Assembly: GCF_000016665.1 (NCBI RefSeq)
Contig: NC_009523.1
Span: 1,488,001-1,552,000 of the forward strand
Direction: 5' to 3'
Origin: Roseiflexus sp. RS-1
Lineage (GTDB): Bacteria > Chloroflexota > Chloroflexia > Chloroflexales > Roseiflexaceae
DNA: 64,000 bases
Shown here: piece by piece, positions 1-64,000 of the stretch
Layout: each line of letters begins with the position of its first letter
How positions within the stretch are numbered: position 1 is the stretch's first letter
Made by a program: the position numbers and the translations under genes
Notes under the pieces: generated by a model
Seen by the model: the letters and a program-made list of their open reading frames with translations, nothing else
Database searches by the model: none
What the model was told of the DNA's origin: nothing

Positions 1-1
1 T

Positions 2-238
2 GACTTCCTGTTGACCGAACGGCGCATTTCGGGCATCGGGGTGGATACCCTGAGCCTCGACCATGGTCCTTCGACGACGTTTGCCGTGCATTATACGATT
101 CTCCCGACCAACCGGTGGGGATTGGAGAACCTGGCAAATCTGGAGTCAATCCCGCCAAGTGGCGCAACGCTCTTCGTGGGCGCGCCGAAAATCGCGTCCG
201 GTTCCGGTGGACCGACGCGCGTCATGGCGGTCTGGTAA
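2..238 (+). CDS. Cyclase-family (kynurenine formamidase-like) protein, C-terminal part
   Basis: The reading frame is open from the first bases of the window and ends at TAA 238, so only about 78 C-terminal residues are present. The segments GIGVDTLSLDHGP and LENLANLESIPPSGATLFVGAPKI match the C-terminal core of the metal-dependent cyclase/arylformamidase family (PF04199), whose members hydrolyse formamides or related cyclic amides. The metal-binding HxGTHxD motif would lie upstream of the window, so catalytic competence cannot be judged. The next gene converges on it, three bases away. Substrate unknown. Confidence 0.75.
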   Translation, partial: DFLLTERRISGIGVDTLSLDHGPSTTFAVHYTILPTNRWGLENLANLESIPPSGATLFVGAPKIASGSGGPTRVMAVW

Positions 239-241
239 TCA

Positions 242-652
242 TCAAATGATGACCGTGTCGAACTCCTGCACACCCGTCATCCCCATCCGCGCCATGCCCA
301 TGTCGCGGAAGCGGCGCTCCTGGTGCGTGGCGCGCACCAGGTCGTAGATCTCATCGCGCCGCTGGGGATCGTCGAAACTGCGGGCAAGACGTTCGAGGCG
401 CAGGCGCTGTTCTGGTGCAGTGGTCAACCGGTACATCGGTTGACCGCAGCACTCCACCCGGTTCAGCAACCCGGCGCCTGCCAGTTCATCGAGGGCGTCG
501 GCGATTGCCCAGGGGCTTTCACGCAGGCGTTGCTGCGCTGTAGCAGCACTCATGCGCAACCAGGGATATTCAGCGAATAGCAGAACGAGGCGCAGTTTCA
601 ACAGCGAGTCGATCTGTCCAGGGGAAACAAGCCCGGATTCATAGCGTTCCAT
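242..652 (-). CDS. Small winged-helix-like protein, function unknown
   Basis: This 136-residue protein starts at ATG 652 with a GAGGTGAG ribosome site just upstream. Residues 15-75 (LLKLRLVLLFAEYPWLRMSA, then LDELAGAGLLNRVECCGQPMYRL) have the pattern of a winged helix-turn-helix with a beta-hairpin wing. The C-terminal part is rich in Arg and Glu and looks helical. No membrane segment or catalytic motif is visible. It is transcribed away from nifJ and converges on the cyclase gene. A regulator role is inference; I do not recognise a named family. Confidence 0.6.
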   Translation of the reverse strand: MERYESGLVSPGQIDSLLKLRLVLLFAEYPWLRMSAATAQQRLRESPWAIADALDELAGAGLLNRVECCGQPMYRLTTAPEQRLRLERLARSFDDPQRRDEIYDLVRATHQERRFRDMGMARMGMTGVQEFDTVII

Positions 653-1160
653 CGCTCACCTCATTGTGAGAACTGTTGCAAGGCGACATCGCCTTGTCTC
701 CAGATTGGGCGGATGCGGTCAATCGTCCGTGCCCGTTCCGCCACAACGATGTCGATTGCGGAAACACGAAAGACTCACGCAGTATCAGGAGTGACCCGTG
801 CATTTCCCCCAAATGCGGTCTAAGCGCCAGCATTGAACGCTTATCTCCCGAGATATGTGTATCGTAACACGCGCTCCGCCAGGAGAGGGGCGGAACGTCG
901 CTACACACAGTAAACATTCCTCAACACACGTCCATTTTCGGTTGTTTACCTGTGGCAACTCCCACAAACTATAGCGAGGAAGCATTACTCTCCGTTGTGT
1001 CTTCTTTACCCCCCGGCTTCCTGGTGCAGCGTATACTACAAGCGTGCTACACAGCGCTCTGCGTTCCTTGTCTGTCATATCTCTCGCCAGAGTCGGCTGA
1101 CATGCCTGCATCCGCCGGGCCGTCTCTGCGTCACACGCTCTGGCTTGCGAGGAGGACCAT
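653..1160. other. Intergenic region upstream of nifJ
   Basis: About 500 bases lie between two divergently transcribed genes. Short ORFs here lack ribosome sites and protein-like composition. A TATACT hexamer at 1033-1038 could be the -10 box for nifJ, but there is no convincing -35 element. The region should hold the promoters of both flanking genes. I see no RNA gene or repeat in it. Confidence 0.4.
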
Positions 1161-4100
1161 ATGAAACGGAGTTGGGTCACGCTGGAGGGCAATGAGGCTG
1201 CCGCCAGCATTGCGTACCGCCTGAGTGAAGTCATTGCTATTTATCCGATCACACCTTCCACGCCCATGGGTGAACTGGCGGATGCCTGGGCTGCCGCCGG
1301 AAAGCCAAATTTGTGGGGCACGACGCCCCTGGTCATCGAGATGCAGTCGGAAGGCGGCGCGGCCGGCGCCTGTCATGGAGCATTGCAACGCGGCGCGCTG
1401 ACGACGACCTTCACCGCATCGCAGGGATTGCTGTTAATGATCCCGAACATGTACAAAATCGCCGGTGAACTGACCTCAACCGTCTTTCACATTGCGGCGC
1501 GCTCGATTGCGACCCATGCGCTGTCGATCTTCGGCGATCATCAGGATGTGATGGCGACACGTCAGACGGGATGGGCGCTGCTGGCCTCCTCGTCGGTGCA
1601 GGAAGCGCACGATCTGGCGCTGGTGGCGCACGCGGCGACGCTCAAGGCGCGCGTGCCATTCCTCCACTTCTTCGACGGGTTCCGCACGTCGCACGAGATC
1701 AATAAGATCGAGCAACTGACGGATGACGACCTGCACGCAATGATTGACCCGGCGCTGATTGCGGCGCATCGTATGCGCGCCCTTACCCCTGATCAGCCGG
1801 TCATTCGCGGCACGGCGCAGAATCCCGATGTGTACTTCCAGGCGCGTGAGACGGTCAACCCCTTCTATGCAGCAACGCCGGGCATCGTTCAGGAAACGAT
1901 GGATCGGTTCGCACAGTTGACGGGACGCGCCTATCACCTGTTCGACTACACAGGCGCGCCGGATGCCGAGCGCGTGATTGTGATCATGGGTTCTGGTGCG
2001 GAAACTGCGCGCGAGACGGCGACGTTTCTGGCGGAACGCGGCGAGAAGGTCGGGGTTGTCTCCGTGCGTCTCTATCGTCCGTTTTCGGTGGCGCACTTCG
2101 TGGCGGCGTTGCCGACGACGGTGCAGCGCATTGCGGTGCTTGACCGCACGAAGGAGCCGGGCAGCAGCGGCGAGCCGCTCTACCTCGATGTTGTAACGGC
2201 AATGGCGGAGAGTGGTCGTCATCTGCCGGTAATCGGCGGCAGGTATGGTCTGGCATCCAAGGAGTTCACTCCCGCCATGGTGAAGGCGGTGTTCGATGAA
2301 CTGGCGAAGGATCAGCCGAAGAACCATTTCACGGTCGGCATCATCGACGATGTGAGCCACACCAGCCTGGATGTCGATCAGTCGTTCTCGATTGAGTCGC
2401 CGCGCACGGTGCGCTGTCTGTTCTACGGGTTGGGCGCTGATGGCACGGTTGGCGCCAATAAGAACTCGATCAAGATCATCGGCGAAGAAACCAACAACTA
2501 CGCGCAGGGGTACTTCGTCTACGACTCGAAGAAATCCGGTTCGATGACCGTGTCGCACCTGCGCTTCGGACCCGATCCGATCCGCGCGCCGTACCTGATC
2601 GAGCGGGCGAATTTCGTCGCCTGCCATCAGTTCTCCTTCCTCGAACGCATCGATGTGCTGAAAGCGGCTGAACCCGGCGCGGTCTTCCTGCTGAACAGCA
2701 TGTATGGACCGGACGAGGTCTGGTACCACCTGCCGCGCGAAGTGCAGGACGACATTGTGCGCAAGAAGTTGAAGTTCTATGTGATCGACGGTGACCGGGT
2801 GGCGAAAGAGAGCGGCATGGGGCGGCGCGTCAACACTGTGATGCAAACGGCATTCTTCGCCATTTCGGGCGTGCTGCCGCGTGAGGACGCGATTGCCGAG
2901 ATCAAGCGCAGCATTAAGAAGACCTATGGCAAACGCGGTGAGGCGGTGGTGCAGCAGAACTACCGCGCCGTCGATGCCGCGCTTGCACACCTGTACCAGG
3001 TGGATGTTGAAAAATTCGCCGGGTTCCGGTCGCCGTTCACCCGCCGACCGCCGGTGCCTGAACAGGCGCCAGAGTTCGTGAAAGAAGTGCTTGCTCCAAT
3101 GATCGCCTATGAGGGCGACTCGCTGCCGGTGAGCAAACTGCCGGTCGATGGCTCCTTCCCCACCGGCACGGCGGCGTGGGAAAAGCGAACAATCGCGCTG
3201 GAGGTGCCGGTCTGGGAACCCGACATCTGCATCCAGTGCGGCAAATGCGCCTACGTCTGCCCGCACGCAGTCATCCGCACGAAGGTGTACGAACCGGCGC
3301 TGCTCGAAGGTGCTCCCGAAACGTTCCTCAGCGCCGAAGCGCGCTTCAAGGAATTCCCCGGTTACAAATACACCCTGGCGATTTCGTCGGAAGACTGCAC
3401 CGGATGCGGGCTGTGCGTCGAGGTGTGTCCGGCGAAGGACAAGCGACAGGTCGGGCGTAAGGCGATCAACATGAAACCGCTGGTCGAGGTGCGTGAGCGT
3501 GAGGTGCGCAACTGGAATTTCTTCCTGAGCATCCCTGATGTGCCGCGCACATCGTTGCACGTCGGGTCAATCAAGAACTCGCAGTTGCTTCAACCGTTGT
3601 TTGAGTTCTCCGGCGCGTGCGCAGGGTGCGGCGAGACGCCGTATATCAAACTGCTGACGCAACTGTTCGGTGATCGCTTGCTGATAGCCAATGCGACTGG
3701 TTGCTCGTCGATCTACGGCGGCAACCTGCCGACGACGCCGTACACGAAGAATGCCGAAGGGCGTGGTCCTACATGGTGCAACTCGCTCTTTGAGGACAAT
3801 GCTGAGTTTGGTCTTGGCATGCGTCTGGCGCTCGACCAGCAGATCGAGCACGTGCGCGAACTGCTGCCGCTGTTTGCGCCGGTCGTCGGGCAGGACCTGG
3901 TCGATGCCCTGTTGAACGCCGATCAGAGCACCGAGGCAGGCATTGCCGCGCAGCGTGAGCGGGTCGAATTGCTGAAACAGCGTCTCCATACGCTGGATCG
4001 CAGCCAGTTCCCGGATGTTGTGGAGCGTGAGCACGAACTGCTCAGCCTGGCAGACGTCCTGGTGAAGAAGAGCGTCTGGATCGTTGGCGGCGATGGTTGG

Positions 4101-4739
4101 GCGTATGACATCGGCTACGGCGGACTCGACCATGTGCTGGCGTCGGGGTACAAGGTCAATGTCCTGGTGCTTGACACTGAAGTGTACTCCAACACGGGCG
4201 GGCAGGCGTCGAAGTCCACCCCGATCGGCGCGGTGGCGAAGTTTGCCGCAAAGGGCAAATCCTCGCCAAAGAAGGATCTCGGTCTGATCGCAATGGCATA
4301 CGGAAATATCTATGTGGCGCGGGTGGCAATGGGCGCCGATGACGTGCAGACGCTGCGCGCCTTCATGGAGGCTGAGGCGTATGATGGCCCATCGCTGATC
4401 ATCGCCTATTCGCACTGCATTGCTCATGGCATCGATATGCGCAAGGGTCTGGATCAGCAGAAACTGGCGGTTCAGACCGGCTACTGGCCACTGTACCGCT
4501 ACAATCCGAGTCTGGCAGCTGAAGGGAAGAATCCGCTGATTATCGACTCGAAAGATCCATCGCTGCCGCTTGAGAAGTTCATCTATAACGAGACTCGTTA
4601 TCGCATGCTGGTGCAGAGCGATCCAGAGCGTGCTGAGATGCTTCTCCATCAGGCGGAGGCGTCGGTTCGCGCGCGCTGGCAGCACTATAAGGAGTTGGCG
4701 GCGCTCAGTGAGGTGAGAGCGGAGCGCGACGGGCATTAG
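1161..4739 (+). CDS. nifJ: Pyruvate:ferredoxin (flavodoxin) oxidoreductase
   Basis: This 1192-residue single-chain enzyme has the usual NifJ length. It oxidatively decarboxylates pyruvate to acetyl-CoA and CO2 with reduction of ferredoxin, and can run in reverse for CO2 fixation. The order is PFOR N-terminal domains (GNEAAASIAYRLSEV... YPITPSTPMGE), then a two-cluster ferredoxin domain with CIQCGKCAYVC near residue 690 and CTGCGLCVEVC near 745, then the TPP domain. The TPP domain carries the extra-cluster cysteines GACAGCGETPY near 818, GDGWAYDIGYGG, and DTEVYSNTGGQASKSTP. All are intact. A GAGGAGG ribosome site precedes ATG 1161. It is monocistronic and the cytoplasmic location is expected. 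Confidence 0.97.
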   Translation: MKRSWVTLEGNEAAASIAYRLSEVIAIYPITPSTPMGELADAWAAAGKPNLWGTTPLVIEMQSEGGAAGACHGALQRGALTTTFTASQGLLLMIPNMYKIAGELTSTVFHIAARSIATHALSIFGDHQDVMATRQTGWALLASSSVQEAHDLALVAHAATLKARVPFLHFFDGFRTSHEINKIEQLTDDDLHAMIDPALIAAHRMRALTPDQPVIRGTAQNPDVYFQARETVNPFYAATPGIVQETMDRFAQLTGRAYHLFDYTGAPDAERVIVIMGSGAETARETATFLAERGEKVGVVSVRLYRPFSVAHFVAALPTTVQRIAVLDRTKEPGSSGEPLYLDVVTAMAESGRHLPVIGGRYGLASKEFTPAMVKAVFDELAKDQPKNHFTVGIIDDVSHTSLDVDQSFSIESPRTVRCLFYGLGADGTVGANKNSIKIIGEETNNYAQGYFVYDSKKSGSMTVSHLRFGPDPIRAPYLIERANFVACHQFSFLERIDVLKAAEPGAVFLLNSMYGPDEVWYHLPREVQDDIVRKKLKFYVIDGDRVAKESGMGRRVNTVMQTAFFAISGVLPREDAIAEIKRSIKKTYGKRGEAVVQQNYRAVDAALAHLYQVDVEKFAGFRSPFTRRPPVPEQAPEFVKEVLAPMIAYEGDSLPVSKLPVDGSFPTGTAAWEKRTIALEVPVWEPDICIQCGKCAYVCPHAVIRTKVYEPALLEGAPETFLSAEARFKEFPGYKYTLAISSEDCTGCGLCVEVCPAKDKRQVGRKAINMKPLVEVREREVRNWNFFLSIPDVPRTSLHVGSIKNSQLLQPLFEFSGACAGCGETPYIKLLTQLFGDRLLIANATGCSSIYGGNLPTTPYTKNAEGRGPTWCNSLFEDNAEFGLGMRLALDQQIEHVRELLPLFAPVVGQDLVDALLNADQSTEAGIAAQRERVELLKQRLHTLDRSQFPDVVEREHELLSLADVLVKKSVWIVGGDGWAYDIGYGGLDHVLASGYKVNVLVLDTEVYSNTGGQASKSTPIGAVAKFAAKGKSSPKKDLGLIAMAYGNIYVARVAMGADDVQTLRAFMEAEAYDGPSLIIAYSHCIAHGIDMRKGLDQQKLAVQTGYWPLYRYNPSLAAEGKNPLIIDSKDPSLPLEKFIYNETRYRMLVQSDPERAEMLLHQAEASVRARWQHYKELAALSEVRAERDGH

Positions 4740-4749
4740 GGGAGAGGGG

Positions 4750-4850
4750 AGAGGCGCGGGGTGATGTCGAGGCGCAGCGCCGCTGCGCCCGTACAGGGGG
4801 GTGTGCGCGGGGCGAGGCGATGTCGAGGCGCAGCGCCGCTGCGCCCATAC
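4750..4850. repeat. GC-rich direct repeat after nifJ
   Basis: The 28-bp segment beginning GATGTCGAGGCGCAGCGCC occurs at 4763-4790 and again at 4819-4846, inside a GC-rich spacer. Its core (GCAGCGCCGCTGCGCCC) is itself palindromic. The same compositional family recurs near 46.1-46.4 kb and 60.2-60.4 kb. It may fold as RNA and could help terminate nifJ and adk, which converge here. Confidence 0.6.
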
Positions 4851-4852
4851 CC

Positions 4853-5527
4853 CTAACTCCCGGTTCTCAGTTCTTCCCCAATCACTGCCAGCGCCCGGCG
4901 CGCAACGTCGGCAGGCGCGCCGGCGCCATCAATGCGCCGCAAGAGACCCTGACCGGCATAGTACGCTATCAACGGTGCGGTCTGCTGATGATAGGCAATG
5001 AGGCGCTGACGCACAATTTCGGGGCGGTCATCATCGCGCTGCACCAGTCGTCCGCCGCGCTCACGGCAACGCATGATGCTGGCAAGGTCGTCGATGTGGA
5101 CAGGGAACGGTTCACCGGCGCCTTCACAAATGCGCCGCCCGCCCAACCGGCGCACCACCTCTTCATCAGAAACTTCGATGGCGATCACCATGTGCAATGT
5201 CCGATCACAGTCTGCCAGCATTGCGGCAAGACCAAGCGCCTGGCGCATGGTGCGCGGGTAGCCATCGAGCAGAATGCCTTCGTCAGGGTCCAGGGTTTCC
5301 AGACGGGCGCGCAAGACCCGATCCATCAGCGAGTCGGGCGCCAGGTCGCCGCGTTCGAGCAGTGGCGCAACTTCGCGCCCGATCCGGGTGCGGGCGCCGA
5401 TCTCGGCGCGCAGCAGTGCGCCGGTGGAGATCGGAACCAGCGGGAGTTGATGAACGAGTTCTTCGGCAATCGTGCTCTTCCCGGCGCCGGGCGGTCCCAG
5501 GAGCACGATATTGAGCGCAGCAGTCAT
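4853..5527 (-). CDS. adk: Adenylate kinase family protein
   Basis: The product (224 residues from ATG 5527) transfers phosphate between ATP and AMP. It has the P-loop GPPGAGKST, the AMP-site sequences STGALLRAEI and LLDGYPRT, and the LID-side RRLGGRR...LVQRDDDRPEIVRQRL. In the LID only two Cys remain (RRICEGAGE and IMRCRERGG) where zinc-type kinases have four, so a structural zinc site is probably lost. The frame stays open five codons upstream (to 5542), but the MTAALN start matches family length best. It lies 30 bases downstream of the translin-like gene on the same strand, suggesting an operon. An essential ribosomal-operon adk may exist elsewhere, so this could be a paralogue. Confidence 0.85.
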   Translation of the reverse strand: MTAALNIVLLGPPGAGKSTIAEELVHQLPLVPISTGALLRAEIGARTRIGREVAPLLERGDLAPDSLMDRVLRARLETLDPDEGILLDGYPRTMRQALGLAAMLADCDRTLHMVIAIEVSDEEVVRRLGGRRICEGAGEPFPVHIDDLASIMRCRERGGRLVQRDDDRPEIVRQRLIAYHQQTAPLIAYYAGQGLLRRIDGAGAPADVARRALAVIGEELRTGS

Positions 5528-5557
5528 ATCTTTTCCTTGCACACGCAGCGACGCCCT

Positions 5558-6244
5558 TTATCCCCCGTCGGATTGTTCGAGCGGCGTATTCCGTGGCAGT
5601 GTTGCAGCTTGCAGGCGATCAAGGCGTTGTTCAAACGCTTCGAGTGCTGCGATCAGGTGATCCTGACGGATCGCGGCAGTGACATCGCCGCGGGTGCGTT
5701 CGAGCACTGCGCGCAGCGCATCGGTCGTGCGGCGCAAGCCGCCGGTCACGGCCTCCGGGTAGTCGATCGTGATGAGCAGGCTATAGATATCGTCCATAAT
5801 TGCCAGCAGCGCCACGCCGTGCGCAGTCGCGCCAGCGCGCATGCTATCGAGAATAGCACGGCGCAATTCCGAAGCCGCTTCAGCCAGACCATTGAGGTAC
5901 GCCGCAGCATCGACTCCGAGCGACGCCGCATCGGGCGGCGGGTCGCCGTGGAGGAAGGCATACACCAGCGCGGCTTCGGCATACTCCTTGAGCGCGTCCT
6001 GGGAATAGCCAGCATACAGGAGATCGGGATGGTCGGCGAGGCTTTCGCGCAGCGCGCGCGCTGACGCGCTGGCTTCCGCCAGCAACGCGGCGGCTTCAGT
6101 GAATTCCCGGCGATGGACGGCACGAATGGCGTTGGCGCACTGGCGCGTCAGCGCGCGCGCCAGGGTGAGCGCCTGTTCACGCGCGGTATGGCTCGCTTCG
6201 ATCTGCGCGACAGCAGCAGCAACAACGGTTTCGATGGCGTTCAT
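5558..6244 (-). CDS. Translin-family protein
   Basis: The 228-residue, largely helical protein has the translin pattern: REFTEAAALLAEA, then AGYSQDALKEYAEAALVYAFLHG, then AAYLNGLAEAASELRRAILD, then DDIYSLLITIDYPEAVTGGLRRTTDALRAVLERTRGDVT. Translin and TRAX proteins form oligomeric rings that bind and, in some cases, cleave RNA or single-stranded DNA. The acidic residues around AEAASELRR correspond to the region that carries nuclease residues in TRAX-like members, but I cannot assign activity by eye. It is the first gene of a probable operon with the adenylate kinase gene 30 bases downstream. Confidence 0.8.
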   Translation of the reverse strand: MNAIETVVAAAVAQIEASHTAREQALTLARALTRQCANAIRAVHRREFTEAAALLAEASASARALRESLADHPDLLYAGYSQDALKEYAEAALVYAFLHGDPPPDAASLGVDAAAYLNGLAEAASELRRAILDSMRAGATAHGVALLAIMDDIYSLLITIDYPEAVTGGLRRTTDALRAVLERTRGDVTAAIRQDHLIAALEAFEQRLDRLQAATLPRNTPLEQSDGG

Positions 6245-6408
6245 AGCCTTCCTTTACACGACCTCTGAGATTGGAGACGCCTGCGCGGAATAGGCGTTTA
6301 TTCGACATACCCGTCCAGGGACTCGTGCTCTGAGTAACACGCATTATAGTTGATGCAGTAACGGATGGAGAATCTCAACGCGTCCGGCTTTCCTCCGAAA
6401 GCGTATGC

Positions 6409-6414
6409 TATACT
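6409..6414 (+). promoter_or_regulatory. Extended -10 promoter element of the ABC exporter gene
   Basis: TATACT is preceded by TGC, giving an extended -10 box. The predicted start site near 6421 leaves a leader of about 40 bases before ATG 6462. No clear -35 box is seen. Confidence 0.45.
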
Positions 6415-6461
6415 GAAACTCCTGTTTGCAACGCCTTCATTTTGAGAGAAAGATACGCCCT

Positions 6462-8255
6462 ATGATCAACCGGCAATCTCGCAATTCACGATGCGCGGTG
6501 GATGTCATACCGGTGCGCACGGTTGACTGGCGTCGCTTGCTGCACTATCTGCACCCGTATCGTCGCCACATGCTGGGTGCGCTGCTGGCGCTTGCGGGGG
6601 CAAGCGCGATCAATCTCGGTTTTCCACTGGTCATCGTGCAGTTGCTGGAGGCTGTTTTGCAGCAGGGCGACCAGACGTTGCTGACGAATCTGACGCTGGC
6701 GTTGATCGTCCTCTTTTTTGTGCAGGCGTTCCTGACGTTTCTCCAGGGGTATATCTTGAACGTCGTCGGTGAGCGGATCGTGCTTGATATGCGGGTTCAG
6801 TTGTACCGCCACCTGCACACGCTCTCGTTGAGTTTCTTTGCCAGCCAGCGCGTCGGCGAAATCGTGTCGCGCATCTCCAGCGATGTTACACAGGTGCGGT
6901 CGATCCTGACGAATAATGTCACCCAATTCCTTTCGAGCATCGTCGCGCTGTTCGGTGCGATCATCATCGTCTTTCTGCTCAATCCGCGCCTGGTGGGGTT
7001 TGTGCTGGCGCTGGCGATCAGCGTCGTCACCGTGGCGGCGGTCTTTGGTCGCTGGCTGCAACGCTTCAGCACCCGGGTGCAGGATGAACTGGCAGATGCG
7101 ACGGTGGCGGTCGAAGAGGGGTTGCAAGGGGTGCGGGTGGTCAAAAGTTACGTCCGTGAGTCGTATGAAACCGGGCTTTATGAGCGCGCGATGCAGCGCA
7201 CCCTGAAAGCGGCGCTGCGTCTGGCGCTGCTGCGATCGGCATTTGGCGGACTGATGGCGTTCCTGGGGTTCAGCGGCATCGCGGCGATCCTGTGGTTCAG
7301 CGGCAGCGAGGTGCTGGCGGGGCGCATGTCATTTGCGACGATCAGCGGTTTTCTGATCTATGCGATTACCATTGGCGCCAGCCTGGCGCAACTCTCCGGG
7401 TTGTACGGTCAGTTCCGCGAAGCAGTGGGCGCAGTGCGGCGCGTGTTCGAGATTCTCGATACGCAACCGACAATCAAAGATGCGCCGGACGCGCGCGTTC
7501 TGCCGCCGGTGCACGGCGAGATCGTGTTCGATGATGTTTCGTTTGAGTACGAAACCGGTCAGGGAGTGTTGCACAACATTGCGCTTGCTATCCAACCGGG
7601 CGAGATCGTGGCGCTGGTTGGTCCGAGCGGGGCAGGTAAAAGTACGCTGTTCAATCTCATACCGCGCTTTTACGACCCGACATCCGGGCGGGTGCTGATC
7701 GACGGGTATGATCTGCGTGATGTGACGCAGCGCAGTCTGCGGGAGCAGATCGGTCTGGTTCCGCAGGAAACGATGCTGTTCGGCGGGACGATCCGCGAGA
7801 ATATCGTCTATGGGAAACTGGATGCGAGCGGAGAGGAGATCATCGCGGCGGCAAAGGCTGCGAATGCGCACGATTTCATCATGGCGATGCCGCGCGGATA
7901 CGAGACGCTGGTGGGGGAACGCGGCATCAAGTTGAGCGGCGGGCAGCGTCAGCGGATCGCTATTGCTCGTGTGATGCTGAAGAACCCGCGCATTCTGCTG
8001 CTCGACGAAGCAACCAGTTCACTCGATAGCGAGTCGGAGGCGCTGGTGCAGGAAGCGTTCGAGCGCCTGATGCGCGGGCGCACGTCGGTCATTATCGCGC
8101 ACCGTCTCAGCACCGTCTCGATTGCCCACCGGATCGTTGTGCTCAACCACGGGCGCATTGTCGAGCAGGGGACGCACGAGGAGTTACTGGCGAACCAGGG
8201 ATTGTATGCGCGCCTCTATGCCTTGCAGTTCCGCGAGGGAGTGATGGTGGGGTGA
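6462..8255 (+). CDS. ABC exporter, fused permease and ATPase (MsbA/lipid A type)
   Basis: About 597 residues from ATG 6462. The N-terminal half (about residues 20-320) is a six-helix ABC transporter membrane domain with the coupling-helix sequence LSLSFFASQRVGEIVSRISSD. The C-terminal half is a nucleotide-binding domain: Walker A GPSGAGKST, Q-loop VPQETMLFG, signature LSGGQRQR, Walker B ILLLDEATSSLD, and the switch His in IIAHRLS. Being a half-transporter, it should work as a homodimer in the inner membrane, exporting a lipid, peptide or drug. The substrate cannot be read from the sequence. It stands alone between the translin gene and a Uma2 gene. Confidence 0.92.
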   Translation: MINRQSRNSRCAVDVIPVRTVDWRRLLHYLHPYRRHMLGALLALAGASAINLGFPLVIVQLLEAVLQQGDQTLLTNLTLALIVLFFVQAFLTFLQGYILNVVGERIVLDMRVQLYRHLHTLSLSFFASQRVGEIVSRISSDVTQVRSILTNNVTQFLSSIVALFGAIIIVFLLNPRLVGFVLALAISVVTVAAVFGRWLQRFSTRVQDELADATVAVEEGLQGVRVVKSYVRESYETGLYERAMQRTLKAALRLALLRSAFGGLMAFLGFSGIAAILWFSGSEVLAGRMSFATISGFLIYAITIGASLAQLSGLYGQFREAVGAVRRVFEILDTQPTIKDAPDARVLPPVHGEIVFDDVSFEYETGQGVLHNIALAIQPGEIVALVGPSGAGKSTLFNLIPRFYDPTSGRVLIDGYDLRDVTQRSLREQIGLVPQETMLFGGTIRENIVYGKLDASGEEIIAAAKAANAHDFIMAMPRGYETLVGERGIKLSGGQRQRIAIARVMLKNPRILLLDEATSSLDSESEALVQEAFERLMRGRTSVIIAHRLSTVSIAHRIVVLNHGRIVEQGTHEELLANQGLYARLYALQFREGVMVG

Positions 8256-8296
8256 CGCGATGGCAGGCTGGAGGCTGATGAGGATTGAGAATCTGT

Positions 8297-8302
8297 TATA
8301 CT
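8297..8302 (+). promoter_or_regulatory. -10 box placed for a leaderless transcript
   Basis: TATACT ends only seven bases before ATG 8310, so the expected start of transcription is at or next to the start codon. No ribosome-binding site precedes the ATG, which supports leaderless translation of the Uma2 gene. Confidence 0.45.
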
Positions 8303-8309
8303 ACACCCT

Positions 8310-9254
8310 ATGACGACCACCACGCCACAACCGGTTCCCCTCACTGACGCCGACGCCGACCCGTTCCGCTACGGGTGGCGTCTCGTGCCGCGTCCCACCC
8401 CCGATAATCCCCATCACCTCGAACAGGTGCCGCTTACTCTTGACGACGTGCTCCATCCTGAAGTGGGAGACTTCATTGTGCACAGCGATCGCCACGAGAC
8501 CGACCGGATGTACCTCACCGCTGTGCTGCGCGCGCGCCTGGAGCCGTCCCGTCGGGCGATTGTGCTCAGCGACGTGCGCATTGCGTGGGACCTCCCCGAC
8601 CTGCGCGCACACGGACCGGACGTGATGGTCATCCCCGGCGTGCGCAAACGGCGCAACTGGAGCACGTTTGAGGTGGCGGTCGAACGGGCGCGCCCGGCGC
8701 TGATCATTGAGATCGTCTCGCTGGATGCGCGTGAGAACGATGTGGTGATCAAGGTGGAGCAGTACGCGCGGGCGGGAGTGGCGCAGTACGTGATTGTGGA
8801 CGATACGGGGCGAGGCGGGACGCGACGGTTGCGTCTGCTCGACTATCGCCTGGAAGGTACGGCGTACCGGTTGCAGGCGCCGGACGCCGACGGGCGGGTG
8901 CATCTGGCGATTGCCGACGTATGGCTCGGAATACGGCGCGACCACGTGGTCTGCTATGACGCGGCGGGGCGGGAGATCGGGGACTATGTGACGGTGGTGC
9001 GGCAGGCGGCGAAGGCGGAAGCGCGGGCGAAGCAGGCGGCGGTGCGGGCGAAAGAAGCGGCAGCACGGGCGCGGCAGGAAGCAAGAGCGCGGGAAGCCGA
9101 AGCGCGCGCACGGGTGGAGGCGGAGGCGCGCGCGCGGCAGGAAGCCGAAGCGCGGGAAGCCGAAGCACGGGCGCGGGCGGAAGCCGAAGCGCGTCTGCGC
9201 GCGCTACGCGAGCGTCTGCGAGCGCTGGGAATTGAACCAGACGATGCATTGTGA
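8310..9254 (+). CDS. Uma2-family (DUF820) putative endonuclease with Ala/Arg/Glu-rich tail
   Basis: The 314-residue protein has a PD-(D/E)XK nuclease core: PDVMVIPGVRKR, PALIIEIVS, then DVVIKVEQYARAGVAQYVIVD, as in Uma2/DUF820 proteins that are abundant in cyanobacteria and Chloroflexota. After about residue 225 follows a highly charged AEARARQEAEAREAEAR-type segment, likely a long coiled coil, ending in a short Arg/Leu-rich helix. The repetitive tail is encoded by repetitive GC-rich DNA and could vary in length between strains. The cellular target is unknown. It lies alone with its own promoter. Confidence 0.8.
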   Translation: MTTTTPQPVPLTDADADPFRYGWRLVPRPTPDNPHHLEQVPLTLDDVLHPEVGDFIVHSDRHETDRMYLTAVLRARLEPSRRAIVLSDVRIAWDLPDLRAHGPDVMVIPGVRKRRNWSTFEVAVERARPALIIEIVSLDARENDVVIKVEQYARAGVAQYVIVDDTGRGGTRRLRLLDYRLEGTAYRLQAPDADGRVHLAIADVWLGIRRDHVVCYDAAGREIGDYVTVVRQAAKAEARAKQAAVRAKEAAARARQEARAREAEARARVEAEARARQEAEAREAEARARAEAEARLRALRERLRALGIEPDDAL

Positions 9255-9491
9255 CGACAGCTTGTGGCGCTCCATCGCACTGGTCAATCCCTGATTATTG
9301 AGACGGTTGTGAGCGATGTTGCATTGCTGGCGAAAACAGTGCATGTCGTGAGGAGATCAGTCCCCCTCATTTGGAGAACATCTTCCCGATCTGACCAGAA
9401 CAATATTCCTTTCGCAGATGAACCACACCTGATATGATAGTGTGGTATGCATATTCATTGTCATATTCGTTGAAGGCAGAAGGAGGTTCCT

Positions 9492-10472
9492 ATGAACAGC
9501 AGTGGACCGGTCAGTCAATTTCTGCGCCATCACTTTCGTCATTTCAACGCCGCAGCGCTGATCGATGCCGCCGAAGCATATCGCGCGCACCTCGACAAGG
9601 GCGGGAAAATGATGGTCACGCTTGCCGGGGCAATGAGTACTGCTGAACTCGGTCTCTCGCTGGCAGAGATGATCCGTCAGGACAAAGTGCATGCCATCTC
9701 GTGCACCGGCGCCAATCTGGAAGAGGATATCTTCAACCTGATCGCCCACGATTTTTATGAGCGCGTGCCGCATTATCGCCACCTCACCCCTGAGCAGGAG
9801 CAGGAGTTGCTGGAGCGCCACATGAATCGCGTCACCGACACCTGCATTCCTGAAGAAGAAGCGATCCGTCGTCTGGAAGGGGCGTTGATCGAAGAATGGA
9901 CGCGCGCCGACCAGACGGGAGAGTCCTTTTTTCCGCACCAGTTCCTCTATCGAATCCTGCGTTCAGGCGCGCTGAAACAGTACTATCAGATCGATCCGCG
10001 CGACTCGTGGGTCTACGCGGCGATGGAGCGTGACCTGCCGATCTATGTTCCGGGTTGGGAAGACTCGACGACCGGCAATATCTATGCTGCGCACTGCATT
10101 GCTGGCGACATCAAGAATGTGCATACCGTGCGCGGCGGGATCGAGTACATGATCGACCTGGCTGACTGGTATACCAGAACCTCAGCCAGACATTCGATCG
10201 GATTCTTCCAGATCGGCGGCGGAATTGCGGGGGATTTCCCGATCTGTGTGGTGCCGATGCTGCACCAGGACCTGCGTCGCACCGATGTGCCGGTGTGGGG
10301 CTATTTCTGCCAGATCAGCGATTCGACGACCAGTTATGGTTCGTATTCGGGTGCAGTACCGAATGAAAAGATCACCTGGGGCAAACTGGCAGTCGATACA
10401 CCGAAGTTTATCATCGAGTCGGATGCAACAATCGTTGCTCCGCTCATCTTTGCTCTGGTGTTGGGATGGTGA
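9492..10472 (+). CDS. Deoxyhypusine synthase family protein
   Basis: The 326-residue protein has the deoxyhypusine synthase fold: GGKMMVTLAGAMSTAELG, ISCTGANLEEDIFN, the GWEDSTTGNIYAA segment, IGFFQIGGGIAGDFPI, and SYSGAVPNEKITWGKLA, where WGK contains the lysine that forms the enzyme-substrate imine in the eukaryotic enzyme. In eukaryotes and archaea the enzyme moves the aminobutyl group of spermidine to eIF5A. Bacterial members are thought to act in polyamine metabolism such as homospermidine formation, because bacteria lack eIF5A. An AGGAGGT ribosome site precedes ATG 9492. An attC-like palindrome begins 73 bases after the stop. Confidence 0.88.
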   Translation: MNSSGPVSQFLRHHFRHFNAAALIDAAEAYRAHLDKGGKMMVTLAGAMSTAELGLSLAEMIRQDKVHAISCTGANLEEDIFNLIAHDFYERVPHYRHLTPEQEQELLERHMNRVTDTCIPEEEAIRRLEGALIEEWTRADQTGESFFPHQFLYRILRSGALKQYYQIDPRDSWVYAAMERDLPIYVPGWEDSTTGNIYAAHCIAGDIKNVHTVRGGIEYMIDLADWYTRTSARHSIGFFQIGGGIAGDFPICVVPMLHQDLRRTDVPVWGYFCQISDSTTSYGSYSGAVPNEKITWGKLAVDTPKFIIESDATIVAPLIFALVLGW

Positions 10473-10545
10473 TTCCTTCCTGCGTGTACTGTTGATCAGG
10501 TGTCTGATGCTAGAGCCGGATAAACTAAAATAGCCTTACAACGCC

Positions 10546-10617
10546 GCCCAACACGCGCTTGCACCTGACGCTGCTCTGCTGCGCCTGGCAGCGCAGGTGG
10601 AGCGCTAACCGTTGGGT
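10546..10617 (+). other. Integron attC-like recombination site
   Basis: The 72-bp segment begins with GCCCAAC (10546-10552, fitting RYYYAAC) and ends with GTTGGGT (10611-10617, fitting GTTRRRY). The inner arms GCGCTTGCACCTGACGCTG and CAGCGCAGGTGGAGCGC pair with two single-base bulges, the asymmetry that integrases read on the folded bottom strand. Length is within the known attC range. It lies 3' of the deoxyhypusine synthase gene, where a cassette's attC would lie, and AT-richer ORFs follow. No integrase gene is in the window. Confidence 0.5.
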
Positions 10618-10696
10618 ATTGCGCGATATAGCAGTGCTCAGATACGTTGACCCTTGCCTGGATTTCTGGAGCGTTCGATCTTCGTGCGCCTCCGGC

Positions 10697-10862
10697 GGGC
10701 TGATGGTCTTTGAACAATTACTCCGGTATAGCCCGCGCAGGCGGGCTTCGCCTTGGCTAGCCGAGGGCTGATGGTCTTTGAACAATTACTCCGGTATAGC
10801 CCGCGCAGGCGGGCTTCGCCCTGGCTAGCCGAGGGCTTCAGCCCCACGGCTAGCGCGGGATA
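10697..10862. repeat. Tandem 68-bp repeat of the GCCCGCGCAGGCGGGC family
   Basis: A 68-bp unit beginning GGGCTGATGGTCTTTGAACA is present at 10697-10764 and 10765-10832 with one difference seen, followed by a partial extension to about 10862. Each unit contains GCCCGCGCAGGCGGGC, a perfect hairpin. The same family recurs at 37869-38092, 38155-38250 and 44101-44240, always between genes. Confidence 0.85.
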
Positions 10863-10865
10863 ATT

Positions 10866-11090
10866 GTGCGCTTTCCTTCTGCTGTAAATGACCCCGATCG
10901 TCTAAAAAGCTTCGCAGGCATCACCCTTGTTGACGCAATGCTAACATACTATCAAGTAACGATCGGGGGTATTAACGGACGTGGAAATACTGCGAGCACC
11001 GACGTGTCTCTCTGCATTGGAGACAGTGGAGTGGCGAACGCGGGAGGTATTGACTCTGTCCGGCAGCATCTAAAGCTGTATCTCAAGTAA
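10866..11090 (+). CDS. Possible small protein or gene fragment
   Basis: A 74-codon ORF with a GTG start and no good ribosome site. Codon use is AT-richer than neighbouring genes (for example CTA, ATA, GGT), as in the next ORF, suggesting foreign DNA rather than a shadow frame. I recognise no family. Gly-rich segments (TIGGINGRGNTASTD, IGDSGVANAGGIDS) suggest it may be part of a larger secreted or repeat protein. It could equally be non-coding. Confidence 0.25.
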   Translation: MRFPSAVNDPDRLKSFAGITLVDAMLTYYQVTIGGINGRGNTASTDVSLCIGDSGVANAGGIDSVRQHLKLYLK

Positions 11091-11192
11091 ATCGGCAATA
11101 AGGATATGTTTCAGTGCGTCGCAGCACATATTGAACCATTACTTGTTTTTTTGCCACGTTGAACATTTATACCATCATATAGGAGGCGAATT

Positions 11193-11471
11193 ATGATCAC
11201 TCGAGATAAGGTCTACTTCAGCCTTGCGATGGTCACTTGCATCATTCAAGCGACTGGCTTACTTGTCACTCTTGCGGGCAGTGTAGTAGATGAAGGTCGG
11301 GGTTTCTACATATTCTGGATCAGTATCTGCATAGCAGTTCTACTGCATGGATTTATTTTAGCAACCTCATCTCGTTCTTTCGTACTATCCTCTAAGTATG
11401 CTGTGTCCGCCGTCTTAATCAGCACAGCATCCTTGGTTGCTATTATATTTCTATTCCTTATCAAAATGTAG
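11193..11471 (+). CDS. Small membrane protein, function unknown
   Basis: A 92-residue protein with a strong AGGAGG ribosome site eight bases before ATG 11193. Three hydrophobic segments are visible: about residues 8-28 (FSLAMVTCIIQATGLLVTLA), 38-58 (FYIFWISICIAVLLHGFIL) and 68-90 (YAVSAVLISTASLVAIIFLF). Codon use is AT-rich compared with the genome. It lies between an attC-like site and an IS cluster, in a stretch that looks acquired. I do not recognise the family. Confidence 0.6.
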   Translation: MITRDKVYFSLAMVTCIIQATGLLVTLAGSVVDEGRGFYIFWISICIAVLLHGFILATSSRSFVLSSKYAVSAVLISTASLVAIIFLFLIKM

Positions 11472-11588
11472 TCGAGGTTAAAGGAGGCTTGAAGGTGTAT
11501 CCTTGTTTCTGTAAATTGAGGGAACGGGCCTGACCGAGAATGGCGGGTTCGGGTGTATCCTTGGCGTTGCTAAGAGCGTGATCAAAAA

Positions 11589-11924
11589 CTAACATCTCGG
11601 ATAGAGCCGATTCAGGAGCATTGCAATAGAACCGAGATAAAGAAAGGCTTCGCTTGATTCTGGGTTGCGGTTGTTGCGGCGAATAATTATTCGCCGCAAC
11701 AACCGATTGCGTCCCGCCCACGCAATCGAGCGTTCCACCACCCATCGCTTCGGAATGACCGCAAATCCCGTTTGTCCAGGCGGTTTTTCAATAACATTCA
11801 GGCGTATCGCCGTGTTCTGTTGCAGCCATTCATCTAACCCTTTTTTGTATCCCTCATCCACGCGAATCTCGCGCATCCGGGGAAATGAGTGATGATGCGC
11901 GGCGAGAAGCCACTCGGCGCCTTC
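11589..11924 (-). pseudogene. IS-A transposase, C-terminal part
   Basis: This encodes EGAEWLLAAHHHSFPRMREIRVDEGYKKGLDEWLQQ and, near the end, KRWVVERSIAWAGRNR... NPESSEAFLYLGSIAMLLNRL, the C-terminal half of an IS5 DDE transposase with the catalytic Glu in WVVERS. It is separated from its N-terminal half by IS-B. The usual RRLSKDYE-type segment is replaced by residues encoded by a 38-bp palindrome (11668-11705), which probably damages the fold. Upstream codons inside IS-B extend the frame to 11981 but are not part of this gene. Confidence 0.8.
11668..11705. repeat. Perfect 38-bp palindrome inside the IS-A transposase gene
   Basis: Two 19-base arms meet without a spacer at 11686/11687; the left arm is CGGTTGTTGCGGCGAATAA and the right arm is its exact complement in reverse. 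It could extrude as a cruciform or form a hairpin in mRNA. It replaces part of a conserved transposase segment, so it looks like a local inverted duplication. Confidence 0.9.
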
Positions 11925-11935
11925 AGTAGACTTCA

Positions 11936-12400
11936 TCAAGATTCGTTTTGATTTTTGGACTGCTTTTTGCGTTTCAGCCAAATTCGGAAGTTATGCAGCC
12001 CGCAACATGTTTCCATGACCATATCCCGAAATTCGGAACAACTGAAGCGGATAATGTCGTGAATGATTCGATACCGCTTGATATCGCCGATAACATGTTC
12101 AATACGAACGCGAACGGATGAGATACGCCGGTTTTCCTCCTTTTCCTGCGGCGTGAGGGTTCCATTGCGCGGCTTCTTCTTTGGCTGCATAATCTGGACG
12201 CCAGGCAGGGTAAATCCTTGAAATCCGGCGTCTTGATAGAGAATGCTCGCGTTTGGAAGGGTGTATCCCGCTTCATCCGCAATACATTTATCGTGGACCC
12301 TTCCTTCGTAGGTGTCACTCAAAAAGTGAATAGAGCCAAACTCATCAATGATGAGAACGTTCTTAAGCGTATGTCGTTTCTTCTTACCGCTGTAATACAA
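11936..12400 (-). CDS. IS-B transposase orfB (DDE_Tnp_4-type catalytic part)
   Basis: The 154-codon frame contains YYSGKKKRHTLKNVLIIDE, TYEGRVHDKCIADEAGYTLP, LYQDAGFQGF and RVRIEHVIGDIKRYRI, the second part of an IS5-like DDE transposase. The open frame continues upstream without a stop to read HDGVERPIRRPSDKVDREL, which supplies the first catalytic Asp (DGVE). It is therefore expressed by -1 frameshifting from orfA at the 12458-12468 A5/G6 run (C6T5 in the coding strand). The C-terminus is intact. Confidence 0.8.
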   Translation of the reverse strand: MYYSGKKKRHTLKNVLIIDEFGSIHFLSDTYEGRVHDKCIADEAGYTLPNASILYQDAGFQGFTLPGVQIMQPKKKPRNGTLTPQEKEENRRISSVRVRIEHVIGDIKRYRIIHDIIRFSCSEFRDMVMETCCGLHNFRIWLKRKKQSKNQNES

Positions 12401-12441
12401 CTCCCGGTCGACTTTGTCGCTTGGACGGCGAATGGGACGTT

Positions 12442-12993
12442 CTACGCCGTCATGGATAAAAAGGGGGGCGCTTTTGTCGCATGCGACGGTTCTTCACACG
12501 ACGGTTCTTCACACGACGGTTCTTCACACGACGGTTCTTCACACGACGGTTCTTCACACGACGGTTCTTCACACGACGGTTCTTCACACGACGGTTCTTC
12601 CTGCAATCGCCTCGCCAGGTCGTCGGCAGTGCGCGCAGGCAGGAGATTTTGCTGTGAAAGCGCATAGTTCAGCGCTCCGTGCAAAAGATGCACCCATTTG
12701 CTTACGTTTGATTGGCTCATTTGAAAGAGGTGTCCGTGCATCACTTGCGTTGGGTTTTGTTTTAAGTAGGTCAAAATAAAGAGCAATTTATCTTCTGTTG
12801 TCGGAAGCGGCGAGTTTGCATACGAGACGTAGCGACGACAATATCGGACGCGGCCATCAATCGTGCGACGTTTCATATACGCTTCAAATGCGGCGTGGAA
12901 GATCGGAACCAGCGCGTGGAACTCTTCAACGGTCAGTCCGGTCATAGAGCGTAATTTCTCCGGATTTTCGATAATGGATCGATACTTACACAT
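12442..12993 (-). CDS. IS-B transposase orfA (HTH part) with a pentapeptide repeat
   Basis: Starts at ATG 12993 (MCKYRSIIENPEKLRSMTGL). Residues 1-125 match the N-terminal helix-turn-helix region of DDE_Tnp_4-type transposases (LPTTEDKLLFILTYLKQNPTQ, MSQSNVSKWVHLL). After LARRLQ comes EEPSC repeated seven times plus EEPS, encoded by the 15-bp minisatellite, then HATKAPPFLSMTA before the stop. Translation must slip back one base in GCGCCCCCCTTTTTA to continue into orfB. The repeat inserts about 35 residues but keeps the frame, so the transposase might still work. Confidence 0.8.
   Translation of the reverse strand: MCKYRSIIENPEKLRSMTGLTVEEFHALVPIFHAAFEAYMKRRTIDGRVRYCRRYVSYANSPLPTTEDKLLFILTYLKQNPTQVMHGHLFQMSQSNVSKWVHLLHGALNYALSQQNLLPARTADDLARRLQEEPSCEEPSCEEPSCEEPSCEEPSCEEPSCEEPSCEEPSHATKAPPFLSMTA
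12484..12600. repeat. 15-bp minisatellite, 7.8 copies
   Basis: The unit CGACGGTTCTTCACA is repeated seven times without a mismatch and followed by a 12-base partial copy. It lies within IS-B orfA and encodes EEPSC repeats. Perfect identity of the units points to very recent expansion. Confidence 0.97.
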
Positions 12994-13108
12994 CGTTTTT
13001 CTCCATTTTCAGATTGTACAAAAATAGTATATCACTAAATCTTGATGATGTCTAGTATCCGAAATATCGGCGGGATGGACCAACACGCGCAACAAGAACC
13101 CATTTGTA

Positions 13109-13543
13109 TCAACCCAGAATTGCCGTTTGCGCCCGTTGACCTTTTTTTCCCCCATCGTCGCCGCGTTCTCCGCCTGCTTCGGTCGTTTTGACGGATTGGG
13201 AGTCCAGGACGCTGATGGACGGCTCCGGATCGCGATTCAACGCCTGTCGCGCCAGTTTCCGCAGCGTATCATTGATTTTGATGAATGTTCCATCACGATT
13301 CCATTTGTCGAAATAGGAGCGAACGGAACTCATTGGCGGAACATCTTTCGGAAGCATGCGCCATTGGCAGCCCGTACGATTTTTGGAGAGCAGCGCGTTG
13401 ACGATCGCGCGGCGATCAATTTCGGTCGGACGCCCGCCGTTGGGCGACGGCGCGGTGACGAGTGGCGCGATAGCGGCCCACTGTTCATCGGTCAGATCGG
13501 TCGCATCCTTGGTTGGATAGGATCGAAGCGCACGTCGTGGCAT
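13109..13543 (-). pseudogene. IS-A transposase, N-terminal part
   Basis: The 144-codon frame (LTDEQWAAIAPLV, LSKNRTGCQWRMLPKDVPPMSSVRSYFDKW, SVLDSQSVKTTEAGGERG) is the N-terminal domain and first catalytic Asp (LDSQSVK) of an IS5 transposase. At the run of seven A in the coding strand (complement of 13142-13148) the frame changes. With one A fewer the protein continues GGKKVNGRKRQFWVDTNGFLLRVLVHPADISD up to the IS-B insertion. This may be a programmed frameshift of the family or a mutation. The gene is in any case split by IS-B. Confidence 0.8.
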
Positions 13544-13642
13544 ACGAAATTGCTCCTCATCAGAACGGCATGGTCGCCATCATGATACCACAAATCCGGT
13601 TTTCTGATCGCCCTCTAAGACAACCAAGAAAGGAACACCCGT

Positions 13643-14801
13643 ATGACCCGCCAGAGCGATTGTACCCTCTCCCCCGACCTGGTGCAGCTGATTGCCGACC
13701 AGGGATTGGACGCATTATCGGAACTGATACATATTGTCATCAACCATGCCATGCAAGCCGAACGCAGTCACTATCTCAACGCCGAAGTGCACGAACGCAC
13801 CGCTGAGCGGCGCGGCTATGCCAACGGCTCCAAACCCAAAACCGTGACCACCCGCATGGGCCAGGCAACCTTTGCCGTACCGCAGGTGCGCGACAGCAGT
13901 TTTTATCCCCAGGCGCTGGAGAAAGGGCTGCGCAGCGAGCGAGCGCTCACCCTGGCGCTCGCCGAAATGTACGTCCAGGGCGTCTCGACGCGCAAGGTGG
14001 CCGCGATCACCGCGCAGGTGTGCGGTCTCGAACTGACTGCGACCCAGGTCAGTCGCGCGGCGGCCCAGTTGGATGCCGCGCTGGAACAGCGGCGCACCCG
14101 TCCGCTGGCGGCCTGCCGCTATCTGTGGCTTGACGCGCGCTACGAGAAGGTGCGCATTGATGGGCAGGCGCGTGATGCCGCCGTCCTGATCGCCATGGGG
14201 CTGCGCGACGATGGCAAACGCGTCATTCTGGGCCTCTCGGTCGCGGTTGGTGAACACGAAGCGCATTGGCGCCAGTTGCTCCAGAGTCTGGTGCAGTGCG
14301 GCCTGACCGGTGTCCAGCTGATCGTCAGCGATGCCCATGAGGGACTGCAAGCGGCGCGCCGCGCGGTGTTTGGCGGCGCGCCCTGGCAGCGCTGCCAGTT
14401 CCATCTGCAACAGAACGCGCAGGCGTACGCGCCGCGGCAAGAACTGAAGGCCGCGCGGCAGCCGATATTCGCGCGATCGTCACCGCACCCAATCGCGCCG
14501 ACGCCGACAGCCTGCTGGCGCGTAAGTGCAGAAGTACGCCAAAACCGCATCCAAGCTGGCCACGTGGCTCGAAACGGCCATTCCGGAGGGCTTGACGGTG
14601 TTTAACCTGCCGGCGGCGCACCGCACGCGCCTGCGCACCGTGAACGCGCTGGAACGGCTGAACCAGGACATCCGCCGGCGCACCCGCGTGGTGGGCGTCT
14701 TTCCGAATGAAGCGTCCTGCCTGCGCCTGGTGACCGCGCTGGCCATGGAAACCAGCGACGAATGGGAGGCTGGCAAGGTCTATCTCTCGTTGACTGACTG
14801 A
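13643..14801 (+). pseudogene. IS256-family transposase, two frameshifts
   Basis: The first frame (13643 to about 14455) gives VQLIADQGLDALSELIHIVINHAMQAERSHYL, the first catalytic Asp in YLWLDARYEKVR, and VQLIVSDAHEGLQAAR with the second. A short middle frame gives AADIRAIVTAPNRADADSLLA (14455-14525). The last frame (from about 14528) gives VQKYAKTASKLATWLE ... LRTVNALERLNQDIRRRTRVVGVFPNEASCLRL, with the catalytic Glu. Two single-base deletions explain both shifts, one near 14455 and one near 14530. The start ATG 13643 has an AAAGGA site. Total coding length of about 385 residues fits IS256 transposases. Confidence 0.85.
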
Positions 14802-14926
14802 ACGTTTGTTCGACATATGCAACGTCATGTTGGTATACCACGAATCAATTTACAGAAAAATACTTGACTGATCAGACATATGGCGTGCGTCCGGTGATGT
14901 CTATCGGGCAACAGAAAAATCTGGAA

Positions 14927-14948
14927 CATATTGACATTCTTCAATATG
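14927..14948. promoter_or_regulatory. ArsR operator 1
   Basis: Perfect inverted repeat CATATTGA-N6-TCAATATG. It overlaps the -35 box of the arsR promoter, so bound ArsR would block RNA polymerase. The same 8-6-8 design recurs at 15363-15384 before arsM. Confidence 0.8.
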
Positions 14949-14959
14949 AATGGTATACT
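14931..14959 (+). promoter_or_regulatory. Sigma-70-type promoter of arsR
   Basis: TTGACA (14931-14936) and TATACT (14954-14959) are separated by exactly 17 bases. Transcription should start near 14966, two bases before the ATG at 14968, so the mRNA is probably leaderless. Confidence 0.8.
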
Positions 14960-14967
14960 CCTGCGCG

Positions 14968-15345
14968 ATGGATCAAGCAATGCCACATCACGATAGCCTC
15001 GAACGCGAGCGCGGTACGCGCTGTTGCGCCGATCTTGTCGCTCCTCGGTTCAGCCCGGCTGAAGCGCAACGGTTGAGCGAGGACTTGCAGATCCTGGGGC
15101 ATCCGGTGCGTCTGCTGATACTCGATGTGCTGACGCGGCATTCCGGTCAGGTGTGTGTGTGTGACCTCGAAGCGGCAGTGCCGGTCAAGCAACCGACTGT
15201 CTCGCACCACCTGCGGTTGTTGCGCGAAGCGGGTCTGGTGGAGGCGGAGCGCCATGGTCCGTGGATGTACTACTTCATTTGCCGTGATGCGCTGGCGGCG
15301 TTGCGCACGCGCATGATGCGCGTGCTGGCAGTGCTCGAGGAGTGA
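14968..15345 (+). CDS. arsR: ArsR-family arsenic-responsive repressor
   Basis: The 125-residue protein has a winged helix-turn-helix (EDLQILGHPVRLLILDVL, KQPTVSHHLRLLREAGLVEAERHGPWMYYFI) and the arsenite-binding VCVCDLE motif at the start of the recognition region. An additional N-terminal Cys pair (TRCCADL) may contribute to metalloid binding. It should repress its own gene and arsM through the two identical operators and leave DNA on binding As(III). The start at ATG 14968 was chosen because the promoter lies immediately upstream; the frame stays open to 14950 but that would overlap the -10 box. arsM follows after 89 bases. Confidence 0.93.
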   Translation: MDQAMPHHDSLERERGTRCCADLVAPRFSPAEAQRLSEDLQILGHPVRLLILDVLTRHSGQVCVCDLEAAVPVKQPTVSHHLRLLREAGLVEAERHGPWMYYFICRDALAALRTRMMRVLAVLEE

Positions 15346-15362
15346 CTCTTTTTTTGCCCGAT

Positions 15363-15384
15363 CATATTGATGATCTTCAATATG
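15363..15384. promoter_or_regulatory. ArsR operator 2, upstream of arsM
   Basis: CATATTGA-N6-TCAATATG with arms identical to operator 1 but a different 6-base centre (TGATCT). It lies 50 bases before the arsM start and suggests that arsM has its own ArsR-controlled promoter in addition to readthrough from arsR. Confidence 0.78.
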
Positions 15385-15434
15385 ATGCATGGTGGGATGA
15401 ATTCGCGTATGTGCAATATGGAAGGAGTTGTTCG

Positions 15435-16283
15435 ATGTCCTACAAGCAGGCTTCCTCGGAAACCATCAAAGAACAGGTGCGTCGGCATTATGCGGAGCGC
15501 ATTCAATCCGGCTCGTGCTGCGGCTCTCCGTCTGGAGGCGGTGGCGACGCCGTCCCGACCGAGATCGCACTGTATGGCGAAGAAGTGATCGCCGCGCTGC
15601 CATCCGGTGTTGTAACCACATCGTTTGGGTGTGGCAATCCGGTTGCGCTTGCATCGCTGCGAGAAGGTGAAATCGTGCTCGATCTGGGGTCAGGCGGCGG
15701 TCTCGATGCACTGCTGGCTGCGCAACGTGTTGGGGTCGGAGGGTATGTGTACGGAGTCGATATGACCGACAATATGCTGGCAGTGGCCCGTCGCAATGCG
15801 GAAAAAGCCGGGGTTGCCAACGTCGAGTTCCTCAAGGGCGATATCGAGAACATCCCACTTCCTGCGAATATCATCGATGTGATTATCTCCAACTGTGTCA
15901 TCAATCTGACACCGGACAAGTCGCAGGCGTTGCACGAAGCGTTTCGAGTTCTCAAACCGGGCGGACGACTGGCAGTTTCCGATATTGTGATCGATGGCGA
16001 TCTGACAGGGTTTCCTGTCACTGAGGAACAGATCCGTGCTGCGCTCGACTGGACCGGGTGTATTGCCGGGGCGTTGACCATCGATGAGTACCGGGCATTG
16101 TTGACGGAAGCCGGCTTCACCGACATTGCCATTACGGTGCAGCATCGCTCCACGATCGACGACGTCGGCGCTATGCTCGCCGGAGCGCCTGGAGACCTGA
16201 ACGCGCTGCCGCCTGAGATGGTGCAGGGGCTGGTCGACTGTTTTACCAGCAGCATGATCGAGGCGCGCAAGCCGGGTGAGTGA
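15435..16283 (+). CDS. arsM: Arsenite S-adenosylmethionine methyltransferase
   Basis: The 282-residue protein converts As(III) to methylated arsenicals using SAM in the cytoplasm. The start ATG 15435 has a GGAAGGAG site. The SAM-binding motif is VLDLGSGGGLDALLAA, followed by VYGVDMTDNML and the acidic loop residues. Cysteines expected to bind As(III) are present: TSFGCGNPV, ISNCVINL and TGCIAGAL, corresponding to the three conserved Cys of algal ArsM. An N-terminal SCCGSP pair is also present. It is controlled by ArsR operator 2. Confidence 0.95.
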   Translation: MSYKQASSETIKEQVRRHYAERIQSGSCCGSPSGGGGDAVPTEIALYGEEVIAALPSGVVTTSFGCGNPVALASLREGEIVLDLGSGGGLDALLAAQRVGVGGYVYGVDMTDNMLAVARRNAEKAGVANVEFLKGDIENIPLPANIIDVIISNCVINLTPDKSQALHEAFRVLKPGGRLAVSDIVIDGDLTGFPVTEEQIRAALDWTGCIAGALTIDEYRALLTEAGFTDIAITVQHRSTIDDVGAMLAGAPGDLNALPPEMVQGLVDCFTSSMIEARKPGE

Positions 16284-16349
16284 GTGTGGTGAATGTGCGC
16301 TGCGACAGGCCCGGCGCGCGGCGTCATTGGCGCGCTGAGCCTGCGCTGA

Positions 16350-17648
16350 CTAATCCCCGCCATCGCCAAATGCCGCCACCACCGGGGCGCCCGCCTCACG
16401 GCGCGGCAGCGCCACCGAAATGATCCCGGCTGCCAGCACGAAGGCGACGGCGAACCAGAGACAACCGACCAGCCCCCAGATCTGATACACTGCGCCGGAG
16501 AGCACGGTTCCCGCCAGGCGTCCCATAGCATTCGCCATGTAGTAGAACCCGACCCCCATCGCGGCTTTGTCGCTCTCGGTGTAGGCGAGAATGAGATAGG
16601 AGTGCACCGACGAATTCATGGCGAAGATGATGCCGAACGCAATCAATCCGGCGACGACGACCAGGGTCGGCTCGATGCCGCCGGCAAGCGCCACTGCAAT
16701 GCCAGCCGGGAACGCTGCCAGAACGAATGCCAGCCACATCGCCGTCTGACCGTCCGGCACGCTGCCATGCGCGATACCCGCCTCATCGACCTGCATCCGG
16801 CGCTTGATAACCTCTGGCGCCGATGCCTGAACAAACCCGTAGCCGATGACCCAGATCGCCAGGAACCCGCCAACCTGCCAGAAGTTCCAGCCAAGAACAG
16901 TGTAAAGAAAGACCGGCAGCCCAACCACGAACCAGACGTCGCGTGAAGCAAAGAGGAATACCCGCGCGGCTGCCAGAATGTTAACGGCACGGTTGTGCGA
17001 AAACATCTGGCGGAACTTCGCCTTCTTGTCGGCTTTGCCGAGGTCGCCGCGCATCAGGATAGCGGTGACGACCAGCGCCGTAATGACCAGCCCCGCCAGA
17101 ATGAAGATCGCGGTGCGAAACCCAACCAGGAAAAGGAGCAATCCGCCGACAAAAAAGCCGACGCCTTTCAGCGCGTTTTTCGAGCCGGTCAGTATCGCCA
17201 CCCACTTGAAAAGGGTTGATTGCGCATCCTCGGCGACGATCAGTTTGATGGCGCTCTTGCTACTCATCTTGGTCAGGTCTTTGGCGATACCGGAGAGCGC
17301 CTGCGCCGCCATAACATACGGAACGGTCAGCCATACAGCGTCGGGGAGCGCCAGCATGCTCAGGGCAATGAACTGAACGCCGAGACCAGAAAAGAGGGTG
17401 CTCTTCAGCCCCATGCGCGCAGCCAGGTAGCCGCCGAACAGGTTGGTGATGACGCCAAAAATCTCGTAGAACAGGAACAGCATCGCCACCTGAAAGGGCG
17501 AATAGCCGAGCTGGTAGAAGTAGAACAGCACCAGCATACGGAGCGCGCCATCGGTGATCGTATCCGCCCAGTACGCGCCCGTCACCAGAATGTAGTTGCG
17601 CAGATCGCCCGATGCTGTCCGTGGTGCTGCAATATCAGCGGTTGCCAC
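16350..17648 (-). CDS. arsJ: ArsJ-type MFS efflux permease for 1-arseno-3-phosphoglycerate
   Basis: The 432-residue, 12-helix major facilitator protein starts most plausibly at GTG 17648, five bases after AAGGAGG; the frame is open to 17678 but the upstream codons come from the GTTGAAC repeat. The N-terminus (LRNYILVTGAYWADTITDGALRMLVLFYFYQLGYSPFQVAMLFLFYEIFGV) matches ArsJ. It exports the unstable 1-arseno-3-phosphoglycerate made by the GAPDH encoded just upstream, giving arsenate resistance. The GAPDH-ArsJ pairing is characteristic and makes the call strong. It is the last gene of the minus-strand ars operon. Confidence 0.92.
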   Translation of the reverse strand: MATADIAAPRTASGDLRNYILVTGAYWADTITDGALRMLVLFYFYQLGYSPFQVAMLFLFYEIFGVITNLFGGYLAARMGLKSTLFSGLGVQFIALSMLALPDAVWLTVPYVMAAQALSGIAKDLTKMSSKSAIKLIVAEDAQSTLFKWVAILTGSKNALKGVGFFVGGLLLFLVGFRTAIFILAGLVITALVVTAILMRGDLGKADKKAKFRQMFSHNRAVNILAAARVFLFASRDVWFVVGLPVFLYTVLGWNFWQVGGFLAIWVIGYGFVQASAPEVIKRRMQVDEAGIAHGSVPDGQTAMWLAFVLAAFPAGIAVALAGGIEPTLVVVAGLIAFGIIFAMNSSVHSYLILAYTESDKAAMGVGFYYMANAMGRLAGTVLSGAVYQIWGLVGCLWFAVAFVLAAGIISVALPRREAGAPVVAAFGDGGD

Positions 17649-17665
17649 GGTTCCTCCTTGTTGCG

Positions 17666-17772
17666 GTTCAACGTTCAACGTTCAACGTTCAACGTTCAAC
17701 GCTACAACGTTCAACCTTCAACCTTCAACCTTCCACGCCCAACCTTTAACCTTCAACGTTCAACCTTCAACC
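17666..17772. repeat. GTTGAAC-type heptamer array in the gapdh-arsJ gap
   Basis: Tandem units of TTCAACG or TTCAACC (GTTGAAC on the other strand) fill the whole space between the GAPDH stop and the arsJ leader. Units near the arsJ end are identical; those near gapdh are degenerate. The same heptamer occurs at 50521-50553. Confidence 0.9.
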
Positions 17773-18783
17773 TCATTCCAGCGCCAGCGCCACCTTCCGC
17801 GCCAGTTCGACATACCGGTTCGCGTAGCCCCATTCGTTGTCGTACCAGGCGAAAATCTTCACCTGCGTGCCATTCGTCACCATGGTTGAAGGACCGTCGA
17901 TGATCGCCGAGCGCGGGTCGTCCTTGAAATCAACCGAGACGAGCGGGCGATGCTCATACCCCAGGATGCCTGCCAGCGGTCCTTCGGCTGCAGCGCGGAG
18001 CAGCGCATTGACCTCGGTAATCGTGGTTGGACGCCGCACCTCAAAGACGCAGTCGGTGAGCGAGGCATTAAACAGCGGCACGCGCACGGCAATGCCGTCG
18101 AGTTTGCCCTGCAATTCCGGAAAGATCAGCCCAATGGCGGTTGCTGAACCGGTCGTCGTCGGGATCAGCGAGAGACCAGTGGCGCGCGCCCGGCGCAGAT
18201 CCTTATGGGGTGTATCGAGAATGCTCTGCGTATTGGTGGCATCGTGGATCGTCGTGATCATACCGTGAACGATGCCGATCCCCTCGTGGATAACCTTGAC
18301 AACCGGCGCCAGGCAGTTGGTGGTGCATGAGGCAGCGGTCAGGAGATGGTGCTCGTTGGGGTTGTACCAGTGGTCGTTTACTCCCATCACGACATTGAGC
18401 GCCCCATCTTTGACCGGCGCAGCAACAATGACCTTCCGCACGCCCGCGTTGAAGTAGGGTTGCAACGTCTCGCGGGTGCGGAACTTGCCGGTGGCTTCGA
18501 GCACAATATCGACGCCAGCAGCGCGCCAGGGGACTGCTCCCGGATCTTTGATGCTACTATACCCGATAGGAATGCCATCGATGATCAGTTGACCATTCTC
18601 GGTCTGAATATCACGTTGCCAGCGCCCGTGAACCGAGTCGAACTCCAGCAGGTGCGCTGCAGTTTCAACCGGTCCGCCAATCTCGTTGATGTGGGCAACG
18701 GTTATATCGGTCCAGCCCCACATCGCGCGCAGCGCCAGGCGCCCGATCCGACCGAATCCATTAATACCGATTCGCACAGGCAT
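17773..18783 (-). CDS. ArsJ-associated glyceraldehyde-3-phosphate dehydrogenase
   Basis: The 336-residue enzyme has the NAD-binding start [18 protein letters not shown], the catalytic Cys and neighbours in [19 protein letters not shown], and the C-terminal [16 protein letters not shown]. Such ars-linked GAPDHs use arsenate instead of phosphate and form 1-arseno-3-phosphoglycerate, which ArsJ exports. Its place between arsR-arsC and arsJ, on one strand with short gaps, supports this rather than a glycolytic role. A GGAGTGGAG site precedes the ATG. The motif set is complete. Confidence 0.92.
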
Positions 18784-18811
18784 AGGTTTGTCTCCACTCC
18801 TCTCACGCAGA

Positions 18812-19588
18812 TTATCGCATCACCGCCTGTTCACGTTGTTCACGCTCAAGCAGGATCTGGAGGTAGCGAATGCGCGTTGCCAGGATGGTTGCTGCCTGAT
18901 GGAACGCGCGCCGCTTTTCCGCTTCATCTTCGACCGCTGCCGGATCTGGAATGCTCCAGTGAATGATTTCCTTCGCTTCTGGAAACACGGGACACGTCTC
19001 GCGCGCCCGGTCGCACACGGTGATCACCACATCGAAGTGTTGACCGAGAAATTCGTTGAAGTGTTTTGATCGCTGGTTGCGAATGTCAACATTCATTCCG
19101 TCCATCGTCTCGATAGCCAGCGGATGCACCTCGTCCGGCTGGCTTCCGGCGCTGAATGCTTCGATCGTGCCGTGACTGAAGGTGCGCAACAACCCTTCCG
19201 CCATCTGTGAGCGCGCGCTGTTGTGGGTGCAGAGGAACAGGACGCGCGGTTTTGCACGCTGCACCATCTCCTCTTCCACACCGGTGATCGCCTGCGCCAG
19301 CGCCGGATGGATCAACCGACCGGCGGTGAGATACCGCTGCTGCATCTGCTCCAGATCGAGATGGTAGTACATCTCGCCAGGGTGGACATCACTGGCGCGT
19401 GAGGCGACCAGTCCGGCGGATTGCAGGTCGGCAAGAGCAGCGGCAACGGTCTCCGGGGGTTGTTTGATTGCAGTGCTCAGCCCGATCAGACGTTCGTCGC
19501 TCCGCGCCAGCCTGGCAACCACAGCAAGGCGCGTGGCGTCGCCGAGCATGCGGAAGAAGGCGGCAGCTTCGTTCAGGGTGGCGTTCAT
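18812..19588 (-). CDS. ArsR-ArsC fusion: HTH regulator plus thioredoxin-type arsenate reductase (1)
   Basis: The 258-residue fusion has an ArsR-like winged helix at residues 1-85 ([27 protein letters not shown]) and a low-molecular-weight phosphatase-type arsenate reductase from about 110. The reductase P-loop is [14 protein letters not shown]. The redox pair in [10 protein letters not shown] has the seven-residue spacing of the thioredoxin-coupled ArsC family. The HTH part has no CVCDL motif, so it may sense by another site or act through its partner. It lies 28 bases upstream of gapdh and 21 bases downstream of the second fusion gene. Confidence 0.88.
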
Positions 19589-19606
19589 GCTCCTCTCCTC
19601 TCGATC

Positions 19607-19625
19607 ATATCAGTTTGTATTGATA
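19607..19625. promoter_or_regulatory. Possible ArsR-type operator between the two fusion genes
   Basis: ATATCA, eight bases, then TGATA form an imperfect inverted repeat in the 21-base gap and the end of the upstream gene. It resembles the TATCAAT-type palindrome at 20431-20448. The short arms make this a weak call. Confidence 0.35.
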
Positions 19626-20374
19626 GAAACCACCGACAACAGGTCGAGCAACCCCGCGACGCGCATGCGCAATTCATCACGGGCGGCGCGGAATGCAGCC
19701 AGACGTTCAGCCTCACCCCCTGATGCCATGACCGGATCGGGGATGCTCCAGTGCAGCTGGAATGGCGCGTGGAGCGTGGCTGCGCACTCTTCACGCGCCA
19801 GATCACATACGGTTACCACGATTGCAGGCGCAGGCGCAGCGACATCGGCAAGCCCCTTGGCCTGTTGATACCCGATGTCGATGCCTGCCTCCGCCATCAC
19901 CTGCACTGCCAGCGGTTGCACCGTGGCGGGAAAGGTTCCGGCGCTGCGCGCGATCACGCGCCCGCCGCTCAGGTGCCGCAGCCACGCTTCGGCAATCTGT
20001 GAGCGCGCGCTGTTGTGGGTGCAGACGAACAGCACCGGACCGATGATGACCGCTGGTGGAGCGGTATGTCCAAGCGCCAGCGCACTGCCGACCGACTGCC
20101 ACTGCTGCTGCAACGCAGCAAGATCGAGTGCGTAGTACAGCACCCGTCCATCGGCGTCACTCCGGTGGGTGCGCACCAGGCGCGCCTGACGGAGAATGCC
20201 AAGATGGTAGGAAACCAGGTTCTGCGGCAGATCGAGCCGCTCGCAGAGCTCGCCTACCTGCCGGTCGCTCCAGCGCAGTTCCCCGATCAGACGCCAGCGC
20301 GTCTCATCGCTGAGGAGTCGCAGCGCTTCCGGCATTGGCGGCGCTGATGGGTGGTGATGGTTGATGTCTGTCAT
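19610..20374 (-). CDS. ArsR-ArsC fusion: HTH regulator plus thioredoxin-type arsenate reductase (2)
   Basis: The 254-residue paralogue has an ArsR-type winged helix (EALRLLSDETRWRLIGELRWSDRQVGELCERL, QNLVSYHLGILRQARLVRTH) and an arsenate reductase domain from about residue 112. The reductase P-loop is [16 protein letters not shown] and the redox pair is VCDLAREEC, again with seven-residue spacing. The two fusions are diverged from each other, so this is not a recent duplication. It is the first gene of the four-gene minus-strand ars operon, with a palindrome upstream at 20431-20448 as likely operator. Confidence 0.88.
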   Translation of the reverse strand: MTDINHHHPSAPPMPEALRLLSDETRWRLIGELRWSDRQVGELCERLDLPQNLVSYHLGILRQARLVRTHRSDADGRVLYYALDLAALQQQWQSVGSALALGHTAPPAVIIGPVLFVCTHNSARSQIAEAWLRHLSGGRVIARSAGTFPATVQPLAVQVMAEAGIDIGYQQAKGLADVAAPAPAIVVTVCDLAREECAATLHAPFQLHWSIPDPVMASGGEAERLAAFRAARDELRMRVAGLLDLLSVVSINTN

Positions 20375-20430
20375 TTCCGGCGCCTGTGTGTTTCCCTGCC
20401 GGGAATGAGTATAGCAGAGAACGAGGAAAA

Positions 20431-20448
20431 TATCAATATGAATTGATA
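20431..20448. promoter_or_regulatory. Probable operator of the minus-strand ars operon
   Basis: TATCAAT-ATGA-ATTGATA is a perfect 7-4-7 inverted repeat lying about 57 bases upstream of the first fusion gene's start at 20374. The motif differs from the arsR/arsM operators, so a different regulator, perhaps the fusion protein's own HTH, probably binds it. Confidence 0.65.
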
Positions 20449-20464
20449 AATCATGTTTCCGGAA

Positions 20465-21301
20465 TTACACCGACAGCGCCGTTTTCAGGCGTGCGACCGA
20501 ATCGATCAACGCTTCGTCGGTGTCGCGCCCGAAGCCGCCCGATTTGGGAACGCCGCCGATTTCGAGAATGGCTGCGCCATGGTATCCGCGTGCAGTGAGG
20601 TCACGGAAGCGGGCGGCAAAATCGATGCTTCCCTGTCCAAGCGGCAGGTGATGGTTGACCGCTGGCAGTGGGGTGTCGGACACGTGCAGCAGGGTCATGC
20701 GCGGCGCAAGGTCGATCCAGTCGCCGAGTTCGTCGGGTGGGGTGTGGTTCAGGTCCCAGACGAATCCCAGGTCTGGGACGGCTTCCAGCGCTGTTGTGAT
20801 TGATCCGATGTCGGCGAAGAGCGGTACATCGGGTTCGTTGTGTTCAAGCGCAAGGGTAAAGCCGTGGGTGCGCGCCAGGTTGACCCCCGCGCGCAGGTGA
20901 TCGATCAGCATGTCTTCCAGGGCGCGCAGTTCATCTCTGCTCAGAAGAACTGCTGGCGCGAAGTGCCAGTGGACGTGGCGGATCGCCAGTGCGTTGATGG
21001 CGGGTAGATTGGCGCTCAGAACGTCGAGCGGCGTGGCGCCGGATTGGGTGCGTCCATGGGGAAGCAGGCGCACAACGATTTCCATGACGGCATGCATAGT
21101 ATGCCTGGCGAGGATCTCGCCGATGGCTTGCGGTGAAGCGCCCAGGTAGGTCGCGTCAATGCCGCGTTCACGTCCGTGAATCTGGATGCACGCGCACCCC
21201 AGGCGTTGCGCAAAGGCGATTTCTTCCGTCGCCGGTCGCCAGTTGATCGGGAAGAGGCGCGCATTGATGCCAATGGCTATCGGTTGTTCGATCTGGTTCA
21301 T
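20465..21301 (-). CDS. Sugar phosphate isomerase/epimerase-like TIM barrel protein
   Basis: About 278 residues from ATG 21301. It has the xylose isomerase-like/AP-endonuclease 2 pattern: an N-terminal strand IAIGINARLFPIN, the mid-barrel TLALEHNEPD with a metal-binding Glu, VWDLNHTPPDELGDW with Asp and His, and LLHVSDTPLPAVNHHLPLGQGSIDF, the usual HxxD and GxGxxDF motifs. Substrate unknown. It is the last of a minus-strand run of genes and ends close to the ars operator region; the upstream glycosyltransferase gene ends 23 bases before it, so the two may be co-transcribed. Confidence 0.8.
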   Translation of the reverse strand: MNQIEQPIAIGINARLFPINWRPATEEIAFAQRLGCACIQIHGRERGIDATYLGASPQAIGEILARHTMHAVMEIVVRLLPHGRTQSGATPLDVLSANLPAINALAIRHVHWHFAPAVLLSRDELRALEDMLIDHLRAGVNLARTHGFTLALEHNEPDVPLFADIGSITTALEAVPDLGFVWDLNHTPPDELGDWIDLAPRMTLLHVSDTPLPAVNHHLPLGQGSIDFAARFRDLTARGYHGAAILEIGGVPKSGGFGRDTDEALIDSVARLKTALSV

Positions 21302-21324
21302 AGGCGGCTGCACCCGTTCTTCTG

Positions 21325-22566
21325 CTACGGTATGTGCAATGTTCTGGATGGCGGCGTTGTGCTGGTTGGAACTTCATGCTCAAAAATTGCCGCCACTGTG
21401 CGTCGCGCCACGTCGTCCCAGCGGCAGTTTTCCAGCACCCAGGCGCGTCCGCGCGCTCCGAGTGCGCGCCGCAGCGCACGGTTTTCCAGCAACAGGTCGA
21501 GCGCTGCGGCGAACCCGGCAAATCCGTCGAAACTCAACCCGCCGCCACTGGCTTCGACGGCTTCACGGGTGACGTCGCAGTGGGCGTTGACCAGCGCTGG
21601 CGCTCCCTGCAACCATGACTCCATCAGCACAATCGAAAAACTCTCGTAGGTTGATGGTTGAATGAAGACATCGGCGGCAGCGTAGGCATCGTGACGTTCC
21701 TGAATGTCGACGTCGCCCAGGTCGAGGACGATGGGGCGCAGCGGCGCCGGTATCTCCACCGGGTCGCGTCCGGTCAGCACCAGGGTCAGCGGTGTTCCAC
21801 GCCGCGCCCAGTATTCGCGCAAATACATGAGGAGCATCGGGAAGTTCTTTGAGGCGTCGCGTCGACCGGCATAGCGCAGAACCGCTCCGCGCAGCCCATG
21901 CCGACGGCGGAATGCAGCGCCGTCACCGCGCGGCGTCAGGTCGATCCCTTCGCCTGCCGTTACCACGCGATCAGGAGGGAGATTGTAGAGACGGAGGGCG
22001 AGTGCACGTTCGGCAGGACTGTTGGCAAGTACGCGCCGGGTATGGCGGAACATCCAGCGGTAGGTGGTGTAGCGGGCATACGGTTCGTCGTGCAGGCAGG
22101 GGATCAGATAGCCGCGTTCTCCCGCCAGCACAGTTCCCCAGAATGTGGTCGGAAATGGGTAGGGAATGAAAAGAAAGCGGCGTTTGTCGCGTTCGGCGGT
22201 GATTGCGTCGAGCAGTGCATCGCTCGACACGAGTGATGCCAGCAGACGCCGTTCGTGATCCGGGAAGGAGTTCCAGTCGGCGGGCTGTCCGATGCGCTGA
22301 ACTGCCGGCGGGACGTATGGTTCGTGGGGAGCGGGGCGGGGTGGCGTGATCGGGAAGCGTCGCACCGGCACGCCATCGACCACGTCGGCGCCGGTGCGGT
22401 AGTGGGGAACCGGCGGGCTGAAGGAGTCGCGTCCGTTGGTGCTCCATACTTCAACCGGCGCACCAAGGGCGTGCAGGGCTGCGGCAAGCTGGCGCGCCTG
22501 CGTCTCAGCGCCGCCCGCAGTGTCAGGACCGAACCACGGGACGACGATGGTGATGATGTCGGGCAT
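21325..22566 (-). CDS. Glycosyltransferase, GT4-like
   Basis: About 413 residues from ATG 22566 (MPDIITIVVPWFGPDTAGGAE). The N-terminal acceptor domain has the GGAETQARQLAAALHALG motif. The C-terminal donor-binding domain has LRYAGRRDASKNFPMLL and the EX7E-type STYESFSIVLMESWLQGAPALV. It transfers a sugar from a nucleotide donor to an unknown acceptor, probably for an exopolysaccharide or glycolipid. The start overlaps the end of the upstream gene by 44 bases, suggesting translational coupling. The frame is open further upstream, to 22644, but that part would lie inside the neighbour. Confidence 0.85.
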   Translation of the reverse strand: MPDIITIVVPWFGPDTAGGAETQARQLAAALHALGAPVEVWSTNGRDSFSPPVPHYRTGADVVDGVPVRRFPITPPRPAPHEPYVPPAVQRIGQPADWNSFPDHERRLLASLVSSDALLDAITAERDKRRFLFIPYPFPTTFWGTVLAGERGYLIPCLHDEPYARYTTYRWMFRHTRRVLANSPAERALALRLYNLPPDRVVTAGEGIDLTPRGDGAAFRRRHGLRGAVLRYAGRRDASKNFPMLLMYLREYWARRGTPLTLVLTGRDPVEIPAPLRPIVLDLGDVDIQERHDAYAAADVFIQPSTYESFSIVLMESWLQGAPALVNAHCDVTREAVEASGGGLSFDGFAGFAAALDLLLENRALRRALGARGRAWVLENCRWDDVARRTVAAIFEHEVPTSTTPPSRTLHIP

Positions 22567-23422
22567 GGCGGTTGGCACGTGATTCTCGCATTCGCTGGCG
22601 GGAAGCCCGGAGGGCGGCGATGTCGGCGCGCAGAGCGGCATCAATGCGGATCAGACGGTGCAATGCGCCGGTCAATGCCTGATTGGCTGCATTTTGCTGC
22701 TCGACAATCGGGTTGATCAGCCAGCGCAGGTACTGACGGACGACGCGGTTGTGCAGCGCGACCAGTTTTTCGACAAATGTGCGCCCGGTGAGGGTCCAGT
22801 GGGCGCTGACCTGCTGGCGCGACTGCGCCTGGGTCAGGGCATCGTGCAGTTCCAGTTCGATGAAGCGCGCCGGAGGTTCTGTGGCAGCACGTGCGCGCAC
22901 CTGTGCCATCAGTTCGTCATATGGCGGCGGGGCGGGCGGGTCTTCATCGGCGCCCTGCGCACCGTTCGCTGCTTCGACCGCCGGATCGTCTGCATCGTTC
23001 TCCGAATCTGCGTCTGTGGTTGCACCGGGCTGCATTGGGACGCTGGCTTCCTGTTGATCCGCCACCTGGTCTGCCAGTTCCTGATACGCTTCGGCGAGCA
23101 GGCGCAGCGTGCGCGCAGCGGCATCGTTGAACGCATTCTGCTGTTCGACGATCGGGTTGATGTACCAGCGCAGATAGCGCCGTACCACCTTATTGACCAG
23201 CGCGATGGCCTTCTGTGGCAGGGTGCGTCCGGTGAGGGGCCAGTGGGCGCTGACCACGCGCGTGATTTCGATGTCGTCGAGGCTGCGTTGCAATGCGCGG
23301 TGCAGTGGGTCGTCGATGCTCCGCTGGCGCGTCGCGCGTTGGGCGCGCACGGCTGTGCGCAATTGCTCAAGGATGGCGGCAATCTCCGGCGCACCATCAG
23401 GCTGGTGTGAGTTGACGGTCAT
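22523..23422 (-). CDS. Protein with a duplicated helical module, function unknown
   Basis: A 299-residue soluble protein made of two related modules. Module 1 (about residues 40-115) contains VVSAHWPLTGRTLPQKAIAL then NKVVRRYLRWYINPIVEQQN. Module 2 (about 195-270) contains QVSAHWTLTGRTFVEKLVAL then HNRVVRQYLRWLINPIVEQQN. They are joined by an acidic, Ala/Pro-rich linker. The module is amphipathic and helical; it might bind membranes or a partner. The tail is Arg/His-rich. It overlaps the glycosyltransferase start by 44 bases and the GIY-YIG gene end by 26 bases. I know of similar proteins only as unnamed genes near glycosyltransferases. Confidence 0.65.
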   Translation of the reverse strand: MTVNSHQPDGAPEIAAILEQLRTAVRAQRATRQRSIDDPLHRALQRSLDDIEITRVVSAHWPLTGRTLPQKAIALVNKVVRRYLRWYINPIVEQQNAFNDAAARTLRLLAEAYQELADQVADQQEASVPMQPGATTDADSENDADDPAVEAANGAQGADEDPPAPPPYDELMAQVRARAATEPPARFIELELHDALTQAQSRQQVSAHWTLTGRTFVEKLVALHNRVVRQYLRWLINPIVEQQNAANQALTGALHRLIRIDAALRADIAALRASRQRMRESRANRHARHHHHRRPVVRS

Positions 23423-23891
23423 GGAACGTATGCACCTCGATACTCAGGTGTGTGATACAGTCCGACACCTTCTCGATCCCCTGAAAGAGCGTCTCGGCAA
23501 GGGTGTGGGAGGAGGGTCGGACCGGCGAAAAAAACAGGTGACTCGTGCATGGGCTGTCGCTGGCGCCGAATCCCGGCGCAACCGGCTGAACGTCCGGCGC
23601 GGCGCTCAGCGCGCTGACCCACGCATGTTCCAGACGCACCGGGCAGGCGATGATCCATGCTTCTTCCAGTTCTCCATGTTCGCGCAGGTAATCGATATGC
23701 CAGTGTCGGCGCGTTTTCCGCCGTTTTGCGTGATACGCCAGGCGCGCCGGCAACCCGCCAGAACCAAAGGCGCTGCCGATGTACAGGTAATACCCGGCAG
23801 GAAAGTCCAGCGCACCGAGTTTCCCGACCGGCAAACCGACGACATCACGGTCGAGTCGCAGGATGAGCAGATAGGTTCCCCGCGCTGGCAT
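23397..23891 (-). CDS. GIY-YIG nuclease family protein (DUF123 type)
   Basis: About 164 residues from ATG 23891 (MPARGTYLLILRL). The fold markers are GTYLLIL, GYYLYIGSAFGSGGLPARLAYHAK and RHWHIDYLREH, as in the DUF123 domain often attached to or near endonuclease III in archaea and bacteria. It probably cuts DNA structures, but no activity is established for this group to my knowledge. It overlaps the next gene by 26 bases, consistent with an operon. Upstream in-frame codons reach 23996, inside the ABC-F gene, and are less likely to be used. Confidence 0.82.
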   Translation of the reverse strand: MPARGTYLLILRLDRDVVGLPVGKLGALDFPAGYYLYIGSAFGSGGLPARLAYHAKRRKTRRHWHIDYLREHGELEEAWIIACPVRLEHAWVSALSAAPDVQPVAPGFGASDSPCTSHLFFSPVRPSSHTLAETLFQGIEKVSDCITHLSIEVHTFHDRQLTPA

Positions 23892-23955
23892 ATGTGCTTT
23901 CCTCGCTGGTCGACCGCAATGCGACGAGGGAGGCGGCTGCCTCTGCGGGCGTGCT

Positions 23956-25935
23956 TCATTCGTCTGCAATTGCCGCCCATTCATCGTACCGCACATTCAG
24001 GGTTTCTTGCAACTCGACCATTTCGATGCCGAGGGCGGTCACACGCGAAACATCGCCAGCGATACTTGCAGTCTGCAATGCTTCTTCGAGATGACGAAGT
24101 TTTGCTTCGAGGCTGGCGATTTCCTCTTCCAGCGCTGCCAGACGGCGCTGGCGACGACGTTCGTTCCGTTCCTGCTCGCGCGTGGTCGCGCGCGTGTCGG
24201 TGGATTCAGGGTGCGACTCAGACGCCGAAGCACGGGGGCGAACCGGTTGTGAAACGCTGGTTGGCGCTGCGGCGTCGTGTGCAGCACGATACCCGGAGTA
24301 TGTACCGTCGAAAACCTCAATGGCGCCATCGTGCGCCATCCAGATCGTATCGGCGATGGCATCGACGAAGTAGCGGTCGTGCGACACAAAGAGCACCGTG
24401 CCATCATACTCGTTCAGCACCGTTTCGAGCGCCTCGCGTGCGTCGATGTCGAGATGGTTGGTCGGTTCGTCGAGCACCAGCAGGTTTCCTCCCAGCACCA
24501 TTAACTGCGCGAGTGCGACTCTGCCACGTTCTCCGCCGGAGAGGTCGGCGATGCGTTTGTACACGTCGTCGCCGCTGAAGAGAAAGCGCCCCAGCAATGT
24601 ACGCGCTTCGGCTTCTTTCATTTCTGGTCGAATGCGGCGGATCTCGTCGAGCACGGTCTGATCCATGCGCAGCCCTTCGTGCGCCTGTGCGTAGTAGGTG
24701 AGTCGGACGTTGTTTCCCGGTCGCACGCGCCCGCTCAGCGGCGGAAGTTCGCCAACGATCGTGCGCAGCAACGTCGTCTTCCCGCACCCATTCGGTCCCA
24801 TAAGCGCCACGCGCTGCCCGCGCCAGATTTCGAGGTCGGGAATGCGCAGCAACTCCACGTGACCGGCGTCGTTCTGACCGTTGTGCGGGTGCGCATATCC
24901 CACGGTCAACCCTTCGATCTTCAGCACCAGATCGGCGCCGCGCGTCGTGGCGTTGAGTTTGAAGGCAATCTTCTTCTGCTGATCCGGGCGGGCGATCAAC
25001 CCTTCGGTGCGCCCTGAACTTCCCTGCCAGCCTTCCTTCAACCGCTCCAGGCGCCGTTCGCGCCCGCGTGCCTGCCTGCTGAGCTGACTGTTCTTGAAGC
25101 GCCGAATGAAGTCTTCGGTGCGGGCGATCTCCTCCTGCTGCGCGCGGTACTGCTTCAGTTGCAGTTCGAGACGGGCGGCTTTCAGTTCCAGGTACCGCTG
25201 GTACGGCGCAGGATAGTCGCCGTCGAGACGGTTGAACGCCAGATCGAGGGTGCGGGTTGTCACCCGGTCGAGGAAGTAGCGGTCGTGCGAAACAACGATC
25301 AGCGTGCCGTCCCAATCGCGCAGAAAGCGTTCAAGCCATTCGAGCGCCGCCAGGTCGAGGTGGTTGGTCGGCTCATCGAGCAGGAGAACATCGGGGTCGG
25401 ACAGGAGCGCAGCGGCGAGCGCGGCGCGGGTTTTCTGCCCGCCGCTGAAACGTGCAACCGGTTCGTGGCGTTGCGCTGCGGTAAACCCTAATCCGCTCAG
25501 GATCATGTCGATCCGCCGGTCGATATGGTAGCCGCCAGCGTGCTCGAAGCGGTGCAACACCTCGCCGTAGCGCGCCATCAACCGGTCGTGATCGGGATGA
25601 TGGACATCTGTGAGCGCAGTTTCGAGCGCAGTGATCTCATTGCGCAGCGCATTGAGATAATCAAGCGAGGCGTGCATTTCTTCGAGCAGGGTGCGTTGTG
25701 TGGCGAAGCGCGCTTCCTGCGCCAGATACGCCAGCCGTGTGCCGCGCGCCAGGTGGACGCTCCCGCCGGTTGCCGATTCCTGACCGGCAATGATGCGCAG
25801 CAGGGTGCTTTTGCCCGCGCCGTTGACGCCGACAATCGCCGCTTTGTCGCCGCGCGCGATCTGAAAACTGACGTCGCGGAAGACCAGTTCGGCGCCGTAG
25901 TATTTGGTCAAACCGCTGACGGTGATGATCGACAT
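23956..25935 (-). CDS. ABC-F family ATPase (Uup/YdiF-like)
   Basis: The 659-residue protein has two ATPase domains and no membrane segment. Domain 1: GVNGAGKST, FSGGQKTRAALA, LLLDEPTNHLDL. Domain 2: GPNGCGKTT, LSGGERGRVALA, LLVLDEPTNHLD. The interdomain linker is a charged helix pair (LELKAARLELQLKQYRAQQEE), and the C-terminus is a coiled coil (ATTREQERNERRRQ... EEEIASLEAKLRHLEEAL) like that of Uup. ABC-F proteins act on ribosomes or, for Uup, in DNA transactions. It starts at ATG 25935 and faces the divergent sigma factor gene. Confidence 0.92.
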   Translation of the reverse strand: MSIITVSGLTKYYGAELVFRDVSFQIARGDKAAIVGVNGAGKSTLLRIIAGQESATGGSVHLARGTRLAYLAQEARFATQRTLLEEMHASLDYLNALRNEITALETALTDVHHPDHDRLMARYGEVLHRFEHAGGYHIDRRIDMILSGLGFTAAQRHEPVARFSGGQKTRAALAAALLSDPDVLLLDEPTNHLDLAALEWLERFLRDWDGTLIVVSHDRYFLDRVTTRTLDLAFNRLDGDYPAPYQRYLELKAARLELQLKQYRAQQEEIARTEDFIRRFKNSQLSRQARGRERRLERLKEGWQGSSGRTEGLIARPDQQKKIAFKLNATTRGADLVLKIEGLTVGYAHPHNGQNDAGHVELLRIPDLEIWRGQRVALMGPNGCGKTTLLRTIVGELPPLSGRVRPGNNVRLTYYAQAHEGLRMDQTVLDEIRRIRPEMKEAEARTLLGRFLFSGDDVYKRIADLSGGERGRVALAQLMVLGGNLLVLDEPTNHLDIDAREALETVLNEYDGTVLFVSHDRYFVDAIADTIWMAHDGAIEVFDGTYSGYRAAHDAAAPTSVSQPVRPRASASESHPESTDTRATTREQERNERRRQRRLAALEEEIASLEAKLRHLEEALQTASIAGDVSRVTALGIEMVELQETLNVRYDEWAAIADE

Positions 25936-26079
25936 GTCATGTTTTCCTGCCTGCTGCGCGATGTGCGCCAGCGCTTACGGGGGTGTTCCTGTCACAAAAA
26001 CCGCTCCGGCGGTGTTTCAGGTATGATTATAACAAACTGCAACGTCAGGAACATGGCGGTAAGGGCAGGCGACCGGCAT

Positions 26080-26661
26080 ATGGCGGAGCACGAAAGCGAC
26101 CAGACGCTCCTCGAACGGCTCAGGCGGGGTGATGAGTCGGCGTTCGACAATCTGTTCGTGCGCCATTATGCGGTGGTCTACCGGGTTGTGTACGGTCTGA
26201 CGGGAACGCGGGAAGCAGCAGAGGACGCAGCGCAGGAGACCTTTCTCGCTCTCTACCGGCGTCCGCCTGCTCCTGATCAACCGCTGCGACCGTGGCTCTG
26301 CCGTGTGGCGCTGAATACTGCGCGCAATGCGCTGCGCGCCGAACGTCGTGATACGTTGCGCGTCGAACGAGCGGCGCTGGATGTCGTTGCCGCCGGTGAA
26401 CCATCGGAGGCAGTCGAGCGCGCCGAAGAGCGTGATCGGGTGCGCGCTGCGCTTGCGACCCTGCCGCAACGCCAGGCGCGTCTGCTCCTTTTGCGTCACG
26501 CGGGGTTGTCGTATGCCGAAGTTGCTGCCGCGCTCGATCTTGCGCCCGGTTCGGTCGGAACGTTACTTGCCCGCGCCGAGCGCGCATTTGCTGAGGCGTA
26601 TGCGCGCTGTATCTCGACTGGTGCGGCAGATCGGTCTGTTGGAAAGCAGGTGCAGTCATGA
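26080..26661 (+). CDS. ECF-type RNA polymerase sigma factor
   Basis: About 193 residues from ATG 26080, with a possible alternative start at ATG 26053. Region 2 is FDNLFVRHYAVVYRVVYGLTGTREAAEDAAQETFLALYRRP, region 4 is LATLPQRQARLLLLRHAGLSYAEVAAALDLAPGSVGTLLARAERAF. Its stop overlaps the start of a membrane anti-sigma gene (ATGA at 26658-26661), so they form a sigma/anti-sigma unit. A TATGATTATAAC stretch around 26020 could be its -10 region. The inducing signal is unknown. Confidence 0.92.
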   Translation: MAEHESDQTLLERLRRGDESAFDNLFVRHYAVVYRVVYGLTGTREAAEDAAQETFLALYRRPPAPDQPLRPWLCRVALNTARNALRAERRDTLRVERAALDVVAAGEPSEAVERAEERDRVRAALATLPQRQARLLLLRHAGLSYAEVAAALDLAPGSVGTLLARAERAFAEAYARCISTGAADRSVGKQVQS

Positions 26662-27803
26662 CCGGATGCTACGATGACGGCGCATTGCGCGCCGGATTGG
26701 ATGGCGAACTCCCGGCGGAGGCGTTGCGCGCGCAGCAGGCGCACCTTGCCGTCTGCGCCGCATGTCGCGCGCGTCGAGCGGAACTGCACGCACTGGCGGA
26801 TCAGACGACATTGCTGTTGCACTCATTGCCGCCAGATGTCCCCGCAGCACTGGCTGCGGTGCGCCAGCAGATCGACCGGGAGCGACCGGCGTCTGCTGGC
26901 GGTCGTTCATTGTACCGTCAATCATCACAAAGGAGTATTTCCATGACCTCGACACGAGTATGGCGTCCCTGGATGGGATGGGCGGCTGCGCTGGCAGTCG
27001 TCGTTGCGCTGCTGGCATTGCCGCCGGTGCGCGCTGCTGCCGATCAACTGCTGAACATTTTCCGCGTCCAGAATGTGGTGTTCGTTCCCGTCTCACGTGA
27101 ACGGATGGAGCAGTTGCAGCAACTCAACTTCGACGGCGAAACCCTGTTCGTTACGCCGCCGCAGCAGACCAGCGGATCGCGTGAGATGCGCAGGGTGGCG
27201 TCGCTCGACGAAGCGGCGGCGCTCGTCGGGTTCACGCCAGCTCAGCCCGGTCTGTCGCGTCCAATCACGCAGACCGAGTTTGCCGTCTCCGACCGCGCAA
27301 CCTTCGAGTTTCAGGTGAACGTCGAATCGGCGCGTGAACTGCTCCGTCTTGCCGGTGTGAATGATGTTGTGCTGCCAGACGCGCTCGGCGCCGCGCCGAT
27401 CGTGGCTGCGATGTCGCCCGCAGTGACTGCCCGGTATGCCGGCGACGGGTATGAGGTGATGCTGGTGCAGGGGGTCAGTCCGCAGGTCACGCTTCCCGAC
27501 GGCGTGGAGATGCAGCAGTTGGGGTACGCCGCTCTGCGGATGCTCGGCATGGATGCGCGCCAGGCGGCGACACTGGCAGCACAGATCGACTGGCGCACCA
27601 CGCTGGTCTTTCCCTTCCCGGCGGATATTAACTCGCTGCGGCAGGTGTCGGTCGGCGGGGCGCCGGGATTGCTGGTGAGCGGTGAGTACGACGGAGAGCG
27701 GTACCAGAGCCTCTACTGGCAGCGCGGCGAGCGGTTCTACGTTCTGTCGGGACGTGGTTTGTCCACCGACGCATTCCTGGCAGCGGCGGAGTCGGTGCGG
27801 TAG
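26658..27803 (+). CDS. Membrane-bound anti-sigma factor with zinc-finger N-terminus
   Basis: The 381-residue protein begins with a ZAS-like domain (residues 1-60) containing HLAVCAACRARR, the H-x3-C-x2-C pattern of anti-sigma factors. One membrane helix follows near residues 105-125 (WMGWAAALAVVVALLALPP). The rest, about 250 residues, should be outside the membrane and has no motif I recognise. It should hold the sigma factor inactive until an envelope signal arrives. Start codon overlap with the sigma gene implies coupled translation. It is followed by a long GC-rich repeat tract. Confidence 0.85.
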   Translation: MTGCYDDGALRAGLDGELPAEALRAQQAHLAVCAACRARRAELHALADQTTLLLHSLPPDVPAALAAVRQQIDRERPASAGGRSLYRQSSQRSISMTSTRVWRPWMGWAAALAVVVALLALPPVRAAADQLLNIFRVQNVVFVPVSRERMEQLQQLNFDGETLFVTPPQQTSGSREMRRVASLDEAAALVGFTPAQPGLSRPITQTEFAVSDRATFEFQVNVESARELLRLAGVNDVVLPDALGAAPIVAAMSPAVTARYAGDGYEVMLVQGVSPQVTLPDGVEMQQLGYAALRMLGMDARQAATLAAQIDWRTTLVFPFPADINSLRQVSVGGAPGLLVSGEYDGERYQSLYWQRGERFYVLSGRGLSTDAFLAAAESVR

Positions 27804-27835
27804 GGTTCAGGCACTCTCCTGACTGTCGGAATTGC

Positions 27836-28378
27836 GCGCCTGATACGGTGATGCGGGCGGGACGCGCGCGCACCCAGGCGAGACACGCGCGCACCCAGGC
27901 GAGACGCCCGCGCACCCAGGCGAGACGCCCGCGCACCCAGGACGCGCGCCTGATACGGTGATGCGGGCGGGACGCGCGCGCACCCAGGCGGGACGCGCGC
28001 GCACCCAGGCGGGACGCGCGCCTGATACGGTGATGCGGGCGGGACGCGCGCGCACCCAGGCGGGACGCGCGCGCACCCATGGCGCGCCTGATACGGTGAT
28101 GCGGGCGGGACGCCCGCGCACCCATGGCGCGCCTGATGCGGTGATGCGGGCGAGACGCGCGCACCCAGGCGAGACGCCCGCGCACCCAGGACGCGCGCCT
28201 GATGCGGTGATGCGGGCGAGACGCGCGCGCACCCAGGACGCGCCTGATACGGTGATGCAGGCGAGACGCGCGCGCACCCAGGCGAGACGCGCGCGCACCC
28301 AGGACGCGCGCCTGATGCGGTGATGCGGGCGGGACGCTCGCGCACCCAGGCGGGACGCCCGCGCACCCAGGACGCGTG
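27836..28378. repeat. GC-rich interspersed tandem repeat tract, about 540 bp
   Basis: Two short units alternate irregularly: GGCGAGACGCGCGCGCACCCA (with C/G variants) and CGCCTGATACGGTGATGCGGG. They fill the gap between the anti-sigma gene and the ABC ATPase gene. Five frames or more stay open through it because the units are GC-rich, creating long false ORFs on the minus strand with ARASRPHHRIRR-like sequence. There are no unique spacers of constant length, so this is not a CRISPR array. Confidence 0.9.
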
Positions 28379-28416
28379 CTCTGGTTGCACATGAAGGGAT
28401 CATCACGTTCTGTCCT

Positions 28417-29349
28417 ATGCCTGACTATGTGATCGAAACAAGCGGTCTGCGCAAGGTGTACGGCGCAAAAGTCGCCGTTGCCGACCTGACGCTTCAGGTG
28501 CCGCGCGGCGAGGTGTTTGCCTTCCTGGGACCGAACGGCGCCGGCAAGAGCACGGCGGTCAAGATGCTGCTGGGGTTGGTGAAGCCAACGAGCGGCACGG
28601 CGCAGGTACTGGGCGCCGCTCCCGCCGACCCGCGTGCGATGGCGCGGATCGGCTTTCTGCCGGAGCACTTCCGGTTTCACGAATGGTTACAGGCTGCTGA
28701 GTTTCTCGACCTGCACGCACGCCTGAGCGGGATGTCGGCTGACGCGCGGCGGCGGCGCATTCCCGATGTGCTGGCGCTCGTCGGCTTGTCTGAGCATGCG
28801 CGGCGTCCGCTCGCCGATTTCTCCAAAGGCATGCTTCAGCGCATCGGTCTGGCACAGGCGCTGATTCACGATCCGGAACTGGTGTTTCTCGATGAGCCGA
28901 CCTCGGCGCTCGACCCGTTCGGGCGAATGCTGGTGCGCGGCATTATCCGCGATCTGCGCGCGCGCGGCACGACAGTCTTCCTCAACTCCCATCTGCTCGG
29001 CGAGGTCGAAATGACCTGTGACCGGGCGGCATTCATCCGCGCGGGGCGGGTGCTCCGCACCCTGAACCTGCACGAATCGGCAGCAGGTAGAGTGCGAGTT
29101 GCGTTGCGTGTGGCAGGAGCATCGAACGGGCTGATCGAGTCACTGAGTGTGTTCTGCGCTGATGGACAGGCGCCACATGAGACATCTCCCGGCATAATCG
29201 AACTGGAAGTCGCCAGTGAGGATGTGTTGCCGCAGATTGCGGAGCGAATCATTGCCAGCGGTGCGCGCCTCTATGCCCTGACCCCCCAGCGTGTCTCCCT
29301 CGAACAACTCTTCCTCGACATCGTTGGTCGCGATGACAGCGGTCAATGA
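28417..29349 (+). CDS. ABC transporter ATP-binding protein, no permease nearby
   Basis: The 310-residue ATPase has Walker A GPNGAGKST, signature-region DFSKGMLQRIGLAQALI (FSKGM replacing LSGGQ, common in the ABC-2 export class), Walker B LVFLDEPTSALD and the switch His in NSHLL. The extra 80 C-terminal residues are typical of ABC-2/NatA-type ATPases. A permease gene normally follows, but here a dehydrogenase follows after repeats, so the membrane partner is elsewhere or has been lost. Transport substrate unknown. Confidence 0.88.
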   Translation: MPDYVIETSGLRKVYGAKVAVADLTLQVPRGEVFAFLGPNGAGKSTAVKMLLGLVKPTSGTAQVLGAAPADPRAMARIGFLPEHFRFHEWLQAAEFLDLHARLSGMSADARRRRIPDVLALVGLSEHARRPLADFSKGMLQRIGLAQALIHDPELVFLDEPTSALDPFGRMLVRGIIRDLRARGTTVFLNSHLLGEVEMTCDRAAFIRAGRVLRTLNLHESAAGRVRVALRVAGASNGLIESLSVFCADGQAPHETSPGIIELEVASEDVLPQIAERIIASGARLYALTPQRVSLEQLFLDIVGRDDSGQ

Positions 29350-29433
29350 GACTGGCGCCTGGCGCGCAGGTTGAGGCGCTCTCTTCTCCCGAACGACGGC
29401 GAAGGTGATCAGCGTGCTATTCCGCATTCATGG

Positions 29434-29655
29434 CATCCATGACTTCACTGCAAACGCGCACCGCTAAGACGCCGGGGGCGCGGAGATTTCCATCGATGAC
29501 TTCACTGCAAACACGCACCGCCGAGACGCCGGGGGCGCGGAGAACCCTGAAAACGACCCATGTATGGATGCCTGGCGCAGCATGCGGGTGCGTGACTCGC
29601 TATGGAATCCGCCTCTGCGAACGCTGCGCCGCTGCGGTGAAATACCCTTTTTGCA
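29434..29655. repeat. 57-bp tandem repeat and trailing segment (dispersed family H)
   Basis: A 57-bp unit (CATCCATGACTTCACTGCAA... GCCGGGGGCGCGGAGA) is at 29434-29490 and 29491-29547. The following stretch to 29655 ends GAACGCTGCGCCGCTGCGGTGAAATACCC. A diverged single copy of the whole arrangement is at about 63355-63512. The gap 29350-29710 contains no gene I can support. Confidence 0.8.
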
Positions 29656-29710
29656 GCAGACTCATACATGGTATGATATGCACGGGTTACCGTATCATCA
29701 CGAGGGCAGC

Positions 29711-30619
29711 ATGGAGCGTCTTGGGTTCATCGGGCTGGGGCGCATGGGGCAGGTCATGGCGGGGCGGTTGCTGGCGGCAGGCTTCCCGCTGACGGTTCAC
29801 AATCGGACGCGCGCGCGCGCAGAGGCGCTGCTCGCAGGCGGCGCAGCCTGGGCGGAGACGCCGGCTGAGGTGACAGCGCGCAGCGATCTGGTTTTCACTA
29901 TCCTCACCGACGATCACGCCGTTGAGACGGTCTACTGTGGTCGTGATGGATTGCTTTCCACCGATGCCTCCGGTCGTCTGTTCATCGAAATGAGCACCAT
30001 TCGCACATCAACAATCCTGTCGCTTGCCGGGATGGTCGATCAACGCGGCGCGCGTCTGCTCGACGCACCCGTTTCGGGAACGGTCGCTCCCGCACGCGAG
30101 GGGCAACTGCTGGTGCTGGTCGGCGGCAGAACGTCGGATCTCGAGCGCGCCCGACCGGCGCTTGGCGTGCTTGGGCGACGCATTATCCATCTGGGCGGGC
30201 AGGGCGCCGGTACGACGATGAAACTGGTGCTCAATATGACGATGGCATGCTTCTGGGGTGCGCTTGCCGAGTCGCTCGCAGTGGGGCAACAGTTTGGTCT
30301 GAATATCGAAACGATGCTCGATGTCTATCTGGACTCGGCGGTTGCGCCGCCAGCGTTGCGCAGCAAAACTCCGGCGCTTCTCGGTGAGACGAGCGAAGTT
30401 GCCTTTGATGTGACGGGTGTACGCAAGGATCTGCTGGCAATGGTTGCGACCGCGCAGGATGCAGGGGTGCCTGCACCGGTTGCATCGGCGGCGCTGGCGC
30501 ACTTCGCTGCCGCGACCGCTGCCGGATACGGTGAACGCGATCTTGCGGCAGTCGTCGAGTATCTGGCGGAAGTTGCGCGGCGCACGGCGCGCACCGCATT
30601 TACGCTGGGCGAGCCATGA
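29711..30619 (+). CDS. NAD(P)-dependent beta-hydroxyacid dehydrogenase
   Basis: The 302-residue protein from ATG 29711 has the Rossmann start LGFIGLGRMGQVMAGRLLAAGF, the substrate-site DAPVSGTVAPAREGQL, and GQGAGTTMKLVLNM with the catalytic Lys. These are the marks of the 3-hydroxyisobutyrate dehydrogenase/glyoxylate-succinic semialdehyde reductase family. The exact substrate cannot be told. It overlaps the next gene at ATGA (30616-30619), so translation is coupled with a GNAT acetyltransferase. Confidence 0.87.
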   Translation: MERLGFIGLGRMGQVMAGRLLAAGFPLTVHNRTRARAEALLAGGAAWAETPAEVTARSDLVFTILTDDHAVETVYCGRDGLLSTDASGRLFIEMSTIRTSTILSLAGMVDQRGARLLDAPVSGTVAPAREGQLLVLVGGRTSDLERARPALGVLGRRIIHLGGQGAGTTMKLVLNMTMACFWGALAESLAVGQQFGLNIETMLDVYLDSAVAPPALRSKTPALLGETSEVAFDVTGVRKDLLAMVATAQDAGVPAPVASAALAHFAAATAAGYGERDLAAVVEYLAEVARRTARTAFTLGEP

Positions 30620-31530
30620 TTATCACGATACGCCCATTTACCGGCGCTGCGGATATCGAGCGCATGATCGACCTGGCATATGCCTTCCCGGACCAGTGCC
30701 TGCGCGCGGTTGATCTGCCGTACCGCCTGGCGTCGTGGACGCTCGATAATCCGCGGAACGCCAGTCTGTGGGAGGACGAAGCGGGGCGTCTGCTCGGTTT
30801 CGCCGTGATCCAGCTTCCCTGGCACTCGCTCGATACGTGTGCCCATCCAGCGGCATACGAAGCGGGGATCGAAGAGTTGATGCTGGTGTGGGCAACGGAA
30901 CGCGCACAGGAGATTGCAGACCAGACGCGCCGCGACCTGACCGTGTATGTGGATGTATTCGAGGAAGACCTGGATCGCAGGGCGAAACTTGCAGCACACG
31001 GGTTCGCCCCCGACTGCCCGGCAATGATCCGGATGTCCCGGTCGCTGGACAGGGTGCTTCCCATGCCGTTTCTACCGGAGGGATTTACCCTGCGCCCCAT
31101 CGATGGCATGCGCGAACTTCATGAATATGTTGCGCTGCATCGGGCAGCGTTCGGCGCCGCCGATATGACCGTCGAGTGGCGCAAACGTACATTGTGCATG
31201 CCACAGTATATTCCCGAACTCGATGTCGTGGCCGTGGCGCCGGATGGCCGTCTTGCCGCGTTCTGCATCTGCTGGCTGGGTCCGCGGATCGGCGAGGGAT
31301 ACATCGAACCGCTCGGCGTACACCCCGATTTCGCCGGGTTGGGTCTCGGTCGCGCAGTGTTGCTGGAAGGGTTGTGGCGTCTTCAGGCGCATGGCGCGAT
31401 GACTGCCTTGATCGACCGCTATGAAGGGGACGAAGGCGCCCGTGTGTTGTATGAGTCGCTCGGATTCCGTACCCATATGCGAACTGTGACCTATATGCGC
31501 TGTTTTCGCGGCGCGCGGAGCATGGTGTGA
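30616..31530 (+). CDS. Tandem GNAT acetyltransferase
   Basis: The 304-residue protein appears to hold two GNAT domains. The N-terminal one (residues 1-150) is degenerate. The C-terminal one (about 155-300) has the acetyl-CoA site IEPLGVHPDFAGLGLGRAVLLEGLWRL and the closing GARVLYESLGFRTH. The arrangement is like mycothiol synthase-type proteins, but no evidence points to that substrate. Coupled to the dehydrogenase upstream by a start-stop overlap, and followed six bases later by another GNAT gene. Confidence 0.8.
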   Translation: MIITIRPFTGAADIERMIDLAYAFPDQCLRAVDLPYRLASWTLDNPRNASLWEDEAGRLLGFAVIQLPWHSLDTCAHPAAYEAGIEELMLVWATERAQEIADQTRRDLTVYVDVFEEDLDRRAKLAAHGFAPDCPAMIRMSRSLDRVLPMPFLPEGFTLRPIDGMRELHEYVALHRAAFGAADMTVEWRKRTLCMPQYIPELDVVAVAPDGRLAAFCICWLGPRIGEGYIEPLGVHPDFAGLGLGRAVLLEGLWRLQAHGAMTALIDRYEGDEGARVLYESLGFRTHMRTVTYMRCFRGARSMV

Positions 31531-31536
31531 GCCTGT

Positions 31537-32043
31537 ATGAACGACTCTCTCGTGTTGACCGGTGAATATATCGAGTTGCGTCCGCTTCCCGAACGTGACC
31601 TGCCGAATCTGCTGAAGGTCTACCAGGGGACGCCGCTCTATTTCGACGGGTTGGGTGACCGGGCGGATCGCCTGACGCTCGATGATGTGCGGGATCAGTG
31701 GGTGCGGGCGCAGCAATCGCCGGACCGGATGTTGTTCGGTGTGTATCATCCGGTGACCGGTCTGTTGATCGGTGCGGTGGATGTGCAGATCGGCGCACCA
31801 CGATCGGACGCGGCGGCGGTGTGGATCCTGATCTGGGGCGGATTTCAGCGTCAGGGATATGGTCAGGAGTGCATGGCGCTGATCGAGTCCTGGCTCATCC
31901 CGGCAAAGGCGAGTACCTTATGCGCAATTGCGGCAAATAATGAGGAGGGGATTTCCTTCCTCGAACTGCAAGGGTTCCGCCGCACCGACCTTCCAGCCGA
32001 TCCGCCCATCGGGCGCGGAACGGCGTTCTGGATGTGCTGGTAA
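31537..32043 (+). CDS. GNAT acetyltransferase (RimJ/RimL-like)
   Basis: The 168-residue protein shows ELRPLPERDLPNLLKVY, the acetyl-CoA region VWILIWGGFQRQGYGQECMALI and the C-terminal ISFLELQGFRR. It resembles the RimJ/RimL subgroup that acetylates protein N-termini or small amines. The last nine codons are part of a 33-bp segment duplicated beyond the following repeat array. Forms an operon with the two genes upstream. Confidence 0.8.
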   Translation: MNDSLVLTGEYIELRPLPERDLPNLLKVYQGTPLYFDGLGDRADRLTLDDVRDQWVRAQQSPDRMLFGVYHPVTGLLIGAVDVQIGAPRSDAAAVWILIWGGFQRQGYGQECMALIESWLIPAKASTLCAIAANNEEGISFLELQGFRRTDLPADPPIGRGTAFWMCW

Positions 32044-32175
32044 GGTCAGGCGGGCAATAGCCGATAGCTGATAGCCGATAGCTGATAGCCGATAGCCGAT
32101 AGCCGATAGCTGATAGCCGATAGCCGATAGCCGATACGCTGTGGAATGGCGTTCTGGATGGGCTGGTAAGGTCAG
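32017..32175. repeat. GATAGC microsatellite flanked by a 33-bp direct duplication
   Basis: Tandem ATAGCCG and ATAGCTG units run from about 32056 to 32138. On each side lies a 33-bp segment, at 32017-32049 and 32143-32175, with 31 of 33 bases identical; the left copy is the end of the GNAT gene. A related array is at 44261-44317. Confidence 0.88.
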
Positions 32176-32205
32176 CTGCGAACGGTCTGCTCCACCTTGC
32201 CTGCG

Positions 32206-34794
32206 TTACAACACATGCACCGGATCGATATCGACGATCCATCCCGGCGGGATGCGCAGCGCCTGGATCAGCGGCGTCGGGTCGAGGGCGCGCAGAATGA
32301 GGTGCCAGCGGTAACGGTTGCGCTGCACGCGGAAGAAGGCCGGCGCCGGTCCGACCAGGCTCCAATCATCGGCGAGGTGGCGAACGGCGAGGGAGCGAAT
32401 GTCGTTTGCCAGCGCCTCGGCAGCGCGTCGCGCGCGGGCGTCGCTGCCAGCGCCATACACGAACCGCACCAGGCGCGCGAAGGGGGGATAGCCGGTCTGG
32501 CGGCGGAAGGCGATCTCTTGCTCATAGAAAGCGTGGTAATCGTGCTCCTGCGCAGCGCGAATGGCGTAGTGTTCGGGCGCATAGGTCTGAATGATCACAT
32601 GTGCCCCCGCTTCGCGGCGCCCCGCCCGACCGGCCACCTGCGTCAGCAGTTGAAAGGCGCGTTCACCGGCTCGAAAATCGGGCAGGTACAGGCCGGTATC
32701 GGCAGCTACCACGCCGACCATCCTCACCATCGGCAGGTCCAGCCCTTTGGCGATCATCTGCGTGCCGACCAGCACATCCGCCTCGTGGCGCAGGAAGCGA
32801 TCCAGCAGGCGGTCGTGGTCTCCTTTGCGCGTCACGCTGTCACGGTCCCAGCGCAGGGTGCGCGTTCTGGGGAAGAGCGTCGTGATTTCATCCACGACCC
32901 GTTGCGTGCCGACGCCGAACGATTTGATCCGCGCACTCCAGCAGTGCGGGCAGAGCGCTGGCGGCAGTTCACGGTGGTTGCAGGTGTGGCAAATGAGCAT
33001 CCCGCCAGACGAAGCGGCCTGTCCATCGCCCGCCTCCTGGTGCAGGGTGAGCGGTGAGGAACAGGACGGGCAGGTCATGGCATGACCACAATCGCGGCAC
33101 AGAAAGAACGACGCCGAACCACGCCGGTTGAGGAACAGGATCGCCTGATCGCCGCGCTTCAGCGTTTCCGCCAGCGCCGCCTGCAACGCCCGGCTGAAGA
33201 TCGAGCGATTGTTCTCTGCCAGTTCGCGTCGCATATCGACAACCGTCACGTGCGGCAGGGGGAGTGTGCGGATATGCGGTAAGCCATCGGGTCCGGTTGC
33301 CGTCGTGATGCGCTCCGGCAATTCCAGCAGACGCAGATGCCCGGCGCGCGCGGCGGCATAACTTTCGACCGATGGCGTCGCGCTGCCCAGGATCAGGACG
33401 CTGCCGGTGATCGTTGCCAGGCGCTGCGCAACATCACGGGCGTGGTAGCGCGGTGCGGCATCGTGCTTGTACGATGGTTCGTGCTCCTCATCGACGATGA
33501 TCAACCCCAGGTTGGGAAGCGGCGCGAAGACTGCGGAGCGCGACCCGATGGCGATGCCGGCGTCGCCGCGGCGCAGTCGCCGCCACTGGTCGTAGCGTTC
33601 GCCGATCGACAGTTCACTGTGCAACACTGCCAGTTGACCGGGGAAGCGCGCAGCGAAGCGCCGAACCATCTGGGTCGTCAGGGCGATCTCAGGCGTCAGC
33701 ACCAGCGCCTGTCGTCCCAGGCGCAGCGCGCGGGCAATGGCGCGCAGGTAGAGTTCCGTTTTGCCGCTGCCGGTGACGCCGTGCAGCAGGAAGTGCGTCT
33801 GCGCTGGAGCGGCGCGATCTTCCGTTGCATTGGTGCACCAGTCGAGCGCCCCGGCGATGGCGTCCCATGCCTTCTGCTGCGCCAGGCTCAGCGTCGGCGG
33901 CGTATCGGGCGGAACATCGAGCAGCGCAAGCGGATCGCGCCACACGTCGCGGGCGATGATATCGATCAGGCCCCGGCGCTCCAGCGCGCGCAGCGTGCCA
34001 GAGTCGGCATTGGCGGCTGTGAGCAGATCGGGAACCGGGATCGGGTCTGGATGATCGATCAGGTACGCCAGCAGGTCGCGCTGTCGCGGCGCGCGCGCGA
34101 GACCCTCCAGCGCCGTATGTGCTTCGTCTGGGGGAAGCGCCAGGCGCACCAGGCGTTCGGTGCGGGGACGCGCGCGCGCGCGGGCGAGGGTGGCGCCGCG
34201 CGCAATCAACCCGCGCTCACGCAGGGCGGTGTAGATCGCCTGAAGTTCGGCGTCGCTGCCGCGCAGACGCTTCCGCAACTCACGTTCGGTCATCTCACCG
34301 CTGCGGCGCAGCAGGTAGAGCACATCACGTTCACCCGGCGGCAGGGCGCCGGGGTTCACGCTGTGCCCCTCCACCGTCGCACGCCATGTAGTCTCAGCTT
34401 CACGCGCAATGCCAGGCGGCGTCATAAGGGTCAGCGCCTCATAGAGCGACACCCGGTAGTAATCGGCGATCCAGTGCGCCAGGCGAATCTGCGCTGGCGT
34501 CAGGGCAATATCCGGGTCGGCAATGTCGATCACATCGCGCAGGGTCGGGGTCTGCGGGTCGAACCAATCGGCGGGATCGGCGCGCAGCGCGGGCGGGCTG
34601 AGCGCAACCGCCGGATCGTGCGGACTACCGCCCCACGCATACAGATCGAGCACCACCCCCTGGACATGCCGCTGTCGCAGCGGCGCCCACACCAGATGAC
34701 CGACGCGCAGCAGGGGGCGCAACGACGGCGGCACGCGATAGGTGAAGACCGCATTGGCGCTCAGAGCGACATCGGCGAGGAGTTCGGCAGTCAT
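32206..34794 (-). CDS. priA: Primosomal replication helicase PriA
   Basis: About 862 residues from ATG 34794. An N-terminal DNA-binding domain precedes the helicase: Walker A VTGSGKTELY, DEAH-box variant IIVDEEHEPSYKHD, and motifs TRTLRWDRDSVTRKG and VLVGTQMIAKGLD. The zinc region has CRDCGHAMTCPSC and CHTCNHRE...LCPHCWS, giving all eight Cys. PriA restarts stalled replication forks and loads the replicative helicase. Ends at the C-terminal IPPGWIVDIDPVHVL. Family length is usually 700-830, so the N-terminal region is a little long. Confidence 0.95.
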   Translation of the reverse strand: MTAELLADVALSANAVFTYRVPPSLRPLLRVGHLVWAPLRQRHVQGVVLDLYAWGGSPHDPAVALSPPALRADPADWFDPQTPTLRDVIDIADPDIALTPAQIRLAHWIADYYRVSLYEALTLMTPPGIAREAETTWRATVEGHSVNPGALPPGERDVLYLLRRSGEMTERELRKRLRGSDAELQAIYTALRERGLIARGATLARARARPRTERLVRLALPPDEAHTALEGLARAPRQRDLLAYLIDHPDPIPVPDLLTAANADSGTLRALERRGLIDIIARDVWRDPLALLDVPPDTPPTLSLAQQKAWDAIAGALDWCTNATEDRAAPAQTHFLLHGVTGSGKTELYLRAIARALRLGRQALVLTPEIALTTQMVRRFAARFPGQLAVLHSELSIGERYDQWRRLRRGDAGIAIGSRSAVFAPLPNLGLIIVDEEHEPSYKHDAAPRYHARDVAQRLATITGSVLILGSATPSVESYAAARAGHLRLLELPERITTATGPDGLPHIRTLPLPHVTVVDMRRELAENNRSIFSRALQAALAETLKRGDQAILFLNRRGSASFFLCRDCGHAMTCPSCSSPLTLHQEAGDGQAASSGGMLICHTCNHRELPPALCPHCWSARIKSFGVGTQRVVDEITTLFPRTRTLRWDRDSVTRKGDHDRLLDRFLRHEADVLVGTQMIAKGLDLPMVRMVGVVAADTGLYLPDFRAGERAFQLLTQVAGRAGRREAGAHVIIQTYAPEHYAIRAAQEHDYHAFYEQEIAFRRQTGYPPFARLVRFVYGAGSDARARRAAEALANDIRSLAVRHLADDWSLVGPAPAFFRVQRNRYRWHLILRALDPTPLIQALRIPPGWIVDIDPVHVL

Positions 34795-34849
34795 ACCACC
34801 AGTGTAACACATCCGTTTCGGGGCGGTGCAACGGGGTGCGCCTTCTGCC

Positions 34850-34945
34850 TTTACCCTTCTCCCACACGGGGCGAAGGGGGAGGCGTCTGTGCCCCCTCAT
34901 CCCCCCGACCCCCTTCTCCCACAAGGGGAGAAGGGGGAGGTATGG
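34850..34945. repeat. CCCTTCTCCC inverted repeat cluster
   Basis: CCCTTCTCCCACA followed by GGGGAGAAGGGGGAGG makes a hairpin at 34911-34940, and a diverged copy lies at 34854-34883. The unit lies in the promoter region of priA (read on the minus strand). Members of this kind are common spacer repeats. Confidence 0.7.
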
Positions 34946-35265
34946 CGTTCTGAAGCCCGTAACGGGCGGCGGAACGCGCGCATGCCTGGTAACGTGTGCG
35001 AGGAATAGAACACGGATCGACACGGATACGACGGATGAGCACGGATGATCACGGATGATGTTGATGAGTTTTGTCTGGAATAGTCGGGGTCTGCCGTGTT
35101 GCACGAAGCGCCCGTTTCTGGCAACGGGTGTTGGGGCACGGCATGCCGTGCCCTGACGGCGTCGCCTTGGCGTGGCTTGCCGTAGCGCGCGAGGCGCAGA
35201 CCTTGCAAGACCTGCGCTCCTTCTCTCCGCGCCTCCGCGTGAGCCGGTCTGATGCGCCGGAAGAG
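34946..35265. other. Gene-free spacer with repeats
   Basis: Contains CACGGATCGACACGGATACG-type units at 35010-35060 and a perfect 20-bp palindrome GGGCACGGCATGCCGTGCCC at 35134-35153. ORFs here have no ribosome site and overlap repeat sequence, so I do not call a gene. Confidence 0.6.
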
Positions 35266-35574
35266 ACCACGGATCGACACGGATATGACGGATAAACACG
35301 GATGTTGTCATCCATCCGTGTTCATCCGTTTCATCTGTTCTGATGCGTGGTGGATTTCAAAACGTAGCAAAGCGCACCGCACCCAACCCATACTATAATC
35401 GCACAAAGGCTCATTCCTGCCCGACTAACGCCGATGACCCACGAACAAAGCATCGCTATCGACATTCCAGCCGATGAAGCAGCTACCCTGCTGCCCCTCC
35501 TGCAGCAGGGCGGCTTCACGACCCAACCGATCCAGCAGCGCGACCTCGACTGGCAGACGATCGTCGTGGTGATC
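35266..35574. repeat. 309-bp direct repeat, left copy (promoter and start of the small partner gene)
   Basis: This segment matches 38257-38564 with only a few differences. It covers a CACGGATG-type hairpin, a -10 box (TATAAT at 35394-35399) and the first 46 or so codons of the small gene. The right copy has TGCTATAAT, an extended -10 element; the left copy reads TACTATAAT and is probably weaker. Confidence 0.93.
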
Positions 35575-35607
35575 CGCGACGCAACCGTGATGCCAGCGCG
35601 GATGTAA
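35434..35607 (+). pseudogene. Truncated copy of the 114-residue CHAT-partner gene
   Basis: The frame starts MTHEQSIAIDIPADEA like the intact gene at 38424. After WQTIVVVI it jumps to sequence matching the end of the small gene and the first codons of the CHAT gene (GCAACCGTGATGCC then GCGCGGATG), then stops at TAA 35607. An internal deletion of about 190 bases explains this. The remnant shows that the whole CHAT locus, not just a promoter, was once present on this side. The XamI-like gene starts three bases later. Confidence 0.8.
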
Positions 35608-35610
35608 GGA

Positions 35611-36153
35611 ATGTCTGCCGTGACTGTCAATGCCGATAAACCGGATCGCTGGAAGGCAGACATTGCAGCTTCAGTTGACTATTTCAACCGATGGTTTATC
35701 GCCTTTGCGCCTCAGACGTTTCGGTCGACACGGGTTACAACGACCGAACACGTGAAGCGTGCGCTTCACGTGACCGATGATCTGCGTCGCCTCGATGTAA
35801 CGACACTGCGGTCAAATCCCGGCATACTCCCCACGCTGCGTATGTGCACCGCGCCACCGCTCGCCGTTGACCGACTCGTCGGTCTGGCAGGTGTTAGCAA
35901 GAACCTGATTGAACGAATGGAACAGGGGAACCTACCGGGCAAGACGACGTCTGCTGACCTTGATAGAGCGTTGACAAAAATCTGTGATATTCTTTCACAA
36001 TTGTTAGACCGGGATATTTTCCCGTGGCTGGTGAACGGCACGGCGCTGGACGACCGGGAACGTGACCGATCCGCAACCATCATCGCCGACAGGCTGTGCA
36101 GCGCAGTAGCGAACCCTATCATTCGCAATGCCCAGGAACAACTGGGGTTATAA
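35611..36153 (+). CDS. XamI-like restriction endonuclease lacking the C-terminal region
   Basis: The 180-residue protein matches the N-terminal part of the XamI type II restriction endonuclease family: NADKPDRWKADIAASVDYFN, LPTLRMCTAPPLAVDRLVGLAG, VSKNLIERMEQGNLP, DRDIFPWL and ADRLCSAVANPIIRNAQEQ. Full-length members run on for roughly another 100 residues that hold the nuclease core (from memory of the family). Here the protein ends at GL shortly after NAQEQ. It is followed after five bases by a methyltransferase gene. It may be an inactive remnant, or a regulator keeping only the N-terminal domain. Confidence 0.65.
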   Translation: MSAVTVNADKPDRWKADIAASVDYFNRWFIAFAPQTFRSTRVTTTEHVKRALHVTDDLRRLDVTTLRSNPGILPTLRMCTAPPLAVDRLVGLAGVSKNLIERMEQGNLPGKTTSADLDRALTKICDILSQLLDRDIFPWLVNGTALDDRERDRSATIIADRLCSAVANPIIRNAQEQLGL

Positions 36154-36158
36154 AGCAC

Positions 36159-37763
36159 ATGCCAGCAAACGACGCGAATCTGGTTGAATTGCAGCGACAG
36201 GCCCTCCAGGTTGCATTCGATGCGCGCACATCTACTGCTGAGCGGAATCGCTGCGGTCAATTTGCAACTCCCTATCCTGTTGCGGTGGAGATTGCTCGTT
36301 ACGTCAGCCATATCGCACGCGATCGGCTGCCGACGATTCGTTTTGCCGATCCTGCACTCGGCTCCGGAGGTTTCTTCTCCGCCGCGCTTGCAGTTTTTGG
36401 CGCCGAACGGATCACCTCTGCGGTTGGCGTTGAGATTGACCCGGCATTGTGTGACGTTGCCCGCACACTGTGGGACTCGTCCGGTCTTGAGGTCGTTCAT
36501 GGGGATTTTACCCGGATCGTCGACCGTTTTCACCGATCAGGCGCACCCAATCTCATCCTGGCCAACCCTCCGTATGTGCGCCATCATCACCTCAGTTTCG
36601 AGGAGAAAGAACTTCTGCGTGCGCTGACCCTCCGCATGACCGGCGTCAATGTGCACGGTCTCGCGGGGTTGTACGTCTACTTCGTGTTGCTGGCAACTGC
36701 ATGGATGGCGGATGATGGCTACGCCGCCTGGCTGATTCCTTCGGAGTTCATGGACGTCAACTATGGCGCGGCGCTGAAACGCTATCTGACCGATCACGTC
36801 ACGCTCATTCGGGTTCACCGCTTCGATCCGGCAGATGTGCAGTTTGGCGATGCGCTGGTATCGTCAACCGTGCTGGTGTTCCAGAAGACCCCGCCGCCTC
36901 CCGCTCACACCGTCGAGTTCACCTTTGGCGGCACCCTCTTGAGTCCATTGGTCAGTGACAGAATAGCGCTCCAACAGCTCCGCGACTCACGAAAATGGAC
37001 GGTCTATCCACGTCATCCCCGCAATGATCGCTGCCTGTCGAGCGCCGGTGATGATGTCACGCTGGGTGATCTCTTTCGTATCCGGCGCGGGATTGCAACC
37101 GGCAATAATCGGTTTTTTATCCTCGAACGTCGTGAGGCTGAGCGCCGGGGATTTCCACACGGTTGCCTGCGCCCTATCCTGCCTGCTCCCCGTTTCCTGA
37201 AAACGACCGTCGTTGAGGCGGATCAGGATGGCTACCCGCTCATCGAACCGCAACTGTGCGTTATTGACTGCGATCTGCCAGAACCGGCGTTGCGCGTGCA
37301 ATTCCCGACCCTCTGGGAGTATCTCCAGACGGCTGAAACGCCCGGCATCAGGCATGGCTATCTGATTGACCGGCGAACTCCCTGGTATCGCCAGGAACAG
37401 CGTGACCCGGCGCCGTTCCTCTGCACCTATATGGGGCGCGGCGTCGGGATGCAGCGGCCGTTCCGGTTTATCTGGAACCAATCACGTGCGATTGCGACCA
37501 ATCTCTACCTGATGCTCTACCCAAAGGGCGGGCTGGCGCGCCTCTTGCAGCAGCGCCCCGATGCCGCCGCCGATGTGTTTGCACTGCTTTCACAGGTGAC
37601 CGGTGATGAACTGCGGGGTGAAGGGCGGGTCTATGGGGGCGGTCTCCATAAGATCGAACCGGGTGAACTCGCCCGCATTTCGGCATCGGCATTCATTGAC
37701 CGCTGGCCCGAATTGCGCGCGACGTCGCACCGTCAGCACGCCCTGTTTGAGGACGTCGGGTAG
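36159..37763 (+). CDS. N6-adenine DNA methyltransferase, Eco57I/TaqI-like
   Basis: About 534 residues from ATG 36159. The catalytic part has ATPYPVAVEIARYV, the SAM motif FADPALGSGGFF, and motif IV NPPYVRHHHL. The C-terminal half, from about residue 290, is a target-recognition-like region (LGDLFRIRRGIATGNNRFFIL). It methylates adenine at an unknown site. In a XamI-type system it would protect DNA from the partner nuclease. With the nuclease truncated it may be a solitary methyltransferase. The frame is open further upstream, to 36096, but that overlaps the XamI-like gene. Confidence 0.9.
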   Translation: MPANDANLVELQRQALQVAFDARTSTAERNRCGQFATPYPVAVEIARYVSHIARDRLPTIRFADPALGSGGFFSAALAVFGAERITSAVGVEIDPALCDVARTLWDSSGLEVVHGDFTRIVDRFHRSGAPNLILANPPYVRHHHLSFEEKELLRALTLRMTGVNVHGLAGLYVYFVLLATAWMADDGYAAWLIPSEFMDVNYGAALKRYLTDHVTLIRVHRFDPADVQFGDALVSSTVLVFQKTPPPPAHTVEFTFGGTLLSPLVSDRIALQQLRDSRKWTVYPRHPRNDRCLSSAGDDVTLGDLFRIRRGIATGNNRFFILERREAERRGFPHGCLRPILPAPRFLKTTVVEADQDGYPLIEPQLCVIDCDLPEPALRVQFPTLWEYLQTAETPGIRHGYLIDRRTPWYRQEQRDPAPFLCTYMGRGVGMQRPFRFIWNQSRAIATNLYLMLYPKGGLARLLQQRPDAAADVFALLSQVTGDELRGEGRVYGGGLHKIEPGELARISASAFIDRWPELRATSHRQHALFEDVG

Positions 37764-38256
37764 GAAGAGAACACGGATCGGCGCGGATATTGTCACCCGG
37801 CGGAATAAACCACGGATCGACACGGATACGACGGATGAGCACGGATGTCGATGAGTTTTGTCTGGAATAGCCCGCACCGGCGGGCTTCGCCGTGGATAGC
37901 CGAGGGCTTGTGGTCTTTGAGTAAATAATCCGCTACAGCCCGCGCAGGCGGGCTTCGCCCTGGCTAGCCGAGGGCTTCAGCCCGACGGCTAGCGCGGGAT
38001 AGCGGAATAAATTCTCAATCTCCATCAGCCCCACGGCTAGCGGGGGATAGCGGATGTATTCCTCAATCTCCATCAGCCCCATGGCTGAATAGAACACGGA
38101 TCGACACGGATATGACGGATCAACACGGATTCGATACGTTTGAATTCGTCCAGTCCAGCTCGCGCAGGCGGGCTTTGCCTTGCATAGCCGAGGGGTTCAC
38201 CCCGACGGCACGCGCCAACCTGCACAGGCGGGCTTCGCTCCGTAGGACTGGAATAA
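37764..38256. repeat. Spacer made of two intermixed repeat families
   Basis: CACGGATCGACACGGAT-type units are at 37771-37850 and 38093-38135. GCCCGCGCAGGCGGGC-type palindromic units, related to 10697-10862, are at 37869-38092 and 38155-38250. No gene is visible. The right copy of the 309-bp direct repeat begins where this region ends. Confidence 0.8.
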
Positions 38257-38564
38257 ACCACGGATCGACAGGATATGACGGATAAACACGGATGTTGTCA
38301 TCCATCCGTGTTCATCCGTTTTATCTGTTCTGATGCGTGGTGGATTTCAAAACGTAGCAAAGCGCACCGCACCCAACCCATGCTATAATCGCACAAAGGC
38401 TCATTTCTGCCCGACTAACGCCGATGACCCACGAACAAAGCATCGCTATCGACATTCCAGCCGACGAAGCAGACGCTCTCCTGCCCCTCCTGCAGCAGGG
38501 CGGCTTCACGACCCAACCGATCCAGCAGCGCGACCTCGACTGGCAGACCATCGTCGTGGTGATC
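38257..38564. repeat. 309-bp direct repeat, right copy
   Basis: Near-identical to 35266-35574. Includes the hairpin ACACGGATG...CATCCGTGT, the promoter with extended -10 TGCTATAAT at 38381-38389, and the first part of the intact small gene. The two copies bracket the XamI-like and methyltransferase genes. Confidence 0.93.
38381..38389 (+). promoter_or_regulatory. Extended -10 promoter of the CHAT operon
   Basis: TGCTATAAT is a consensus extended -10 box. The start of transcription would be near 38396, about 28 bases before ATG 38424. No strong -35 box is needed for this class. Confidence 0.6.
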
Positions 38565-38768
38565 ACCGATCTCGGCAAGATCGCCGGTGGTCTGACTGCG
38601 CTCATCACGCTGGCGGAGAAGATCAACGCCTACCGCGAGTCGATGCACCGTCAGGGGAAAACACCGCGCGGCGCCCTGCGCCGACCCGGCCAACCCCCGC
38701 TCGACCTGTCACTCGCAACCGACCAGGAGGTGCTCGAATGGCTGCTCAAGACGCCGCCGCAACCGTGA
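38424..38768 (+). CDS. Small partner protein of the CHAT-NTPase (effector-associated component-like)
   Basis: The 114-residue protein begins MTHEQSIAIDIPADEADALL, has a hydrophobic middle (IVVVITDLGKIAGGLTALITLAEKI), and ends LATDQEVLEWLLKTPPQP. Its size, its place directly before a conflict-type effector and its last codon overlapping the CHAT start (TGATG) recall the small constant components found next to variable effectors in bacterial conflict systems, such as EACC1. That assignment is inference from context and general shape; no motif proves it. A deleted copy of the gene is at 35434. Confidence 0.6.
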   Translation: MTHEQSIAIDIPADEADALLPLLQQGGFTTQPIQQRDLDWQTIVVVITDLGKIAGGLTALITLAEKINAYRESMHRQGKTPRGALRRPGQPPLDLSLATDQEVLEWLLKTPPQP

Positions 38769-41314
38769 TGCCGGTGCGGATGTCGCTGCTCTTTTCGGCG
38801 CCACTGGTGATGAAGCGGGGAGAGGAGACCGCTCCCATCACCCTGCTGCCGGTACAGCAGGAGATCGAGACTCTGGTCAATACCTGTCGCGGCCTGGGAG
38901 TGGCGCTGGAGATCGAGACCGCCATCGCCACGACCGAACGGATCGGTTATCTGTTTGCCACCACCCGCCAGCCGTTTGATGTGCTGCACTTCAGCGGGCA
39001 CGGCAGCCGCCACCTCGATGGCGCGAGCGTGCTGGCGCTGGAGGATGAGACCGGCATCGTGCGTGACCTGGATGCCGTTGAGTTGCGGCGCCTGATCGGC
39101 AACCAGCCGTGCCGGCTGGCGTTCCTGAGCGCCTGCCATTCCGCCGGTCTCGCCGACGCGCTGATCGCTGCCGGGGTGCGCCACGTGGTGGCGATCAACG
39201 CCGCCGACCCGGTGATCGATCTCGCCGCTCGCGTCTTCGCCGTGCGCTTCTACGCCGCATTGTTCGCCGGGCGTTCAGTCGCCGAGGCGTTTGCCGCCGG
39301 GCGCACTGCCGTGGCAACCAACGACGAGTTGCGGCAGTGGAGCGATCCCGAAACACTCCAGACCCTGAACATGCAGGAAGAGGTGAAGTTTCGCCTCCTG
39401 CGGGAAGACGATCCGGTGCATCAGCAGCCGCTCGTGCCGGCGCCGCCGTCCGGTCAACTGACCTTCCGCCGCCCACCGTGGCAGAACACCAACCTCAGTC
39501 CGGTCGCAGCCGATCCGTTTGTCGGGCGCGCCCGCGAACTGCACGCTATCGCACAGGCGCTCCGCAACAACCGCTGCGTCGCCATCCATGGGATGGGTGG
39601 AATGGGCAAAACCGCCCTGGCTGAAGCAGCGGCACGCTGGCAACACGAACGCAACCGCTGGCGCGACGGCGTCTGGCGGGTGGCGCTGCGGAATATCACG
39701 ACCGCCTACGAGGCGCGCAGCCGGATCGCGTTTGTGCTAGGACTGGCGCCAGAAACCGCCGAAAGTGACGCGACCCTCGCCGGTGCGCTCGCCGACCGCC
39801 AGAGCCTGCTCGTGCTCGATGATCTCGACGCCCTGCTGCTCCACGACCGCCAGGGGCTGGTCGGGATGATGCGGGCATTGCTCGGCACCCGCTTTCTGAA
39901 ACTGCTCACGACCGCCAGGCTCGACCTGCCGGGGCGCATCCATCACGCTCCGCTTGAACTGACCTGTTTGACGGGGGCAGACGCCCAAACTGCGTTTCTG
40001 ACGTATGCGCCGCCGATAGAGAAGTGGGGCGAATGGACGCCTGACGAATGGCGCGACCTGCTGCGCTTTCTCGACGGTTATCCCTTCCCGATCCGGCTGG
40101 CAGCAACGGCCATGCGCGCTGCCCGCCTCAGCCTGCGCGACCTGTGGTGTCGGTTGCAAGCCAATCCGCAGGGCACCCTCCGCTATCCCAACGATGACGA
40201 AGACCGCGAGACCAGCCTGGCAGCCACGCTCGATCTCTCATACAATGTGTTGCCGGCCGCTGCGCAACGCGCCTTTGCTCTGCTGTCGCTCTTCCCGGCC
40301 GGTCTGACCCGCAACGCAGCGCAGGCGATTGCGGACATCGAGGCAGAGACGCTCGAAACGGTTGTGCACTACGGCATGGCCGAATGGCGTGGCACTGCCG
40401 ACTACGCGCAATGCGCCCTGCCGGAACCGGCGCGGCGCTATGCCGAAGCTCGCCTTGCGCAGCAGATGCCGGATGCGCTGGCAACCTATGCGCCAGCCGC
40501 GCTGGCATACTTCGCCGGGCTGATTGAAGCTGCAGATGAGGCGATCATCAAGGGAAATGAGCGCAGCGGCATCACGATCCTGACCCTGGAACAGCCTAAC
40601 CTCGAACGCTACCTCGATTGGGGGTATGAGCAGGATACAGGGAATAGTGGAATCAACTGGGCAGCGCGGGCCACAGCGCGATTGAGAAACTACTGGAACC
40701 TCACCGGTGAACGCGGTCGTCTAGAAGTGCTGGCGCGTCTGAAGCGAGCGCTGGACAGCGCCCGGCGGAGCAGCGATACCACTGGCGAAGCCAATGTGCT
40801 GCAGGCCATCGGCGACGTGCAGCAGTTCCGCAAGGAGGTCGACGCCGCGCTGCGCAGCTATGACGAGGCGCTGCGCCTCTACCGCGCCCTCGGCGCCCGC
40901 CTCGGCGAAGCCAATGTGCTTCAGGCCATCGGCGACGTGCAGCAGTTCCGCAAGGAGGTCGACGCCGCGCTGCGCAGCTATGACGAGGCGCTGCGCCTCT
41001 ACCGCGCCCTCGGCGCCCGCCTCGGCGAAGCCAATGTGCTGGCGGCGTTGAGTCGCCTGCGCATCGACGACGATGTCGCTGCATCGCAACAGTTGCTTGA
41101 GCAGGCGCTGGCATTGCGCCGGGCGATCAGGAGTGTGTATGATGAGGGTGTCGATCTCGGTAACTATGGCATTGCCCTGCTGCAGCGCGGGCGCGGCGCC
41201 GAAGCGCTGCCCTACCTGCAACGGGCGCGAGCCGTGTTTGCAGCTCACGGTTTGACTGCTCAGATTGCCTGGATGGATTGGTGGATTGGGCAGGCGTCGG
41301 GTGACGGAGGGTGA
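38768..41314 (+). CDS. CHAT protease - NB-ARC NTPase - TPR protein
   Basis: About 848 residues from ATG 38768. Residues 1-200 form a CHAT (caspase-like) domain with catalytic His in LHFSGHGS near 78 and Cys in FLSACHSA near 123. Residues about 255-640 form a STAND/NB-ARC NTPase with P-loop GMGGMGKTAL near 275 and Walker B LLVLDDLDALL near 347. The C-terminus has TPR units (GEANVLQAIGD... SYDEALRLYRALGARL), including a 40-residue unit repeated exactly. STAND proteins switch on when the repeat sensor detects a signal, so this looks like a death or defence effector. An upstream in-frame ATG at 38738 is possible, but the overlap start fits better. Confidence 0.9.
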   Translation: MPVRMSLLFSAPLVMKRGEETAPITLLPVQQEIETLVNTCRGLGVALEIETAIATTERIGYLFATTRQPFDVLHFSGHGSRHLDGASVLALEDETGIVRDLDAVELRRLIGNQPCRLAFLSACHSAGLADALIAAGVRHVVAINAADPVIDLAARVFAVRFYAALFAGRSVAEAFAAGRTAVATNDELRQWSDPETLQTLNMQEEVKFRLLREDDPVHQQPLVPAPPSGQLTFRRPPWQNTNLSPVAADPFVGRARELHAIAQALRNNRCVAIHGMGGMGKTALAEAAARWQHERNRWRDGVWRVALRNITTAYEARSRIAFVLGLAPETAESDATLAGALADRQSLLVLDDLDALLLHDRQGLVGMMRALLGTRFLKLLTTARLDLPGRIHHAPLELTCLTGADAQTAFLTYAPPIEKWGEWTPDEWRDLLRFLDGYPFPIRLAATAMRAARLSLRDLWCRLQANPQGTLRYPNDDEDRETSLAATLDLSYNVLPAAAQRAFALLSLFPAGLTRNAAQAIADIEAETLETVVHYGMAEWRGTADYAQCALPEPARRYAEARLAQQMPDALATYAPAALAYFAGLIEAADEAIIKGNERSGITILTLEQPNLERYLDWGYEQDTGNSGINWAARATARLRNYWNLTGERGRLEVLARLKRALDSARRSSDTTGEANVLQAIGDVQQFRKEVDAALRSYDEALRLYRALGARLGEANVLQAIGDVQQFRKEVDAALRSYDEALRLYRALGARLGEANVLAALSRLRIDDDVAASQQLLEQALALRRAIRSVYDEGVDLGNYGIALLQRGRGAEALPYLQRARAVFAAHGLTAQIAWMDWWIGQASGDGG
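40784..41023. repeat. 120-bp tandem duplication in the TPR region
   Basis: Units 40784-40903 and 40904-41023 are the same except for one base (CTGCAGGCC versus CTTCAGGCC), and a third copy starts at 41024 but continues only for 17 bases. Each encodes one 40-residue TPR-like unit. Such units can be gained or lost by recombination without a frame change. Confidence 0.95.
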
Positions 41315-41344
41315 AGGTTTAACTTTCCGCCTCCGCTCCCGCAC

Positions 41345-42718
41345 CTACCAGCCGTAGCGTTCCGGTCCCCAGGGGCGCGTGGTGACCTGTTGCGCGACCA
41401 TGATCATCGTGCGGTCGGGGAGATCGTCGTGCAGGATTACTCCGGGTCCGCAAATGCTGTAGACGCCGAGCCGTCGCCCCGGCATGATGATCGCGTTGAC
41501 GCCGGTGCGACAGAAGTCGCCGAAGTATGCCGCATTGGCGGCAGTTGTTGGAATCTCCGGTCGCCCCTTGATGCGCCAGACGGTGTCGCGGTCGTCGAAG
41601 CGCAGGTTGCCGCATACCGTCGCCGCGCCGAAATCGACCGCCTGCCCGACGACGCCCCAGATTTCGCAGTAGTGGTAGCAGTAGACGGTATCGAGCGCCA
41701 CGCCGCTGAATTCGGCGCCATGCCCGTAGACCCCGCGCGCTCCGAGCGATGAGCCGCCGCCGATCTGACAGTAGTCGCGCACGACGGTTCCCTGCCCGAT
41801 AACTGCGTGCCCCTGCACAATCGCGCCGTTGAGCGCCTTCGCGCCGGCGCCGAGCCACAGGTCGCCGTCCACCACCACGCGATTGCCGATCACTGCCCCC
41901 GGTCCAAGCACCAGGCGTCCGCCGATGTCGGCGCCATCGTGGACGCGCGCCGTCGGGTCGATCTGATGCCCCTCCAACGCAGCGGCCATGGCGCCGATCA
42001 CCCGTCCATTCGCTTCGAGAATATGCCACGGCTTGTCAAGGTCGACGTGGAAGCCGGGTGCGTCGATGACAGCAACGGTTTCCCCTTCGTCGACCATCAT
42101 CTGGAGCGACTGCGCGATCTCGGTTTCGACGGGCGGCATGCCACCCACGCCGACGCGCATCAGCGCCGGGTTGTCGCGCAGAAACGCCAACGCTTCAGGA
42201 CGAAAGGCGTACACGCCGCAGAAGCGCCGGTCGCCATCGCGACTGTGCCCCTCGACGCCGCGCAGTTCCCCGTCGTCAACATATGCGATCAGCCAGTCGA
42301 GCGAGGACTCGGCGCCGAGGGGTTGCGTCAGCGCAGCCGCCAGGGGACGGTCGCGCTCAAACCGTTCCCGCAGCGCCGCAAGGTTGGCGCGGTCGGTCAC
42401 ACTATCCGCCGCAACCACCAGGATATCGCCGTCGATGCCGGCAGCGCCGAGGAACGCAGCGGCAGCCGTGCCATCGGGATGCGCCTGGCGCACAAAGGCA
42501 ATGTCGGCGGATGCGCCGCGCAGGGCGGCGCGCACACTCGCTTCCCCTGCGCCGACCACGACGACCTGGCGGGTGATGCCGAGCGCGGCAAGGTCGTCGG
42601 ACAGGCGACGCACAGCTGGGACATTCGCAATCGGAAAGGCGCATTTGTTGCGCACGACATTGTAGGGCCAGAAGCGCGTCCCCGCGCCGGCAGCGAGCAG
42701 AATGGCGGTCTGGATCAT
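41345..42718 (-). CDS. Sugar-1-phosphate nucleotidyltransferase with left-handed beta-helix domain
   Basis: The 457-residue protein has the nucleotidyltransferase start TAILLAAGAGTRFWPYNVVRNKCAFPI, a mid-domain ADSVTDR, and ALTQPLGAESSLDWLI. From about residue 235 the sequence shows hexapeptide repeats (IDPTARVHDGADIGGRLVLGPGAVIGNRVVVDG). This is the GlmU/GlgC-like plan, so it probably activates a sugar for cell wall or polysaccharide. The substrate is not deducible; it lacks a clear GlmU acetyltransferase active site in the part I could read. It lies 45 bases downstream of the site-2 protease gene on the same strand. Confidence 0.83.
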   Translation of the reverse strand: MIQTAILLAAGAGTRFWPYNVVRNKCAFPIANVPAVRRLSDDLAALGITRQVVVVGAGEASVRAALRGASADIAFVRQAHPDGTAAAAFLGAAGIDGDILVVAADSVTDRANLAALRERFERDRPLAAALTQPLGAESSLDWLIAYVDDGELRGVEGHSRDGDRRFCGVYAFRPEALAFLRDNPALMRVGVGGMPPVETEIAQSLQMMVDEGETVAVIDAPGFHVDLDKPWHILEANGRVIGAMAAALEGHQIDPTARVHDGADIGGRLVLGPGAVIGNRVVVDGDLWLGAGAKALNGAIVQGHAVIGQGTVVRDYCQIGGGSSLGARGVYGHGAEFSGVALDTVYCYHYCEIWGVVGQAVDFGAATVCGNLRFDDRDTVWRIKGRPEIPTTAANAAYFGDFCRTGVNAIIMPGRRLGVYSICGPGVILHDDLPDRTMIMVAQQVTTRPWGPERYGW

Positions 42719-42763
42719 GGTTCTTCTCGCCGGATCTTCTAAAAGAGAGGAGCATCGCCGTCA

Positions 42764-43903
42764 TCATTGCGGCACACCGACCACCTGCAACGGATTCGGC
42801 ATAAACAGCAGCACAAATGTAATCAAACCCAGGACAGCCAGCGCCGCATGTCCCGGACCGATCCGCGAGACATCGTTCAGCGGCGGCGGATGGCGTGGTC
42901 CGATGAACAGTCCCAACACTCCCCACAGCAACCAGTTCGGCGCCACAAGAATGCCGAGCAACACACACCCGCCGATAAAGGCATACGCCAGGTAATGGGC
43001 ATACTCGCCAAGGAGCGCATACGCCACGTGCCCGCCGTCGAGCTGACCGATGGGCAGCAGATTGATCATCGTCACCAGCAAGCCGATCCACGCTCCCCAG
43101 GCAACCGCGTTCAACTGCACATCAACGCCATTGCCGGGCAAAAATTGCCCGAACACCAGATACTTCGCCATCGCGTACAGGATCGAATTGCCCTCCTGGA
43201 TGTAGCCTCCGGGAGGCGGCGGACCGACCGGCGAGGTCGCCAGCCCGTAGAAGAGCAACGGAAGAGCGACAACCAGCCCGGCAAGCGGACCGGCAATGCC
43301 GATTTCCAGGATCGTCTTGCGGTCGAGCATTGGCTCACGCTGAACAATGACCGCGCCGAGCGTACCGGTGAAGGTAATGATCCCCAGCCCCGGAATCGGG
43401 ATCGGCGGCACAGGGATGAAATACGGCAGACTGACCGGCGCGCGTCGCCAGCGTCCGACGATGTAGTGCCCCATCTCGTGAACGAACAGGATGCCCATAA
43501 TCGTCGCCGAAAACGGGATGCCAGCCACAATCCCCGCCGGATTGCTGAACACATCGATGCCATCGTAGAGCGCGCCGACCATGAGGGTCGAGAGAACCGT
43601 GATGATAAACAGCGCAACCGGAAGCACAATGTTGGGTTTGGGCGCAGAAATGACGAACGGCAGCGCCATGATCTCCACATCGTCACCCGATTTGCGCAAG
43701 AAGGGGGTGAATCCCAGCGCCGCCATCCCCGCCCGAATCTGCGGGTAGACCTTATCGGCGGGGGCGTGAAGTTTCCCGACCATGGTCAGCGCGCCACGGC
43801 TATCCCAGGCATACCGTTCGATGGTCATCAACCCATCGAGCGCCAGGCGCACCCGTCCCATCAGTTCGAGACGATCAAGGGTGTCTGCAACGTGTGGTTC
43901 CAC
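42764..43903 (-). CDS. Site-2 protease family membrane metalloprotease (M50)
   Basis: The 379-residue protein has a soluble N-terminal region of about 100 residues, then several membrane segments. Metal ligands are in FVHEMGHYIVGRW (HExxH) and QLDGGHVAYALLG (the third ligand Asp). This is the layout of plant EGY-like and bacterial M50 proteases that cut membrane proteins within the bilayer. The target is unknown; anti-sigma factors are typical targets, and one is encoded at 26658, but there is no direct link. Confidence 0.9.
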   Translation of the reverse strand: MEPHVADTLDRLELMGRVRLALDGLMTIERYAWDSRGALTMVGKLHAPADKVYPQIRAGMAALGFTPFLRKSGDDVEIMALPFVISAPKPNIVLPVALFIITVLSTLMVGALYDGIDVFSNPAGIVAGIPFSATIMGILFVHEMGHYIVGRWRRAPVSLPYFIPVPPIPIPGLGIITFTGTLGAVIVQREPMLDRKTILEIGIAGPLAGLVVALPLLFYGLATSPVGPPPPGGYIQEGNSILYAMAKYLVFGQFLPGNGVDVQLNAVAWGAWIGLLVTMINLLPIGQLDGGHVAYALLGEYAHYLAYAFIGGCVLLGILVAPNWLLWGVLGLFIGPRHPPPLNDVSRIGPGHAALAVLGLITFVLLFMPNPLQVVGVPQ

Positions 43904-44260
43904 AAAACCATCCTTATCTGTTCAAGAAACCTGTGACTTCCCATGATACCAGCCATTTGGGAATTGTGGACTCGGATAAGTCGGGCTTGACCCTGACCGT
44001 GCGGGCGGATGAAGATGAGGATTATAGCGATGGGCAAAATGATTGACCCACGTGCATCCTGGGTGCGCGGGCGTCCCCGCCCGCATGGGGTGACTGCGGG
44101 CTGATGAAGATTGAGCAATAAATCCGCTATCCCGCACGAGCCGTCGGGCTCATGGCGATTGAGCAATAAATCCGCTATCCCGCACGAGCCGTCAGGCTGA
44201 AGCCCCCGGCTATCCAGGGCGAAGCCTGCCTGCGCGGAATGCGAACGCCAACGGTGACCC
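43904..44260. repeat. Spacer with GCCCGCG-family repeats
   Basis: Two direct copies of GATTGAGCAATAAATCCGCT with the following CCCGCACGAGCCGTC are at 44109 and 44157, part of the 44101-44240 block related to 37869-38092. There is no gene with a ribosome site; ORFs on the minus strand between 43861 and 44166 look like shadow frames. Confidence 0.7.
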
Positions 44261-44317
44261 TATCAGCTATCAGCTATCGGCTATCGGCTATCGGCTATCG
44301 GCTATTGGCTATCGGCG
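44261..44317. repeat. CTATCGG/CTATCAG microsatellite
   Basis: Tandem TATCAGC and TATCGGC heptamers, eight or so units. The same heptamer family (read on the other strand) is at 32056-32138. Confidence 0.9.
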
Positions 44318-44403
44318 ACGATAAGCCCTCTCGTGATGCCTTGACAACCTGGAACAGGTGTGCTACTATTGACACGCTACCGGATACCCTTTGGAGCGCA
44401 CCC

Positions 44404-45396
44404 ATGCCCGCCGCCCTCGACCACGACGCGCTGTTCAAACTGGTGCTCACCGCCTTCTTCCGCGAGTTCATCGACCTGGTCGCGCCCGACCTGGCCGCCG
44501 CTCTCGATCCCGCACCGCCCGTTTTTCTCGACAAAGAGAGTTTCGCCGACCTCTTCGACCCCGACCGGCGCGAAGCCGACCTGGTGGCGCAGGTGCGCCT
44601 GCGTCAGCACCCCGCCACGCTGCTGATCCACCTCGAGCATCAGGCGCAGGCCGACGCTGCGCTGGATCGGCGCATGTTTCGCTACTTTGCGCGGCTCTAC
44701 GACCGCTACGACCAGCCGATCTACCCGATTGCGCTCTGCTCCTATCCGCGCCCGCGGCGTCCCGCCGCCGACCGGCACGAGGTGCGCGCGGCGCAGCGCA
44801 CGGTGCTGACGTTCCAGTACCAGGTGGTACAATTAAACCGGATGGACTGGCGGGCGTATCTGACGACGACCAATCCGGCGGCGATGGCGCTGATGGCGCG
44901 GATGCGGGTGGCGCCAGAGGATCGGTGGCGGGTGAAGGCGGCGTGTCTGCGGCTGCTGGCGGGTGCGCCGCTGACCGGAGCGCAACGGCGGCTGATCGGG
45001 CAATTTGTGGACATCTATCTGCCGTTGAACGCGCGCGAGGAGCAGGCGCTGGCGGCGGAAGTGGCGCGCCTGCCGGGCGCGGCGAAGGAGGTTGTGATGG
45101 AGTTGATCACCAGCTGGGAGCGGAAGGGACGCGCGGAGGGGTTGCGCGAGGGGTTGCGCGAGGGACGCGCGGAGGGGTTGCGCGAGGGACGGGCGGAGGG
45201 ATTGCGCGAGGGGCAGCGTCTGGTGGTGGAACGGATGCTGACGCGCCGGTTCGGGGCGTTGCCGTCGGGGGTGCGCGAGCGCCTGGCGACGCTGACGGCG
45301 GACGAGTTGACGGCGCTGGCGGACGCGCTGCTCGACTTCACGAGCCTGGCGGAGGTCGAAGCGTGGCTGGCGGCGTCCCCGCCAGAGCAGACATAA
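44404..45396 (+). CDS. Rpn-family putative nuclease with DUF4351 C-terminal domain
   Basis: About 330 residues from ATG 44404. The N-terminal part has the Rpn/PD-(D/E)XK layout: LFKLVLTAFFREFIDLV, RREADLVAQVRLRQHPATLLIHLEHQAQADAALDRRMFRYFARLYDRY. Residues 240-270 are a charged repeat (GRAEGLREGLREGRAEGLREG), and the tail matches DUF4351 (LVVERMLTRRFGALPSGVRERLATLTADELTALADALLDFTSLAEVEAWL). Rpn proteins promote recombination and are often variable in number. Two shorter copies of its 3' end follow directly. Confidence 0.82.
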   Translation: MPAALDHDALFKLVLTAFFREFIDLVAPDLAAALDPAPPVFLDKESFADLFDPDRREADLVAQVRLRQHPATLLIHLEHQAQADAALDRRMFRYFARLYDRYDQPIYPIALCSYPRPRRPAADRHEVRAAQRTVLTFQYQVVQLNRMDWRAYLTTTNPAAMALMARMRVAPEDRWRVKAACLRLLAGAPLTGAQRRLIGQFVDIYLPLNAREEQALAAEVARLPGAAKEVVMELITSWERKGRAEGLREGLREGRAEGLREGRAEGLREGQRLVVERMLTRRFGALPSGVRERLATLTADELTALADALLDFTSLAEVEAWLAASPPEQT

Positions 45397-45405
45397 CGAG
45401 GAGAT

Positions 45406-45902
45406 GATGGAGGGGATTGCTGTGCAATCCGGCGGCGATGGCGCTGATGGCGCGGATGCGGGTGGCGCCAGAGGATCGGTGGCGGGTGAAGGCGGCGTGT
45501 CTGCGGCTGCTGGCGGGTGCGCCGCTGACCGGAGCGCAACGGCAACTGATCGGGCAATTTGTGGACATCTATCTGCCGTTGAACGCGCGCGAGGAGCAGG
45601 CGCTGGCGGCGGAAGTGGCGCGCCTGCCGGGTGCGGCGAAGGAGGTTGTGATGGAGTTGATCACCAGTTGGGAGCGGAAGGGACGCGCGGAGGGATTGCG
45701 CGAGGGACTGCGCGAGGGGCAGCGTCTGGTGGTGGAACGGATGCTGATGCGCAGGTTCGGGGCGTTGCCGTCGGGGGTGCGCGAGCGCCTGGCGACGCTG
45801 ACGGCGGACGAGTTGACGGCGCTGGCGGACGCGCTGCTCGACTTCACGAGCCTGGCGGAGGTCGAAGCGTGGCTGGCGGCGTCCCCGCCAGAGCAGACAT
45901 AA
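45406..45902 (+). pseudogene. Tandem 3'-end copy of the Rpn/DUF4351 gene (second copy)
   Basis: From CAATCCGGCGGCGATGG at 45425 this repeats the gene's sequence from NPAAMALMARMRVAPEDRW to the stop. It encodes about 160 residues that match the C-terminal half of the first gene except for a shorter GRAEGLREG repeat and a few changes. The N-terminal nuclease half is missing. There is an ORF start (MLCNPAAM) but no clear ribosome site, so expression is uncertain. Confidence 0.85.
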
Positions 45903-46031
45903 CGAAGGTGCGATGGGGGGATCACCAGCCGGGAGCGCAAAGGACGGGCGGAGGGATTGCGCGAGGGGCAGCTTCTGGTGGTGGAACAGGTGCTGACGCG
46001 CAGGTTTGGAGCGCTACCGCTTACAGGGTAG
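45903..46031 (+). pseudogene. Third, shortest 3'-end copy of the Rpn/DUF4351 gene
   Basis: Begins ITSRERKGRAEGLREGQLLVVEQVLTRRFGALP then goes to a stop at LTG, so only the repeat and the start of the DUF4351 domain remain. It follows 21 bases or so after the stop of the second copy. Confidence 0.75.
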
Positions 46032-46643
46032 GTTTTTGAGGAAGCCCCTTTGTTCCTTCTCTTGTTTTGGGCTTCAGAACGCCCAAATGTACGGGCGCCG
46101 CGCTGCTGCGCCCCCACGCTGCCCTGCTGCGCCCCGCCATCGCACCCGCGCCCTGCCGTGCCCCGCCAAACCCGCCATCGCCCCCGCGCCCTGCCGTGCC
46201 CCCGCCATACCCGCCGTCGCCCCATGCCCCCGCCGCCCTCGCGCCGCGCTGCTGCGCCCCTACGCCGCCCCCGCGCCCCTACGCCGCCCCCGCCGCCCCC
46301 GCGCCGCGCTGCTGCGCCCCCACGAAGCGCTGCTGCGCCCCCGCCGCCTGCACGGGCGCAGCGGCGCTGCGCCCCCACACAGCGCCCCCACGCCGCGCTG
46401 CAGCGCCCCTTCACACAACATTCATCCCCGCCGCATACGATACAGATGAAACAAAGATCGCACTACCTGTTGCATGGTTTCGCCGGACATCTCACCTACC
46501 GCGCAGAAGGAACTGAAGGCGTCTCATCAGGGAGAAGGTTTGTGGACACACCATCAACAAGTCGCCCATCGTGGTGGAATGCAATGTAACCCATGGATGA
46601 AGGCGTATCCCGCCCCCGGAACAATTTCGAGGAGGAAACATCA
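46032..46643. repeat. GC-rich low-complexity spacer (GCTGCGCCCC family)
   Basis: From about 46095 to 46410 the DNA is built from GCGCTGCTGCGCCCC, CGCCCCCGCGCC and close variants. All ORFs through this stretch are Pro/Ala/Arg-rich artefacts of composition. The last 200 bases are ordinary but without a gene. Related sequence is at 4750-4850 and 60214-60397. Confidence 0.8.
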
Positions 46644-48866
46644 ATGAAGCCTTCCATTTCTCTCAATCTCTTCATCCGCGCGCTGACAATTTTGAGTCTT
46701 TGTGCAGGGTTGATCGGCGTCGCCGGTCTCACACCCCGCTCAGCGCAGGCCAATGTCCAGCCATCGTGCTCCACCACGCCGCTGTTCACCAACGGCACAT
46801 TCATCACTGGGGAAAACAACGGAGCAGGAGGCGCCGATACCAGTTCGCCTCCATCGGATCCATTTCACCGAGGACTTGGCTTTCTGGTTGATCCGACGCA
46901 GCTACAGACCTCTTTTCCCTCTGGCTCTCCCAGGCGTGCTCGCCTGGCAGACGATTTCACCGTGACCAGTAACGGATGGCGTCCTTCAGCGCTCACTTTT
47001 TATGCCTACCAGACCTACGCCATCTCTTCGTCATCCAGCATCACCGGTGTGATAGATCTGCGCCTGTGGAACGGCACACCAGGCGAAGGCGGTGAGGTCA
47101 TTGCCGGACCGGTCGATGCCACAATTACGAACAACCAGTGGACCGGCGTCTACCGCGCGTATTCCAACGATTTAGGAAACACCGATCGCCCGATCATGGC
47201 GGTAACGGTTAACTGGCCCTTTAGCATCACCACACTGCTGCCTGGCACCTACTGGATCGAGTGGGGTATGGCGGGTAGCCCCAGCTTTACCGGTCCCTGG
47301 GTTCCAGCAGTCAGTTTCGCCACCAGCAATAATGCGCGCCAGCTTGACCTGACCAGTGGCGAGCCGGGAACGTGGGCGCCGCGAGGTGATTATGATGTGA
47401 GTGACCGTATCGCCGAGTTTCCATTCGTGATTTGTGGCGACACCATTCCCACGCCTCAGATCACGAGCCTGAGTCCAGATCAGGCAGTCGCTGGCGGTGC
47501 AGAGTTTACGCTGACCGTCAACGGCAGCGGTTTTATCGACGGAACCGGATCGGATCGCTCGGTTGTCCACTGGAACGGAAGTCCCATCACAGCGACCAAC
47601 TTCATCTCCAGTACTCAACTGACCGCCACCATTCCCGCCAGCAATATTGCGACTGCCGGGACAGCGAATGTCACCGTTGTCAATCCGGGGAATCTCACCT
47701 CCAACACGGCACCCTTCACCATCACGAACCCCTTGCCGACGATCAGCAGCATCAGTCCAGCGACAACGGTCGCCGGAAGCGGCGGGTTCACCCTCACCAT
47801 CACCGGTACGAACTTCGTCACCAACTCGGTGGTGCGCTGGAATGGGAGCGACCGCCTGACGACCTTCGTCTCCAGCACCCGGTTGGAAGCCGCCATCTCC
47901 GCCAGCGACGTTGCGACCGCCGGGACGGCGAACGTGACGGTCTTCAACCCCACCCCCGGCGGCGGCGAGTCGGGCGCGGTGACGTTCACCATCAATAATC
48001 CGGCGCCGACGATCAGCAGCATCAGTCCAGCGACGGCGGTCGCCGGGAACGGCGGCTTCACCCTCACCATCACCGGCACGAACTTCGTCACCAACTCGGT
48101 GGTGCGCTGGAACGGAAGTAATCGCACCACGACCTTCGTCTCCAGCACCCAACTGACCGCCGCCATCCCCGCCAGCGATGTTGCGACCGCCGGGACGGCG
48201 AACGTGACGGTCTTCAACCCTGCTCCCGGCGGCGGTACGTCCAACACGGCAACTTTCACCATCACGAATCCATCGCCGACGATCACGACTATCAGTCCAG
48301 CGACAACGGTCGCCGGGAGCGGCGGGTTCACCCTCACCATCACCGGCACGAACTTCGTCACCGGCGCGGTGGTGCGCTGGAACGGGAACAACCGCACCAC
48401 GGGGTTCGTGTCCAGCACAGTGCTGACCGCCACCATCCCCGCCAGCGACGTTGCGACCGCCGGGACGGCGAATGTGACGGTCTTCAACCCCGCCCCCGGC
48501 GGCGGCGAGTCGGGCGCGGCGACGTTCACCATCACTAACCCATCGCCGACGATCAGCAGCATCAGTCCAGCGACGGCGGTCGCCGGGAGCGGCGGCTTCA
48601 CCCTCACCATCACCGGCACGAACTTCGTCAACGGCGCGGTGGTGCGCTGGAACGGAAGTCCTCGCCCAACGACCTTCGTCTCCAGCACCCAACTGACCGC
48701 CGCCATCCCCGCCAGCGACATTGCGACCGCCGGGACGGCGAATGTGACGGTTTTCAACCCCGCCCCCGGCGGCGGCGAGTCGGGCGCGGTGACGTTCACG
48801 ATTCAGGACAATACCGTTGGATCACCACAGCAATACCGGGTTATGCTGCCGCTCATTACACGATAG
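46644..48866 (+). CDS. Secreted surface protein with five TIG/IPT-like repeats
   Basis: About 740 residues from ATG 46644, with a GAGGAGG site. A signal peptide ([20 protein letters not shown]... AQA) is followed by a 230-residue beta-rich domain. From about residue 270 come five TIG/IPT-like Ig modules of about 90 residues, each with [20 protein letters not shown] then VRWNG and [17 protein letters not shown]. The C-terminus is [12 protein letters not shown], a type of tail I associate with many secreted Chloroflexota proteins. It is likely adhesive or structural at the cell surface. Repeats 2-5 are very similar in DNA, suggesting gene conversion. Two hairpins lie after the stop. Confidence 0.82.
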
Positions 48867-48930
48867 CCTTCCATCGGCGGGAAGGCGAAATGTCGGGCAT
48901 GGCATGTCGCGTGAAGGCATGCCATGCCCG
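48866..48930 (+). terminator. Two hairpins after the TIG-repeat gene
   Basis: GCCTTCC (48866-48872) pairs with GGAAGGC (48880-48886), directly at the stop codon. CGGGCATGGCATG (48894-48906) pairs with CATGCCATGCCCG (48918-48930). There is no U-run, so termination efficiency is uncertain. Confidence 0.5.
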
Positions 48931-49080
48931 GAGCAGCGGACAGGGCATTCTTTGCGCAGACATCATCCGCGTGTTGCGCATTGGTGAAGAGGCATTCGAT
49001 TCAGTACACATTCCTCCGCCATTTATTGCGATAGGAATATCGTATCAACACGCTCCCCGTTTCTCGTGTACAATGACGGT

Positions 49081-50532
49081 ATGAAGATTCGCTTCCGCTC
49101 AACCCTGATTGCGCTGATCGCCGGTGTGCTGGCGGGGTGCGGCGCTTTCCCTGTGGCGCTGCGACCAGATCCGACTGCACCTGTCGTTCCGCTTTCGACG
49201 CCGACAGAGTTGCCAGCCGCCACATCGACGGCAACGCCGCCATTGCCAACCGCGACACCGACGCCAACCCATACCCCTACGCCGATTCCAACGCCAACCG
49301 TTACCCCTTACCCGCTCCTGCCGACTCCGACACTCGCACCGCTGACTGCCAGCATGCGCCAGGAGATCTTCAACGATGTCTGGACGCTGGTGCGCGACCG
49401 GTATGTGTACGAGGATTACGGCGGCATCGACTGGGACGCAGTACGCGAAGAGTTCGAGCCATTGATTGCCAGGGCTGCGTCGGAAGAAGAGTTCTATGCG
49501 CTGATCGAGCAAATGGTGGCTCGTCTCGGCGATGATCATACACGCTTCGACACGCCGCAGGAAGTAGCCGAAGAGGCAGCCCGTTTCGATGGCGGGGTGG
49601 CATATGCTGGCATTGGCGCGATGATCCGCGAACTGCCAGAGGGTATTCTGATCACCCGTCTCGCCCCCAACAGTCCGGCGGAACAGGCAGGATTGCAACC
49701 GCGCGACCTGATCGTTGCCGTCAACGGAGTGCCGGTCAGCGACACCGTCACCTTCGGTCCCGGCGGTCCGATCACGGTGGTGCGCGGGCAACCGGGAACA
49801 CCTGTGCAACTCAGGGTGCGCAGCAGCGCTGGCGCAGTGCGCGAAGTGACCGTCATCCGCCAGGTTATTCCGCCCGACGCCTTCCCGATTGTCGAGGCGC
49901 GCCGTCTGCCAGGAACCGACGTTGGCGTGGTTCTGATCGATACATTCAACATTTCTGCTCTCGACGAGCGTGTGACCGACGCGATCATGTCGCTGTTTCG
50001 GTCTGGACCGCTCGATGGGTTGATCCTGGATGTGCGCACCAACGGCGGCGGGCGCCTGGATATGCTCCGCCGCACGCTGGGGCTGTTTCTCGACGGCGGC
50101 ACGATCGGCAGCAGTACCGGACGAGACCGTTCCTTCAGCATCGATGTGCCGTCGGGTCGCACCCTGCCCCTGCTCGAGCAGGTGCCAATCGTTGTGCTGA
50201 CGAGTGATGAGACCGCCAGCGCCGCCGAGATGTTTGCCGCCGGTCTGCAGTTCCGTGGTCGTGCGCGGATCGTCGGTACGCCAAGCGCTGGCAACACCGA
50301 AAACCTGATCGGATATGATCTCGACGATGGCTCACGTTTCTGGGTGGCGGAACTGGTCTTTCGCCTGCCCGACGGCTCATTGCTCGAAGGAACAGGCGTT
50401 CAGCCCGACCGGGTAGTGGAAGCGGAATGGTGGCGCTACGACGACGAAAACGACCCGCAAATCCTTGCAGCGGTCGAAGAACTCCGCCTCGCCAACCGAT
50501 CCCGTTATGCCGCAGATACGGTTGAACGTTGA
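49081..50532 (+). CDS. Lipoprotein S41-family C-terminal processing protease
   Basis: About 483 residues from ATG 49081. A lipoprotein signal ends in VLAGCG, so it is anchored outside the membrane. A Pro/Thr-rich spacer (residues 25-80) leads to the protease. PDZ region: ILITRLAPNSPAEQAGLQPRDLIVAVNGVPV. Catalytic region: LILDVRTNGGGRLDML and VVLTSDETASAAEMFAAGL, with the Ser in TASAAE; the Lys of the usual Ser-Lys dyad is not in the standard place that I can see. The last codons, including the stop, are in a GTTGAAC repeat array. Confidence 0.88.
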   Translation: MKIRFRSTLIALIAGVLAGCGAFPVALRPDPTAPVVPLSTPTELPAATSTATPPLPTATPTPTHTPTPIPTPTVTPYPLLPTPTLAPLTASMRQEIFNDVWTLVRDRYVYEDYGGIDWDAVREEFEPLIARAASEEEFYALIEQMVARLGDDHTRFDTPQEVAEEAARFDGGVAYAGIGAMIRELPEGILITRLAPNSPAEQAGLQPRDLIVAVNGVPVSDTVTFGPGGPITVVRGQPGTPVQLRVRSSAGAVREVTVIRQVIPPDAFPIVEARRLPGTDVGVVLIDTFNISALDERVTDAIMSLFRSGPLDGLILDVRTNGGGRLDMLRRTLGLFLDGGTIGSSTGRDRSFSIDVPSGRTLPLLEQVPIVVLTSDETASAAEMFAAGLQFRGRARIVGTPSAGNTENLIGYDLDDGSRFWVAELVFRLPDGSLLEGTGVQPDRVVEAEWWRYDDENDPQILAAVEELRLANRSRYAADTVER

Positions 50533-50624
50533 ACGTTGAACGTTGAACGTTAAACAGTTCCCGGTTCTCAGTTCTCGGTTCCTGGTTCCCGGTTCCTGGT
50601 TCCCGGTTCCTGGTTCTCGGTTCT
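50521..50624. repeat. GTTGAAC heptamers and GGTTCCTGGTTCCC units
   Basis: Four GTTGAAC units at 50521-50553 overlap the end of the S41 protease gene (its stop TGA is part of a unit). A second array of TTCCCGGTTCCTGG and TTCTCGG units runs from 50557 to 50624, ending four bases before the trpC ATG. Confidence 0.9.
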
Positions 50625-50627
50625 CCT

Positions 50628-51437
50628 ATGGACACAATACTCAACCGCATTCTGACCCACAAGCGTGTTGAAGTCGAGCGACAGCGCATCAAGATACCCG
50701 ACGCACAGATCCGCGCGCGGGCAGAAGCGGCGCCGCCGCCACGCGACTTCGCCGCTGCGCTGCGTGCACATCGCCCCATCGCGCTGATCGCCGAGGTCAA
50801 GAAAGCATCGCCGTCGAAAGGCGTCCTGATCGAGAACTTCGATCCGCTGGCGCTGGCGCATACCTATGCCAGCAACGGTGCATCCGCCATTTCGGTGCTC
50901 ACCGATGTGCGCTTCTTCCAGGGCAGCCTGAAGCATCTGGAAGGAATTCGCGCCATGGTCGATCGGGGAGCGGTGCCGCCATTGCCGCTCCTCCGCAAGG
51001 ATTTCATCATCGACCCGTATCAGGTCGCAGAGGCGCGCGCGTATGGCGCCGATGCGCTGCTCCTGATCGTCGCCGCGCTCGACGACGAGACGCTGGCGGC
51101 GCTGCTGGCGCTGACCCACTCCTTCGGCATGCAGGCGCTGGTCGAGGTGCATAACGAAGACGAACTCCGGCGCGCTCTGGATGCCGGTGCATCCATTATC
51201 GGCGTCAACAACCGTGACCTGCACAGTTTTACGACGACCCTGGAGACGACCCGCCGCCTGGCTGCGTTGCTGCCATCATCGAATCGTCCGCTGCTGGTCA
51301 GCGAGAGCGGCATTTTTACCGCCGAACACGTCGCACTGGTGCGCTCGTGGGGCGCCGATGCAATCCTGGTCGGTGAAGCGCTGGTCACTGCCCCCGATAT
51401 TTCCAGTAAAGTGCGCGAACTGGGAGGAGGCTCATGA
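50628..51437 (+). CDS. trpC: Indole-3-glycerol phosphate synthase
   Basis: The 269-residue TIM-barrel enzyme makes indole-3-glycerol phosphate in tryptophan synthesis. Motifs are IAEVKKASPSKGVL (catalytic Lys), SVLTDVRFFQGS, PLLRKDFIIDPYQ, LVEVHNEDEL, GVNNRDLHSF and LLVSESGIFTAEH. No other trp gene is in the window. The start ATG follows a repeat array and has no ribosome site upstream; this may lower expression or indicate an inserted array. It overlaps the next gene by four bases. Confidence 0.96.
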   Translation: MDTILNRILTHKRVEVERQRIKIPDAQIRARAEAAPPPRDFAAALRAHRPIALIAEVKKASPSKGVLIENFDPLALAHTYASNGASAISVLTDVRFFQGSLKHLEGIRAMVDRGAVPPLPLLRKDFIIDPYQVAEARAYGADALLLIVAALDDETLAALLALTHSFGMQALVEVHNEDELRRALDAGASIIGVNNRDLHSFTTTLETTRRLAALLPSSNRPLLVSESGIFTAEHVALVRSWGADAILVGEALVTAPDISSKVRELGGGS

Positions 51438-51952
51438 GATGTCCGAGTTGCGATGGGGTGATCGAGGAATCGGACGTGCAGTTCTGCCCGTTCTGCGGCA
51501 TGCAGATCCGCGCGTCGCAGGCAAGTGATCCAGACCGTCGCGCACACGCCACGACCGACGCACCAGGCTCGTCGCGCCGTTCGCAGCTGCACCCGCTGCT
51601 AGAGATACTAAAGAAAGACAGACGCTATAGCTGGATAGTGAGCGAACAGCCGATCAGCCCGGCGGCAAATCTCAGTCTGATATTCGCTCTTCTTGGTGTG
51701 TTTTCCTGTGTGCCGCTCGTCTTCTCGATCCTTGCAATTGTCGTCGGTTATCGCGCGCTCGATGAGATCGCCGCCTCGGATGGACGGCTCGGCGGGCGTG
51801 GACGTGCAATCGCCAGCATTATTATGGGGTGTATTCAACTGGCGCTGCTCATACTCGGCTTCATTCTGGTTGCGGTTTCCTCCTGGCTTCAGAAACAACC
51901 AGCAGACCTTCCTTCCGCACAGGCAGTTTTTTTGATCGCACTGCTGGCGTAG
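51434..51952 (+). CDS. Zinc-ribbon membrane protein (DUF4190-like)
   Basis: The 172-residue protein has an N-terminal zinc ribbon (MRCPSCDGVIEESDVQFCPFCGM, CxxC-x13-CxxC), a polar linker, and two hydrophobic segments at about residues 78-100 (AANLSLIFALLGVFSCVPLVFSI) and 120-145 (AIASIIMGCIQLALLILGFI). Between them is GRGRAIASIIMG as in DUF4190-type membrane proteins. Role unknown. Its start overlaps the trpC stop (ATGA). Confidence 0.75.
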   Translation: MRCPSCDGVIEESDVQFCPFCGMQIRASQASDPDRRAHATTDAPGSSRRSQLHPLLEILKKDRRYSWIVSEQPISPAANLSLIFALLGVFSCVPLVFSILAIVVGYRALDEIAASDGRLGGRGRAIASIIMGCIQLALLILGFILVAVSSWLQKQPADLPSAQAVFLIALLA

Positions 51953-51972
51953 AACATCGGCAAAGGATAAGC

Positions 51973-53391
51973 ATGGACAATACCGCCGAACTCTGTTTCC
52001 TCACTGCCATCGAGCTTACACAGCGCATTCGCGCCCGCAGTATATCGTGCGTCGAGGTAATGGAGGCGCACCTGCGCCAGATCGAACGAGTCAACCCGCA
52101 GGTCAACGCAATTGTTACACTGGCGCCCGAACAGGCGCTGGCGCAGGCGCGCGCAGCTGATGCTGCACTACGCCGCAGCGATGCCGTCGGACCCCTGCAC
52201 GGATTGCCGGTGGCGCACAAAGACCTGGTGCAGACGAAGGGGATGCGCACAACGTTTGGCTCTCCGATCTACGCCGACTTCGTTCCCGACGTCGATGACC
52301 TGATCGTAACCCGCATACGCAACGCCGGGGCGATCTTGATCGGCAAGACCAACACCCCTGAGTTTGGCGCCGGCTCTCAGACGTTCAACCCGGTCTTTGG
52401 CGCAACCCGCAACCCCTACGACCTCTCGAAAACCTGCGGCGGCAGCAGTGGCGGCGCAGCGGTAGCCCTGGCGTGCGGCATGCTCCCGATTGCCGATGGG
52501 AGTGATACTGGCGGATCGCTGCGCAATCCTGCCAGCTTCTGCAATGTGGTCGGCTTTCGTCCGTCGCCGGGGCGCGTACCGTCCTGCTCGGATCGCGCCG
52601 CCTGGCAGACCCTCAGCGTGCCCGGTCCGATGGCGCGCACGGTGGCGGATGCTGCGCTGCTGCTCAGCGCCATGGCAGGACCGCATCCCTGCTCACCGAT
52701 CGCTCTCCAGAAACCGGGGGCGCACTTTCGTCAACCGCTCGACCGTGATTTCCACGGTGTGCGCGTGGCGTGGAGCCGCACCGCCAGCGGATTGCCCATC
52801 GATCCAGAGGTCACCGCTGTGCTTGAACAGGCGCGCCCGGTGCTGGAAGCGATCGGCTGCATCGTCGAAGAGACTGAACCGGATTTCACCGGCGCGGACG
52901 AAGCGTTCAAGGTGTGGCGCGCCTGGGGATACGAACAAAAACTGGGCGAGCTTGCCGATACGCATCGTGATCGTCTCAAAGAGACGATTCTCTGGGAAAT
53001 CGAACAGGGGCGTGCGCTGACAGGACCGCAGATCGGGCGCGCCGAACGGCTGCGCACGGCGCTGTACCACCGGATGCGCAGGTTCATGCAAACGTATGAG
53101 TTCCTGGCGCTGCCGGTCGTCCAGGTTCCGCCTTTCCCCATTGAACAACCGTATGTGACGGAGATCAACGGCGTCCCGATGGACACGTACATCGACTGGA
53201 TGCGATCGTGTTACTATATTTCAATCACCGGTTTCCCGGCGATTTCCGTTCCCGCAGGGTTCACGCGCGACGGGTTGCCGGTCGGGTTGCAACTGGTCGG
53301 GCGTCACCACAACGATTTCGGCGTGCTGCAACTGGCGCACGCCTTCGAGCAGGCGACCGGGCACTGGCGCCGACGACCGCCGATTGTATGA
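51973..53391 (+). CDS. Amidase signature enzyme
   Basis: About 472 residues from ATG 51973, with an AAAGGAT site. The Ser-cisSer-Lys residues are in GLPVAHKDLV (Lys), KTCGGSSGGAAVALACG and GSDTGGSLRNPASF. It belongs to the amidase signature family, which includes GatA; the sequence lacks obvious GatA features and GatB/C are not adjacent, so a small-molecule amidase is more likely. Lies 20 bases after the zinc-ribbon gene and may be in its operon. Confidence 0.88.
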   Translation: MDNTAELCFLTAIELTQRIRARSISCVEVMEAHLRQIERVNPQVNAIVTLAPEQALAQARAADAALRRSDAVGPLHGLPVAHKDLVQTKGMRTTFGSPIYADFVPDVDDLIVTRIRNAGAILIGKTNTPEFGAGSQTFNPVFGATRNPYDLSKTCGGSSGGAAVALACGMLPIADGSDTGGSLRNPASFCNVVGFRPSPGRVPSCSDRAAWQTLSVPGPMARTVADAALLLSAMAGPHPCSPIALQKPGAHFRQPLDRDFHGVRVAWSRTASGLPIDPEVTAVLEQARPVLEAIGCIVEETEPDFTGADEAFKVWRAWGYEQKLGELADTHRDRLKETILWEIEQGRALTGPQIGRAERLRTALYHRMRRFMQTYEFLALPVVQVPPFPIEQPYVTEINGVPMDTYIDWMRSCYYISITGFPAISVPAGFTRDGLPVGLQLVGRHHNDFGVLQLAHAFEQATGHWRRRPPIV

Positions 53392-53490
53392 GTTTCCCGG
53401 ACAGACGGGGCAGCAGTGCGGCGTCCCTGTCGCGCTCCTCATCGTCCGCCATCGCCTTCGCCTGCTGCCCCGCGCGTAGCGGCGTCCCTC

Positions 53491-55335
53491 CTATGTCATC
53501 CGCTCCAGTTCATCGAGCAATGCGCTGAAGTGATCCATCGCCGCCTGGATCGGCGCTGGCGAGAGCATATCAACCCCGGCATCGCGCAACAGTTCAATCG
53601 AAGGGCGCGACGATCCGCTGCGCAGGAAATGCAGATACCGCTCGATAGCTGGACTTCCTTCCTGAACGATCCGTTTGTGCAGCGCCAGCGCCGCCGAAAG
53701 CCCGGTTGCATACTGGTAGACATAAAAATTGTAGTAGAAATGCGGAATACGCGCCCATTCCAGCGCGATCTGCTCGTCGAGCGCCACTTCCGACCCGTGG
53801 TAACGCGCCACCAGATCGCGGTAGATCGTGCTGAACAGTTCGGTCGTCAGCGGCTCTCCTGTCTCCGCCCGACGATGGATTTCCAGTTCAAACTCGGCGA
53901 ACATGGTCTGTCGGAAGAGTGTGGTGCGAATATCTTCCAGTTGCTCGACAATCAGATAGCGGCGCAGGATCGGGTCATCGCGCGTTCGCAACAGGTGATC
54001 GGTCAACAGCGCCTCGTTCAGCGTGGAAGCGACTTCAGCGACAAAGATGGTGTAGTCGCCATAAATGTAGGGCTGCGTCTTGCGCGTGAAGTACGAGTGC
54101 ATTGCATGACCGAGTTCGTGCGCCAGCGTAAACACGTCGTTCAGGCGTTCCTGGTAATTCAGCAGCATGAACGGCGCAGTGGTGTACGAACCGTCGCTGT
54201 ATGCGCCGCTGCGCTTGCCGATATTCTCGTAGACATCGATCCAGCGACTGCGGAACGCCTGCGCAACGGCAGCGCCATACTCATCGCCGAGCGGCTCGAA
54301 TGCCGCACGCACCATGCGTTCCGCTTCTTCATACGGAACCGCAACATCTGCTTCTGGAACGAGCGGGGCGTACAGATCGTAGAAGTGCAGTTCATCCAGC
54401 CCCATGATCTTCCGGCGCGCCTGGAAATAGCGGTGGAGACGGGGCAGGCTGGCGTTGACCGTCGCAATCAGGTTATGGTAAACCTCCACCGGAATGTCGT
54501 TCGGCGTCAGCGCCGCCTCCAGTGATGACGCATAATTGCGAACCTTCGCATTCAGCACGTGGGTGCGCACCTGCGCGGCAAGCGACGCCCCCAGCGTATT
54601 GCGTATCCCCTGGAAGGCGCTATAGTACCCGACGAACGCATCGCGGCGCACCCTGCGATCAGGACTGCGCAGGAAGCGCAGGAAACGCCCGTGCGACAGT
54701 TGCACCGGCTGCCCCTGCTCATCCTCAATTGATGGAAAATGCAGATCGGCATTGGTCAAGACTTCAAAAATCTCGCCCGGCGCGCGTGTAATATCGCTGA
54801 ACTGCGCCAGGATCGCTTCGACCTCGGCAGAGCGCACGTGAGCGCGCTGGCGCAACAACTGATCCAGTGCGTACTCATACACTGCCAGATCGGGGTACTC
54901 CCGGATCCAGGCGCGGATCTGATCCTCCGGCGCCGCCAGGATCTCCGGTTCGATAAACGCCAGCGCCGCGCCGACCTTCGCCGCCAGCGTTCCGGCGCGT
55001 TCGGCAAGCGCCTGCCCGACCGGGTCGGTTGTGTCGCTATCAAAGCGACGGTTGGCGTAGACGTAGATCTGCCAGAGACGCATCGATACCTGATCGCGTA
55101 GTCGCAATGCCGCCAGCAGGTCGTCAGGGCTGCCAGCGACGCGTCCTTGCACTGCGGCAACATCGCTCAGCATCTGCTCGATCGTAGCGACATCCTGCTC
55201 CCAGGCGGCATCATCGACATATATCGTCGTCAGATCCCAGCGATAATGCTCAGGAATCTCATCACGGCGCGGCACTTTTTGCGTTTCGGTCACGGAAGGC
55301 CCCCTGCTTGCTCTCTCTGAATCCAGTTCGTCCAT
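53491..55335 (-). CDS. pepF: Oligoendopeptidase F
   Basis: The 614-residue M3B metallopeptidase has FTLAHELGHAMHSYF (HExxH), and downstream ASTLNEALLTDHLL with the third zinc ligand Glu. N-terminal VPRRDEIPEHYRWDLTTIY and GRFLRFLRSPDRRVRRDAFVGYY are typical. It cuts oligopeptides in the cytoplasm. The start is either ATG 55335 or a later codon near 55293; the ATG is preferred but has no clear ribosome site. Confidence 0.94.
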   Translation of the reverse strand: MDELDSERASRGPSVTETQKVPRRDEIPEHYRWDLTTIYVDDAAWEQDVATIEQMLSDVAAVQGRVAGSPDDLLAALRLRDQVSMRLWQIYVYANRRFDSDTTDPVGQALAERAGTLAAKVGAALAFIEPEILAAPEDQIRAWIREYPDLAVYEYALDQLLRQRAHVRSAEVEAILAQFSDITRAPGEIFEVLTNADLHFPSIEDEQGQPVQLSHGRFLRFLRSPDRRVRRDAFVGYYSAFQGIRNTLGASLAAQVRTHVLNAKVRNYASSLEAALTPNDIPVEVYHNLIATVNASLPRLHRYFQARRKIMGLDELHFYDLYAPLVPEADVAVPYEEAERMVRAAFEPLGDEYGAAVAQAFRSRWIDVYENIGKRSGAYSDGSYTTAPFMLLNYQERLNDVFTLAHELGHAMHSYFTRKTQPYIYGDYTIFVAEVASTLNEALLTDHLLRTRDDPILRRYLIVEQLEDIRTTLFRQTMFAEFELEIHRRAETGEPLTTELFSTIYRDLVARYHGSEVALDEQIALEWARIPHFYYNFYVYQYATGLSAALALHKRIVQEGSPAIERYLHFLRSGSSRPSIELLRDAGVDMLSPAPIQAAMDHFSALLDELERMT

Positions 55336-55394
55336 CTTACGAAGCGCCAGGAACGGCGTCTTTCCAGGAACGGGAGCGATATTGTACCATACCC

Positions 55395-56237
55395 CTACCC
55401 GCGTCGCCAGACAACGCCGCGCTCCGGCGCGAACAGGAAGACAGCCGTGAACAGCGCGGTTGCCACCAGTACGACTGCCGCACCGGAGGCGATATTGACG
55501 TAGTAACTCAGATACAACCCGCTGATACTGGCGACTGCGCCGATCAGCGCAGCAACCATCATCATCGCGGGCAGACGTCGGGTGAGCAGGTACGCCGTAG
55601 CGCCAGGCGTGACCAGCATCGCTGCAACCAATCCGACGCCAACCGTCTGCAACGATACAACAATGGTCAGTGCAATCAAAAGCAGCAACAGCATACGCAG
55701 GCGCTCGACCGGCAGGCGTTGGGTGGCTGCCAGCACCGGATCAAAAGCAATAACCAGGAACTGACGGTAGAATGCCAGGACGGTCAGCAGCACCGCCGCG
55801 CCGATCCCCGCAATCAGCCACACGTCTGTGGGGCTGACCCCCAGCACATTGCCGAACATGATGTGCGTCAGATCGACGGCATACGTGCGCACACTGCTGA
55901 TCAACGCCACGCCAAGCGCCAGCGCTGCGGCGAACACAATGCCAATGGCAGTGTCTTCTTTGATCGTTCCCTGGCGTGAGAAGAGACTGATCAGCAACGC
56001 AACGACGACGGCTGCGGCAAGCGCGCCCATCAGCAGGTTTGCTCCCATCAGATAGGCAATGGCGACTCCCGGTAGCACGGCATGCGCCAGCGCATCACCG
56101 AGGAACGCCATCGAGCGCAGCACAACATAACATCCAATAATCGCACACAGAATGCCAACCAGAACCGCCGCAAGCATACCGCGCTGCATAAAACCGTATG
56201 CAAGCGGCGCAACGATCCAGGACCACAGGGTATTCAT
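55395..56237 (-). CDS. Metal ABC transporter permease (ZnuB/MntB type)
   Basis: The 280-residue protein has eight or more hydrophobic segments and the family motif GDALAHAVLPGVAIAYLMGANLLMGA near residue 50. It is the membrane channel for zinc or manganese import. The start overlaps the ATPase gene stop by four bases, and the three genes form an operon. The last segment ends RGVVWRRG. Confidence 0.92.
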   Translation of the reverse strand: MNTLWSWIVAPLAYGFMQRGMLAAVLVGILCAIIGCYVVLRSMAFLGDALAHAVLPGVAIAYLMGANLLMGALAAAVVVALLISLFSRQGTIKEDTAIGIVFAAALALGVALISSVRTYAVDLTHIMFGNVLGVSPTDVWLIAGIGAAVLLTVLAFYRQFLVIAFDPVLAATQRLPVERLRMLLLLLIALTIVVSLQTVGVGLVAAMLVTPGATAYLLTRRLPAMMMVAALIGAVASISGLYLSYYVNIASGAAVVLVATALFTAVFLFAPERGVVWRRG

Positions 56238-57049
56238 TTCACCACAATGCTTTCTGGTTCAGATTGATGACAGGCGCACTGATCGACCAGCACCGAGCCA
56301 TCGGGCAGTGTCAACACCTGTCCGCCAAACGCCTCAGCCAGCGGACCGCGACTCAAGACCCGGACTGGAGGTCCATCACCGATCAGGCGCCGGTTGATCA
56401 GCAACACGCGCTCAAAGCGCGCCGCTGCAAGACCAAGGTCGTGCGTGGAGAGGATAATCGTCACCTTTTGATCGCTGAGGGCGTCGAGCACACTGAGGGT
56501 TGCTTCCTGGGTTGCTGCATCGACGCCGGTGAACGGTTCATCGAGCAGGAGGATGTGCGGCTCCTGCGCCAGCGCGCGCGCCAGAAAGACACGCTGCTGC
56601 TGACCGCCGGACAATTCTCCGATAGGACGACGCGCCAGGTGAGCCACACCCATCAACTCCATCCCACGTTCAACAGCCGCGTGGTCGGCGCGCGTTGGGC
56701 GTCTCAACCAGCCGAGCCGTCCAAACCGTCCCATCATCACCACATCGGCGACAGTCACCGGAAAGCGCCAGTCGACATCCTCACGCTGCGGCACGTAGGC
56801 TACACAGTCGGTATGCGCACCAGGCGGCAGTCCGTGAATGCGGATCGTGCCGCTCTGTGGCTTCACCAGACCGACCAGCGCCTTGAACAGAGTCGACTTG
56901 CCAGCGCCGTTTGGTCCCACCAGCACCACTCGTTCGCCGTATTCCACACGAAACGAAATATCATCGAGCACCCGCCGCCGCCCATAGGCGACGGTCAGGC
57001 GCTCGATCTCAAGATGGGCTGGTTCCTGTTCGATATGTGGCGTGTTCAT
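56234..57049 (-). CDS. Metal ABC transporter ATP-binding protein (ZnuC/MntA type)
   Basis: The 271-residue ATPase has Walker A GPNGAGKST, signature LSGGQQQRVFLARAL, Walker B LLLDEPFTGVD and the switch His in LSTHDLGLA. The Q-loop region VAYVPQREDVDWRFPVTVADVV is that of metal ABC importers. It powers the permease encoded downstream. Overlaps the binding protein gene by four bases at ATGA (57046-57049). Confidence 0.94.
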   Translation of the reverse strand: MNTPHIEQEPAHLEIERLTVAYGRRRVLDDISFRVEYGERVVLVGPNGAGKSTLFKALVGLVKPQSGTIRIHGLPPGAHTDCVAYVPQREDVDWRFPVTVADVVMMGRFGRLGWLRRPTRADHAAVERGMELMGVAHLARRPIGELSGGQQQRVFLARALAQEPHILLLDEPFTGVDAATQEATLSVLDALSDQKVTIILSTHDLGLAAARFERVLLINRRLIGDGPPVRVLSRGPLAEAFGGQVLTLPDGSVLVDQCACHQSEPESIVVK

Positions 57050-58530
57050 CCCTGTTTCAGCGCCTCAACGATCCGCTTAACATTGTACCGCATCATATCA
57101 ATATATGTCGGCGCCGGTCCATCGGCTTCCGATAACGAGTGCGTGTAGAGATCAGAAACGATAGTGATCCCTGTCTCGCGCGCCAGTTGTTCGGCGAGTT
57201 GCGGATTGGCGCCGGTTTCCAGGAAGATGACTTTGACACCCGCATCGCGCACTCGCTCGGTCAACCGCGCCAGTTGCTGCGCCGACGGGGAAGCGCCGGT
57301 GGTGACGCCGGGCACAATCGTGCCAATGATACGGAAGCCGTAGCGGTCGGCAAAATACCCGAAACTTTCGTGGTTCGTCACCAGTTTGCGGTTGGCTTCA
57401 GGAATTGCAGCAACTTCGCTGGCAATGAAGCGGTCGAGTTCGTTCAATTGCGCGATGTAGCGCTCAGCATTTGCGCGGTAGACCTCGGCGCCAGCGGGAT
57501 CGACGCTGATCAATCCGTCGCGGATGTTGGCGACATACGTGACGACGTTCATCGGATCGAGCCAGAAGTGCGGGTCGCCCTCATCGTGGTGATGATGCCC
57601 GCCGGGCGTGCCGATCATCAGCGTTGCCTGCGGCGCGCGAAAACCGGTCAGCGCCAGCAGATACTCGCCCTTCTCCACATCCATGATCATCGCCTGCGTC
57701 AAACCGGAGCAGTTGAGCGTCAGCGTCTCTTCGGCGTCGAGTGCTGCCCCTGTGTCGATGCCGGTCACAACCAGGGCGCCATCACCGGTCGCAATGGCGA
57801 TCTCACCGCCTTCAGCGTCCCATTTCAAGAACCCGGCATACGTGCCGTCCGCCTGTCGGTTCAGCATCACCTGCCAGAACATCCCGCCGTGATCGTGGGC
57901 ATGCTCGTGATCGTGATCGTGCCCGTGATCGGCTTCTTTCTCCGCGTGGGCGCCGAGTTCGACGGCGGATGCTCGCTCAGCGCCAGCAGTAATCTCTTCC
58001 GCCGCCAGGAAAAGATCGGCTGCCTCGACGCACAGCGCATCGGTCAGTTCTTCCGGACTCATGACCGCCACTTCGCCTTCACGCGCTGTGCGACTGCTCA
58101 GCCCTTTCGACGCTTCGATAACCAGGCGCTCGCCGCCGGCGTTTTCCAGCAGACTGGCGAGAAACTCTTCAAAACCTGCGCCATTGATGATCAGAACGTC
58201 GCTGTCGGCGACTTTGCGTACATCTGCGGGTGTTGGTTCGAAGATATGCGGATCGACGCCGAGCGGAATCAACGCTTCGACTTTCAAACGGTCACCGGCG
58301 ACATTCTGCGCGATATCAGCCAGAAATGATTGCACCGCCAGAACATTGAGCGCTGGCGCCATCGCCACGGGCGGCGTGGTCGGCGCAACTGTGGGCGCGG
58401 CAGGCGCAACTGTGGGCGCGGCAGGCGCAACCGTCGGCGACGCTCCGCCTGAGGGCGCCGGTTGCGCTCCGCCGCACGCGCTGAGCGCCAGCACGACGAT
58501 GATCATCAGGGCAAAGAACCGTGTGAGCAT
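57046..58530 (-). CDS. Metal-binding lipoprotein (ZnuA/TroA type) with His-rich insert
   Basis: About 494 residues from ATG 58530, with GAGAGGGACAG upstream. A lipoprotein signal (VVLALSACGG) is followed by a repetitive linker of TVAPAAP units. The A-domain ligand region VDPHIFEPTPADVRKV and the C-domain GDPHFWLDPMNVV, TNHESFGYFADRYGF and YTHSLSEADGP are those of metal receptors. Between them are a HDHDHEHAHDH loop and an extra beta-rich stretch of about 130 residues not usual in ZnuA. The metal is probably Zn(II); Mn(II) cannot be excluded. A palindromic operator overlaps the promoter. Confidence 0.92.
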   Translation of the reverse strand: MLTRFFALMIIVVLALSACGGAQPAPSGGASPTVAPAAPTVAPAAPTVAPTTPPVAMAPALNVLAVQSFLADIAQNVAGDRLKVEALIPLGVDPHIFEPTPADVRKVADSDVLIINGAGFEEFLASLLENAGGERLVIEASKGLSSRTAREGEVAVMSPEELTDALCVEAADLFLAAEEITAGAERASAVELGAHAEKEADHGHDHDHEHAHDHGGMFWQVMLNRQADGTYAGFLKWDAEGGEIAIATGDGALVVTGIDTGAALDAEETLTLNCSGLTQAMIMDVEKGEYLLALTGFRAPQATLMIGTPGGHHHHDEGDPHFWLDPMNVVTYVANIRDGLISVDPAGAEVYRANAERYIAQLNELDRFIASEVAAIPEANRKLVTNHESFGYFADRYGFRIIGTIVPGVTTGASPSAQQLARLTERVRDAGVKVIFLETGANPQLAEQLARETGITIVSDLYTHSLSEADGPAPTYIDMMRYNVKRIVEALKQG

Positions 58531-58573
58531 CTGTCCCTCTCCTTTTATATATACAGTATCAAAAAATGCATAG

Positions 58574-58591
58574 TGGAACTTATACGTTCCA
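58574..58591. promoter_or_regulatory. Operator of the metal transporter operon
   Basis: TGGAAC-TTATAC-GTTCCA is a perfect 6-6-6 palindrome; extending by four bases keeps nine of ten paired. It lies immediately downstream of the -10 box, at the expected start of transcription, where a repressor would block initiation. A Fur/Zur or DtxR/MntR-type regulator is likely; neither is encoded in the window. Confidence 0.7.
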
Positions 58592-58619
58592 TTATAGCAG
58601 AACGGAGCAGGCATAACAA
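58591..58619 (-). promoter_or_regulatory. Promoter of the metal transporter operon
   Basis: On the minus strand TTGTTA (58614-58619) and TATAAT (58591-58596) are separated by 17 bases. The -10 box touches the palindromic operator. The leader before ATG 58530 is about 55 bases. Confidence 0.75.
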
Positions 58620-58759
58620 GGATTCAAAAGCACTATTGATACTTCGTTTTTATAGCTGATCCGTGCTCGAGGCCATCGTTGGAAAGGAAGTTGTCTGCGC
58701 GTCGTTCGGCGGCAGAGCGTGCTATAGTAAGGATGCCGACGCAATCACAGGCTTCATCA

Positions 58760-58788
58760 TTGCGACAGCGCGCACCGGATGCTATAAT
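58760..58788 (+). promoter_or_regulatory. Promoter of the pseudokinase gene
   Basis: TTGCGA (58760-58765) and TATAAT (58783-58788) are separated by 17 bases. Start of transcription near 58795 gives a leader of about 27 bases. Confidence 0.65.
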
Positions 58789-58821
58789 CACCCATAGAAA
58801 GAACCCGCCGATGATACTGGT

Positions 58822-60213
58822 ATGGCTCAGTCTCCCACGCCCACTGCGCCGGTCTTGCACAATCGCTACCGCATCGACGAGCGACTCGGCGCGACACGTC
58901 TCGCAGTCGTCTATCGGGCATACGATGAGCGGTTGCAACGTCGCGTGCTGGTCGCAATGCTGCGCAAAGAACTCATCGACCAGGAACCGCTGCGGCGTCG
59001 CTTTGTGACAGAAGCGCAGTTCGGTGCGCGTCATCTGCATCCGTCGCTGCTGCACGTCTACGACAGCGGCGAAGTTGCCGGACGCCCATTTATGGTGACG
59101 GAGTATGTATCGGGCAGGACGTTGCGTGAATTCGGACCGTTGACGGTCGAAGTTGCATTACTCTATTTCCGCCAGATTGTTGGTGCTGTTGCTGCGTGCC
59201 AGGCGGCTGGCGCACCGCACCCGCCGATCAGTAGCGCGAATGTGGTACTTGTCAACGAAGGGCATGTTGAGTTGATCGAAAACTGGAGTATGACACCGGC
59301 GGAATCTGGTCTCGATGTGGCTGCGTATCGTGCGCCGGAACGCGCGTCCGGTCAACCTCCCACTGCTTCCAGCGTTGTCTACTCCCTCGGATTGCTGCTG
59401 ATCGAAATGCTGACGGGGCGCAGGGTCGTTGAAGGCGCTGATCTCGATGGCATTCTTCAGGCGCAACGGAACCTGGCGCTTCCGACACTGAGCGCTCTGC
59501 GTTCCCACATCTATCTGCCGTCGCTGGCGCGCCTGCTGGCGCGTGCAACCGCGCCTGACCCGTTGCAGCGTTTCCCCGATGCCCTTGCCTTGAGCCAGGC
59601 GCTCGACGAGGTGTGGCGCAGTGTCAGCCGCGATACTGATCGTCTGGCGTCGCCGAAGCATCCTGATCCGGTTGGCGAGCGGGCATCGGCGGCAGCTCCG
59701 CACCTGAACATTCGTCCGGCGCCTTCCGCTCCCGTTCCATCTCCATCTCCTGCCGCACCGGTCACAACAATCGATACCAACCAGTTGATGCTGCAAAGCG
59801 CACGGCGGCGTTCGCTGGCAGCGTTGATCGCCATGGTTGCACTCTTCGTGCTGGTTGGTTCAGGAGCATATGTGCTGACAAGCCTGGCGCTCGAAGGGTT
59901 GACCAGCATTCGTCTGCCGCGCCCGCAGGTGTCGCTGCCGGAAGGTATAACGCTCCCCGACTGGCTTACCGGCGTTGCAGACGGCTCCGGCGAGGTGCTG
60001 ATCGTCACGATTGGTGATGTGGAAGGCTTGAATCTGCGCGCCGAGCCGGGGCTGAACACGCGCATCATCGGTCTGTTGCCGAACGGAACCCGTGTGCGTA
60101 AACTGGAAGGACCGCGCACCGTCGATAACGTTCCGTGGGTGCGGGTGCGCGGTGAGATCAACGGTCAACCGGTCGAAGGGTGGGTTTCGCAATTGTTTGT
60201 ACGCACCGGGTAG
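58822..60213 (+). CDS. Membrane pseudokinase with extracytoplasmic SH3-like domain
   Basis: The 463-residue protein has a Ser/Thr kinase-like domain (residues 12-270), a Pro-rich linker, one membrane helix (about 330-352, LAALIAMVALFVLVGSGAYVL) and a bacterial SH3 domain at the C-terminus (LNLRAEPGLNTRIIGLLPNGTRVRKL). The glycine loop reads LGATRLAVVYRA, the VAIK position reads VLVAML without Lys, the HRD motif reads HPPISSANV, and the DFG motif reads ENW. All catalytic residues are thus replaced while YRAPE and YSLGLLLIEMLTGR are kept. It is most likely a non-catalytic signalling scaffold that senses the cell wall. Confidence 0.85.
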   Translation: MAQSPTPTAPVLHNRYRIDERLGATRLAVVYRAYDERLQRRVLVAMLRKELIDQEPLRRRFVTEAQFGARHLHPSLLHVYDSGEVAGRPFMVTEYVSGRTLREFGPLTVEVALLYFRQIVGAVAACQAAGAPHPPISSANVVLVNEGHVELIENWSMTPAESGLDVAAYRAPERASGQPPTASSVVYSLGLLLIEMLTGRRVVEGADLDGILQAQRNLALPTLSALRSHIYLPSLARLLARATAPDPLQRFPDALALSQALDEVWRSVSRDTDRLASPKHPDPVGERASAAAPHLNIRPAPSAPVPSPSPAAPVTTIDTNQLMLQSARRRSLAALIAMVALFVLVGSGAYVLTSLALEGLTSIRLPRPQVSLPEGITLPDWLTGVADGSGEVLIVTIGDVEGLNLRAEPGLNTRIIGLLPNGTRVRKLEGPRTVDNVPWVRVRGEINGQPVEGWVSQLFVRTG

Positions 60214-60397
60214 GGACGCAGCGCTGCTGCGTCCGTGCAGCGCTGCGTCCCAGGGTGCTGCGTCCGTGCAGCGCTGGTGCGTCCCAGGGTGCTGCGTCCC
60301 AGGGTGCTGCGTCCCAGGGTGCTGCGTCCCAGGGTGCGCTGCGCTGCTGCGTCCGTGCAGCGCTGCTGCGTCCGTGCAGCGCTGCACCCGTCTGCGC
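60214..60397. repeat. GCAGCGCTGCGTCC repeat tract
   Basis: Units CCCAGGGTGCTGCGT and GCAGCGCTGCTGCGTCCGT alternate from the pseudokinase stop to just before the sirtuin gene. The tract belongs to the same composition family as 46095-46410 and gives false ORFs in several frames. Confidence 0.9.
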
Positions 60398-60440
60398 CCG
60401 TCCATGGTCATTCACATGCACATATGAGATATACAAGCGT

Positions 60441-61184
60441 ATGGAAATCCCTGACACGCTGATCGAACGTCTGCGCAAAGCGCGGTGTGTGGCTGTTCTG
60501 ACCGGCGCTGGCGTTTCAGCCGAAAGCGGTGTGCCGACATTTCGCAATGCGCAAACGGGCTTATGGGCGCGCTACGATCCGGGTGAACTGGCGTCGCCTG
60601 CCGCATTTCGCGCCAACCCTGCGCTGGTATGGCAGTGGTATGCCTATCGGCGCAGTCTTGTGGCGGCGGCTGAACCCAACCCAGGGCACATCGCGCTCGC
60701 CGAACTGGAACGTCGGATAGCCGATTTTACGCTGATCACCCAGAATGTTGACGGTCTTCATCATCGCGCCGGAAGTCAAAACGTGGTAGAATTGCATGGC
60801 AATCTGAACCGGTACCGTTGCTTTGCAGATGACGAGCCGGTTGAGTTGACGACAGTTCCGCAGGATGCGCCGCCTCCTTGCCCGCGCTGCGGCGGTCTGG
60901 TGCGTCCCGACGTCGTCTGGTTTGGCGAATTGCTGCCTCCCCGCGCCTGGCGTGTCGCTGTGGCGGCGGCAAGGCGCTGTGAATTGTTCCTCTGTGTGGG
61001 CACTTCAGGGGTCGTTCATCCGGCCGCCGATCTGCCTTTGATCGCGCGATCTGCCGGCGCATATACCGTTGAGATCAATATCGCTCCGGGCGCACTCAAT
61101 GGGTTGCTGGATCTGCACCTGTACGCCCCCTCAGGGCATATGCTTCCTGCACTGGCGGCTGCCGCTTTTGGCAATGCCCCATAA
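60441..61184 (+). CDS. Sirtuin-type NAD-dependent deacylase
   Basis: About 247 residues from ATG 60441. NAD-binding GAGVSAESGVPTFRN, then LITQNVDGLHHRAGSQNVVELHGN with the Asn, Asp and catalytic His, then a zinc-binding region and LFLCVGTSGVVHPAADLP. The zinc region has YRCFAD and CPRCGG, so only three of four Cys are seen. It removes acyl groups from lysine with use of NAD. The next gene is a paralogue with a changed active site, 46 bases downstream. Confidence 0.9.
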   Translation: MEIPDTLIERLRKARCVAVLTGAGVSAESGVPTFRNAQTGLWARYDPGELASPAAFRANPALVWQWYAYRRSLVAAAEPNPGHIALAELERRIADFTLITQNVDGLHHRAGSQNVVELHGNLNRYRCFADDEPVELTTVPQDAPPPCPRCGGLVRPDVVWFGELLPPRAWRVAVAAARRCELFLCVGTSGVVHPAADLPLIARSAGAYTVEINIAPGALNGLLDLHLYAPSGHMLPALAAAAFGNAP

Positions 61185-61230
61185 TTCGCTATACCGCAAC
61201 ATCGCTGCACCTCACTGAAGGAGATGCGCC

Positions 61231-62010
61231 ATGACCCTCACATTGCCCGATGATGTTCTCTATCGATTGATCAATGCCCGGCGCGTCGTGGCGCTGACCG
61301 GCGGCGGCGTGGCAGCGGAGAGCGGTATCCCATCGTTTCGCGAAGCGCATACCGGTCACTGGGCGCAGTACGATGTCAGCGAACTGGCGACGCCGCAGGC
61401 GTTCGTCCGCAATCCGCGCCTTGTCTGGGAGTGGTATGCGTACCGTCGCATGCTGGCGGAACGCGCCCAACCGGGCGTAACACACTACGCGCTCGTTGAC
61501 CTGGAGCAGCACTATCCGGCATTTACCCTGATTACGCAGTCGATCGATGGATTGCACTGGCGGGCAGGGTCGCGCGACCTGATTGAACTGAACGGCAGTC
61601 TCCGGCGCTGTCGCTGCTTCGAGTCGGGACATATCGCATTCGCCTGGGACGACGACGGCGAAATCCCGCCACGCTGCGTGCAGTGCGGCAGCCTGCTCCG
61701 CCCTGATGTGGTGATGTTTGGCGAAGGATTGCCACACCACGAATTACGGCGTGCGCGGCAGGCGGTTGAGCAGTGTGATGTCTTTCTCTGCGTTGGAACG
61801 GTCGGCGCCATTGAGCCTGTCGCCTCCTTCCCATTTGTCGCGCGGCGTCACGGCGCTTTTGTTATGACCATCGCACCTGAAGACTCGATCTACACATTGA
61901 TGGCGGACTATGTGATTGCCGCACAGCCTGGCGTCATTGCGTCCGAACTGGTGCGCCTGATCGTCGGTGATGTCGGCGGTCTGGAAGAGTTGCAAGCCGA
62001 TGCTCTCTAA
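61231..62010 (+). CDS. Sirtuin-like protein without catalytic His
   Basis: The 259-residue paralogue of the upstream sirtuin has GGGVAAESGIPSFRE and LITQSIDGLHWRAGSRDLIELNGSL. The catalytic His (ELHG) is Asn and the NAD-binding Asn (TQNVDG) is Ser. Zinc-ligand candidates are RCRCFES and RCVQCGS. A GAAGGAG site precedes ATG 61231. It is probably inactive as a deacylase and may bind NAD or ADP-ribose, or pair with the active enzyme. The two genes look co-transcribed. Confidence 0.85.
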   Translation: MTLTLPDDVLYRLINARRVVALTGGGVAAESGIPSFREAHTGHWAQYDVSELATPQAFVRNPRLVWEWYAYRRMLAERAQPGVTHYALVDLEQHYPAFTLITQSIDGLHWRAGSRDLIELNGSLRRCRCFESGHIAFAWDDDGEIPPRCVQCGSLLRPDVVMFGEGLPHHELRRARQAVEQCDVFLCVGTVGAIEPVASFPFVARRHGAFVMTIAPEDSIYTLMADYVIAAQPGVIASELVRLIVGDVGGLEELQADAL

Positions 62011-62031
62011 TCCTGCTGGCGGGAGATGATC

Positions 62032-62649
62032 ATGAAGTTGCGCGGTCCACGAGTGCTCATTCGTCCGTGGGAGAGTCATGATGATGATGTGGCGGATACC
62101 TGGCCGCCCTACAATGATCCCTTCGATCCCTTGTGGAACCTGCCGCGTCCGTCGTCGTTCGGCGGCAGTGTATGGCATACATTTCTCGAAAATGGCGCCC
62201 GACGCCAGAGTTGGGCGGTCGAGGATGCGGGTGGCGCTCTGATCGGGCGCATCTCGCTCCGCGAAATCGACCGGCAACGCAGGCAGGCGCGGCTCGGCGT
62301 GACGTTTGCCGCACCGTATGTTGGCCGTGGCCTGGGCACGGAAGCGCTCACATTGTTTCTCGACTACTACTTCGGTGCGCTCGACTATCGCCTGCTGGTG
62401 CTTGACGTCGCCGCACCGAACGTCCGTGCAGTGCGCTGCTATACCCGCCTCGGCTTTCGGTATGTCGAAAGCGACTGGCGCAACGTGGGCGTTCTCTTTG
62501 ATCGACGAGTGCTCGATCAGCCGATGTATGCGCCGCTGCGTCGCCATTTCCGCGACGACATGCGCGGTCTGAAGGTCGAGTTCTTCGAAATGCGCCTCTG
62601 TCGCGAGGAGTGGATCCAGCGTCGCGCACCGGTCGGGCTGCAGGGGTGA
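62032..62649 (+). CDS. GNAT acetyltransferase
   Basis: About 205 residues from ATG 62032 (an ATG two codons upstream is also possible). Motifs are PRVLIRPWESHDDDV, IGRISLREIDRQRRQARLGVTFAAPYVGRGLGTEALTLFLDYYF and VRAVRCYTRLGFRYVE, as in RimJ/RimL-like acetyltransferases. It starts 21 bases after the sirtuin-like gene and may belong to the same operon, which would group an acyltransferase with two sirtuin-fold proteins. Substrate unknown. Confidence 0.83.
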   Translation: MKLRGPRVLIRPWESHDDDVADTWPPYNDPFDPLWNLPRPSSFGGSVWHTFLENGARRQSWAVEDAGGALIGRISLREIDRQRRQARLGVTFAAPYVGRGLGTEALTLFLDYYFGALDYRLLVLDVAAPNVRAVRCYTRLGFRYVESDWRNVGVLFDRRVLDQPMYAPLRRHFRDDMRGLKVEFFEMRLCREEWIQRRAPVGLQG

Positions 62650-62747
62650 TAGGCAAATAGGACTATCAGGTCTCTTCAACAGGCGCGGTTTTTTCATTAT
62701 CATACATTTGTATGGGCGCAATCAACGTGTCTTGACAGGCGGTTTTC

Positions 62748-63305
62748 ATGTCACTCATCGCAGGCAACCTTGGAGTCGTTCAGCGGACGCTCGATGCGTG
62801 TCACCTGGCATGGGCTGTGTGCGCCGGCGCAGCAGCGCATCTCTACGGCAACCGACGCCCGATTCAGGATATCGATATTCTCATCGAGCCAGGGAAGTTG
62901 TCCGAGGTGGTTCGATTGCTGGATCGGCAGCAGAAAGTCGTGCAGTTCGACGGTCAACGCATCCTCTGGCGCGGCATCAAGATTTTCGATGATCTGACCA
63001 TCCGACGCGGGCGAGATGTCTATCCGTTTGTGCTCGATGCCGATATGCGCAGTCGGGTGCGGCGCCTGCCGTTGCTCGGCTCGCTGGTGCCGGTCCTGTC
63101 ACCGGAGGATGTCCTGGTGCACAAAGCGTTGCTGGCGCGCGGTCCGGAGGAGGGGAAGCACGATATTGCCGATGCGACTGCTATTGCACGCCGTCAGATG
63201 CTCGATCTGGACTATATCCAGCGGCGGCTGGCGCTCATGCGGGTCAACGGCGCAGCAACGAACATGCTGGCGCGGGTAGGCGTCAATTTGAGCACTGGCG
63301 GGTAA
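62748..63305 (+). CDS. Nucleotidyltransferase-fold protein
   Basis: The 185-residue protein has CAGAAAHLYGNRRPIQDIDILIEPGKL, the GxA...DhD pattern of the minimal nucleotidyltransferase fold, and LSPEDVLVHKALLARG. It resembles the AbiEii/MNT-like group in which such proteins act as toxins or antitoxins, but no HEPN or AbiEi partner lies nearby. It may be an orphan. No ribosome site is visible; the ATG at 62748 is the only good start. Confidence 0.7.
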   Translation: MSLIAGNLGVVQRTLDACHLAWAVCAGAAAHLYGNRRPIQDIDILIEPGKLSEVVRLLDRQQKVVQFDGQRILWRGIKIFDDLTIRRGRDVYPFVLDADMRSRVRRLPLLGSLVPVLSPEDVLVHKALLARGPEEGKHDIADATAIARRQMLDLDYIQRRLALMRVNGAATNMLARVGVNLSTGG

Positions 63306-63354
63306 CGGTCTGGATCACGGACAGGCGGCCACATTCGGTTCCCCAGTATCAAAA

Positions 63355-63512
63355 CCGTTGATGACTTCGCTGCAAAAACGCACCGCTGAGACGCCGAGCG
63401 CACAGAGAGAAAAAACGAACCACAATGGGTGCACAGCGAAGCATACATGTGCGTGACGCGATAACGGAAGCCGTCGCTGCGAACGCTGCGTCGCTGCGGT
63501 GAAATACCCTTG
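63355..63512. repeat. Diverged copy of dispersed repeat family H
   Basis: Contains TGACTTCGCTGCAAAAACG, then CGCACCGCTGAGACGCCGAG, then a segment ending GAACGCTGCGTCGCTGCGGTGAAATACCC. Order and spacing match 29434-29655. It lies in the 280-base gap before the rpoC terminator. Confidence 0.7.
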
Positions 63513-63523
63513 ATGTGATATGC

Positions 63524-63551
63524 AAAACAGGAGGGCAGGCCCTCCTGTTTT
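63524..63551 (-). terminator. rpoC terminator hairpin
   Basis: AAAACAGGAGGG and CCCTCCTGTTTT form a perfect 12-bp stem with a four-base loop. The stem ends in T-runs on both strands, so it could terminate transcription from either side. It lies 35 bases after the rpoC stop. Confidence 0.85.
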
Positions 63552-63586
63552 CAGTCTTTTCCGCACAGTGCCGGTCAGCGATAGGA

Positions 63587-64000
<414 letters not shown>

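Follow-up and report, generated by a model that had tools for sequence, protein, structure and literature searches.

Proteins that join an ArsR-type DNA-binding domain to an arsenate reductase (ArsC) raise the question of whether a single polypeptide could both sense and reduce arsenate, and two of them side by side raise the further question of whether they do the same work. Such a pair lies in a 64,000-nucleotide stretch (the window, whose positions are used below; bases 1,488,001-1,552,000) of the genome of Roseiflexus sp. RS-1 (5,801,598 bases, single contig). RS-1 has been reported, together with ArsJ, from Yellowstone mats rich in arsenic (PMC13171826, 2026). ArsR-ArsC fusions as a kind are already known; what is new is the tandem arrangement, along with the operators and the specialisation of the pair.

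Two fusion proteins in an arsenic gene cluster

On the minus strand of the window, four genes follow one another in the order A (20374-19610), B (19588-18812), GAPDH (18783-17773) and ArsJ (17678-16350). Protein A (254 aa) consists of an ArsR-type winged helix-turn-helix (wHTH) domain at about residues 16-99 and a thioredoxin-type ArsC domain at about residues 112-254, while protein B (258 aa) has a degenerate wHTH at about residues 5-98 and an ArsC domain at about residues 113-258. In A, matches to the Pfam families HTH_5 (E=2.4e-9) and LMWPc (E=2.7e-13) and to TIGR02691 arsC_pI258 (E=1.5e-27) were accompanied by a match over the cutoff of NF033788 (56.4 bits versus 55). The ArsC half of B matched LMWPc (E=3.6e-16) and TIGR02691 (E=8.6e-27); the Pfam search of B detected no HTH, and NF033788 matched it only below the cutoff (32.8 bits, 4.3e-8; cutoff 55). 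B aligns along its full length with canonical fusions, HTH part included, and its AlphaFold model (mean pLDDT 92.2; 89.0 for A) has the helix-helix-helix-helix-strand-strand-helix layout of a winged helix. The hits of B in Foldseek and VIA were mostly ArsC and phosphatase folds; these searches barely probed the HTH part and have no bearing on its fold. Both proteins missed the TIGR02691 equivalog cutoff of 174.3 (96.4 and 93.9 bits) and are relatives rather than members of that family.

The open reading frames, domain matches, alignment and AlphaFold layout thus bear out the initial annotation, which had read the two genes as consecutive ArsR-ArsC fusions. It had also called them diverged, with intact catalytic cysteines. 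The identity between A and B is 36%, and both ArsC halves carry the CX5R P-loop and the equivalents of C82 and C89, that is, a full thioredoxin-type triad (C118/C190/C197 in A, C120/C192/C199 in B). Since its ArsC half is intact, A may be an enzyme as well. The other Roseiflexus genomes examined also have the tandem pair (the G002 contig includes just the tail of A), as does a second genus (G009), which argues against an artefact of open reading frame calling.

By its gene content, which the initial annotation had overlooked, the A/B operon is a predicted GAPDH-ArsJ arsenate-efflux operon. The two downstream genes form an adjacent pair over the NCBIfam cutoffs: an ArsJ-associated glyceraldehyde-3-phosphate dehydrogenase (17773-18783; NF033735, 557 bits, cutoff 450) and ArsJ, a 1-arseno-3-phosphoglycerate efflux MFS transporter (16350-17678; NF033734, 584 bits, cutoff 400). 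GAPDH-ArsJ adjoins a fusion, in several arrangements, in 17 of the 37 genomes examined, which supports a functional tie of the fusions to arsenate rather than to arsenite export. The gap between the arsJ and GAPDH genes (~17680-17775) is filled by short repeats (translation FNVQRSTFNVQR...), and its length varies among Roseiflexus genomes.

Facing this operon on the plus strand is an arsR-arsM unit, composed of a stand-alone ArsR with the canonical CVC As(III) motif (14950-15345; profile match and sequence) and the arsenite methyltransferase ArsM (15342-16283; NF008823, 293 bits, cutoff 263). In the region 14927-14970, its promoter, TTGACA-N17-TATACT, runs past the ATG at 14950, and the ArsR start is therefore probably the ATG at 14968 rather than the annotated one, leaving a nearly leaderless message. 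Directly upstream, a mutator-type transposase frame in two frame-shifted pieces (320 aa and 91 aa; 13643-14801) looks like a decayed insertion element, an identity assigned by eye. The genome search recovered no other thioredoxin-type or glutaredoxin-type ArsC in RS-1. An Acr3-like exporter, named by its sequence (L025), is present in the genome and unlinked to the cluster.

An ArsR operator overlaps the promoter of A

Upstream of A, the initial annotation had pointed to a palindrome at 20431-20448. Its core (O1, ATCAATATGAATTGAT, ATCAA-TATGAA-TTGAT; 20432-20447) is a perfect match to the published ArsR core operator consensus ATCAAN6TTGAT (PMC9137774), which was footprinted in Synechocystis (PMC4585019). 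The right half of O1 carries the -35 element of a sigma-70-like promoter, TTGATA-N17-TATACT (20408-20436, minus strand), which scores 10/12. The half-sites of O1 and both promoter elements (-35 and -10) do not vary among six genomes from two genera, whereas the spacer and the flanking sequence have drifted. The palindrome is thus real and phylogenetically footprinted.

Separate operators had been suggested for the two fusions, and we did find two predicted copies rather than one. The second (O2, ATCAGTTTGTATTGAT; 19609-19624) matches the motif with one mismatch, lies over the stop codon of A, 20 nt before B and just ahead of its ribosome-binding region, and is perfect in G009. It is conserved in seven genomes, although this conservation may be partly coding, given that O2 overlaps the last codons of A.

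The motif recurs elsewhere. In the 150 nt upstream of 79 full fusions, ATCAAN6TTGAT occurs with at most one mismatch in 40 cases and perfectly in 25; for 79 such regions of first-order random sequence, the mean is 0.56 (0.03 perfect). The fusions come from several phyla, some from the same genome twice and many of them related, which makes the count descriptive, yet it exceeds the expectation by a very wide margin. Genome-wide, RS-1 has four further perfect O1-type matches, all of them away from recognisable arsenic genes, and no O1-type site within one mismatch near the Acr3 gene. The palindrome of the arsR-arsM unit is another one, ATATTGA-N6-TCAATAT (14928-14947); it overlaps the unit's own -35 (TTGACA) and is also found in L031 and L063. 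A single regulon with arsR-arsM is thus not favoured, and the difference between the palindromes suggests that the cluster has two separately wired regulators.

Only A keeps the canonical recognition helix

A combines two ArsR/SmtB features, a conserved recognition helix (PQNLVSYHL, canonical) and a nearby ATCAAN6TTGAT operator, whereas B, with PPETVAAAL at this position, lacks the recognition helix. The SYH-type core is kept in 65 of 78 fusions and is degenerate in 13, all of them B-type. All 12 B proteins from genomes with A (including G002, with its partial A) have a degenerate helix, compared with none of the 12 from genomes without A; the loss may be a single event on the tree, which makes this association a pattern and not a statistically independent test. 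The thirteenth degenerate helix, in L076 (~3187-3936; Chloroflexaceae SM1_1_0), is the only one outside the A-containing set, and its genome was left out of the A-presence count. This fusion is followed by a separate ArsC, with Acr3 nearby.

The picture of two equivalent regulators is therefore not supported, because B is without the SYHL residues wherever A coexists. Judged from these residues, B is more likely a reductase, or a non-reading heterodimer partner, than a regulator equivalent to A. Pairwise dN/dS values against RS-1 were 0.02-0.10 for the HTH of A, tighter than its ArsC domain (0.11-0.18), and 0.06-0.22 for the HTH of B, which is looser than that of A but still constrained. Given this purifying selection and the position of O2 before B, B may still bind DNA.

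In the ArsC-domain phylogeny, A falls in a Chloroflexales lineage (support 100/100) and B groups with fusions from actinobacteria and proteobacteria (100/95); free-standing ArsCs branch between the two. These two strongly supported lineages rule out a recent tandem duplication. The tree suggests two independent fusion origins, but we do not claim them, as a single clade was not rejected (AU p=0.315).

The cysteine pattern points to the ArsC half as the probable sensor

Across 78 distinct fusions, the three triad cysteines are conserved in 78, 78 and 74 proteins, respectively. In the HTH part, by contrast, 69 of the 78 have no cysteine or one, no column has a cysteine in more than 15, and the Cys-x-Cys As(III) site is absent from all 78. 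A has a single HTH cysteine (C44) and B none, so neither has the cysteines of an As(III)-sensing type, in contrast to the classical CVC motif of the neighbouring stand-alone ArsR. Since the triad is conserved and the HTH has neither a conserved cysteine nor Cys-x-Cys, the ArsC half is probably the sensor; arsenate binding, redox state and the product arsenite all fit the sequence as the signal. The same cysteine-poor HTH would be expected if an oxyanion site lay in another part of the protein, or if the ArsC triad alone bound As(III). The triad is also kept in fusions with a separate ArsC downstream in the operon (L037, L047, L076, L080-L082), which suggests a use beyond supplying reductase. 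The initial annotation had proposed that such proteins could tie transcription to enzyme state, and this pattern of cysteines is what such a link would need.

Several fusions depart from the full triad. The A-type fusion L034 (1416-2168 in G008) lacks the third cysteine (CDRAREERS) and is a natural candidate for a non-catalytic sensor; the B of G008 keeps its third cysteine, as would be expected if A regulates and B is the enzyme. In L110 and L127 (Phytohabitans; match at ~4001-4700), alanine replaces the third cysteine and the upstream operator is near-perfect or perfect.

Proposed mechanism and alternatives

From these features we infer, with a probability of about 0.5, that A is an arsenate-responsive autorepressor that senses through its ArsC half, and that B, with its degenerate HTH, is mainly a reductase. 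The repressor part of this reading is based on O1, which is perfect, overlaps the promoter, is conserved while its spacer drifts, and recurs upstream of fusions. An A homodimer bound to O1 would block the -35 element of the promoter; with less certainty, A would also occupy O2 before B. Arsenate would enter the CX5R pocket of the ArsC half of A, where C118 would attack it. The HTH dimer would then be altered by the subsequent reactions of C190 and C197, or by As(III) retained on the triad, and would let go of the DNA, switching on A, B, GAPDH and ArsJ. GAPDH would convert arsenate to 1-arseno-3-phosphoglycerate for export by ArsJ, while B would act mainly as the arsenate reductase, supplying arsenite both to Acr3, encoded away from the cluster, and to ArsM beside it. 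With Acr3, ArsM and GAPDH-ArsJ all present, arsenate could thus leave as 1-arseno-3-phosphoglycerate, or B (or A) could reduce it for Acr3 or ArsM. A point against the autorepressor comes from the Chloroflexus-type A homologs (L036, L039, L043, L053-L062), which keep the SYHL helix and mostly have CRANSARS as P-loop but lack ATCAAN6TTGAT; a search for another conserved palindrome in these homologs found none.

The fusion could instead be a matter of physical economy, in which an HTH repressor is freed by arsenite that the attached ArsC makes and perhaps holds, As(III) being the true inducer. Both domains are intact, the operator is the one that is standard for ArsR proteins sensing As(III), and a crystal structure of the pI258 ArsC with arsenite exists (1lju). 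However, none of the 78 fusions has a CxC or a conserved cysteine in its HTH, where the neighbouring ArsR has CVC, and the four fusions without the third triad cysteine retain the first two, and we regard arsenite as an unlikely, if serious, candidate for the inducer.

The remaining alternatives concern the part played by B. If A and B formed an obligate heterodimer, only A would read DNA and B would supply dimerisation and a sensory or catalytic site. This would account for the constant adjacency of the two genes in Roseiflexus and G009 and for an HTH fold in B that is kept under purifying selection despite its lost recognition residues. It is nevertheless improbable: Oscillochloris-type and other genomes have the two genes in divergent orientation or on separate contigs, A or B occurs without the other in many genomes, and O1 is a symmetric palindrome that suits a homodimer. 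Still less credible, to the point of being very unlikely, is that both are bifunctional repressor-reductases, with A on O1 and B on O2 through an altered recognition helix. O2 does lie directly ahead of B and is conserved, as is the HTH of B within the genus, but the O2 motif is the same as that of O1, and B has changed from SYH to AAA-type residues with A unchanged; moreover, B homologs that keep SYHL also carry the ATCAAN6TTGAT motif.

Significance and comparison with known systems

More broadly, we tentatively propose, at somewhat less than even odds, that such fusions are one-component arsenate sensors found across phyla, in which ArsC reads As(V), and that in Chloroflexales two fusion lineages have split into a DNA-reading A and a DNA-blind reductase B. 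If true, an enzyme domain would serve as ligand reader, possibly providing a part for an As(V)-specific biosensor, and the A/B pair may show how regulator and enzyme specialise after both were bifunctional.

Our scan found fusions in Chloroflexota (including Kouleothrix, Oscillochloris and Ktedonobacter), Actinomycetota and Alphaproteobacteria (Parvibaculum, Caulobacteraceae). A search of the literature did not turn up an experimentally characterised ArsR-ArsC fusion among the papers covered. The ArsRC2 protein of Microbacterium A33 is reportedly a negative regulator. Fusions of this kind (ArsRC) have been noted in Leptospirillum ferriphilum, Microbacterium, Sinorhizobium and Actinobacteria (PMC6205960, PMC4443643, PMC6514093), with two clusters of them in the Actinobacteria (PMC6514093). 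They share with A and B the two-domain architecture, the thioredoxin-type ArsC half and an ars operon context. However, they are reported as one fusion per operon, whereas the GAPDH-ArsJ operon of Roseiflexus has a tandem of fusions from two ancient lineages, and the HTH of one of them is degenerate.

Stand-alone thioredoxin-dependent ArsCs (S. aureus pI258 and B. subtilis, 1ljl and 1jl3; D. indicus ArsC2, 8p6m) share the fold (Z ~20-22, rmsd 1.1-1.6 over ~130 residues; Z ~20 for B versus the pI258 ArsC) and the cysteine triad, but they lack an HTH. Cg_ArsC1' of Corynebacterium glutamicum (3t38), matched by both Foldseek and VIA, is a Trx-dependent ArsC with an extra N-terminal domain, although this region is shorter than in the Roseiflexus fusions. 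Canonical ArsR/SmtB repressors share the wHTH and the ATCAAN6TTGAT operator; the fusions differ from them in an HTH without an As(III) cysteine site and in the additional catalytic domain.

A parallel in operon content is the var operon of Vibrio cholerae (ArsR, VarG GAPDH, VarH and ArsJ), in which an ArsR-family repressor likewise heads a GAPDH-ArsJ arsenate operon; its authors suggest that this ArsR senses As(V) but call for further work (PMC9601151). That ArsR is described without an ArsC half, and As(V) is not detoxified by reduction in that cell (PMC9601151). Roseiflexus, unlike V. cholerae, combines ArsC-bearing regulators with Acr3 and ArsM. For the question of how arsenate-specific ArsJ operons recognise arsenate and not arsenite, a predicted repressor in which only the cysteines of an arsenate-reducing active site are conserved, together with its identified operator, offers a directly testable answer.
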